The translations under genes and the position numbers were made by a program. A stretch of 34,270 bases of DNA from Bacilli bacterium (GTDB taxonomy: Bacteria > Bacillota_I > Bacilli_A > RF39 > UBA660): contig JAFUBW010000005.1 of assembly GCA_017459965.1 (NCBI GenBank), forward strand, positions 1-34,270, written 5' to 3'. The notes under the pieces are model-generated. The model was not told where the DNA came from and did not search any database. It saw only the letters and a program-made list of their open reading frames with translations. Positions 1 through 34,270 of this stretch are shown one piece after another. Within the stretch, counting starts at the first letter, position 1. The number at the start of each line of letters is the position of its first letter.

Positions 1-111
1 GGGGGGCTATCCTCTGTTTTTCTGTGCTAATGAGAAACCGAGGCATGAGGGTCCGAAAAATGTGCATAATCGCGCATATACCCCCCATCTTTTGAGAAAG
101 TAGGTGATAAT
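1..111. other. cos-like packaging region before terS (repeated at 33778-33888)
   Basis: This gene-free stretch lies between the HNH endonuclease and the small terminase, the usual place of a cohesive-end site in HNH-terminase phages. It starts with GGGGGG (1-6) and has CCCCCC at 81-86, an inverted G6/C6 pair. Just before the C tract is an imperfect dyad, ATGTGC-ATAATC-GCGCAT (60-77), unusually GC-rich for this genome. Dyads of this kind are where terminases and HNH nickases act. The nick positions cannot be read from sequence. Confidence 0.6.
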
Positions 112-441
112 ATGGTAAAAATCAAAGCAGTTAATTTTAAATCGTTGAAAGAATTGTTTAATGAGATGGATAATGAAAAAGGTATGTTAGGATTAGCTTT
201 AATCAAAGAAGCAGAATTCATGAAAACAACTTTAACAAAATTAAAGAGAGAAATGAATAAAGGTGTAGTTACGGAGATGTCTCAGGGTAAGTACAGTATT
301 GATAGAGCCAATCCAGCACTTACTCAATATAATGCTATGATAAAAAATTATCAATCTACAATAAAACAAATAAATGATTTATTACCTAAGGATACTCCAG
401 AGGGTGCTTATGATCCTTTTGACCAGGATGATTTAAGTTGA
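112..441 (+). CDS. terS: Terminase small subunit (P27 family-like)
   Basis: The small terminase subunit recognises phage DNA and loads the large subunit for packaging. The 109-aa product has the helical, lysine-rich character of P27-type small terminases, with the phrase NPALTQYNAMIKNY near residues 64-77 followed by ITQ-like helix and LLPKD near residue 90, and an acidic tail (FDQDDLS). It starts with ATG after AAAGTAGGTG. Its stop overlaps the TTG start of terL, giving translational coupling. A full second copy lies at 33889-34218 because the window repeats. Confidence 0.85.
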   Translation: MVKIKAVNFKSLKELFNEMDNEKGMLGLALIKEAEFMKTTLTKLKREMNKGVVTEMSQGKYSIDRANPALTQYNAMIKNYQSTIKQINDLLPKDTPEGAYDPFDQDDLS

Positions 442-2120
442 CATATATAGAAGAATATAACAATTGGATAAAAGCAAATCCAAATAAGGTATGTAAAAAA
501 GTAAAAACTGTTTATGCACGAGTAGTAGAAGATTTGAAGACACCTAAAGTTGTGTCTTTTTATAATAAACTTACTGGTGAAACTGAAACACATACTTACA
601 TATTTGATGAAAAGAAAAGTTTAAAATGTATTAATTTTATTGAAAGATATTGTAGACAGTCTAAAGGTAAATGGGCTGGCAAACCTCTTAAGCTAGAATT
701 ATGGCAGAAAGCTTTCCTTCAAACAGTATTTGGATTTGTTGATAAAGATACTGGCTTAAGAAAATACAAAAAAGCACTATTATTTGTTGCAAGAAAAAAT
801 GGGAAATCTGCATTAGACTCTGGTGTAGCAAATTACATGCTTACAAAAGATGGTGAAGGTGGCGCAGAAATATATTCAGTAGCAACTAAAAGAGAACAAG
901 CTAAGGTAGTATGGGAAGAATCAAAAAGAATGATTAAGAAGTCTCCTAGCTTAAATAAAAGAATTAGATGTTTAATTGGTGGAATATATTATGACGCTAC
1001 GGATTCTTTTTTTAGAGCTTTAGCAAGTGATAGTAACTCATTAGATGGTTTAAATTCATCATTAGTTATATGTGATGAGGTCCATGCTTGGAAAGATAAA
1101 AACTTAATGGATGTTATGTATGATTCAATGAGTGCAAGAGAACAACCTCTATTACTTGAAACTTCCACAATGGGAACTGTAAGGCAAAATGTATTTGATA
1201 TTGAATACGATTATGCAAGTCAAGTGATAGATGGAACAGTACCAGATGAGATATTATTTCCTGTTATCTATGAATTAGATGAAGAAAAGGAATGGTTGGA
1301 TGAAGAATGTTGGATGAAAGCAAATCCAGCATTAGGAACCATTAAATCAATTAAAGATATTCGTGAAAAGGTTGAAAGAGCTAAAGCAAATCCAATAGAA
1401 TTAGTTAATTTATTATGTAAAGACTTTAATGTACGACAAAATTCAGTAAATGCTTGGTTGACATTTGAAGATTTAAATAATGAGGAACTTTATTCTGATT
1501 GGAAAGATACATATTGTATTGGTGGATGTGACTTATCAAGTACAACCGATTTAACATGTGCTACATTGTTAGGTGTTAAAAACAAAAAGATTAGAATTAA
1601 ACAAATGTATTGGATTCCTACAAATCTATTAGAAAAAAAGGTAATAGACGACAAAATTCCATATGATAAATGGTTAAAAAATGGTTGGTTACGATTAAGT
1701 GGTGATTCAAAGATAGATTATCATGATGTTACTAAATGGTTTTTGGAACAAGTCCAGGAATTTGATTTAAGACCACTTTGGATAGGTTATGACAGTTGGA
1801 ATGCTCAATTTTGGTGTGATGAAATGAAACAATATGGGTTTCAGATGGTTGAGGTTAGACAAGGATATAAAACTGAATCAGCGCCATTAAAACAAATGAA
1901 AGCAGATCTAATGGATAAGAAAATAAACTACAACAATAATCCAATTTTAAAGTGGAACTTATCAAATGTAGTTGTTAAGATGGATGATAATGAGAACATA
2001 ATGCTATCAAAAGAAAAATCACGTCAAAGAATAGATGGTGCAGCAAGTTTAATGGATGCTTATGTAATATATGTCAATAAGCAACAAGAATATTTAAATT
2101 ATATTAGTGAGGAGGTATAG
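438..2120 (+). CDS. terL: Terminase large subunit (ATPase and nuclease)
   Basis: This motor subunit pumps DNA into the prohead and cuts the concatemer. The 560-aa protein has the Terminase_1 Walker A motif ARKNGKS near residues 118-124 and Walker B VICDEVHAW near 208-216. The C-terminal RNase H-like nuclease carries acidic residues in GCDLSSTTD (about 362), GYDSWNAQ (about 450) and RIDGAASLMDAY (about 531). It begins with TTG, overlapping the terS stop by 4 bases. Length is normal for the family and no motif is missing. Confidence 0.95.
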   Translation: MTYIEEYNNWIKANPNKVCKKVKTVYARVVEDLKTPKVVSFYNKLTGETETHTYIFDEKKSLKCINFIERYCRQSKGKWAGKPLKLELWQKAFLQTVFGFVDKDTGLRKYKKALLFVARKNGKSALDSGVANYMLTKDGEGGAEIYSVATKREQAKVVWEESKRMIKKSPSLNKRIRCLIGGIYYDATDSFFRALASDSNSLDGLNSSLVICDEVHAWKDKNLMDVMYDSMSAREQPLLLETSTMGTVRQNVFDIEYDYASQVIDGTVPDEILFPVIYELDEEKEWLDEECWMKANPALGTIKSIKDIREKVERAKANPIELVNLLCKDFNVRQNSVNAWLTFEDLNNEELYSDWKDTYCIGGCDLSSTTDLTCATLLGVKNKKIRIKQMYWIPTNLLEKKVIDDKIPYDKWLKNGWLRLSGDSKIDYHDVTKWFLEQVQEFDLRPLWIGYDSWNAQFWCDEMKQYGFQMVEVRQGYKTESAPLKQMKADLMDKKINYNNNPILKWNLSNVVVKMDDNENIMLSKEKSRQRIDGAASLMDAYVIYVNKQQEYLNYISEEV

Positions 2121-2121
2121 A

Positions 2122-3351
2122 ATGCAAAGAAGGAGCTTAATTAGTAGAATATTTGGTAGTGAAAAAGAAGATAAGACACCTCAAACAGCAACAGAAATCA
2201 AAATATTTGATAATAGTAAAGCAATATTCACTAGATATAATGGTGATTTTTTTAATGATGCAGATGTAAGGGCTTGTGTTGACACAATTGCACGAAATGG
2301 CGCCAAAATGCATGCTAAACATATTAGAAAGAATACAAAAGGATATGAAATATTAGAAGATAGCTTATATAGACTTTTATCAAGAAGACCTAATGAATTA
2401 CAAAATGCATATAGGTTCTATTATCACGTAATATCAGAATTAGAAATGTTTAATAATTCATTTATTTATGTACAGAAGGATGAAAATTTAAAAGTTACAG
2501 GACTTTATCCATTGAATTTTAATTCTGTAAAACTGTACGAATACAAGCAAGAAATATATCTTGAATTTCAGTTTGGATATAGTAAAAAGAGATTTGTTCC
2601 GTTAAGTTCATGTATTCATTTAACAAGATTTGTTAGTGAAAATGGTTTATTTGGAGGCACTACAACGCCAATAGTAAAAACTTTATCTATGAAACATGTA
2701 TTAGATGAAGGAATAATAAATGCTATAAAGACAACACAATCAATAAAGGGTGTAATTAAATCTACCCAAGCAATGTTAAAGCCAGAAGATGTCAAAAAAA
2801 TGAGAGATCAATTCGTTAAAGACTTTGTTGAAAATGCAGATGATAGCGGAATTGGTGGATTAGACGCTTCAACAGATTTTACACCGGTTAAGATAGAACC
2901 AACAACAGCATCTGATGGACAAATAAAATCGATTGATAATAAGATATTAAATTATTTTGGAATAAACGAAAACATAATTCAAAGTAAATATTCAGAAGAT
3001 GAATGGAATGCATTTTATGAGAGTGTATTGGAACCTATCGGATTACAAATGGCTCAAGAGTTTACTAATAAATTATTTACACCTACAGAGTTATATCATG
3101 GCAATGAGATTGTTTTTGAAAGCAATAGATTACAATATGCATCAAATGCAACAAAAATTAATTTATTAAGATATGGTAATAATGTCTTAATGGTAGATGA
3201 ACAAAGAGAAATATTGAATTTAGCACCACTTCCAAATGGAGAAGGTCAAAAAGTTTTAATAGATCAAAACCATACGCAAAATATAAATGATAGTGGCAAT
3301 AATTCGATTAAACCAGGAAAGGAAGATGAAACAAATGAAGAAGGAAACTAG
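2122..3351 (+). CDS. Portal protein (HK97 family)
   Basis: The portal forms the dodecameric DNA entry ring at one capsid vertex and docks the terminase. The 409-aa sequence has typical family features: ADVRACVDTIARNGA near the N terminus, YRLLSRRPNE, and NILN/FGINENII in the C-terminal half with a long clip/wing region. ATG 2122 is preferred over the upstream GTG at 2107 because AGGAGG (2110-2115) stands 6 bases before it. The end overlaps the protease gene. Confidence 0.92.
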   Translation: MQRRSLISRIFGSEKEDKTPQTATEIKIFDNSKAIFTRYNGDFFNDADVRACVDTIARNGAKMHAKHIRKNTKGYEILEDSLYRLLSRRPNELQNAYRFYYHVISELEMFNNSFIYVQKDENLKVTGLYPLNFNSVKLYEYKQEIYLEFQFGYSKKRFVPLSSCIHLTRFVSENGLFGGTTTPIVKTLSMKHVLDEGIINAIKTTQSIKGVIKSTQAMLKPEDVKKMRDQFVKDFVENADDSGIGGLDASTDFTPVKIEPTTASDGQIKSIDNKILNYFGINENIIQSKYSEDEWNAFYESVLEPIGLQMAQEFTNKLFTPTELYHGNEIVFESNRLQYASNATKINLLRYGNNVLMVDEQREILNLAPLPNGEGQKVLIDQNHTQNINDSGNNSIKPGKEDETNEEGN

Positions 3352-3913
3352 AATATTAAATGTAGAATTAAGAACACCAGAAGAAGCAGATAAAATGATA
3401 GTTGAAGGTTATGCAATAACATTTAACAGTCCTGCGACACATGGTTATACAGAAATTATAAATGAAAGAGCATTAGATAATTGTGATATGTCTGATGTAC
3501 CTCTTAAATATAATCACGAAGATTCACATCTTATCATGGCTAGAACTCGTAATCACTCATTAGAATTAAAGAAAGATGAAAAAGGATTATTTATTAGAGC
3601 AGAATTAATTGATACTCAATCAAATAAAGATATTTATAAATCAATTAAAGCTGGATTAATAGATAAAATGAGTTTTGCCTTTACTGTTGATAAGGATGAA
3701 TATGATTATGACACAGATACAAGAAAAATACTATCAATTGATAGATTGTATGATGTATCAGTTGTTGATATACCTTTCTATGATTCTACAAGTGTATATG
3801 CAAGAAATGATAGTGAAGATTTCTTAGAACGTAGAAAAGAATTAAGAAAACAACATGAGGACAAGCTTGAATTAGAAAAAGCAAAACAAGAATTACTTGA
3901 AAAATTAGGTTAA
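3335..3913 (+). CDS. Prohead maturation protease (HK97 U35-type)
   Basis: The protease enters the prohead and removes the capsid N-terminal delta domain during maturation. The 192-aa product has the family opening (EGYAITFN), the putative catalytic His in KYNHED near residue 60 and the catalytic Ser in KMSFAFTV near residue 112. ATG 3335 is chosen because GGAAG stands 9 bases upstream; ATG 3326 is an alternative. It overlaps the portal gene by 17 bases and precedes the capsid gene, the standard order. Confidence 0.9.
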   Translation: MKKETRILNVELRTPEEADKMIVEGYAITFNSPATHGYTEIINERALDNCDMSDVPLKYNHEDSHLIMARTRNHSLELKKDEKGLFIRAELIDTQSNKDIYKSIKAGLIDKMSFAFTVDKDEYDYDTDTRKILSIDRLYDVSVVDIPFYDSTSVYARNDSEDFLERRKELRKQHEDKLELEKAKQELLEKLG

Positions 3914-4048
3914 TACGATGATTAAAATGAACTTGGATAAGTTCTTTTTTTTGTTAGTGGATACTAACTAAGTCGTTTAATAAATGCTGGATAGCAATAA
4001 TGGGAAAGAAAACAGCCCTAAAGAGTATCAAGATAGGAGGATAGTCAA
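3914..4048 (+). promoter_or_regulatory. Structured capsid leader with three GGAT-loop hairpins
   Basis: The 135-base gap before the capsid gene holds three hairpins in a row, each with the same loop GGAT: GAACTT/AAGTTC (3929-3944), GTTAGT/ACTAAC (3953-3968) and TGCT/AGCA (3985-3996). The stem sequences differ while the loop is constant, which suggests recognition of the loop. The capsid Shine-Dalgarno is AGGAGG at 4035-4040, within a short possible TATC/GATA hairpin. GGA in hairpin loops resembles CsrA-type targets, but the ANGGA context is absent. The function is unknown. Confidence 0.55.
3929..3952 (+). terminator. Terminator-like hairpin with GGAT loop after the protease gene
   Basis: A perfect 6-bp stem GAACTT (3929-3934) / AAGTTC (3939-3944) with loop GGAT is followed by eight T (3945-3952). 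The stem is short and AT-rich, so termination would be partial. It sits inside the structural operon, so full termination would prevent capsid expression. Confidence 0.5.
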
Positions 4049-5245
4049 ATGGATAGGCTAAAAGAAATTGAAACTCGTATGGCTCAAATCCGTAATGAAG
4101 TTGAATCTACTGAAGATATTACAAAAGTAGAAGAACTTAAAAAAGAAGTTGAAGCTTTAAAAGAGGAAAGAAAAGCTATAGAGGAAACAAAAAAACAAAA
4201 AGAAATAGCAGAAAAACTTGAAGAAAAAAGTTTAGATGCAAAAGAAATCGTTAAGGAGGAAAGAAAGATGGAAGAAAAGAAATTTGATTTATCAAGCAAA
4301 GAATATAGAAGTGCTTGGGCAAAAAAATTAATGAATTTATCAGAAGATAAATTTACAGAAGACGAAAAAAGAGCTTTAGGAGATGCAGTAACTACAACAG
4401 CTACTACTTTTGTTGCTAGTACAGCAGATACTCAAGGTATTAATAACGGTGGATTATTTATTCCAACAAGTGTAAGAATGGATCTTATGGAATTAATATC
4501 AGAACAATCACCAATTTTCAGAGATATAAGAAAATTGCAGGTATCTGGTAACATTGATTTACCTTATTTATTTGCTTCAGATGATGCTAATTGGTATACA
4601 GAATTAACTGATACAGTTAATGAAGGGCAAGAATACAGAAATTTACAACTTACAGGTTGGGAACTTGCTAAAGATATTGTTATAACTTGGAAGTTAGAAG
4701 AAATGGCAGTAGAGTCATTTATTGATTTCATTTTAGATGAATTAAATAACAAAATGGGTAAGGCAATTATCACTGCAGTTATTTATGGTGATGGAAACAA
4801 TAAGCCAACTGGTGTAACTACAGGATTGACAGCTATTACAACAGGTTCAAATGTAATTGAAAGAATTTTAAATACATATAAAGGTCTTTCAAAAGATGCA
4901 AGAATTGGTGCAAAAGTTTATATTTCTACAGATGTAAATTTGGAAATTGTTTCTTATAAAGACGGAAACAACAATTACCCATTCTTAAATGGTGTACCTG
5001 CAGTAAGTGGATTTTCAATTGAAGTTGATCCATATCTAACAGGTGATGATATTGTTGCTGGTAACATGAGAAATTATATCCTTAATGAAGTTACAGCACC
5101 AAGAGTAGATTATGAAAAGACTGTAAAAGGTCGTAAAGCAATCTATGGTGGATATGCTATCTATGATGGTAAAGCAAGACCAGGATATTTTACTCTTGGA
5201 CAAAAACCAGCATCTCAAAGCAGCGATGCCAATGATGGTGTTTAA
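4049..5245 (+). CDS. Major capsid protein (HK97 fold) with N-terminal scaffold domain
   Basis: The shell protein of the head. The 398-aa product opens with about 75 residues of charged coiled coil (repeated EEVKKEVEA-like heptads), the delta domain that serves as scaffold and is cut off by the protease. The HK97 fold follows, including GGLFIPTSVRMDLMELISE and a typical capsid C terminus with GGYAIYDGKARPGYF. AGGAGG precedes ATG 4049. Inside the gene, AAGGAGG (4254-4260) stands 7 bases before an in-frame ATG at 4268, so a shorter, scaffold-less form might be made. Confidence 0.93.
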   Translation: MDRLKEIETRMAQIRNEVESTEDITKVEELKKEVEALKEERKAIEETKKQKEIAEKLEEKSLDAKEIVKEERKMEEKKFDLSSKEYRSAWAKKLMNLSEDKFTEDEKRALGDAVTTTATTFVASTADTQGINNGGLFIPTSVRMDLMELISEQSPIFRDIRKLQVSGNIDLPYLFASDDANWYTELTDTVNEGQEYRNLQLTGWELAKDIVITWKLEEMAVESFIDFILDELNNKMGKAIITAVIYGDGNNKPTGVTTGLTAITTGSNVIERILNTYKGLSKDARIGAKVYISTDVNLEIVSYKDGNNNYPFLNGVPAVSGFSIEVDPYLTGDDIVAGNMRNYILNEVTAPRVDYEKTVKGRKAIYGGYAIYDGKARPGYFTLGQKPASQSSDANDGV

Positions 5246-5264
5246 TTAGAAAGAAGGTAAGACT

Positions 5265-5543
5265 ATGCTAGAAAAAATTAAAAAAATTCAAGGTATTAAT
5301 CATAATCAATTTGATGAAACAATTCAAATGTGGATTAATGCTGGAAAGTTAGATTTAAAAAGTATCGGCATAGTCGATACTTTAGTTGATAAATCTGATG
5401 AATTAATTCAAACAGCTATAATAACTTATGTTTTAAGTTTTATTGATACAGTAAATAGTGAAATGTATTCTAGATCTTATGCATTGCAAAAAGATGTTTT
5501 AAGGCGCTTAGCTGAATATACAGAGGGTCAAGATGGAATATAG
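5265..5543 (+). CDS. Head-tail connector (gp6-like adaptor)
   Basis: A 92-aa, mostly helical protein placed directly after the capsid gene, where HK97-type phages encode the adaptor ring that binds below the portal. The pattern LVDKSDELIQTAIITYVLSF followed later by LQKDVLRRLAEY fits the gp6-like/DNA-packaging adaptor family. It overlaps the next gene by 11 bases, as is common in connector clusters. The assignment rests on position and helical pattern. Confidence 0.75.
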   Translation: MLEKIKKIQGINHNQFDETIQMWINAGKLDLKSIGIVDTLVDKSDELIQTAIITYVLSFIDTVNSEMYSRSYALQKDVLRRLAEYTEGQDGI

Positions 5544-5889
5544 TGAAATTATTTATTTGTTAAAAGAAGATATAGAGGAAGATGAAATAGGCAATATTAC
5601 ATCTTCCCCTTATTTATCTTCAAAAAAGATAACTGAAATCAATAAAAATTTATATGGTAATCCATGTTATGCTAAAAAACAAAGTGTAAAGGTAAAAGAG
5701 TTCTATAATGCTGTAGAGGTAGGTAAAAATCCTACATGTGAATTTGTCGTAAAAAGACTAAATTACAATGGTGAAAATTATCTTGAATGGAATAATGAAA
5801 TATATTCAATTATTAGGACAGTTGATCCTAAAAATAAAATGGATATAGTTTTGGTATGTGAAAGAAAGATTGGTATAAATGGCAAGTAA
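5533..5889 (+). CDS. Head closure protein (SPP1 gp16-like)
   Basis: A 118-aa beta-rich protein in the position of the head-tail stopper, which plugs the portal after packaging. The opening residues and the phrase NPTCEFVVKRLNYNGENYLEWNN... ending in ...IVLVCER match the usual short stopper proteins of Gram-positive siphophages, where a tyrosine-rich strand pair is followed by VCER-like ends. It overlaps both flanking genes, which suggests coupled translation. Confidence 0.75.
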   Translation: MEYSEIIYLLKEDIEEDEIGNITSSPYLSSKKITEINKNLYGNPCYAKKQSVKVKEFYNAVEVGKNPTCEFVVKRLNYNGENYLEWNNEIYSIIRTVDPKNKMDIVLVCERKIGINGK

Positions 5890-6247
5890 AGGTATTTTAG
5901 AAATAGCTGATATATTAGATGAATATTCAAGTGATATTCAAGAAACTATTACTGAAAGAGCAATAAAAGTAGCAAAACAAGGAGCTAGCGATTTAAAAGC
6001 CAATTCACCTAAAAGAACGGGTGATTATAAAAAAGGTTGGAGAGTAAAAACAACAAAGGGCAAAGGATTTGTTAACTGCATAATACATAATGCTACTGAT
6101 TATCAATTAACTCATTTATTAGAAAAACCACATTTAAAAAGAAATGGTGGTTTAACTACACCAAAAGTTCATATAGCACCTGTAGAAGAAAAAAGTATCA
6201 AACAATATGAGCAAGAAGTAATAAATGTAGTTGAAAATGGAGGTTAA
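5879..6247 (+). CDS. HK97 gp10-like tail-completion protein
   Basis: The 122-aa protein shows the HK97 gp10 family pattern: an N-terminal helix, KANSPKRTGDYKKGWRV near residues 40-56, a hydrophobic HNATDYQLTHLLE segment, and then HxxPxEE (HIAPVEE) near residue 100. These proteins act at the head-tail joint. The ATG overlaps the preceding gene by 11 bases and the next gene starts 2 bases later. Confidence 0.85.
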   Translation: MASKGILEIADILDEYSSDIQETITERAIKVAKQGASDLKANSPKRTGDYKKGWRVKTTKGKGFVNCIIHNATDYQLTHLLEKPHLKRNGGLTTPKVHIAPVEEKSIKQYEQEVINVVENGG

Positions 6248-6249
6248 TT

Positions 6250-6564
6250 ATGAAACATAAACAGATACGTGACATTTTAAAAACAATGGACATTCCAGTA
6301 GCATATGATCATTTTCATTCAGATAAGAAAGTAGAACCACCATTTATGGCATATAGAGAACAAAAGCCAGATACATTTAAGGCTGATGGATTGACATATT
6401 ATAGACCATATAATTATGAAATAGAACTTGTAACAATTAAGAAAGATCCAGCAATAGAAGAACAATTAGAAGATTTATTAACAGAGAATAATATCCCATA
6501 TGATAAAGGTGATGAGGTATGGGATGAAGAAGAAAAAATTTATCACAATTTTTATGAAATATAG
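6250..6564 (+). CDS. Tail terminator protein
   Basis: A 104-aa acidic protein between the gp10-like gene and the major tail protein, the position of the tail terminator that caps the tail tube before head joining. It starts after GGAGG with 6 bases spacing. The phrases PPFMAYRE, YRPYNYEIELVTIKKDP and AIEEQLEDLL match the usual pattern of this family in Firmicutes phages. Assignment by position and motif pattern. Confidence 0.75.
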   Translation: MKHKQIRDILKTMDIPVAYDHFHSDKKVEPPFMAYREQKPDTFKADGLTYYRPYNYEIELVTIKKDPAIEEQLEDLLTENNIPYDKGDEVWDEEEKIYHNFYEI

Positions 6565-6574
6565 GAGGTAGAAT

Positions 6575-7150
6575 ATGAGTAAAAATAAAGTAAAATTTGG
6601 ATTGAGTAATGTACATGTTGCACCAATAACAGTAAATGATGATAATACATTTACATACGGAACTATAATTCCAATTCCAGGTGCAGTAAATTTAACTCTT
6701 GATCCAAGTGGAGAAGATGTTGATTTTAAGGCCGATAATATTCCTTATTTTAATGATTCTGCTAATCAAGGATACGAAGGAAGTCTAGAACTTGCATTAG
6801 TACCTGATAGCTTTAGAGAAAAAATATTAGGAGAATATATTGATAATAATGGAGCATTCTTTGAAAACCGTGATGATGAAATTAAACCATTTGCTTTAGG
6901 ATTTCAAATTGATGGAGACAAATCCAATAGAAAGTTCTGGTATTACAATGTAACTGCTAAAAGACCTGCTACAGGTTCAAAAACAGTTGAAAATACAAAA
7001 GAGCCTGTTACAGAAACTCTAAATATAAAAGCATTAATAAGACCAGAAGATGGTGAAGTTAGAACATTCTTAGAACCAAACGAAAGCAATACAACAGCAT
7101 ATAATGGTTTCTTTGAATCCGTATATGTAAAAGTACCAAAATCAGTTTAA
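6575..7150 (+). CDS. Major tail tube protein (phi13-type)
   Basis: The 191-aa product is the main tube subunit of the non-contractile tail. Features are the N-terminal KFGLSNVHVAPIT, the PGAVNLTLDPSGE strand and the central GYEGSLELALVPD loop, all typical of phi13-type tail tube proteins. A strong hairpin terminator follows at 7157-7203, as expected for a gene needing high molar amounts. The tail chaperone genes that usually follow are absent here; see 32658-33195. Confidence 0.9.
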   Translation: MSKNKVKFGLSNVHVAPITVNDDNTFTYGTIIPIPGAVNLTLDPSGEDVDFKADNIPYFNDSANQGYEGSLELALVPDSFREKILGEYIDNNGAFFENRDDEIKPFALGFQIDGDKSNRKFWYYNVTAKRPATGSKTVENTKEPVTETLNIKALIRPEDGEVRTFLEPNESNTTAYNGFFESVYVKVPKSV

Positions 7151-7156
7151 TCATAG

Positions 7157-7203
7157 CTGCTCTTATGAGTAGCAAAAAGGCTACTCATAGGGGTAGTTTT
7201 TTT
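7157..7203 (+). terminator. Strong intrinsic terminator between tail tube and tape measure genes
   Basis: A 17-bp stem (7157-7173 with 7180-7196, three G-T wobbles, loop AAAAAG) is followed by seven T (7197-7203). This is the most stable hairpin I found in the structural operon. It lies only 6 bases after the tail tube stop, and tape measure expression must pass it. It probably lowers downstream transcript level or is overcome by antitermination. Confidence 0.85.
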
Positions 7204-7226
7204 AGTATTCATAAGGAGGTGGAATA

Positions 7227-9587
7227 ATGGCTAATAAAAATATAAAAGGTATAACAATAGAAATAGGTGGAGAAACAACAAAATTAGAGAAAGCTCTAAA
7301 GAATGTTAATAGTGTTGTTTATTCAACCAATAATGAGATTAAACAATTAAATCAAGCATTAAAATTAGATCCAAAAAACACAGAATTACTATCTCAAAAA
7401 CAAGAAGCTTTAAAAAAGAATATTCAAGCTACAACAGAAAAATTAAACACATTAAAAGAAGCTCAAAGACAAATGGGTGCTTATAATTCGTTAACAGAGG
7501 AACAAAAAGAAAATTATAGAGCATTATCACTTGAGATAACAAAAAGTCAAACTGCATTAAAGAAAATGAATAGTGAACTAAAAACATCTACTTCAGTTGA
7601 CTTATCTAAATTAAAAGATGGACTTAAAAAAGTTGGCGATGTTGCAGCAGAAGTAACTAAAAAAATGATGCAAGTAACAGCCGCAGTAAGCGGTGCATTG
7701 GCGGGGCTTGTGACTGCAGGTGTAAAATCTTATGCCGATTTAGAACAAAATCTAGGTGGTGTTGAGACATTATTCGGAGATAGTGCAAATAAAGTTGTTG
7801 AAAACGCAAAAAAAGCCTTTGAAACAGCAGGTGTTAGTGCTAATGAATATATGGCAGGTGTTACATCATTTAGTGCATCATTATTACAATCACTAAGTGG
7901 TGATACTGATAAAGCAGCAGATGTTGCAGATATGGCATTTAGAGACATGTCGGATAATGCCAATAAATTTGGTACTGATATGCAATCAATACAAAACGCA
8001 TATCAAGGATTTGCTAAACAAAATTACACCATGTTAGATAATTTAAAACTTGGATATGGCGGAACAAAAGAAGAAATGGCAAGATTATTGGCAGATGCGC
8101 AAGAAATAAGTGGAGTTAAATATGACATTAAAAATTTAAGTGATGTATATAATGCAATCCATGTAATCCAAGATAAATTAGGCGTAACAGGTACAACCGC
8201 TGAAGAAGCTGAAAAAACAATAAGTGGCTCTGTATCATCTATGAAAGCAGCATTTGATAATTTTCTAAATGGTAGTGGTAGTCCAGAACAACTTTCAAAA
8301 ACAATAACTAATGTATTTAGAAATGTTAGTAATGCTATAAAAAAAATAGCACCCGATATTCTTAAAGGCGTTGTATCATTGGTTCAAGAATTAATTCCAC
8401 AAATAGTATCTTTAATTCTTGAAACAACTCCACAATTATTAGATGCTGTAACTAATATGATTGATAGTTTACTTGAAATGTTAAGCAACGATACAGAAGG
8501 TATATCAAACACAATAACAGTTTTAATTGATAAAATTGTACAATTTATAACTGAAAATTTTCCTAAAATAATACAAATAGGTTTACAATTAATAATTTCT
8601 TTAGTTAAAGGTATATCAGATAGTATTCCGACAATAATACCAGCTATAGTGCAGTGTATCCAAACAATTATTAATGTTATATTAGAAAATTTACCTTTAA
8701 TATTAGAATCAGGTATAAAAATTTTAGTTGAGTTAATAAAAGGTATTGTTGATGCTATACCACAATTAATTGAAATGTTGCCAACAATAATAGAAACAAT
8801 AGTAAAAATATTGATAGAAAATTTACCTTTAATATGGGATGCTTCGGTACAAATAATGTTTGCATTGATAGATGGTTTAATAAAGTCATTACCTCAATTA
8901 GCAATAATGATACCTAAAATAATATTAACAATAGTTAAAGGTATGATAGAGGGATTACCAAAGTTTATTGAAAATGGTGGACAAGTAATTTCTAGTATCA
9001 TAAGCGGTATAGGTTCTATGCTAGGTACTTTAAAACAAACAGCAGGACAAATAGTATCAACAATAAAAGATAAAATAACAAGTTTACCAGGAGAAGCTTT
9101 ACAATGGGGTAAAGACATGGTTGAAGGTATTGCTAATGGTATAAAAAGTGCTATAGGAAAAGTTGGAGAAGCAGCATCTAACGTTGCTAGTAGGATTAGA
9201 AATTTTTTACACTTCTCAAGACCAGATGAAGGTCCATTAAGAGAATATGAAACATGGATGCCAGACTTTGCAGAAGGATTAGCTAGAACACTTAATAATT
9301 CACGTGATATTATGGCAAAAGCAAGTAAAAATCTATCTGGTGAAATAAGAGATAATTTGTCTATAGATGGAATTGTAAGTGATACAAGAGCCGCAATGAG
9401 ATCATTAAATAGTAATATAGCCGTTTCATTAAATCCTACAATAAATCCAAGTGCAGCAAACGAAATGGAATACTCAAGATTAATAAATGCATTCAAAGAG
9501 GCTTTAAAAGACACAAAGGTTGTTATGAATGGTAGAGAAATGGGAAATTTTGTATCTGATGTAGTAGAAAAGGTGGTTTATTCATGA
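7227..9587 (+). CDS. Tape measure protein
   Basis: The 786-aa protein sets tail length and helps DNA cross the host membrane. It begins with a long coiled coil (residues 1-130, KALKNVNSVVYSTNNEIKQL-type heptads), then a TMP domain (ETLFGDSANKVVENA and DMSDNANKFGTDM). Residues about 380-600 are hydrophobic tandem helices with repeats of the type ILENLPLILESG...IPQLIEMLPTI. The C-terminal part contains FLHFSRPDEGPLREYETWMP, a phrase common in tape measure proteins. SD is AAGGAGGTGG. The gene is short for the family, implying a rather short tail. Confidence 0.93.
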   Translation: MANKNIKGITIEIGGETTKLEKALKNVNSVVYSTNNEIKQLNQALKLDPKNTELLSQKQEALKKNIQATTEKLNTLKEAQRQMGAYNSLTEEQKENYRALSLEITKSQTALKKMNSELKTSTSVDLSKLKDGLKKVGDVAAEVTKKMMQVTAAVSGALAGLVTAGVKSYADLEQNLGGVETLFGDSANKVVENAKKAFETAGVSANEYMAGVTSFSASLLQSLSGDTDKAADVADMAFRDMSDNANKFGTDMQSIQNAYQGFAKQNYTMLDNLKLGYGGTKEEMARLLADAQEISGVKYDIKNLSDVYNAIHVIQDKLGVTGTTAEEAEKTISGSVSSMKAAFDNFLNGSGSPEQLSKTITNVFRNVSNAIKKIAPDILKGVVSLVQELIPQIVSLILETTPQLLDAVTNMIDSLLEMLSNDTEGISNTITVLIDKIVQFITENFPKIIQIGLQLIISLVKGISDSIPTIIPAIVQCIQTIINVILENLPLILESGIKILVELIKGIVDAIPQLIEMLPTIIETIVKILIENLPLIWDASVQIMFALIDGLIKSLPQLAIMIPKIILTIVKGMIEGLPKFIENGGQVISSIISGIGSMLGTLKQTAGQIVSTIKDKITSLPGEALQWGKDMVEGIANGIKSAIGKVGEAASNVASRIRNFLHFSRPDEGPLREYETWMPDFAEGLARTLNNSRDIMAKASKNLSGEIRDNLSIDGIVSDTRAAMRSLNSNIAVSLNPTINPSAANEMEYSRLINAFKEALKDTKVVMNGREMGNFVSDVVEKVVYS

Positions 9588-10282
9588 ATAATTATGTAAT
9601 ATTTAAAGGAATAGATAGTAGAACAATTAGAGGCTTAATCATACAAGAACTTCCTTCTATTGCTAAACCTAAAATGAGGGTATCAGAAACAGTTATAGAT
9701 GGTGTAGATGGATCATATATAGAAGAATTAGGATATGAAAGTTATGACAAAACTCTTAAAATAGGTCTTACAAGAAACTATGATATAGATGAAGTTATTG
9801 ATTACTTTAATGGAGAAGGTTCAATTGTCTTTAGCAATGAACCAGATAAATACTATAAAGTAAAAATAATAAATCAAATTAATTATGAAAGATTAGTAAG
9901 ATTTAAAGAAGCAACTGTTAAAATAAGAACACAACCATTTAAATATCTTTACCAAGAACATAAACAAGTATTTAATAATCCAACAGAAAGTATAACAATT
10001 ATAAATAATGGCTTTTTAGATTCTAAACCAATAATTAAATTAGAAGGTAGTGGCACAATCGAATTTAAGATTGATAATGTCGCTATTTTTAGTTATACAT
10101 TTCCAAATAATGAATCAGAAGTATTTATTGATAGTGATAAGCAAGATGCTTATTTAGGTAATGTATTAAAAAACAGAAATATGAATGGTGAATTTCCATT
10201 ATTAAAAAGAGGTAAAAACATTATTACATGGACTGGTACTATTACAAAAATAGAAGTTATTGCTAATAGTAGATGGTTATAA
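9584..10282 (+). CDS. Distal tail protein (Dit, SipTail family)
   Basis: The 232-aa protein forms the hexameric hub ring between tail tube and tip. The N terminus (DSRTIRGLIIQELPSI, then VDGVDGSYIEELGYESYD) is the typical Dit beta-barrel, and a C-terminal galectin-like part follows (from about residue 130). Its ATG overlaps the tape measure stop (ATGA). Order TMP-Dit-tip is canonical. Confidence 0.88.
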   Translation: MNNYVIFKGIDSRTIRGLIIQELPSIAKPKMRVSETVIDGVDGSYIEELGYESYDKTLKIGLTRNYDIDEVIDYFNGEGSIVFSNEPDKYYKVKIINQINYERLVRFKEATVKIRTQPFKYLYQEHKQVFNNPTESITIINNGFLDSKPIIKLEGSGTIEFKIDNVAIFSYTFPNNESEVFIDSDKQDAYLGNVLKNRNMNGEFPLLKRGKNIITWTGTITKIEVIANSRWL

Positions 10283-10297
10283 GAAAGGAGAATGTAA

Positions 10298-10633
10298 ATG
10301 CAAAATATATTTAGTATGGTTAGAGGAGATACACAATCATTTGAACTTGAAATAACTGAAAATAATGAATCAGTAACAGTAGATAGTATTTATTTTACTG
10401 TCAAAAATGACACTCATACAGATGAGGTGTTATTTCAAAAAAAATTAAATGATGGTATTACTTTAACAAATGATGTTTACAATATCACTATAGATTCATC
10501 AGATACTGATAGTCTAGACTATGGTAGATATGCTTATGATATAGAAATAATAAAAAATTCTATTAAAAAAACAATCGCAGTAGGTGTTCTAGATATCAAA
10601 GAAGAAGTTACTTTCGTAAATAATGAGGCTTAA
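10298..10633 (+). CDS. Baseplate-associated beta-sandwich protein
   Basis: A 111-aa protein starting MQNIFSMVRGDTQSFELEI. The RGDT-x-SFELEI opening and the following strands (YFTVKNDTHTDEVLFQKKL, YAYDIEIIKN) resemble the N-terminal domain of baseplate upper proteins (BppU-like), here a separate protein. It probably links Dit to receptor-binding parts. SD GAAAGGAG is strong. I see no enzymatic motif. Confidence 0.6.
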   Translation: MQNIFSMVRGDTQSFELEITENNESVTVDSIYFTVKNDTHTDEVLFQKKLNDGITLTNDVYNITIDSSDTDSLDYGRYAYDIEIIKNSIKKTIAVGVLDIKEEVTFVNNEA

Positions 10634-10635
10634 TT

Positions 10636-12714
10636 ATGAAAGCAATTTTAAGAAGTATAAATAATTTTAGTTGTAAACTAAAACAAAGCAATAACTTAAA
10701 ATATAATATCAGTCCTAAAATAAGAAGTAATAAATTTAAAAATATAAGTGGTAATGGTAATGTAGTTATTGAAGATGCAATAGATAAGAACGCTAAGGAT
10801 TATAAAATATATGGTAATACATATCAGAATAGTACAAGTGGGAAGAATTTATTTAAAGCATCAAGTAGTAATTATCCACAAGGTCTTACAATTACATATA
10901 ATAGTGATACCGGTGAAATATCTTTCAGTGGAACTACTACAGGAAGTTATCCCACTTTAAGCAATTTTACTGGTACTAATGTTCCACCAGGAGAATACAC
11001 TTTTTCAATAGATAAACCTCTTCCATATGCTATAGGATGTCGATTTAGAAACTCAAACGGACAATATCCAACAGTTGTGACAATTCCTTCTGGTGAATTA
11101 TCAAGAACTGTTACAGTTTCATATAATGCTGTTAGACTTGAATTAGTATATAGTGTATCAACATCCGGAATACAAGTACCTCAAACAATAATTAAACCAA
11201 TGATAGAAAGTGGAACAACTGCAACCAATTTTGAACCATACACAGGCGGTCAACCTAGCCCTAATCCTGATTATCCACAAGAAATAATAAGTTGTGGAGA
11301 TAGGACAAAGAATTTATTTGATAAAGATAATGCGAATGTTTATGGTGGTTATTTAAGTGGAAGTGGTGTTGTAAGTGGAAACGGGAACCCTTCGAATTAT
11401 GATACTATTGTATATATTGAATGTAAACCAAATACTAAATATGCACTACAAAAAATGCTTCAACCTGATACTGAAAATAATAGATTTAGAGTTGGATGTA
11501 CTTCTGAAATTCCGGTTCAAGGAATACAAACTACAAATTTTTTCAAATACAATGATGGAACTACTGAAACAGAATATGTATATACCACATCATCAACTGC
11601 AAAATATTTGCTATTCTACTGTACAAAAACGAGTTCTATAACAACCAAACAGCAAATGTTTAACAGTATACAGATAGAAGAAGGAAATGAAGTTACTCCA
11701 TATGAACCATATTATGATGGTTATAAAATACCAGTTAATGTTAGAAGTGATAATTTAATAAACAATACATTGCAATCACAAACTAAAAATGGAATAACCT
11801 TAACAAAAAATCGTAATGGAAGTATTACTGCAAATGGAACTGCAACAACAAATACATTTTTTGATGTAGGAAAATTTGTTCAAAAACAAAATGTAGCATA
11901 TACGTTGAATGGTTGCCCAAATGGTGGTGGAAATTCAAAATATAGATTATATATCTTAGGTGAAACTACTCCATATTTTGATAATGGCAATGGTGTTAAT
12001 TTTCCAATAGTTAATACTGATACACAAAGAACATTAAGACTAGCAATTTATAATAATATGACCGTTGAAAATTTGACATTTTATCCGATGATTAGATTAA
12101 CAGAAACAGGAAATGTTAAATATCAACCATACTACAACGAAACAACAAATATATACCTAGACGAACCATTAAGAAAAATAGATGGATATAGTGATTATAT
12201 TGATTTTGTAAATAGTAGGGTTGTTAGAAATATAGGAGACATTATCTTAAATGGAACTCAAACTATGTATAGAGTTAACACAAATACAACAGAAATATAT
12301 AGATTTCAAGTGAGTGAAGTTCCTGAAAACCCAACATCAAGCACTAACGAAATAGGGAAGATATTATGTAGTCATTATAGGAAAAGAAGTGCGGCAGACA
12401 CATATGGTAAACATGAAGGAATATCTTTTAGAAATCCGGGAGTTAATGGATTTTATATATACGATGAATCTCGTAATAATTACACATTGGAAGAATATAA
12501 AGAATGGTTATCTTCAAACCCAGTAACAGTGAATTATCTCTTAGCAACCTCAACAGAAGAAGACATAGAATTACCAAATATAAATTTAATAGAAGGCAAA
12601 AACATTATTACTCTTGGTACTGAATTACAAGGTATATTTGACGTTCAATATTATTCAAAAGAAATTATTGATATTTCTGATTACAAATATAATTTAAGAA
12701 AGGTAGAGGACTAA
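10636..12714 (+). CDS. Tail-tip/receptor-binding protein with repeated jelly-roll modules
   Basis: The 692-aa protein is built of repeated beta-rich modules. Three or four copies share an entry such as KNLFKAS, KNLFDKD or DNLINNT, a Gly/Asn-rich middle, and an exit such as TNFEPYTGG, VTPYEPYYDG or VKYQPYYNE. The segment PSPNPDYPQEI follows the first module. Such modules occur in phage tail proteins and are likely carbohydrate-binding. A C-terminal YKYNLRKVED tail follows strands with EGKNIITLGTEL. A hairpin terminator overlaps its stop codon. Host surface binding is inferred. Confidence 0.7.
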   Translation: MKAILRSINNFSCKLKQSNNLKYNISPKIRSNKFKNISGNGNVVIEDAIDKNAKDYKIYGNTYQNSTSGKNLFKASSSNYPQGLTITYNSDTGEISFSGTTTGSYPTLSNFTGTNVPPGEYTFSIDKPLPYAIGCRFRNSNGQYPTVVTIPSGELSRTVTVSYNAVRLELVYSVSTSGIQVPQTIIKPMIESGTTATNFEPYTGGQPSPNPDYPQEIISCGDRTKNLFDKDNANVYGGYLSGSGVVSGNGNPSNYDTIVYIECKPNTKYALQKMLQPDTENNRFRVGCTSEIPVQGIQTTNFFKYNDGTTETEYVYTTSSTAKYLLFYCTKTSSITTKQQMFNSIQIEEGNEVTPYEPYYDGYKIPVNVRSDNLINNTLQSQTKNGITLTKNRNGSITANGTATTNTFFDVGKFVQKQNVAYTLNGCPNGGGNSKYRLYILGETTPYFDNGNGVNFPIVNTDTQRTLRLAIYNNMTVENLTFYPMIRLTETGNVKYQPYYNETTNIYLDEPLRKIDGYSDYIDFVNSRVVRNIGDIILNGTQTMYRVNTNTTEIYRFQVSEVPENPTSSTNEIGKILCSHYRKRSAADTYGKHEGISFRNPGVNGFYIYDESRNNYTLEEYKEWLSSNPVTVNYLLATSTEEDIELPNINLIEGKNIITLGTELQGIFDVQYYSKEIIDISDYKYNLRKVED

Positions 12715-12727
12715 AATCCTCTTTTTT
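12705..12727 (+). terminator. Terminator-like hairpin over a stop codon in the tail operon
   Basis: AGAGGA (12705-12710) pairs with TCCTCT (12717-12722) around loop CTAAAA, which contains the upstream TAA stop, and is followed by a T run to 12727. The next gene starts 9 bases later without a strong Shine-Dalgarno. The hairpin may act as an attenuator. Confidence 0.6.
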
Positions 12728-12735
12728 GGTGTTAT

Positions 12736-14355
12736 ATGATAAGAGTTTATGATAGTAATGAAAAAGTATTTAATAATAATGGTATAAAAATCTTACATCC
12801 ATTATTTGCAGAAATAACTAAAGCAGATAATGGAGATTATTGTATTGAATTAGAAGATATACTTGAAAATATTGATTATTATCAAAAAGGAATGATCATA
12901 AGAGTATCAACACCATGGGGAGTGCAAGGTTTTAGATGTAATAATCCAGAAATAAAGAACAACAGAATAATCTCTAAAGCCTGGCATTTAACCTATGATA
13001 GTAAAAATTATATTATAACTGATAAATCAGCTGTAAATAAAAATTGTAATGCAGCACTTGATTACTACAATAGTAATGCAGATATAGAAACACCTTTTAT
13101 AACTATTAGTGATATATCTACTGTTTTAACAACGAGAATGGTAAGAAAGACTTTATATGATATATTTGTATCTTTAATAGACTCTGATAAGTATGGAGGG
13201 CATTTATATAGAGATAACTACACATTCGGAATAAAACAAAACATAGGTGAAGATAGAGGAGTTGTTCTAGCAAACAATAAAAATATAACTGATATATCTA
13301 CATCAGAAAATTGGGACAATGTATGTACTAAAATACTTCCATATACCACTGATGGAGAAAATGCTATTTTGCTTGATGATATATATGTTGAATTAAATGA
13401 ACAATTATATGATATTCCATATACAAAAATAATTAAATTTGAAAATATATATAGCCCAGATGATTTTCAAACATATGAGGCTTTTTTAAATGCTACAAAG
13501 TTATGGTTACTACAAACCGCTACTGAATATTTACAAGAAAATAAAGTACCAAAAATCAATTATTCTGTAAGTGCAAAAATAGACAATATTTCTGATATAG
13601 GAGACACAATCTATGTAAAACATTCTAAATGTAGGGTAAATATAACAACACAAGTTATATCTATTGTATGGGATGCCATAAGTGGTAAATATAAAAAGAT
13701 AGAATTTGGTAATTTTAAAAAGGAATTAAAGAATTTAACTCAAGAAATAGTATCACAAGCAACTAAACAATCTGAATCATTAGTAAAAGAAAATAAAATA
13801 ATCTTGGAAAATGAATTAGCACAAGCAACAGCTGCAATAAATAATGTTCTAGGTAATAGTTATGTTATTTATGACGGAGATAAGATTTTAGTTGTTGATT
13901 CACTTCCTAAAGAAGAAGCGACACATGTAATAAAAATATCTTCAGGTGGTATAGGTTTTTCAGAACACGGAATAAATGGACCTTTTAATTCTGCTTGGTT
14001 AATAGATGGAACATTAGACATGCAACAAATTAACGTTATAAACCTTACTGCATCATTAATAAGAGGTGGAATATTAAAACTAGGCGGTGCTAATGATACT
14101 AACGGTATATTAGAAGTATATGACGAAAACGGCAATGTTATAGGAAGTATTGATAAGGATGGAATACATTTTGAAGTTATGGATAAGCTTAACTTTTTAA
14201 AATCAGTAGAAGGAACAGATCAACTCGGATTAGATGATAGCTTAGAATATAAGCCTATATCGCTTTCTGTAAAAGGACATACAGAAAGAATTAATTATTT
14301 ATATCCATCTGATGATTTATATCCATCTGATGATCTATATTTGGAAGGATTGTGA
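12736..14355 (+). CDS. Tail-associated hub protein (prophage tail/Tal family)
   Basis: The 539-aa protein has the gp44/Tal-like hub fold at its N terminus: MIRVYDSNEKVF, a DYCIELEDILENIDYYQKGMI region, and FENIYSPDDFQTYEAFLNAT in the middle. From residue about 330 a coiled coil leads to a fibre-like C-terminal part (IDGTLDMQQINVINLTASLIRGGILKLGG), which resembles phage minor structural proteins. No clear endopeptidase motif is seen. The gene ends with a duplicated 18-bp unit encoding LYPSDD twice. SD is weak (TTTGGTG). Confidence 0.75.
   Translation: MIRVYDSNEKVFNNNGIKILHPLFAEITKADNGDYCIELEDILENIDYYQKGMIIRVSTPWGVQGFRCNNPEIKNNRIISKAWHLTYDSKNYIITDKSAVNKNCNAALDYYNSNADIETPFITISDISTVLTTRMVRKTLYDIFVSLIDSDKYGGHLYRDNYTFGIKQNIGEDRGVVLANNKNITDISTSENWDNVCTKILPYTTDGENAILLDDIYVELNEQLYDIPYTKIIKFENIYSPDDFQTYEAFLNATKLWLLQTATEYLQENKVPKINYSVSAKIDNISDIGDTIYVKHSKCRVNITTQVISIVWDAISGKYKKIEFGNFKKELKNLTQEIVSQATKQSESLVKENKIILENELAQATAAINNVLGNSYVIYDGDKILVVDSLPKEEATHVIKISSGGIGFSEHGINGPFNSAWLIDGTLDMQQINVINLTASLIRGGILKLGGANDTNGILEVYDENGNVIGSIDKDGIHFEVMDKLNFLKSVEGTDQLGLDDSLEYKPISLSVKGHTERINYLYPSDDLYPSDDLYLEGL
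14299..14334. repeat. Tandem duplication of 18 bp at the end of the hub gene
   Basis: Two perfect 18-bp units (14299-14316, 14317-14334) encode LYPSDD twice, and a partial third unit follows (LYLEG). In-frame units at a C terminus may expand or contract by slippage. The repeat lies just ahead of the fibre gene start. Confidence 0.9.
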
Positions 14356-14359
14356 TTTT

Positions 14360-15721
14360 ATGATATTAACACTATGTATAGATAAACAACCAAAAACTAA
14401 TCCATCTAATGAATTAAAAACCTATGAAATAAATATTGGTAACAGATTATGTTCTTATGATGATGTGTATGACGAATTAATAATTACGTTAAATGATGTC
14501 AATCAATTAGAAGGTATTATAAAAAGAAGATGTAATATAGATAGATTCGATATTATAACTAAATTGCAAGAAGAATATATACAAACATTAGAAATACCAG
14601 AAATAACTTTATTTGAAGGTACTAACTATGTATATTTACAAGACTTTGACTATCTTAATATGAAAATAGAATACCTAACAAATGTTGCAATGAATAAACA
14701 TTTTGCTAAGACAGAAGAATTCAATTCAAAATTAGTATTAACAGCTCAAGAATTTAATCTTAAACTATCAAAAAAATTAGACGGAGAAGAATTTACACAT
14801 GCAAGTATAGTAGCAAAAATAAATGACGATACAAGTGAAGTACAAATAGAAGCAGACAAAATCAATATGAAAGGCAAAGAATTCAATCTTACAGCAGATA
14901 ATATGACTATAGAAAGTGAAAATTTCGGTGTGAGCGAAGAAGGTAGAATAAGAGCTACTTCAGGAGAAATAGGTGGATTTAATTTAGAATCTGATAAGTT
15001 TGATTCTATGAGTTCAAAAACATTTAATTATACTCAGGAAGATTTAACAAGAATACAACAAATAATATTAGGAAATATTATTGCAACAGATGAAGATTAT
15101 GAAAAATACGATTTAAATAACAATCACTTGATTGATGGTCAAGATTCGTTAAGAATTTCAAAAATAGTAAATGGAAGATTGTCTCCTACCCAAGTATGCA
15201 AATACATAATTAATTCACAAGATCCAGTACGTTGCATATCGATCAAAGACGAAAACGAATCTAACGATATAGCAGTTTTTGGAATGTTTGGAGGTTATGT
15301 TAGAGATCTTTCAGCATTACAAATAACTGCAACAAATAATCTATCTCTAAAACCAACAAATTCTTCTGGAAGTACAATAAGCATGTTTGCTGAAGATGGA
15401 AGCATAAGATGCGTCAATTTAACCCAAACATCAAAAGAAGAATACAAAAAGAATTTTGAAAAATTAGATAATGCTTTAGATATTATCAAAAATATAGATA
15501 TATATAAATACAACATGAAAACAGATAAAGACACAGATAAAAAACATATTGGTTTCATAATTGGCGACAAGTTTAACTATTCAAAGGAAGTTACATCAAA
15601 GAACAACGACGGTGTAGATATTTATGCTTTAGCATCAGTATGTTGCAAAGCAATACAAGAACAACAAAAAATAATCGAACAACTTCAACAAAAAATTAAA
15701 AGATTGGAGAGTGATAAATAA
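14360..15721 (+). CDS. Tail fibre/tip protein with EF-hand and S74-type chaperone domain
   Basis: The 453-aa product has an N-terminal structural domain, a middle beta region (EEFTHASIVAKINDDTSEVQIEADKI, typical of phage minor structural proteins), an EF-hand/dockerin-like loop DLNNNHLIDGQD near residue 250, and a C-terminal intramolecular chaperone domain of the endosialidase S74 type (KNIDIYKYNM, HIGFIIGD, GVDIYALASVCCKAIQEQ and a final coiled coil). S74 domains trimerise fibres and then cleave themselves off. ATG 14360 is chosen over the upstream start because GGAAGGA stands 10 bases before it. Confidence 0.8.
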   Translation: MILTLCIDKQPKTNPSNELKTYEINIGNRLCSYDDVYDELIITLNDVNQLEGIIKRRCNIDRFDIITKLQEEYIQTLEIPEITLFEGTNYVYLQDFDYLNMKIEYLTNVAMNKHFAKTEEFNSKLVLTAQEFNLKLSKKLDGEEFTHASIVAKINDDTSEVQIEADKINMKGKEFNLTADNMTIESENFGVSEEGRIRATSGEIGGFNLESDKFDSMSSKTFNYTQEDLTRIQQIILGNIIATDEDYEKYDLNNNHLIDGQDSLRISKIVNGRLSPTQVCKYIINSQDPVRCISIKDENESNDIAVFGMFGGYVRDLSALQITATNNLSLKPTNSSGSTISMFAEDGSIRCVNLTQTSKEEYKKNFEKLDNALDIIKNIDIYKYNMKTDKDTDKKHIGFIIGDKFNYSKEVTSKNNDGVDIYALASVCCKAIQEQQKIIEQLQQKIKRLESDK

Positions 15722-16734
15722 TGGCATATAACAGAGTTAATTGGCAAAGTGGAACAAAAGTATCTGATGGATACGTAACAATAGATGGTACACAACATAC
15801 TGTAACCCCTGCAGTATATGCTGGTGTTACTCCAGTAAACCCAACAAGCTTAAATATTATGGATGCAGGTATAGAACAAAATTCAATCGATATACAAAAG
15901 AATAAAGATATACTTAATGGACTAGCTTCTGCAGGAAGTTTATATGTAGAAGATATACAATGTAAAAATTTATTTAATAAAAATAATATTACAGAAGGTG
16001 TATGTTTGAATGGAGACGGAACAACAAGAGAAGCTTCTAATTTTTGCATAAGTGATTATATACCTGTAAAAATGTTGAAAAAATATACATATCAAGGTTT
16101 AACAAATATAGGTAATGAAACATATTCAGAATATTACTCTAGCGATAAGACTTATATAAGTTCTTTTCAACAACAAACAGGAGTCAATACTATTACAGTT
16201 CCTATTGGTGTAGCATATGTAAGATTTTCAATTAGGACAAGTTCATCAGATCAAGACACATTTCAAATTGAACCAGGAGAAGTTGCAACTGATTATACAG
16301 AATATAAAAAGATAATACCTACAATTGAAAATAGTTTAGATAGTGATAGTACTGAAGATGTTCCTAGTGTTCATGCAGTAAAAGAAAGAACTCATGAAGA
16401 TATTACAACTGATGGTTCACCTGTAAAATGTGGATATAAAGTAGACAACAAAGATGTATATGTTTTAAGAAAGAATGGCGGTTATCTTCCTAACAATTCT
16501 TCTAAAACAGTTGATACAGGAATAATAGGTGGTAATTTAATTGATATAAAAGGTCAAATATATCCACCTACTGGTAATCAATCACCAATTCCTTATAATA
16601 GCCCAACTACTGGAGTTTATGGATATTATAATCCAACTACTGGATTAATATCAATAACAACACTAAGTGATAGAAGTAATAACACCTTCTATATAGATTT
16701 TTATTTTACATATAATAACGAAAGTAATAATTAG
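15721..16734 (+). CDS. Putative receptor-binding tail protein with jelly-roll module
   Basis: The 337-aa protein begins MAYNRVNWQSGTKVSDGYVTI, an opening frequent in Firmicutes phage tail proteins, with a short helix (INIMDAGIEQNSIDI-like). The middle carries the same jelly-roll pattern as the 692-aa protein: CKNLFNKNNIT at the start and ATDYTEYKK at the end. The C-terminal part is beta-rich (GGYLPNN, ISITTLSDRS). The shared module suggests both proteins build the adhesion device. ATG overlaps the preceding stop region by one base. Confidence 0.65.
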   Translation: MAYNRVNWQSGTKVSDGYVTIDGTQHTVTPAVYAGVTPVNPTSLNIMDAGIEQNSIDIQKNKDILNGLASAGSLYVEDIQCKNLFNKNNITEGVCLNGDGTTREASNFCISDYIPVKMLKKYTYQGLTNIGNETYSEYYSSDKTYISSFQQQTGVNTITVPIGVAYVRFSIRTSSSDQDTFQIEPGEVATDYTEYKKIIPTIENSLDSDSTEDVPSVHAVKERTHEDITTDGSPVKCGYKVDNKDVYVLRKNGGYLPNNSSKTVDTGIIGGNLIDIKGQIYPPTGNQSPIPYNSPTTGVYGYYNPTTGLISITTLSDRSNNTFYIDFYFTYNNESNN

Positions 16735-16749
16735 AAAGAAGGAAATATA

Positions 16750-17220
16750 ATGGATAAAATAAAATTATTTTTAACAGGGATTTTTGGAGCACTATTTAGT
16801 CTTTTTGGACTATTAACAGTACCTTTATTATTGCTATTAACAGCTAATATAGTAGATTATATAACTGGATTAATAGCAGCAAATAATAGAAATGAAAAAA
16901 TATCATCATATAAAAGTTTTAAAGGTATAGCAAAAAAGATATGTATGTATCTTTTAATTATTGTAGGATTCATGATTGATGTAATGGTAACATATGGAAT
17001 TGAACATCTAGGACTACAATTTGATTTTCCTACTATATTCGCTTGTATTATAACACTATGGCTAGTATGCAATGAAATAATTTCAATATTAGAAAACTTA
17101 ATTGATATAGGGGTGGCTATGCCGTCTTTTTTAATGCCACTTGTTGAAAAAATGAAACATATGACAGAAACAAAAATAGAAATAAATACAACAGAAGAAG
17201 AAAACAAGAAGGAGGATTAA
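16750..17220 (+). CDS. Holin (phage holin 4 / toxin-secretion holin family)
   Basis: A 156-aa membrane protein that permeabilises the cell membrane for lysis. It has hydrophobic segments near residues 8-32 (LFSLFGLLTVPLLLLLTANI), 60-82 and 92-112. The motif DYITGLIAANNR after the first segments is a hallmark of the Cph1/TcdE-type holin family. The charged C terminus (TEEENKKED) is cytoplasmic in this family. It is directly followed by the endolysin gene. Confidence 0.9.
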   Translation: MDKIKLFLTGIFGALFSLFGLLTVPLLLLLTANIVDYITGLIAANNRNEKISSYKSFKGIAKKICMYLLIIVGFMIDVMVTYGIEHLGLQFDFPTIFACIITLWLVCNEIISILENLIDIGVAMPSFLMPLVEKMKHMTETKIEINTTEEENKKED

Positions 17221-17221
17221 T

Positions 17222-18136
17222 ATGATTAAGATAAGAAAAAATTTACTTCCAGAAAGTTTATACGATTGGAAGTCTCCTTATGAGATGAAGCCTACAAGAA
17301 TAGTAGTACATAATACAGCAAATGATGCAAGTGCAGACGCAGAAATTAATTACATGATCCACGGTGATAGTGAAGTATCTTATCATTACGCAGTTGATGA
17401 TATAGAAGCAGTACAGGGATTACCCGAAAACAGAAACGGTTGGCATGCTGGAGATGGAAACGGGAAAGGAAACCGTGAAGGTATCGCAATAGAAATTTGT
17501 TATTCTAAATCAGGTGGAGAAAGATTTATAAAAGCAGAACAAAACGCAGTAGAATTAATAGTAGATATCCTTAAAAGATATGGATGGAGTATAGATAAAG
17601 TTACTAAACATCAAGACTATATGGATAAATACTGTCCTCATAGAACATTAGATATGGGATGGGATAGATTTATTAAAATGATAGAAAAACGTCTTAATGA
17701 ATCTAAAATACCTCAAAAAGATAATAATATAAATGTATTTGCACAAGGATATACAAAAGAGGACGGTTGGTTGCCTGAAGTAAAAAACAATAATGACTAT
17801 GTAGGATACAAAAACCATGCTTTAAGATATTTAGCAATGGGAACAGATATTGGGTACTTAAAATATAGAATAACTACAATAACAGGAAAAGTTTTACCGT
17901 GGGTAACACAATATAATATAAACGATTTAATTAATGGATGTGCCGGTAATGGTGAACCTATCGCAACAGTAGAAGTATATTTTTATACTCCAGATAGTAT
18001 TAGACCTTACAAAAAGGCTAAATATAAAGTTAATGATTATGATTGGCAATATGATAATGAAACAACTAACGGTCAAGATGGTTATGCAGGTATAAAAGGT
18101 GTAGTTGCTACTAAATTTGAAATTGTTATAGAATAA
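17222..18136 (+). CDS. Endolysin: N-acetylmuramoyl-L-alanine amidase
   Basis: The 304-aa lysin cuts the amide bond between muramic acid and the stem peptide. Its Amidase_2 domain (residues about 20-155) carries zinc ligands in VVHNTA (His about 30) and CPHRTLD (His about 140), with WHAGDGNGKGNREGIAIE between them. The C-terminal half contains GYTKEDGWLPEVKNNNDYVG and repeated G-x-Y/W elements and is probably the cell-wall-binding domain. SD AAGGAGG is ideal. It is the last gene of the late operon, before a bidirectional terminator. Confidence 0.92.
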   Translation: MIKIRKNLLPESLYDWKSPYEMKPTRIVVHNTANDASADAEINYMIHGDSEVSYHYAVDDIEAVQGLPENRNGWHAGDGNGKGNREGIAIEICYSKSGGERFIKAEQNAVELIVDILKRYGWSIDKVTKHQDYMDKYCPHRTLDMGWDRFIKMIEKRLNESKIPQKDNNINVFAQGYTKEDGWLPEVKNNNDYVGYKNHALRYLAMGTDIGYLKYRITTITGKVLPWVTQYNINDLINGCAGNGEPIATVEVYFYTPDSIRPYKKAKYKVNDYDWQYDNETTNGQDGYAGIKGVVATKFEIVIE

Positions 18137-18139
18137 AAA

Positions 18140-18165
18140 AACTAGCTTCGGCTAGTTCTTTTTTT
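18140..18165. terminator. Bidirectional terminator ending the late operon
   Basis: AACTAGC (18140-18146) / GCTAGTT (18151-18157) with a stable TTCG loop is followed by CTTTTTTT on the + strand and is preceded by an A run that acts as a T run on the - strand. It ends late transcription just after the endolysin and also the opposing - strand unit of the RHH gene, whose end overlaps it. Confidence 0.9.
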
Positions 18166-18337
18166 GTTGCTTTAAATTATTAATTGCGTTCCTTAAAAAC
18201 TGGGCTTTTGTTAGTCCATGTTCTTTAAGTAATAATTCCAATTCTTCTTTTTCTTCAATATTAAGATCTACATTAAATTGAGCTTTGTGTTTTTTTCTGT
18301 AGTCCATAATATATTTTGTTTGATCGAATTTTTCCAT
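18152..18337 (-). CDS. Small ribbon-helix-helix (Arc/CopG-like) protein
   Basis: A 61-aa basic protein. Residues about 20-58 (FNVDLNIEEKEELELLLKEHGLTKAQFLRNAINNLK) match the ribbon-helix-helix pattern: a short strand, helix A, the GLTKAQFLR turn, helix B. RHH proteins bind DNA as dimers and often act as antitoxins or copy-control repressors. It is read away from the 33-aa peptide gene, 53 bases downstream of it and apparently in the same transcript. No good Shine-Dalgarno is visible before ATG 18337, so expression may be low or coupled. Confidence 0.65.
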   Translation of the reverse strand: MEKFDQTKYIMDYRKKHKAQFNVDLNIEEKEELELLLKEHGLTKAQFLRNAINNLKQQKKN

Positions 18338-18343
18338 ACAAAT

Positions 18344-18372
18344 TTGACAATTTCATTGTAATATGATAATAT
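18344..18372 (+). promoter_or_regulatory. Sigma-A promoter of the antisense RNA
   Basis: TTGACA (18344-18349), 17-bp spacer and TAATAT (18367-18372) predict a + strand start near 18379. The promoter lies in the leader of the RHH gene and reads against the peptide transcript. AATAT-GATA-ATATT overlaps the -10 box and could be an operator. Confidence 0.75.
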
Positions 18373-18378
18373 TATTTA

Positions 18379-18454
18379 CAGGGGAGTGGCTTATTTACCA
18401 CTCTTGCCTGTGAAAGGAATGTCCAGTTCGAACTTTATTGATATTCCTTTTTTT
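18379..18454 (+). ncRNA. Putative antisense RNA to the 33-aa peptide mRNA
   Basis: The predicted RNA of about 76 nt has two stems. The first is ACAGG/CCTGT plus GAGTGG/CCACTC (18378-18411). The second is AAAGGAAT (18413-18420) / ATTCCTTT (18443-18450), with T run 18448-18454 as terminator and palindrome AGTTCGAACT inside. It is complementary to the last two thirds of the peptide gene and its 3' region. Strong promoter, short length, stable folding and convergent overlap match type I antitoxin RNAs such as RatA or SR4. Confidence 0.6.
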
Positions 18455-18492
18455 GTTATCTTAATTGTGATAACTTTCATTGAAATTGTCAT
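18391..18492 (-). CDS. 33-aa peptide, possible type I toxin or regulatory peptide
   Basis: The frame encodes 33 residues (MTISMKVITIKITKKG at the N terminus, ending KSGK). It is basic and lacks an obvious membrane span, unlike classical type I toxins. Support comes from context: a perfect promoter, GAGGTG five bases before ATG, a leader shared with another - strand gene, and a dedicated antisense RNA. The RHH gene lies downstream in the same direction. I do not recognise the peptide. It could be a toxin, a leader peptide or a signal. Confidence 0.5.
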   Translation of the reverse strand: MTISMKVITIKITKKGISIKFELDIPFTGKSGK

Positions 18493-18516
18493 TTCCTCAC
18501 CTCACTTTCTATATAT

Positions 18517-18545
18517 ATTATATCACATAACCTAGGTAATGTCAA
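18517..18545 (-). promoter_or_regulatory. Perfect-consensus promoter of the peptide-RHH unit
   Basis: On the - strand TTGACA (18545-18540), a 17-bp spacer and TATAAT (18522-18517) make an exact sigma-A consensus. The start near 18510 begins the leader AGAAAGTGAGGTG (18510-18498). The same -10 and leader stand before the 85-aa - strand gene at 22508-22765. It should be active in lysogens without phage factors. Confidence 0.85.
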
Positions 18546-18562
18546 TACTTTTTGAAAAAATA

Positions 18563-18581
18563 ATCTAATAAATATCTAATA
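18563..18581. repeat. Integrase arm-type repeat, left of attP
   Basis: A 19-bp sequence identical to 18735-18753, in the same orientation, lies on the other side of the attP core. It is itself a doublet of ATCTAATA spaced 11 bp apart. Such pairs flanking the core are typical arm-binding sites for the N-terminal domain of tyrosine integrases. Confidence 0.75.
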
Positions 18582-18676
18582 AAAAATTAAAAATGTATTA
18601 AAATGTGATATAATAACAATGCATGAATTGCAGAAAATAAAGGGGTAATTGAATGGCGAAAACATATTTTTTATTT

Positions 18677-18692
18677 CCCTCCAACTCCGCCA
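18677..18692 (+). other. attP: Predicted attP core, identical in form to a tRNA-Ser 3' end
   Basis: CCCTCCAACTCCGCCA reads as a T-stem 3' strand (CCCTC), a 7-nt acceptor strand (CAACTCC), discriminator G and an encoded CCA. Discriminator G with CCA is typical of bacterial tRNA-Ser. It lies between two identical arm-type repeats and next to the integrase gene. Integration would restore the tRNA gene, with phage terminator 18703-18730 directly behind it. The limits of the core need the host attB. Confidence 0.7.
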
Positions 18693-18702
18693 TATAGTAA
18701 TT

Positions 18703-18730
18703 AACCTAGGAAATTCCTAGGTTTTTATTT
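18703..18730 (+). terminator. Terminator directly after attP core
   Basis: AACCTAGG (18703-18710) pairs with CCTAGGTT (18716-18723), extendable to a 10-bp palindrome, followed by T-rich sequence. In the prophage it would lie 10 bases behind the restored tRNA-Ser gene and end that transcript, replacing the host terminator and shielding the convergent integrase gene. Confidence 0.8.
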
Positions 18731-18734
18731 TTTC

Positions 18735-18753
18735 ATCTAATAAATATCTAATA
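18735..18753. repeat. Integrase arm-type repeat, right of attP
   Basis: Identical 19-bp copy of 18563-18581 in direct orientation, 5 bases from the integrase stop codon. The two copies lie 43-96 bp on either side of the core, a spacing compatible with an intasome. Confidence 0.75.
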
Positions 18754-18758
18754 CTTTT

Positions 18759-19898
18759 TTATAAATTATCCAATAAATCAACTATTTCATCTTGAATAGT
18801 AGGGAATAAATGCATATAAGTTCGCTGCATGACTTCGACAGTATGTCCCATCCTATTTGACATCATTAAAAAGAATTTTGCAGTGTCTATTTTCATGTTT
18901 TTAGTCTTGCTAGTATTAATATACTCATTTATCAATAAACTAACGTGAGAATGTCTAAATTCGTGAATAGTGATAGGTTTTAACTCGGCTTTTTTAAAAT
19001 ATATATTTTTTTTACGAGCAATTGTTGTTTCGGGAAGAAATCTACTATTACCAAATACAAACCAATCTTCATTAAAATCAGTATATTTAGAAACTTCATT
19101 TTTATAATCAAATAATATTTTTCTCAATGAAGTACTCATTTTAATTTTTCTATTTTGACTATTCTTAGTATTAGTTATTTTATATAAATCAGAAGTTTTT
19201 ATTGAAAGAGTTTTATTTACGATTATTTGATTGTTTTCAAAGTCAATATCATTCCAAGTAAGAGCTTGAACTTCTCCTTTTCTCATCCCTGTAAAATATA
19301 AGAAAGTAAAAAATACATTAAACATTGAATCATCAACTACAGATATAAATTGTTTAAATTGTTCATAAGTTATATATCTTATTTTTTCAGAATCTTTTAT
19401 AACTTGATCATCAGTTTTTTCAAATCGTCCACATATTGCAACTGCATTTAAAGTTATTCCATAATTTTTCATAGCATAATCAAATATACATTTTAAAACA
19501 TTATAAATTTTATTCATACAACCAATAGAAAGTTTTTTATTTTCTATATAGTCCTTCCAATTCTTAATATCATTGATATTTATATCATCTATATACTTAG
19601 ATTTAAAAAAATCAAATATATGATTATCATAATCTTTCTTATATGAATAATAAGTTGATTCCTTTCTCTTGGTTTTAAGATTGTCAAAATAGTCATTAGA
19701 AACTAAAGTAAATTCTTTGTGTAAAGGATTATCTCGTTTCATTAGAAAAAGTCTTTCTGCTTCTTCAGCATCTTTTTTTGTTAAATAGAGTTGAGAGAAT
19801 TTTTGCTTCCTTTCACCATTACAATTCTTGTAGTATGTAATAAATTGCCATTTTCTCCCGTCTTTAGTCTGTTTATTTTTATCTACTTGTCTTACCAC
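18759..19898 (-). CDS. int: Tyrosine integrase
   Basis: The 379-aa enzyme integrates and, with a helper, excises the phage at attP. It has an N-terminal arm-binding part (KDGRKWQFITYYKN), a SAM-like core-binding domain (about 65-170) and a catalytic domain with Arg in TGMRKGE, HEFRH (about 312-316), MGH (about 351) and the nucleophile Tyr in RTYMHL (about 361). It starts with GTG, with AGGGGG ten bases before. It points toward attP, as usual. Confidence 0.93.
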   Translation of the reverse strand: MVRQVDKNKQTKDGRKWQFITYYKNCNGERKQKFSQLYLTKKDAEEAERLFLMKRDNPLHKEFTLVSNDYFDNLKTKRKESTYYSYKKDYDNHIFDFFKSKYIDDININDIKNWKDYIENKKLSIGCMNKIYNVLKCIFDYAMKNYGITLNAVAICGRFEKTDDQVIKDSEKIRYITYEQFKQFISVVDDSMFNVFFTFLYFTGMRKGEVQALTWNDIDFENNQIIVNKTLSIKTSDLYKITNTKNSQNRKIKMSTSLRKILFDYKNEVSKYTDFNEDWFVFGNSRFLPETTIARKKNIYFKKAELKPITIHEFRHSHVSLLINEYINTSKTKNMKIDTAKFFLMMSNRMGHTVEVMQRTYMHLFPTIQDEIVDLLDNL

Positions 19899-19915
19899 TT
19901 TTTTATTCCCCCTTA

Positions 19916-19944
19916 TTGATTTAAATATTTAAATTTGTTATAAT
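19916..19944 (+). promoter_or_regulatory. Promoter of a possible small RNA behind the integrase start
   Basis: TTGATT (19916-19921), 17-bp spacer and TATAAT (19939-19944) on the + strand read away from the integrase gene toward the terminator at 20007-20036. Confidence 0.6.
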
Positions 19945-19950
19945 TAAAAC

Positions 19951-20036
19951 GTGCAAAAAAAGAATTTCAATGATTGGCGTCATGAATTAAAATTTTGCAT
20001 ACTTTAACTTCTACCTGGCAGGGTAGGAGTTTTTTT
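19951..20036 (+). ncRNA. Putative small RNA between int and the TM2 gene
   Basis: The predicted 86-nt RNA begins GTGCAAAA (19951-19958), which pairs with TTTTGCAT (19993-20000), and encloses ATGA/TCAT. It ends in a good terminator: ACTTCTACC (20007-20015) / GGTAGGAGT (20022-20030), loop TGGCAG and seven T. No frame with a Shine-Dalgarno is seen. The RNA is antisense only to the last two bases of the flanking gene, so a trans-acting role is more likely if it is real. Confidence 0.45.
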
Positions 20037-20739
20037 ATTTATCATATAATTTTAAAATAACATTTATTCCATAGTAATCTTCTCCAGTTACTATAACATC
20101 TTTTTCTTTTTCATCATCATATACAACATCTTTATATTTACCCCCAGTAAGCCAAACATCTTTTTTTACTTTATATTCAGGATGATTTTTATATATTTGC
20201 AAGAAATCAATTACATTATCTATTTCTTTTTTAGGCACATATCCAATCATATATTCATCGATATCATCAAAATCACTTATATATACTTCAATAGCATCTT
20301 TTCCTTCAAATTTCGATGGTTTAAGCCTGATAGTAGGCATATTAACATATTCAAATTCGTGAACTTTACAATTTTCGTCAATTATTTCCTTATTTGTAAG
20401 CCCATTATATGTGTAACTAATATCTCCATTAGTTAGAGCCTCATGAAGAATTTTATTAATTATATTTTGTCTATTATCAAATGTAACACCTGCAACATTA
20501 AAATCAATCTTTTTAATAAAGTTGTCTTCTTTTTTTAAATTGTCGATAGTAGAATTATTTGAATTTTTAATCTGAATCTTCTTAGTATGATTATAAATGA
20601 TTATTATATCTACTAACCATCCTATCCCAAATAAACCGAAAGTAAATAAATATAATAAGCCTTTTTTCCAATTTCTTTTTACAAAACAATGAATTCCACA
20701 CCATCCACCAAAAAGACATATAATAAAATCATTACTCAT
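20035..20739 (-). CDS. TM2-domain membrane protein with HIRAN-like C-terminal part
   Basis: The 234-aa protein starts at ATG 20739, with GGAGG six bases upstream. Residues about 1-55 form a TM2 unit: FIICLFGGWCGIHCF, RNWKKGLLYLFTFGLFGIGW and a second span LVDIIIIY. After a polar linker, residues about 80-175 (DFNVAGVTFDNRQNIINKIL, NMPTIRLKPSKFEGKDA, EYMIGYVPKKE) resemble HIRAN domains. HIRAN domains bind damaged DNA or 3' ends. It lies between integrase and the ImmA-like gene, the place of lysogenic conversion genes. Function unknown. Confidence 0.7.
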   Translation of the reverse strand: MSNDFIICLFGGWCGIHCFVKRNWKKGLLYLFTFGLFGIGWLVDIIIIYNHTKKIQIKNSNNSTIDNLKKEDNFIKKIDFNVAGVTFDNRQNIINKILHEALTNGDISYTYNGLTNKEIIDENCKVHEFEYVNMPTIRLKPSKFEGKDAIEVYISDFDDIDEYMIGYVPKKEIDNVIDFLQIYKNHPEYKVKKDVWLTGGKYKDVVYDDEKEKDVIVTGEDYYGINVILKLYDK

Positions 20740-20791
20740 AGCACACCTCCAATCTAACATCTATATTAAAAATACCTGTACTAGCATATTT

Positions 20792-21112
20792 TTAATCATT
20801 TTCTGACATTTTTAATAATAATTTTAAATAAGCATCTGCCTCATCCTCATACTTTTGTATCTGAAAGGCAAATAAATCTTTATCTATTTGATCTAATTGG
20901 TGTAATTCGATATGAGCTAATTCATGTAGAATTGTTTGTTTAATTTTTTTATATGGTAATTTATTATTTATAAAAATATTATAAATATTCTTATAACGAA
21001 AAACGAATCCATTTATTCCATTTGATAAATTTATATATGTAATATTTGCGTTGTAATAGTTTAATAAATCATTAAAAGATATTTCACCATTTAGCATATT
21101 ATATATATTCAT
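20792..21112 (-). CDS. ImmA/IrrE-type metalloprotease
   Basis: The 106-aa protein has HELAH (HExxH zinc motif) near residues 68-72 and a downstream acidic helix with YEDEADAY giving the third ligand, the ImmA/IrrE pattern. Such proteases cleave the adjacent XRE repressor and start induction (ICEBs1 ImmA). It lies 41 bases downstream of the repressor in the same direction. It is short for the family, with little N-terminal extension. Confidence 0.85.
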   Translation of the reverse strand: MNIYNMLNGEISFNDLLNYYNANITYINLSNGINGFVFRYKNIYNIFINNKLPYKKIKQTILHELAHIELHQLDQIDKDLFAFQIQKYEDEADAYLKLLLKMSEND

Positions 21113-21153
21113 ACTTAAATTCCTTTCATTAAGTACCTATACAAGCATACCTA

Positions 21154-21504
21154 TTAGTCTTTATCTAATTCTTTGTCTATTTCTTTTTTTCTTTTTTCAA
21201 TTATAAATTTTATGTATTCTTTATCATCGTCAGTTAATATATCTTTATGCTTATCGAATAATAATTCTAGCTCATCGAAATGAGTATTATTACCGATTGT
21301 TAAATCTTTTCCGACAAGATCAGCAATTGATATATTAAACATATCAGCAACTTGAATAGCATTTTCAACAGTCGCATCCATATCATTATTTTCCCATCTA
21401 GATATAGTAGAACGATCTAATTTTAATTTGTCAGCCATTTCTTGCTGTGATATACCTTTCTGTTGCCGTATGAATTTTAAATTTTTATTAAAAAACCTAG
21501 CCAT
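21154..21504 (-). CDS. CI-like XRE repressor
   Basis: The 116-aa protein has an XRE helix-turn-helix in residues about 6-60 (LKFIRQQKGISQQEMADKL, DRSTISRWEN) and a charged helical C terminus. It lacks a peptidase domain, so inactivation would depend on the ImmA-like neighbour rather than RecA-driven self-cleavage. ATG 21504 is preferred over TTG 21507 because GGAGGGG lies six bases upstream. It is divergent from the Cro-like gene. Confidence 0.9.
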   Translation of the reverse strand: MARFFNKNLKFIRQQKGISQQEMADKLKLDRSTISRWENNDMDATVENAIQVADMFNISIADLVGKDLTIGNNTHFDELELLFDKHKDILTDDDKEYIKFIIEKRKKEIDKELDKD

Positions 21505-21538
21505 CAAATCCCCTCCACAATATTATTTTAACATATAT

Positions 21539-21612
21539 TTGTGAAAAAACAACAAAAAATGTGAAAAAAATCACATTTTAGTATTGACAAGTGATTATAA
21601 TCACGGTATAAT
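21539..21612. promoter_or_regulatory. Genetic switch: operators and divergent promoters
   Basis: The early promoter on the + strand is an exact consensus: TTGACA (21584-21589), 17 bp, TATAAT (21607-21612). Its spacer contains the perfect palindrome GTGATTATAATCAC (21591-21604). A second site, GTGAAAAAAATCAC (21561-21574), shares GTGA-N6-TCAC, and GTGAAAAAAC (21541) is a possible half site. On the - strand TTGTTT-16-TAAAAT can serve the repressor gene. Repressor bound in the spacer would block early transcription. Confidence 0.8.
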
Positions 21613-21634
21613 GTGTTTAGATAGGAGGGATAAG

Positions 21635-21871
21635 ATGTTTATAAGTGGTACATTAATTGGTGAAGAATTAAAATCATTAAGAGTAAAGAAAAACTTATCG
21701 CTTGAACAGGTAAGCCATGAATTATCAATACATTTCAATACTTTATCCAAGTATGAAAAAGACGCTTCAGATATGAAATTAGGAATGTTAGAAAAAATTT
21801 TAAATTTTTATCAAGTAGATGAACTTATTTTTTTTAAAATAATTCGTGAGTTTAATCACACAAATAAATAA
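21635..21871 (+). CDS. Cro-like XRE regulator
   Basis: A 78-aa helix-turn-helix protein (GEELKSLRVKKNLSLEQVSHEL, then LSKYEKD) and the first gene of the early operon. ATG 21635 follows AGGAGGG by six bases; a longer frame upstream would run through the promoter and is rejected. It probably binds the same GTGA-N6-TCAC sites and favours the lytic state. Confidence 0.8.
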   Translation: MFISGTLIGEELKSLRVKKNLSLEQVSHELSIHFNTLSKYEKDASDMKLGMLEKILNFYQVDELIFFKIIREFNHTNK

Positions 21872-21899
21872 AAAGCCAATCATTGAAAGGGGAGTTTGA

Positions 21900-22103
21900 A
21901 TGAAAACAACAAAAGAAATTTTAGAACAACAATATATTACAGCTTTAGATATGCAACAGATAATACCATCATTAAGTTATCCTAGAGCTTTAAAATATAT
22001 TGATGAATTAAGAATTGAAATGAAAAATAAAGGCTACTTTGTTCCAGAAGGAAAAACAAAAGTAGCACTAACAAAAATGTTTAAAAAGAAATTTGGAATA
22101 TAA
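21900..22103 (+). CDS. Small DNA-binding-like protein, possible excisionase
   Basis: A 67-aa basic protein. The segment ITALDMQQIIPSLSYPRALKYIDELR looks like a winged-helix or MerR-like helix-turn-helix, followed by GYFVPEGKTKVA as a possible wing. Size and place after the Cro-like gene suit an excisionase or early regulator. I do not recognise a specific family. SD is GGGGAG. Confidence 0.5.
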   Translation: MKTTKEILEQQYITALDMQQIIPSLSYPRALKYIDELRIEMKNKGYFVPEGKTKVALTKMFKKKFGI

Positions 22104-22119
22104 GAGGGAGAAGATAAGT

Positions 22120-22362
22120 ATGCAAAAGAAAACAAGTTTACAAGAATTAATTAAAGAAAATCATATTAAATCAAATCAAGAATATGTAAGACGATATGAA
22201 AAAGCACAAAAAAAAGACACAATTTTAGGATATTTTGTAACAGCATTTATTATAACAATTGCATGTGTATGTATATCTTTATATGCTAAGCAAAGTAAAG
22301 AATTTATACAAACATGTACAGGTAAAGGTTATTCAGTAAATTACTGTATGAACCATATGTAG
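22120..22362 (+). CDS. Small single-pass membrane protein
   Basis: An 80-aa protein with a basic N-terminal half, one membrane span (ILGYFVTAFIITIACVCISL, about residues 35-55) and an outside-type tail with two cysteines (TCTGKGYSVNYC). ATG 22120 is chosen because GAGGGAG lies about 9 bases before it. Early expression suggests a role in host takeover or exclusion, but nothing shows it directly. Confidence 0.55.
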   Translation: MQKKTSLQELIKENHIKSNQEYVRRYEKAQKKDTILGYFVTAFIITIACVCISLYAKQSKEFIQTCTGKGYSVNYCMNHM

Positions 22363-22371
22363 GAGGTTAAA

Positions 22372-22584
22372 ATGGAAAATATTGAAAACACAGGAAATGC
22401 AAAGTGTGAATTAGATATATTAAAAGCAATAGAAAGTATGTCAAAAGAAAAACAAGAAAAATTTATAGATTGGATTATAAAAAAATTAAATGAAAAAGAA
22501 GTAACAATTACTCCTTTGAAGCTGGTAGGTCAAGATATTGCAAAAGCCATTGATGATATTCGTGTATCTGATTCATTGTTATAA
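22372..22584 (+). CDS. Hypothetical early protein (70 aa)
   Basis: The 70-aa helical protein (ESMSKEKQEKFIDWIIKKLNEKE) starts after an ideal AGGAGGT. I do not recognise the family. Its last 77 bases overlap the 3' end of the convergent 85-aa gene, so the two transcripts can pair. Confidence 0.55.
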   Translation: MENIENTGNAKCELDILKAIESMSKEKQEKFIDWIIKKLNEKEVTITPLKLVGQDIAKAIDDIRVSDSLL

Positions 22585-22765
22585 CACTTGAATATTCTAA
22601 AATTTTAGAAATTGTGGTTCCAATTAAATTAGCTAAAAGTTCTTTATTAACTGGACCATTAAATTCAGGTTGTTCTGTAAGTTTACGAAATTCATCTGTT
22701 ATCTTAGGAAATAATTCTTCGTTAAGTTTACTAACGCAATCTTTTTCAAACTCATCAAAATTCAT
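22508..22765 (-). CDS. 85-aa protein expressed against the early operon
   Basis: The frame starts at ATG 22765, with GAGGTG nine bases upstream. The product is helical and acidic (MNFDEFEKDCVSKLNEELFPKI), with no recognised family. It is the only - strand gene inside the early operon. Its promoter (TATAAT 22799-22794) and 13-base leader are the same as those of the 33-aa peptide unit, which argues that it is real and expressed in lysogens. Candidate for exclusion or immunity function. Confidence 0.55.
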   Translation of the reverse strand: MNFDEFEKDCVSKLNEELFPKITDEFRKLTEQPEFNGPVNKELLANLIGTTISKILEYSSVITMNQIHEYHQWLLQYLDLPASKE

Positions 22766-22774
22766 TAAATCAAA

Positions 22775-22804
22775 CACCTCACTTTCTGAGGTAATTATAT
22801 CACA
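22775..22804 (-). promoter_or_regulatory. Promoter and leader shared with the 33-aa peptide unit
   Basis: On the - strand TGTGATATAAT (box 22799-22794, extended -10) is followed after six bases by AGAAAGTGAGGTG (22787-22775). The unit at 18498-18526 has the same blocks with the same spacing. The -35 is weak (TTCATA). Confidence 0.7.
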
Positions 22805-22817
22805 AAGGGAGATATTT

Positions 22818-22901
22818 ATGAAAATCGAGTATAAAAAAATTCGTGCTGTACTAATTTGGGGGTGCAACACGAACTTACAACTTGTGCAATTGATTAAATA
22901 A
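22818..22901 (+). CDS. 27-aa peptide divergent from the 85-aa gene
   Basis: A short frame (MKIEYKKIRAVLIWGCN...) with AAAGGGAG eight bases before ATG 22818. It lies within the promoter region of the 85-aa gene on the opposite strand. Basic N terminus and hydrophobic C terminus. Coding status rests on the Shine-Dalgarno only. Confidence 0.35.
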   Translation: MKIEYKKIRAVLIWGCNTNLQLVQLIK

Positions 22902-22960
22902 ATTAATCTCTTAGATTATAACACAAAAAACAACAATAGTCAAATTAGAAAGGGGAAAGT

Positions 22961-23575
22961 ATGAATAGTGTCAATAGTTTTACTATGTATTTTGATTACT
23001 TTAATTTAATAGATACTTTACCTTTAAGGGATAAAGCAACATTATTAGTAGCAATTAATGATTATATGTTTAAAGATATTGAGCCTAAATTATTAGGTCA
23101 TAATCAAGCTATTTTTAATACTTTAAAGAATCAATTAAATTTATCAAAAAGTAATTCAAAAAGAAGAACAAAAAAAGAAACCGAAACAGAACCAAAAGAA
23201 AACCAAAAAGAAACCGAAACAGAACTACAAGAAAACAAAACAAGTATTTTAAGTTTTAAATTTTATATTTATAATTTTAAGTTTATAAATAATAATGATT
23301 TATTAATATCTAAAATAGAAGAATGGATAAATTATAAAAAACAAAGAAAAGATAAACCATATACAGAAATAGGATTAAATACTTTGTTAAAAATAATTGA
23401 TAAAGCTGTAGAAGAACATGGAACAGATAAAGTTATTGATTTGATTGAGGAATGTATTGCTAATAACTATCAAGGAATAATTTTTGAAAAATTAAAAAAA
23501 GGACAACCATATCCAAATTCATCATCTAATCAACAATGGGAAGAAACAAAAAGAGAGTTCATGAAGAATGACTAA
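22961..23575 (+). CDS. Replication initiator-like protein
   Basis: The 204-aa protein has an N-terminal domain (FDYFNLIDTLPLRDKATLLVAINDYM, DUF6291-like), a low-complexity linker with two KETETE units (about residues 70-90), and a C-terminal part of the type EWINYKKQRKDKPYTEIGL...IANNYQGIIFEKL. The last is common in phage replication initiators beside helicase loaders. The stop overlaps the loader gene by 8 bases. Direct repeats in the linker may be the origin. SD GAAAGGGG. Confidence 0.6.
   Translation: MNSVNSFTMYFDYFNLIDTLPLRDKATLLVAINDYMFKDIEPKLLGHNQAIFNTLKNQLNLSKSNSKRRTKKETETEPKENQKETETELQENKTSILSFKFYIYNFKFINNNDLLISKIEEWINYKKQRKDKPYTEIGLNTLLKIIDKAVEEHGTDKVIDLIEECIANNYQGIIFEKLKKGQPYPNSSSNQQWEETKREFMKND
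23172..23225. repeat. Direct repeats in the initiator gene, candidate origin
   Basis: Two perfect 21-bp copies (23172-23192 and 23205-23225) lie 33 bp apart in a purine-rich strand, followed by AT-rich DNA from 23236. Many phages carry iterons and the melting region inside their initiator gene. The same repeats also encode a protein repeat, so the signal may reflect only the linker. Confidence 0.45.
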
Positions 23576-24107
23576 ACAAGAAGTAATAACATTTCTTGAA
23601 AGAATAAAAGCAAATTATCAATCATTTTTACAAACTCCATATGTGTTAGAAGAATGGTATGACAGATTAAAGGATTACGATAAAGAAGATGTATATAAAA
23701 AATTTGAAGATCATTTAAATGGTGAATTAAGTTCACAAATACCTAAGGCACATTTTATAACAAGATATTTAACAAAATCATCTGACAAAGGAAAAGAAAA
23801 CAATTACAGAGTAATATGTGGCAATTGTAAAAAAGTATTACTATTATCTGAATATCAGAAGCATATGGAACGTCATAACTCAATAGAGTACATGAAAATT
23901 CACAGTGATATGTTTAGTGTCTTTAACGAAGAAAAATTATTAAAAATGTCAGAAGAAGATTTTAAAAAAATATATGATCCATGGATTGAAAAATTATATA
24001 ACCACTTGGAAAAAAAAGCAGATAAATCACAATCTGAATTAGAAGAAATGAAAAGAATAGAAAATTATGTCATGAGCAAAGCAGGAATGGAAATATCAAT
24101 CAATTAG
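23568..24107 (+). CDS. Helicase loader, G39P-like, with C2H2 finger
   Basis: The 179-aa product opens with EVITFLERIKANYQSF and continues with EEWYDRLKDYDKEDVYKKFEDHL and IPKAHFITRYL, the pattern of the SPP1 G39P helicase loader/inhibitor family. Residues about 84-103 contain CGNCKK and HMERH, a zinc-finger-like element. No phage helicase gene is present, so the host replicative helicase is the likely partner. Confidence 0.8.
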   Translation: MTKQEVITFLERIKANYQSFLQTPYVLEEWYDRLKDYDKEDVYKKFEDHLNGELSSQIPKAHFITRYLTKSSDKGKENNYRVICGNCKKVLLLSEYQKHMERHNSIEYMKIHSDMFSVFNEEKLLKMSEEDFKKIYDPWIEKLYNHLEKKADKSQSELEEMKRIENYVMSKAGMEISIN

Positions 24108-24121
24108 AAAGGGGAATTATT

Positions 24122-24442
24122 ATGATTGAAGAATTAGTATATGCATATCTTTGTTCACATAATCGTGGCAAAGATAACTTAATAAAAAATCAAGATCTAA
24201 GAAGTATGTTTGAAATTAAAAGTGATAAGTCTATGAGACAAGTTATTCAAAACATACGAGAAAATATGAAGTTTACTGAAATAGTAGGAAGTATTTCAGG
24301 AGTAAGTGGAGGATTTTATATTTGTGAAACTGAAGAAGAAATGCAAGAAACAATAAATAACATAAAGCATAGAGCTAATCAAATGCTAAGAATGACACAT
24401 GTATTAGAATACAAGATTAACAAGTTCAAGGAGGTGGAATAA
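24122..24442 (+). CDS. Small winged-helix-like protein of the replication cluster
   Basis: The 106-aa protein (MIEELVYAYLCSHNRGKDNL, then KSMRQVIQNIRENM and GGFYICETEEEMQ) looks like a compact winged-helix module, with G-F-Y-I as the wing. It sits directly after the helicase loader and overlaps the next gene by one base. This type of protein is frequent in phage replication modules; its role is not known. Confidence 0.55.
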   Translation: MIEELVYAYLCSHNRGKDNLIKNQDLRSMFEIKSDKSMRQVIQNIRENMKFTEIVGSISGVSGGFYICETEEEMQETINNIKHRANQMLRMTHVLEYKINKFKEVE

Positions 24443-24678
24443 TGGCTAAAAAAATTGATTTACCACATATATTTTTTACTAATGCATCAAAAGGTTACGT
24501 ATTTAAGTGTAAAGCACCTCTACCATTTAGTGCTAAAGAGAAATTAGTTAAAGACTTAACAACTCAATTACACAACGGAATTTTAATATACGAAGATGGA
24601 TTATTAGAATTAGTTGATAGTTATGATTTAAATACAACAGAGATTGAATGTGAATCAAATCCTATCCAATTTTTATAG
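24442..24678 (+). CDS. Hypothetical protein (78 aa)
   Basis: The start ATG overlaps the preceding stop and follows CAAGGAGGTGG, so translation should be strong. The 78-aa product (KIDLPHIFFTNASKGYVFKC) appears to be a small mixed alpha/beta protein without recognised motifs. Its place after the replication genes suggests an accessory replication function, which cannot be shown. Confidence 0.55.
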   Translation: MAKKIDLPHIFFTNASKGYVFKCKAPLPFSAKEKLVKDLTTQLHNGILIYEDGLLELVDSYDLNTTEIECESNPIQFL

Positions 24679-24729
24679 GTTACAAAACATAAAAAAATTT
24701 TAAATGAAAAAATTGAAGGAGGTAAAATA

Positions 24730-24957
24730 ATGAAATATACATTCGGAGATATAGTTGTGGTAAATGGAGAAGATATTGGAGTTATAGTTAAATGCTGGAT
24801 TTCAAGTAATCACACCTATAATTATGATGTTTATGTAAGAAATTATAATGACATAAAAAACTATAAAGAGGAAGAAATTCAAAGATATATGGTAAGACAC
24901 AAAAACTTGTCAGAAGAAGAAAAAATATATCAATATAATGCAATACACGGCTTATAA
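24730..24957 (+). CDS. Small SH3-like protein (75 aa)
   Basis: The N-terminal pattern YTFGDIVVVNGEDIGVIVKCW looks like a small beta-barrel of the SH3 type found in many phage accessory proteins, followed by a helical tail (EEEKIYQYNAIHGL). SD is GGAGGT. Function unknown. Confidence 0.5.
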   Translation: MKYTFGDIVVVNGEDIGVIVKCWISSNHTYNYDVYVRNYNDIKNYKEEEIQRYMVRHKNLSEEEKIYQYNAIHGL

Positions 24958-25109
24958 AAAAGTATCAAAAATCTTAAAAAGTATCTGAATAAAAAAATAA
25001 GCAATTAAGCCTTATAAATATTAATTAAAACAACAATTTAACAGGTGCAATATAATGTTGGGGTTATCTTGCAACGAATATAGAGAATAAAAAGGGTAAG
25101 GAGGCTAAT
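24958..25109 (+). promoter_or_regulatory. Intergenic region before the second recombinase
   Basis: The gap holds two direct AAAAGTATC units (24960-24990), AT-rich DNA, TATAAT at 25051-25056 with no good -35, and a short GTTG/CAAC hairpin. The gene SD is AAGGAGG at 25097-25103. A second early promoter needing an activator, or a recombinase site, are both possible. Confidence 0.3.
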
Positions 25110-25952
25110 ATGATTAAAGAAGAAATAAAAGAAAAAACCAATGATTTTATAAACGATGAAAGATTAGATGAAAAGTCTAAAAGAACTATTGTCGATTATA
25201 GAAACGATGTAAAAAAACTAATAGACTTCTTACCAGAAGAATTTTCTTTAAATAAACAATTGATGTTAGATTTTAAAGATTATTTAGATAACAAAGGCTA
25301 TTCAGTAAGTTCAAAAAATAAGTATGTTGTTGTTATTAATAAATTCATGAGATATCTAGGACATGATGAGTGTATTTTAAAAAAATATAAGAAACAAGAA
25401 AAATCTTCAATTGATGATCCTATCTGGGAACAAGAACATAAAAGAATGCTTAGATGGGCAAAGTCAATGGGAATGATGGATATGTATCTGATAATGAAAA
25501 TATTTGCTCATTGTGGAGCTAGAGTAGATGAATTAAAGTTCTATACAGTAGAAAGCTTAGAAAGTAATTACATTAAAAGAGTGTACAACAAAGGAAAAGA
25601 AAGAACATTAATTCTAACAAATGAATTGAAAAGAGAATTAAAAGCCTATTGTAAAGAAAACAAAATCAAGTCCGGTTATATATTCAAAAGTCCGGTTAAG
25701 GATGGACAAATGCTTAACAATTCAACAATATGGCGAAGATTAAAGAAAATAGCTAAAAAGGCAAAAATAAATCCAAGCAAAATACATCCTCATGCATGGC
25801 GACATTTATTCGCAAAGAAATGTAAAGAAAATGGAATTGATTTAGACGAATTAAGAGATATTTTAGGACACAACGATATTAATACAACAGCAATATATAC
25901 AATGACATCTAATAGAGAGAAAAGAGAAAAATTAGAAAGGATAAGATATTAA
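25110..25952 (+). CDS. Second tyrosine recombinase (XerC/D-like)
   Basis: The 280-aa protein has a SAM-like N-terminal domain (VDYRNDVKKLIDFLPEE, VSSKNKYVVVINKFMRYLG) and a catalytic domain with Arg in CGARVDEL (about 147), HAWRH (about 228-232), LGH and Tyr in AIYTMTS (about 263). It has all catalytic residues, lacks the arm-binding domain of the phage integrase and lies in the early operon. It may resolve replication multimers, invert or exchange DNA, or act as a regulator. Confidence 0.85.
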   Translation: MIKEEIKEKTNDFINDERLDEKSKRTIVDYRNDVKKLIDFLPEEFSLNKQLMLDFKDYLDNKGYSVSSKNKYVVVINKFMRYLGHDECILKKYKKQEKSSIDDPIWEQEHKRMLRWAKSMGMMDMYLIMKIFAHCGARVDELKFYTVESLESNYIKRVYNKGKERTLILTNELKRELKAYCKENKIKSGYIFKSPVKDGQMLNNSTIWRRLKKIAKKAKINPSKIHPHAWRHLFAKKCKENGIDLDELRDILGHNDINTTAIYTMTSNREKREKLERIRY

Positions 25953-25954
25953 AA

Positions 25955-26308
25955 ATGAAAATAACAGTTTATGAACTATTAGGGCTAATAAAGGATGGTA
26001 AAGCACCAAATAAAATAAAAGTTACAGGAACAATTTATGAATATGATGAAGAATTTGGATTTTATTTTACTAAAACTAAAAATGGAAAAGTAGCATTAGG
26101 TGGAAAATTAAATGAAATTAATTTAATATACAATTTTAATTCTGAAAATAATGTAGAAATCCTAGAAGAAGAAAATAAAATACCTGAAAAATTAGGTGCA
26201 TGTGCTTATGAAGAAGGAGAAATTGCATATAGTTGGTCAAAAAGTGAAGCATTATTAAAAACTAAAATAAACGAAATAATAGATTATCTTAAAAACAAAG
26301 GAGAGTGA
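25955..26308 (+). CDS. Hypothetical protein (117 aa)
   Basis: The product (MKITVYELLGLIKDGKAPNKI, TGTIYEYDEEFGFYFTKT) is of a type often seen in early regions of Firmicutes phages: a short helix followed by beta strands, with an acidic middle and a C-terminal helix. No catalytic motif. It starts 2 bases after the recombinase stop and is probably coupled to it. Confidence 0.55.
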   Translation: MKITVYELLGLIKDGKAPNKIKVTGTIYEYDEEFGFYFTKTKNGKVALGGKLNEINLIYNFNSENNVEILEEENKIPEKLGACAYEEGEIAYSWSKSEALLKTKINEIIDYLKNKGE

Positions 26309-26313
26309 AAAAA

Positions 26314-26547
26314 ATGGAAGGTATCGTAATATTTATATTATTAATAGCATCATCTGCATTTTCAATAATGTTAATTATGCAAGAAGAAATAAATGAACAA
26401 AAACATCAAATAGATAAATTACATTATGAAAACGAAAATTACTTAAAAATATTATCAAATGCAGATATTTTACCAGAAGAAAAAGTAAAACAAAAAATCA
26501 AACAAATGAATGATAAATATGGAGAAGTTAAATTAAGAATAAAATAG
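26314..26547 (+). CDS. Membrane-anchored coiled-coil protein (77 aa)
   Basis: An N-terminal membrane span (IVIFILLIASSAFSIMLIM) is followed by a coiled coil (EEINEQKHQIDKLHYENENY). ATG 26314 is preferred over GTG 26305 because AGGAG lies at about 10 bases. The layout resembles small spanin- or anchor-like proteins, but its early position argues against lysis. Confidence 0.5.
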   Translation: MEGIVIFILLIASSAFSIMLIMQEEINEQKHQIDKLHYENENYLKILSNADILPEEKVKQKIKQMNDKYGEVKLRIK

Positions 26548-26558
26548 GAGGAAAAAGA

Positions 26559-26759
26559 ATGAAAAGGGATAATTATTTCAGAAAATTAGACGATGCATTG
26601 TTTAGGCAAAATGTTAAATGTAAATGTGGACACAGTGTATTCTTACCATCATATGAGCCAATTAAAATATGTTCACATTGTAATAACTATGTATTTAAAA
26701 ACGAGAAAACAAAGTTTAAATTTATGTTATCAAAAAGAGTAGCAGTAGGGAGAGGTTAA
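26559..26759 (+). CDS. Zinc-ribbon protein (66 aa)
   Basis: Residues about 20-42 hold CKCGH and CSHC, a C-x-C...C-x2-C zinc ribbon in a small basic protein. Such proteins bind nucleic acid or partner proteins. SD is GGAGG. No family name can be given. Confidence 0.6.
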   Translation: MKRDNYFRKLDDALFRQNVKCKCGHSVFLPSYEPIKICSHCNNYVFKNEKTKFKFMLSKRVAVGRG

Positions 26760-26760
26760 A

Positions 26761-27000
26761 ATGGAAAATTATTATAGATTGTTATATGCAATATTCAATA
26801 GTGATTCAGAATCAGATAGCAAATATGAACATCCAATCATAGCATACGATATTGAAACAGATCTACCTATAGCAGTATTTAAAAATGCAAAAACATGTGC
26901 AGAGTTTTTCAATACTTCAAGAGATTCAATTAATTGTGCATTATCTAGAAATAATAAAAGAAACGCAAAATATAGGCTTGAAAGAATCGAAAAGGATTAA
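26761..27000 (+). CDS. NUMOD1-like DNA-binding protein (79 aa)
   Basis: The segment AYDIETDLPIAVFKNAKTCAEFF followed by TSRDSINCALSRNNKRNAKYRLERI matches NUMOD1-type DNA-binding modules usually found at the C terminus of homing endonucleases. Here it stands alone with an acidic N-terminal segment. It may be a relic of a homing gene or a stand-alone regulator. Confidence 0.5.
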   Translation: MENYYRLLYAIFNSDSESDSKYEHPIIAYDIETDLPIAVFKNAKTCAEFFNTSRDSINCALSRNNKRNAKYRLERIEKD

Positions 27001-27012
27001 AGAGGTATGTTT

Positions 27013-27210
27013 ATGTATGTAATAAAAAACACAAAAAATAAGATGTTTTACAAATCAAAGATAGAGAAGGATTGGATACATTGTGTATTCGATATTAAAG
27101 AAGCTAAAAAAATACCAAGCAAAATTACAGCCAGAACAATTCTTAATTCATTCAGATATCCAGAAAATTATGAGATATTAAAATTAAGTAAGAAAGGACA
27201 AGTTGTATGA
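27013..27210 (+). CDS. Hypothetical protein (65 aa)
   Basis: ATG 27013 is chosen over ATG 27007 since AGAGG at 27001-27005 leaves seven bases to it. The basic product (MYVIKNTKNKMFYKSK, then DIKEAKKIP) is short and without recognised motif. Its TGA overlaps the next ATG. Confidence 0.5.
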   Translation: MYVIKNTKNKMFYKSKIEKDWIHCVFDIKEAKKIPSKITARTILNSFRYPENYEILKLSKKGQVV

Positions 27211-27341
27211 ATAAAGAAGAAATACACGAATTAATGACTGAAATGGAACTTAAAAGAGAAATATCAAAATTAAAATTAGAAATAAAGAGAAAGAATAAGA
27301 TTATTCAGAGATTAAAAGAAAAGTTAAAGAAAGGAAGATAA
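27207..27341 (+). CDS. Small basic coiled-coil protein (44 aa)
   Basis: The 44-aa frame overlaps the previous stop (ATGA) and ends one base before the next ATG at 27343, so it fills the gap exactly. The product is one long charged helix (MELKREISKLKLEIKRK). Coupled position supports coding; function unknown. Confidence 0.55.
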   Translation: MNKEEIHELMTEMELKREISKLKLEIKRKNKIIQRLKEKLKKGR

Positions 27342-27342
27342 T

Positions 27343-27786
27343 ATGAAAGTAGGAGATTATGTAAGAACCGTAGATGGAATAATAGCAAAGATAATAGATT
27401 TACAAGAAAATCCTTATAAAGAAAAAACAATATATGTATTAGATAAAGAAATATATATAAAGGATTTAGAAATGAGTGATGAATATTTAATGTTAAATCC
27501 ATTCACAGAAGAAACAACAAATAAAATAGATACACATTTTTGGGATGAAAAAATAATAACCAAACAAAGCCCAAACATAATAGATTTAATAGAAGTTGGA
27601 GATTATGTAAATGGCAAGAAAGTAATAGATACATTTACCGATTATATATTTGATTATTCAGAAGAGTTTAAAGTAATCAGATTTAGTGAAACTGATATAT
27701 TACACGATGTAAAACATATTAAATCAATAGTAACTCACGAACAATTTGAAAGAATGCAATATAATTTAGAAAGTGAAGTGAATTAG
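27343..27786 (+). CDS. Hypothetical beta-barrel-like protein (147 aa)
   Basis: The protein has two similar openings, MKVGDYVRTVDGIIAKIIDL at the N terminus and IEVGDYVNGKKVIDTF near residue 85, suggesting two small SH3-like barrels from an internal duplication. A family name is not recognised. It overlaps nothing and starts after AAAGGAAG. Confidence 0.55.
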   Translation: MKVGDYVRTVDGIIAKIIDLQENPYKEKTIYVLDKEIYIKDLEMSDEYLMLNPFTEETTNKIDTHFWDEKIITKQSPNIIDLIEVGDYVNGKKVIDTFTDYIFDYSEEFKVIRFSETDILHDVKHIKSIVTHEQFERMQYNLESEVN

Positions 27787-27789
27787 ATT

Positions 27790-28101
27790 ATGAAATTAAG
27801 AACTAAAAGAAAAAATGCTAAAAACAAGAGACTAGAATTAGAAAATTTAAAATATAAAGAAATAATTGAACAATTACGATTCAAAATTAAATCTGATGAA
27901 TATTTAAAAGAAGAAAATAAAAAAATGATTAATTGGGTGCAAAAAATACTAGAAGAGTTCGGAACACAAGAAGTTAGTGAAAGAAAAATACAAATACCAA
28001 TTATAAAACATAAAGATTTTATGTATGGTGATGACAATATGAGATATACAACTGAAACTATAATTATACCTGAAATAATCATTCATAAAGGTGAATATTA
28101 G
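27790..28101 (+). CDS. Hypothetical coiled-coil protein (103 aa)
   Basis: An N-terminal basic coiled coil (KRKNAKNKRLELENLKYKEI) is followed by a strand-rich tail (TTETIIIPEIIIHKGEY). No recognised family. Starts 3 bases behind the preceding stop, where SD is poor, so coupling is likely. Confidence 0.5.
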   Translation: MKLRTKRKNAKNKRLELENLKYKEIIEQLRFKIKSDEYLKEENKKMINWVQKILEEFGTQEVSERKIQIPIIKHKDFMYGDDNMRYTTETIIIPEIIIHKGEY

Positions 28102-28122
28102 AAAGTTAGGTGAAATTTAATT

Positions 28123-28356
28123 ATGAATAGCAAAGTGTTTATTAGATTAAAAGATAAAAAAAATAACTGTGAAAGTAAAGAAATAACAATAGAAGATTTA
28201 ATTTATAATCAAAACGAAATAGAATTTATATTTCCTAATTATACCGATGAAGATAATATTACTTTTGAGGCTCAACTACCTTATAATGACTTTCTATTTT
28301 TTCAAGATGATTATGAGGTAATTGTTAGAATAGCAGGAGAACCAAATGAACGTTAA
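28123..28356 (+). CDS. Hypothetical protein (77 aa)
   Basis: An acidic beta-rich protein (EITIEDLIYNQNEIEFIFPNY) with no known motif. Its end overlaps the following 59-aa frame by 11 bases. Confidence 0.45.
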   Translation: MNSKVFIRLKDKKNNCESKEITIEDLIYNQNEIEFIFPNYTDEDNITFEAQLPYNDFLFFQDDYEVIVRIAGEPNER

Positions 28357-28525
28357 TTTTGAAGCAATAGAAAAAGCATGGGGTAAACCAAAGAAAGATG
28401 TATTAGATGAGTTGGAAGAATGGGCAAAAGCAAATCAATATATAGGAAAAACAGTTGTATTTGAAAATGATTTAACATATACAGAATTGTTAGACAAAAT
28501 CCAAGAATTAAAAAAGGAGAATTAA
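28346..28525 (+). CDS. Hypothetical protein (59 aa)
   Basis: The frame begins inside the end of the preceding gene and stops one base before the next ATG, filling the interval. CAGGAGAACCAA gives AGGAGA before ATG 28346. The product (FEAIEKAWGKPKKDVLDELEEW) is helical and acidic, with no recognised family. Confidence 0.6.
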   Translation: MNVNFEAIEKAWGKPKKDVLDELEEWAKANQYIGKTVVFENDLTYTELLDKIQELKKEN

Positions 28526-28526
28526 A

Positions 28527-28733
28527 ATGGACATAAATGATTATGTAAAGCCAAAATTTAGAATAAAAATTGATAAATTAAGCAAAGGCGATTTACAATT
28601 TGGATTATTTTTTAGCCAAAGAATGTGTGAATTTTATAATCATACATATGACAAAGTAGTAGGAAAATCTTATGAAAGATACATTTATTTATGTTTATTT
28701 AAAATCAATATAATTATTGGTTGGATAATTTAA
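28527..28733 (+). CDS. Hypothetical protein (68 aa)
   Basis: A 68-aa protein with a basic N-terminal half and a hydrophobic C terminus (YLCLFKINIIIGWII) that could touch or cross the membrane. SD AAAAGGAG. Not recognised. Confidence 0.5.
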   Translation: MDINDYVKPKFRIKIDKLSKGDLQFGLFFSQRMCEFYNHTYDKVVGKSYERYIYLCLFKINIIIGWII

Positions 28734-28749
28734 AAAGGAGATGAAATAA

Positions 28750-28956
28750 ATGAAAGATTTAATTGAAGCATTAAAAATATTTGAAAAATATATAGGAGAC
28801 GAAAAATATCCAACATGGGCTGAGCATGATGAATTTGGAGTTTGCTGTAGAAAAGAAATTATGACAGAAGAAGATATAAAAAAATTAGATGAATTAGGCT
28901 TTTTCTATGATGAAAATTATGATTGTTTTGTGTCATTTAAATATGGTTCTTGTTAA
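28750..28956 (+). CDS. Hypothetical acidic protein (68 aa)
   Basis: A strongly acidic protein with three to four cysteines (GVCCRKE, the final SFKYGSC). It contains HDEFGVCC and EEDIKKLDELGFFYDENYDC, a pattern often seen in small phage proteins. Acidic small early proteins can mimic DNA, but nothing here proves it. SD AAAGGAG. Confidence 0.5.
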   Translation: MKDLIEALKIFEKYIGDEKYPTWAEHDEFGVCCRKEIMTEEDIKKLDELGFFYDENYDCFVSFKYGSC

Positions 28957-28971
28957 GGAGATGACAAGAAA

Positions 28972-29469
28972 ATGATAGAAGAAATAAAAGAAATATTAGA
29001 TTATCTTAAAAGAATTGATAAAAATAAGTTTGGGTTTGAGCAAGGTAAATTAATTGATTATGAAGAAGCACAATTATTATTAGATTACATAACAAACCTA
29101 CAACAAAATTATAATAAATTACAAGATGATTACCAAGAACAATATACCTACGAGTATAATTTAAGAAAACAATTACAACATGACCTAGAAAAAGCCAATG
29201 ACATAATTGAAAAAGACAGACAATTCTATAAATGCAGAATGGACGAATATGTAGAATTAAAGAAAGAAAGTGAAGATTTAAAAAATAGATTAGAAAATAA
29301 ACTAACACCAGAAGAATTAGTAAATATGTTAAATCAAGAATTAGTTAGACAAAATAAATGTTATAAATCAAGATATAAGAAAGCAATAGAATATATTGAT
29401 GAACATACATTGTTTGTAAATGGTGGAATAATAAAAAGTATATTAAAAGGAAGTGATAATAATGAATAA
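28972..29469 (+). CDS. Coiled-coil protein (165 aa)
   Basis: The largest of the small early cluster. A long central coiled coil (about residues 45-115) lies between helical ends. The pattern ELVNMLNQELVRQNKCYKSRYKKAIEYIDEH is common in phage proteins from this region. The stop overlaps the next start. Role unknown. Confidence 0.6.
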   Translation: MIEEIKEILDYLKRIDKNKFGFEQGKLIDYEEAQLLLDYITNLQQNYNKLQDDYQEQYTYEYNLRKQLQHDLEKANDIIEKDRQFYKCRMDEYVELKKESEDLKNRLENKLTPEELVNMLNQELVRQNKCYKSRYKKAIEYIDEHTLFVNGGIIKSILKGSDNNE

Positions 29470-29740
29470 AATGAAATGGAGAGAACTAGCAAACGATCCA
29501 TTGTTTAATTTAGAAAGTTATTTAGATTTGCAAGATAAAAAAATAGAACTATTAGATAATGAAAATCATAATTTATATGCATTTATATATGAATTTATAC
29601 GAAGATTAGAACACATAAGAGATAATGGAAGTAAAAAATATATAAAAGAAAACTTAGATTTAGTGATTAAATATATGAATAAAGAATTTAAAGAATATTA
29701 TAAACTAAAAAAATTAAAGGAGAGCAGTAATAATGAATAA
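29462..29740 (+). CDS. Coiled-coil protein (92 aa)
   Basis: ATG 29462 is preferred over GTG 29453, with AAGGA about eleven bases upstream. The product (NLESYLDLQDKKIELLDNE) is helical and similar in build to its neighbours; the run of coiled-coil genes may derive from duplication. It overlaps both neighbours. Confidence 0.5.
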   Translation: MNKMKWRELANDPLFNLESYLDLQDKKIELLDNENHNLYAFIYEFIRRLEHIRDNGSKKYIKENLDLVIKYMNKEFKEYYKLKKLKESSNNE

Positions 29741-29930
29741 TTACAAATCATTTAAAGAATTAAAAGAAGAACTTGGAAACGAGTTCGAAGAATATATGTA
29801 TAAAGTAAATTTAGAATTATTAAAAATTAAAGATAAAACAACAGACTACTATTTAAAAACACTTGCAAAAAATAAATCAATGCCAGATGAGGCTGTTGAG
29901 ATGTTTAATTTATTGGAGGGGAATAAATGA
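29733..29930 (+). CDS. Hypothetical helical protein (65 aa)
   Basis: A 65-aa helical protein (FKELKEELGNEFEEYMYKV) with AGGAGAG upstream. It overlaps the previous gene by 8 bases and the next by 4 (ATGA). No recognised family. Confidence 0.5.
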   Translation: MNNYKSFKELKEELGNEFEEYMYKVNLELLKIKDKTTDYYLKTLAKNKSMPDEAVEMFNLLEGNK

Positions 29931-30175
29931 TAAAGAATTTTGAAAATATAATAATAACAATATGTACTATATGTGCAGTAGTACTAACAACTATGTTCGT
30001 TATTGTTGGAATAGACATAATAAATCAAAATAAAAAGAATCCATATGATGTTAATGGAGATGGACAAGTTAATGCACTTGATCTATTAAAAGTACAAAAA
30101 TATATAATCAATCAGAATTTAGCAACTACTGAAGGAACTGGAGTTATAAGTGTAGTAGGAGTCAAAGGAGAATAA
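29927..30175 (+). CDS. Membrane-anchored dockerin-like EF-hand protein (82 aa)
   Basis: An N-terminal membrane span (IIITICTICAVVLTTMFVIV) is followed by YDVNGDGQVNALDLLKVQKYIIN, a complete dockerin/EF-hand calcium loop (D-x-N-x-D-x-x-x-x-x-x-D) with its exit helix, and a Gly-rich tail. The topology puts the loop outside the cell if the short N terminus stays inside. A second EF-hand of this type lies in the fibre protein 14360-15721. Function unknown; surface or cell-wall contact is possible. Confidence 0.7.
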   Translation: MIKNFENIIITICTICAVVLTTMFVIVGIDIINQNKKNPYDVNGDGQVNALDLLKVQKYIINQNLATTEGTGVISVVGVKGE

Positions 30176-30177
30176 GT

Positions 30178-30321
30178 ATGAGTAAAGATAGAGTTAAAGA
30201 AATAAACACATTGATATTCTTAAAAGCACAGCTAATAAAGAATACTAAAAAAGAAATAAAAAAACTACAACAAGAAAGACAAACTATTGAGGGAGAAAAA
30301 AGATTAACAAAGAAAAAATAA
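30178..30321 (+). CDS. Small basic coiled-coil protein (47 aa)
   Basis: AAAGGAG stands 7 bases before ATG 30178, right behind the EF-hand gene. The product is one charged helix (LKAQLIKNTKKEIKKLQQE) with a lysine-rich end. It fills the interval up to the next gene, which supports coding. Confidence 0.55.
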   Translation: MSKDRVKEINTLIFLKAQLIKNTKKEIKKLQQERQTIEGEKRLTKKK

Positions 30322-30338
30322 AGAAAGAAGGAATTAAG

Positions 30339-30755
30339 ATGATAGCATGTTTAATAATAGCAATTATATTAATAATTGCGTGGATAGTATTAACAATTCT
30401 TGGATTTATAGAAGATATTGAAATGGGATTCTTATCACTCTTTGGATTAGGTTTAAGTGTAATTCTAATAGATTATTTAATATTATGCCCATTTATTGCA
30501 CTTGACAGAGCTAGTGGTACAACAATTGGAACTATAACAGCAGTAGATAAGACGTTTTGGGGGACAACTAAATTGTATATAAAAACAACAGAAAATAACG
30601 AGGATGAATACTGTATTGAAGATGAAACGATAGCTAAAAAAGCAAAGGAACTGGTTGGTCAAAAAGTACAATTATATTATAGCGAAAGAATTGGATTATA
30701 TCATTTGAATCAATGCAAAAGTTCACCAATTGAAGAAATAATGATAAGAGATTAA
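30339..30755 (+). CDS. Two-span membrane protein (138 aa)
   Basis: Two hydrophobic helices (about 2-24 and 32-55) are followed by a soluble beta domain (GTTIGTITAVDKTFWGTTKLYIKT, VGQKVQLYYSERIGLY), an OB-like arrangement seen in small membrane proteins of phages. No enzyme motif is visible. It precedes the late regulator. Confidence 0.55.
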   Translation: MIACLIIAIILIIAWIVLTILGFIEDIEMGFLSLFGLGLSVILIDYLILCPFIALDRASGTTIGTITAVDKTFWGTTKLYIKTTENNEDEYCIEDETIAKKAKELVGQKVQLYYSERIGLYHLNQCKSSPIEEIMIRD

Positions 30756-30784
30756 TTTAAATTTGAGAATAAGTGGAGGTTGTA

Positions 30785-31213
30785 ATGGAATTATTTGAAT
30801 TAATAGAAGAAATAGAAAACACAAAATCGGATATACAATACTTCAGTGATGAAAAAGAAAGATTAGAAATAAGAGCAGGATTAAAAGCAACAGATTATTC
30901 AAAAGAAAGAACAACAGGTGGAAGTGGCAATTCAAGAGAAGATACATTATTAAAATTATCACAGATGAGTATGGATTTAGACGATGCAACAAAAAAATTG
31001 GACAACCTATCAAAATTAGCAGATAGAAAATATAATGTTTTTAGAAATTCAAATGATTATGAAAAACAAATATATATTGAAAAAAAATTAAAGAAATGGA
31101 GTAATGCAAAAATATCAGCTAAGCATAATGGAATAAGTAAAAGTTCAATATATAGAATAATAGAAAAATTTGAAAAAAAATTAAATATTGGGAAAAAATG
31201 GGAAAGTAGGTAG
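30785..31213 (+). CDS. Late transcription regulator with sigma-like helix-turn-helix
   Basis: The 142-aa protein has an N-terminal coiled coil and a conserved-looking ATDYSKERTTGGSGNSREDTLLKL segment, then a C-terminal helix-turn-helix (ISAKHNGISKSSIYRIIEKF) like sigma-70 region 4 or ArpU-type activators. As the last early gene just before the late operon, it is the likely late activator. ATG 30785 follows GGAGG; GTG 30773 is rejected. Its coding end holds the presumed late promoter. Confidence 0.75.
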   Translation: MELFELIEEIENTKSDIQYFSDEKERLEIRAGLKATDYSKERTTGGSGNSREDTLLKLSQMSMDLDDATKKLDNLSKLADRKYNVFRNSNDYEKQIYIEKKLKKWSNAKISAKHNGISKSSIYRIIEKFEKKLNIGKKWESR

Positions 31214-31220
31214 TATAAAA
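31188..31220 (+). promoter_or_regulatory. Presumed late promoter with GGGAAA direct repeats
   Basis: TTGGGAAA and ATGGGAAA (31188-31195, 31198-31205) repeat with a 10-bp period and are followed eight bases later by TATAAAA (31214-31220). There is no TTGACA at the right distance. Repeats on one face of the helix in the -35 place are typical for activator-dependent promoters; the regulator encoded just upstream is the obvious candidate. Confidence 0.55.
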
Positions 31221-31221
31221 T

Positions 31222-31271
31222 GGTATCATGAGAGAATTAGAGAAGCACACTCACTCTCATACCCCTTTTTT
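31222..31271 (+). terminator. Terminator right after the late promoter
   Basis: ATGAGAG (31228-31234) pairs with CTCTCAT (31254-31260), extended by GGT/ACC (31222-31224, 31261-31263), and is followed by CCTTTTTT. It could end early transcription behind the regulator. If the late promoter is correct, it also stops late RNA after some 50 nt unless antitermination occurs. Confidence 0.75.
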
Positions 31272-31280
31272 ATTCTTATG

Positions 31281-31609
31281 TTTGGTACTAGCTTGATGCT
31301 AGTACACTGATGATATATAAAAGCCACCGAGTTTTTACATATTAAGTTATGGTTTAGAAAGTCTCGGAAGATGCATAACTTGCATTAAAAAAACTAAGAC
31401 GATGAGGAGGCAGCCTTTATATCGTTGGTGTAGTATCATTAAGTTGATACTGTCTCTTGCTGCTTTAGGAGACCTTTCATACTATCTTATAGGTAGCATT
31501 ATGATTAAAATAAAAATATTATAAAATTTTAGTCGTAATGGTACTTATAATAGGTACTGGATGAGAGTTGCTCCAATCAACTCTCTACTTATAGATTGGA
31601 GATGTAAGT
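31281..31609 (+). ncRNA. Large structured RNA, 5' part
   Basis: No credible frame covers this stretch, but it is full of local stems: GTACTAGC/GCTAGTAC (31285-31305), CCGAG/CTCGG (31327-31367), ATGCA/TGCAT (31371-31385), ACGAT/ATCGT (31399-31425), AGTATCA/TGATACT (31432-31451), GTCTC/GAGAC (31452-31473), TCATA..CTATC/GGTAG..TATGA (31477-31504) and a pseudoknot (31563-31601). Loops also match each other: AAGTTATG (31344) with CATAACTT (31374), AGGCAGC (31408) with GCTGCTT (31459). Size, density and phage/tRNA-like context resemble ROOL or GOLLD RNAs; the class is not proven. Confidence 0.6.
31563..31601 (+). promoter_or_regulatory. Pseudoknot covering the Shine-Dalgarno of the homing gene
   Basis: GAGAGTTG (31563-31570) pairs perfectly with CAACTCTC (31578-31585). 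The 7-nt loop CTCCAAT (31571-31577) is the exact complement of ATTGGAG (31595-31601), which contains the GGAG that would serve ATG 31610. The fold would lower translation of the endonuclease. Confidence 0.7.
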
Positions 31610-32104
31610 ATGAAAGAAATTTGGAAAGAAATAGAAGAATACGAAGGATTATACTGGATTAGTAATATAGGTAGAGTAAAATCTAATAGAAAAATATTAA
31701 AACCAATAGAAGGCGAATATTTAAAAGTTGGATTATCAAAAAATGGTATTCAAAGAACAATTACAATTCATAGATTAGTAGCAAAAGCATTTGTGGACAA
31801 TCCTAACAAATACAATTTTGTAAATCATAAAGATGAAAATAAACATAACAATATATATACAAATCTAGAGTGGTGTACAAATGTATATAATATGAATTAT
31901 GGTGAAAGAAACAAAAAAGTTAGCAAAAATCAATCTAAGTATAAAATAATACAAAAAGATAAACAAGGTAATATTATTAAAGTTTGGGACAATATATGGG
32001 AACTAACACACAATACTAACTATAAAAAAGATAATATTTCTTGTTGTTGTCGTGGTAAATACAAATATGCCTATGGTTATAAATGGGAATATAGCACTTT
32101 GTAG
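31610..32104 (+). CDS. NUMOD4-HNH homing endonuclease
   Basis: The 164-aa product has an N-terminal NUMOD4 motif (WKEIEEYEGLYWISNIGRVKS), an HNH domain (IHRLVAKAFVDNP, NHKDENKHNNIYTNLEWCT) and a C-terminal NUMOD1-like DNA-binding part (GNIIKVWDNIWELTHN). Such enzymes cut empty alleles and copy their gene into them. It lies inside a structured RNA, not in a protein gene, so the RNA gene is the likely target. GGAG lies 8 bases upstream of the start but in a pseudoknot. All HNH residues look intact. Confidence 0.9.
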   Translation: MKEIWKEIEEYEGLYWISNIGRVKSNRKILKPIEGEYLKVGLSKNGIQRTITIHRLVAKAFVDNPNKYNFVNHKDENKHNNIYTNLEWCTNVYNMNYGERNKKVSKNQSKYKIIQKDKQGNIIKVWDNIWELTHNTNYKKDNISCCCRGKYKYAYGYKWEYSTL

Positions 32105-32293
32105 GTGCTGTACTGATAATATAGTTTGAAGTCTTTAGTTCAACTAAAAATAGTATATATTGTTGGTACAGTACTTATAAGAGTACGGAAATCTCGCAAT
32201 TAGAACAAAATATATTCATAAAAACTCCTAATATTACCTTTTTCTACATTGGTGCGAGACATGTGGTCTATGTGAGGTTTAGGGACTACAATA
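32092..32293 (+). ncRNA. Large structured RNA, 3' part
   Basis: Beyond the homing gene the folding pattern resumes: AGCAC/GTGCT (32092-32109, over the stop codon), GTACTG/CAGTAC (32110-32115, 32169-32174), AGTTTGAA/TTCAACT inside it, GTACT/AGTAC (32171-32186), TCTCGC/GCGAGA (32192-32197, 32254-32259) and TGGTC/GACTA before 32290. Together with 31281-31609 this makes about 530 nt. It ends where the tRNA-like element begins, so RNase P cleavage at 32293/32294 could form its 3' end. Confidence 0.55.
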
Positions 32294-32405
32294 AATAAAT
32301 TGGTGTAATGGATAGCATACTAGGTATATTTACTATAATGGTTAATACAAGTTATTAATCAGGTTAAATACCCTAGTGGTATGGGTTCAAATCCTGTATT
32401 TATTT
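32294..32405 (+). tRNA. tRNA-like RNA with enlarged anticodon arm and no CCA
   Basis: Acceptor AATAAAT (32294-32300) / ATTTATT (32398-32404) is 7/7 and all A-U. The D arm is GTGT-AATGGATA-GCAT (32303-32318) and the T arm ATGGG-TTCAAAT-CCTGT (32381-32397). U8, A14, A15-U48, G18 G19, T54 T55 C56 and A58 are in place. The anticodon stem CTAGG/CCTAG (32320-32324, 32372-32376) encloses 47 nt rather than 7, with an inner hairpin TGGTTAATA-CAAGT-TATTAATCA. No U33-anticodon loop is visible, so decoding is doubtful; a tRNA mimic is more likely. Confidence 0.6.
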
Positions 32406-32407
32406 TG

Positions 32408-32432
32408 GAACATAGAAATATGTTCTTTTTTT
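32408..32432 (+). terminator. Terminator after the tRNA-like element
   Basis: GAACATA (32408-32414) / TATGTTC (32419-32425) with a GAAA tetraloop is followed by seven T. It would end the structured RNA transcript. The tail chaperone and terminase genes lie downstream on the same strand. Confidence 0.85.
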
Positions 32433-32444
32433 GTAGGTGAAATT

Positions 32445-32636
32445 ATGAAGGAGAAAAATATATTAGATCTATGTTTCAAATATAATCAGAGTTGCAAGAA
32501 ATGTCCTAGAAACAGTAAATGTAATAAAGAACTAGAAAAATCAGAAGGCAAAAAAGAAGGTGGTAAGAATGAGCAATTCAGTACTAAAGACAATAATAAT
32601 TTGTGCAACAATACTAATAATACATTTTGGAAATAA
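32445..32636 (+). CDS. Small cysteine-rich protein (63 aa)
   Basis: ATG 32445 follows TAGGTG by six bases. Residues 9-27 hold four cysteines (LCFKYNQSCKKCPRNSKC; C-x6-C-x2-C-x5-C), a zinc-knuckle-like element, then a charged, Asn-rich tail. A longer frame from 32376 would cross the terminator and tRNA-like element and is rejected. Function unknown. Confidence 0.55.
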   Translation: MKEKNILDLCFKYNQSCKKCPRNSKCNKELEKSEGKKEGGKNEQFSTKDNNNLCNNTNNTFWK

Positions 32637-32655
32637 GAGGAAGAAAGGAGAATAA
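32569..32655 (+). CDS. 28-aa single-span membrane peptide
   Basis: This frame overlaps the cysteine-rich gene in another register. AAGAAGGTGG precedes ATG 32569 at six bases and the frame ends 2 bases before the chaperone ATG. The peptide has a span VLKTIIICATILIIHF and a basic end (NKRKKGE). Such peptides can act on the membrane, for example as holin helpers, but this is not shown. Confidence 0.45.
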   Translation: MSNSVLKTIIICATILIIHFGNKRKKGE

Positions 32656-32657
32656 GC

Positions 32658-33011
32658 ATGAGGAAGATAATCACAATAGGAGGAAAAGAATACACAATCA
32701 AATCCAGTGCATATACTCAGTTTAAATATAAGAATGATACTGGGAGAAAATTTTTAAATGATTTACAGAGCATAGTAAAAATAGCTGGTAAATCACAAGA
32801 AGAACAAATAGACATGTCTGATGATTTGACATATATATTATTAAGAATTGCATTTGTAATGATTGAAGAAGCCGATAAAACACAAGTAACAAGTTTTGAA
32901 GACTTTTTAAAATCAATTGATGTAATATATGATGATATGGGTTGGATAAATGAGGTGGTGGAAGTTGCCACATCTCCCTTATCAAGGCGAATACAAGTCC
33001 CTCAAAACTAG
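32658..33011 (+). CDS. Tail assembly chaperone (gpG-like)
   Basis: The 117-aa product (MRKIITIGGKEYTIKSSAYT, NDTGRKFLNDLQSI, ILLRIAFVMIEEAD, TSFEDFLKSIDVIYDDMGWI, SPLSRRIQ) matches the tail assembly chaperone pattern of Gram-positive siphophages, which coats the tape measure protein. It should lie between tail tube and tape measure genes but stands before the packaging genes. The next frame overlaps it, the standard sign of a frameshifted longer form. Confidence 0.65.
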   Translation: MRKIITIGGKEYTIKSSAYTQFKYKNDTGRKFLNDLQSIVKIAGKSQEEQIDMSDDLTYILLRIAFVMIEEADKTQVTSFEDFLKSIDVIYDDMGWINEVVEVATSPLSRRIQVPQN

Positions 33012-33195
33012 CAATAGTAATGAACCAGTAGATGAATACGACATTGTTTCATTATCAAAAAGATTAAATATATCGCTAGATGATATGAAAGAAATGAGTT
33101 TTGTTAGTTTAATGAACACTTTAATTTCGTCAGTAGAAAGCAAAGATACAACACAAACAGCAACACAGGAAGATATAGATAAATATTTTGGTTAG
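32658..33195 (+). CDS. Predicted +1 frameshift product (gpGT-like)
   Basis: A second frame, open over 32950-33195, overlaps the end of the chaperone gene and lies in the +1 (or -2) register. A likely slip site is CCC-T at 32976-32979, where tRNA-Pro can move from CCC to CCT; decoding would continue at 32980. The join gives ...EVATSP then YQGEYKSL and about 178 residues. The added part (DIVSLSKRLNISLDDMKEM, TQEDIDKYFG) looks like the T domain that contacts the tail tube. The internal ATG 32950 has no good SD, so separate translation is less likely. Confidence 0.5.
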
Positions 33196-33206
33196 GAGGA
33201 AATAAA

Positions 33207-33437
33207 ATGAAATATTTAGTAAGAGCATTAGAAATATATAAATTAAAAAATATAAGAGATAACGAATTAAATAAGATACCAGAAATAGGTTATGAATGGG
33301 AAGTAGATAAAGAAAGATTAGATGTATTATTAGGAAATAATAAACATAAATGTGCATTTGTTGAATTAGTACAAAAAGAAACTAAGACAGTAGAAAAAGC
33401 TACTAAACCTAAAAAGAATGTAGAAAAAAGAAAATGA
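33207..33437 (+). CDS. Small late protein (76 aa)
   Basis: The protein (MKYLVRALEIYKLKNIRDNEL, EIGYEWEVDKERLDVLLGNN) is typical of short genes found before packaging HNH genes in Firmicutes phages. It has a lysine-rich tail (KPKKNVEKRK). SD is GGAGG. The role is not known; the stop overlaps the HNH start. Confidence 0.6.
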   Translation: MKYLVRALEIYKLKNIRDNELNKIPEIGYEWEVDKERLDVLLGNNKHKCAFVELVQKETKTVEKATKPKKNVEKRK

Positions 33438-33775
33438 GTTATGGAATAAGAAAAGATTTTTATAATTCTAAAGCATGGAAGACAGTAAGAAAGAATGTAT
33501 GGTTAAAACAAAATTTATTATGTTCAAGATGTCATAAACCAGTTTATGTCGATGGTATAAGTGAATGGCTACCAAAAGAAAAAAGAAGAATAGGAATAGT
33601 ACATCACAAGATATATTTAGATAACACAAACGTATATGATATGAACATAGCATTAAATGAAAACAATCTTGAAGGTGTTTGCAAAGAATGTCATGAACAA
33701 GAGCATCATCAAGATGTCGCTGTTAGAAAAGACTTTATGTTTGACGATAATGGTAACTTAATAAAAAAAGAATAA
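33434..33775 (+). CDS. HNH endonuclease of the packaging module
   Basis: The 113-aa enzyme has a CSRCHKP zinc knuckle (about residues 31-37), the HNH core (GIVHHKIYL, NNLEG) and CKECHEQEHH near the C terminus, all ligands present. In HK97-like phages this protein works with the terminase to cut cos. Its position, 2 bases before the cos-like GGGGGG and ahead of terS, supports that role over homing. Confidence 0.9.
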   Translation: MSYGIRKDFYNSKAWKTVRKNVWLKQNLLCSRCHKPVYVDGISEWLPKEKRRIGIVHHKIYLDNTNVYDMNIALNENNLEGVCKECHEQEHHQDVAVRKDFMFDDNGNLIKKE

Positions 33776-33888
33776 CAGGGGGGCTATCCTCTGTTTTTCT
33801 GTGCTAATGAGAAACCGAGGCATGAGGGTCCGAAAAATGTGCATAATCGCGCATATACCCCCCATCTTTTGAGAAAGTAGGTGATAAT

Positions 33889-34218
33889 ATGGTAAAAATC
33901 AAAGCAGTTAATTTTAAATCGTTGAAAGAATTGTTTAATGAGATGGATAATGAAAAAGGTATGTTAGGATTAGCTTTAATCAAAGAAGCAGAATTCATGA
34001 AAACAACTTTAACAAAATTAAAGAGAGAAATGAATAAAGGTGTAGTTACGGAGATGTCTCAGGGTAAGTACAGTATTGATAGAGCCAATCCAGCACTTAC
34101 TCAATATAATGCTATGATAAAAAATTATCAATCTACAATAAAACAAATAAATGATTTATTACCTAAGGATACTCCAGAGGGTGCTTATGATCCTTTTGAC
34201 CAGGATGATTTAAGTTGA
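33889..34218 (+). CDS. terS: Terminase small subunit, second copy by window overlap
   Basis: Identical to 112-441; part of the terminal repeat and not a separate gene of the genome. Confidence 0.9.
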   Translation: MVKIKAVNFKSLKELFNEMDNEKGMLGLALIKEAEFMKTTLTKLKREMNKGVVTEMSQGKYSIDRANPALTQYNAMIKNYQSTIKQINDLLPKDTPEGAYDPFDQDDLS

Positions 34219-34270
34219 CATATATAGAAGAATATAACAATTGGATAAAAGCAAATCCAAATAAGGTATG
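34215..34270 (+). CDS. terL: Terminase large subunit, first codons only (window end)
   Basis: Identical to 438-493. The frame starts with the same TTG and is cut by the window edge. Confidence 0.9.
   Translation, partial: MTYIEEYNNWIKANPNKV

Follow-up and report, generated by a model that had tools for sequence, protein, structure and literature searches.

The window, by which we mean the whole stretch of 34,270 nucleotides that was analysed, carries a structured phage RNA which is well supported as three tandem copies of an undescribed module, downstream of which come a conserved 3' domain, a degenerate tRNA and a terminator (Table 1). In our preferred reading, to which we give a probability of roughly 0.4, the array would act on the late transcript as a co-transcriptional control element, with module folding setting the use of terminators or gene starts.

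Table 1. Features of the array and of the divergent module copy (positions are those of the window; HP, hairpin).
Feature	Position	Strand	Parts	Basis
Terminator-like hairpin ATGAGAG/CTCTCAT plus ACCCCTTTTTT	31228-31271	+	between upstream gene and array	from sequence
Module I	31285-31450	+	HP1 31285-31305; central stem 31306-31317 with 31418-31429; HP2 31433-31450; insert of about 100 nt	homologues via model R1 in L025, L078 and L079; included in alignment A1
Spacer hairpin GTCTC...GAGAC between modules I and II	31452-31473	+		identical in L025, L023, L063, L067, L071 and L077-L079
Module II	31479-31558	+	left core 31488-31499; 14-bp central stem; right core 31538-31550; HP2 arm to 31558	model R1, 52.5 bits, E 1.7e-10
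Kissing-loop lock of the HNH ribosome-binding site	31563-31609	+	hairpin A 31563-31585, loop CTCCAAT 31571-31577; hairpin B 31587-31609, loop GATTGGAGA 31594-31602 containing Shine-Dalgarno GGAG	design recurs in L146, L147, L152 and L070
NUMOD4-HNH homing endonuclease gene, 164 aa	31610-32104	+		Pfam NUMOD4 1.1e-11; PHROG HNH 2.6e-37
Module III	32090-32186	+	HP1 32090-32112; central stem 32112-32123 with 32156-32167; HP2 32171-32186	model R1, 44.7 bits, E 1.6e-8
Conserved 3' domain	32187-32289	+	helices UCUCGC/GCGAGA and GUGGUC/GACUAC	8 relatives
Degenerate tRNA	32293-32406	+	acceptor AAATAAA/TTTATTT; D-arm; T-arm GGTTCAAATCC; long anticodon-arm insertion	from sequence
Intrinsic terminator GAACAT-AGAAAT-ATGTTC-TTTTTTT	32408-32432	+		from sequence
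Fourth, divergent module copy	7148-7234	+		model R1, 42.8 bits, E 5e-8

An exact repeat of 493 bases at the two ends of the window (1-493 = 33778-34270) indicates that this is probably a complete circular or terminally redundant phage genome, either a circular phage or a replicating prophage of about 33.8 kb; the contig was binned with a 1.06-Mb bacterial genome. The array sits between a gene for a 146-aa protein (30773-31213) and the packaging region, which includes an HNH gene at 33434 and, across the circle join, the terminase gene (438-2120). In the related phage L030 the gene at the equivalent relative position matches PHROG 36, a transcription-regulator family, from which we infer that the array probably opens the late region, of which the locus would be the leader. 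Tyrosine recombinase genes are present at two sites of the window, one confirmed by Pfam (25110-25952) and one recognised by reading (18759-19898).

The non-coding sequence amounts to approximately 330 nt (31281-31609) and 190 nt (32105-32293) on either side of the NUMOD4/HNH reading frame. When the two parts were joined, the resulting 518 nt gave a predicted fold of -149.8 kcal/mol versus -110.9 +/- 4.9 kcal/mol for shuffled sequences (z = -8.0, 0/100), in agreement with the earlier note, which had described a large structured non-coding phage RNA split by an HNH gene. That note had taken it for a single ornate RNA, a view which gave way on comparison with relatives having similar flanking genes, for which IMG/VR and a single host-family genome were the sources (L025, L023 and L024, then L063, L067, L071, L078, L079 and L077). 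The comparison resolved the RNA into one module repeated three times, its ends conserved and its insert often different. As far as their sequence extends these phages all lack the HNH gene with the exception of L077, which carries it. In L063, L071 and L078 a different hairpin stands ahead of an identical CCCCTTTTTATTC. More distant phages have the module one to five times, and single modules occur elsewhere, close upstream of scaffold-type genes. The fourth copy in the window lies between a major-tail type gene (6575-7150) and the gene at 7227-9587, a site shared with L040 (6737) and L043 (9510); its central stem continues into T7 and its arms repeat. This copy may perhaps act as an attenuator. 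A classical attenuator was doubted for the module, as the terminator hairpin was clear of HP2 in the cases read (L065, L101, L110).

A total of 69 non-redundant module copies from phage contigs were compared. Copies from the first homologues and those recovered with model R1 in host genomes had identical architecture, consisting of a freely covarying central helix of 14-15 bp flanked by the cores UAUAGGUAGCAU and AUGGUGCUUAUAA, whose conservation is overstated by selection since exact core patterns were used in part to collect the copies, and of an apex which takes any insert from a few nucleotides up to a whole tRNA. The inner stem was 95.7% paired versus 57% when left and right halves were swapped between copies, a covariation which is unaffected by the core-pattern selection except that one collection step required some inner pairing. 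Among the inner-stem cells 92 were G.U and 7 were A.C, an excess which demonstrates that pairing is selected in the RNA of the sense strand. The earlier note had proposed covariation among homologues as a check, and the result was strongly positive: in alignment A1 (58 sequences) 94.9% of cells were paired, 13 of the 14 central-stem pairs had changed on both sides, and the covariation score was 0.522 compared with 0.192 for shuffled alignments (0/500).

The cores can pair in two ways. In the three-hairpin fold, the left core and its own 5' arm form HP1, the right core and its own 3' arm form HP2, and the loops of HP1 and HP2 are complementary to one another. In the rod fold, the left core pairs with the right core around a fixed G.G mismatch to give approximately 25 bp with this one mismatch, and 96.0% of cells were paired. 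The G.G mismatch was found in 64 of 69 copies, and in the three-hairpin fold both Gs fall in HP1 and HP2. HP1 of at least 5 bp could be formed in 66/69 copies and HP2 in 56/69; permutation controls gave means of 55.4 and 48.8, respectively, which are high because the arms resemble each other between copies, and shuffled arms gave means of 36.8 and 21.3. Complementarity of the HP1 and HP2 loops is conserved, for example CUUGAU/AUUAAG in module I and UUGUAG/UUAUAA in module III. These contacts, together with that of the HNH lock (CUCCAAU/AUUGGAG), are the loop complementarities of the earlier note which held up; its GGCAGC/GCUGCU contact proved not to be conserved, as the insert with GGCAGC is absent from L025, L078 and L023. 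The predicted energy gap between rod and three-hairpin fold had a median of 4.1 kcal/mol, and in predicted folding of growing prefixes of the L030 copy HP1 appeared first and the rod later. Two folds which are conserved, mutually exclusive and nearly isoenergetic suggest that the module may be a two-state switch. The rod is the predicted minimum in most cases, so that HP1 and HP2 may be only transient.

Of 291 host-family genomes, 23 carried the module according to model R1. In a class-wide draw of 395 genomes there were nine carriers, all nine belonging to that same family. Wherever flanking head, tail or terminase genes could be recognised, modules run in the same direction as these genes, placing them in late operons. 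They take one of two positions, either downstream of portal or minor-head genes with scaffold-type genes following, or with a regulator-type gene on one side and the terminase region on the other; many of these neighbour-gene assignments were made by reading the protein and a few by HMM match. A blastn search with a 69-nt module consensus returned weak matches only (E 2-6) and a plasmid search returned none, while blastn of the region against phages returned HNH genes and that of the L023 RNA mainly tRNA genes. A pattern scan of genome contigs gave three matches, none backed by model R1 at E<=0.01. No description of the module was found in the literature searched, which covered the minority of subscription papers. 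The module is well supported as an RNA family which covaries strongly and has no Rfam entry, with a new array architecture, and it is to the RNA class and this architecture that our claim of novelty applies.

Judged from the sequence, the HNH gene is a separate passenger in the array. It belongs to the NUMOD4/HNH homing endonucleases by family match, and L077 has an HNH gene at the same site at which L078 has none, with flanks and much of the array common to both, which bears out the earlier suggestion that the RNA carries its own homing gene. The stop codon TAG (32102-32104) falls within module III, in the region of the HP1 loop, the 5' arm of this HP1 overlapping the final HNH codons. A stop within the left core UU(A/G)UAG was observed in the window phage, L145 (same contig as L077), L148, L152 and L070, and a second HNH-like family likewise ends in the left core (L026, L027, L028, L090). 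One array of L070 (minus strand, approximately 8540-10060) combines five modules with two HNH-type genes that differ from each other, the second of these genes starting right after the right core TTATAAATG and ending in left core TTATAG.

The Shine-Dalgarno sequence of the HNH gene is locked by loop-loop pairing of CUCCAAU with AUUGGAG (31571-31577 with 31595-31601), the first stem in the window phage being an 8-bp helix, GAGAGUUG/CAACUCUC. This pairing is kept with different stems in L146, L147, L152 and L070, and in L149-L151 both sides have changed to CCCAAAU/AUUUGGG in a compensatory manner. No such pair was seen by eye in more distant HNH relatives. From this covariation, the CUCCAAU/AUUGGAG pair appears to be a regulator of the HNH gene and a regulatory RNA in its own right, by which the gene would be kept silent.

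In eight sequences, both helices of the 3' domain were paired in 96/96 cells with two compensated pairs, which gives moderate support for their conservation in what is a shallow sample. Among viral contigs, only phages of this group showed the signature of this domain. The downstream element, described in the earlier note as tRNA-like, was confirmed by eye as a tRNA remnant, though ARAGORN reported no gene and RF00005 gave no match at E<=10. It is near-identical in four phages (the window phage, L024, L025 and L063) and occupies the site of a real tRNA in relatives (tRNA-Ile in L023; also L067 and L071). With respect to terminators, 15 of 41 arrays had an intrinsic terminator within 200 nt downstream, compared with 0.9 expected from shuffles, and none was detected within that distance in the other 26.

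Inserts are diverse. The insert of module II is a tRNA-Glu in L025, a tRNA insert is also present in L097, and tRNA remnants were seen by eye in L071, L083 and L096. The insert of an L089 module (oriented 5107-5213) contains a T-arm and then a D-arm, and the L119 insert is alike; both resemble a permuted tRNA in which the module stem takes the place of the anticodon stem. An alternative conserved spacer, GTGAGCGA.CGGGGTTTCACGTTGGTCATGACC..., probably a further RNA cassette, takes the position of the HNH gene between modules II and III in L023 (~1883-1965), L024 (1-75) and L071 (oriented ~5970-6060). In the sister phage L079 a full ROOL nanocage RNA (RF03087; 7168-7759, 170 bits, E 3.2e-36) sits just after module III and before the 3' domain with the modules intact, L078 being the uninterrupted relative at this junction. 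In our best explanation, RNA cargo and homing genes, the HNH gene among them, would land at apices and module junctions.

The array itself gave no match to ROOL or GOLLD RNA, which the earlier note had considered. The ROOL and GOLLD covariance models from Rfam had no match in the window at E<=10 nor, at E<=5, in the HNH-free homologues L025, L023, L024, L063, L067 and L071, though the same tool finds the ROOL of L079. In accordance with the note's failure to see a group I intron core or split gene, there was no Rfam match to group I or II introns in the region or in HNH-free relatives, the flanking reading frames are complete on both sides, and relatives differ within the array such that no clean intron is apparent; the only intron-type match, a 16-nt chance match to Plastid-petD at 34115, is outside the region. 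A HEARO or OMEGA RNA with IscB was also rejected, since there was no HEARO match and the protein, at 164 aa, is NUMOD4-HNH and not RuvC-HNH.

Placement in late operons with terminators nearby is consistent with control of the late transcript during its synthesis. As RNA polymerase moves on, HP1 would fold first, and the right core would then either kiss HP1, giving the three-hairpin state, or invade it, giving the rod. We infer such switching, with a factor binding the conserved cores perhaps as the partner which sets the choice, and an output in which this choice would decide whether a terminator, gene start or cleavage site close by is used and so separate segments of the late transcript.

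A rather unlikely alternative is that rod and tRNA inserts are processing sites for a double-strand RNase or RNase P, the cuts separating late mRNAs, releasing tRNA cargo and leaving protective end hairpins. The location of modules between late genes, the long double-stranded RNA with a variable tip and the tRNA inserts all agree with this, but cleavage would require neither an invariant core nor a fixed G.G, nor that the arms of HP1 and HP2 be conserved. More doubtful again is a free non-coding RNA which acts in trans, produced between two terminators and assembled by kissing loops, perhaps into a ROOL- or GOLLD-like multimer. While terminator-like hairpins flank the array on both sides, kissing-type complementarity is present and ROOL occurs within the same array in L079, this reading has against it the absence of an Rfam match, the single modules close upstream of scaffold-type genes and the lack of a demonstrated promoter between the first terminator and module I. 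It is very improbable that the inverted repeats serve recombination or homing at the level of the DNA (attC-like arrays) with the RNA fold as a by-product, since the preference for G.U over A.C and the co-orientation with late genes point to RNA and no recombinase was seen beside the arrays, in spite of the variable-tip hairpins and interchangeable spacers, the HNH frames of two families ending exactly in the left core and the second tyrosine recombinase (25110-25952).

A broader and more tentative proposal is that of a new modular viral RNA class, in which two-state switch arrays in late transcripts would at the same time offer a platform where exchangeable RNA cargo can dock (tRNAs, permuted tRNA-like domains, ROOL) and would be spread or remodelled by homing endonucleases with frames fused to the module core. 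These data describe a new RNA family with two exclusive conserved folds at recurrent late-operon sites in phages of one bacterial family, and give ROOL a new genomic context as an insert in a module array for which an uninterrupted relative is available. Both lead to testable predictions on the division of late transcription and on the exchange of large RNAs and homing genes.

Several known systems resemble parts of this array. ROOL is a large structured phage RNA of unknown function with loop-loop contacts and tRNAs nearby (PMC12286853), features which are all found here, but the present RNA has no sequence or covariance match to it and is built of repeated modules which also occur singly. 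GOLLD has a conserved 3' region and a variable 5' region which sometimes holds tRNAs (PMC12286853), and in these respects it is similar, whereas a repeated module has not been described for GOLLD. The putRNA of HK022 consists of two stem-loops of approximately 70 nt near the early promoters of a lambdoid phage (PMC9378689). Both are phage leader RNAs made of stem-loops ahead of terminators; however, the RNA described here folds as three hairpins or a rod, has a large variable insert, lies in late operons and belongs to another host group, and the module does not have the antiterminator form of putRNA (two stem-loops, ~70 nt, early promoter). Antiterminators of the putRNA type bind RNA polymerase and so promote read-through of terminators. 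putRNA is a possible analogue in function only, the feature observed here being the position before terminators. In T4, homing genes have ribosome-binding sites covered by hairpins. The HNH gene of the array likewise has RNA structure over its Shine-Dalgarno sequence, which is formed here instead by two hairpins with loop-loop pairing and compensatory changes.
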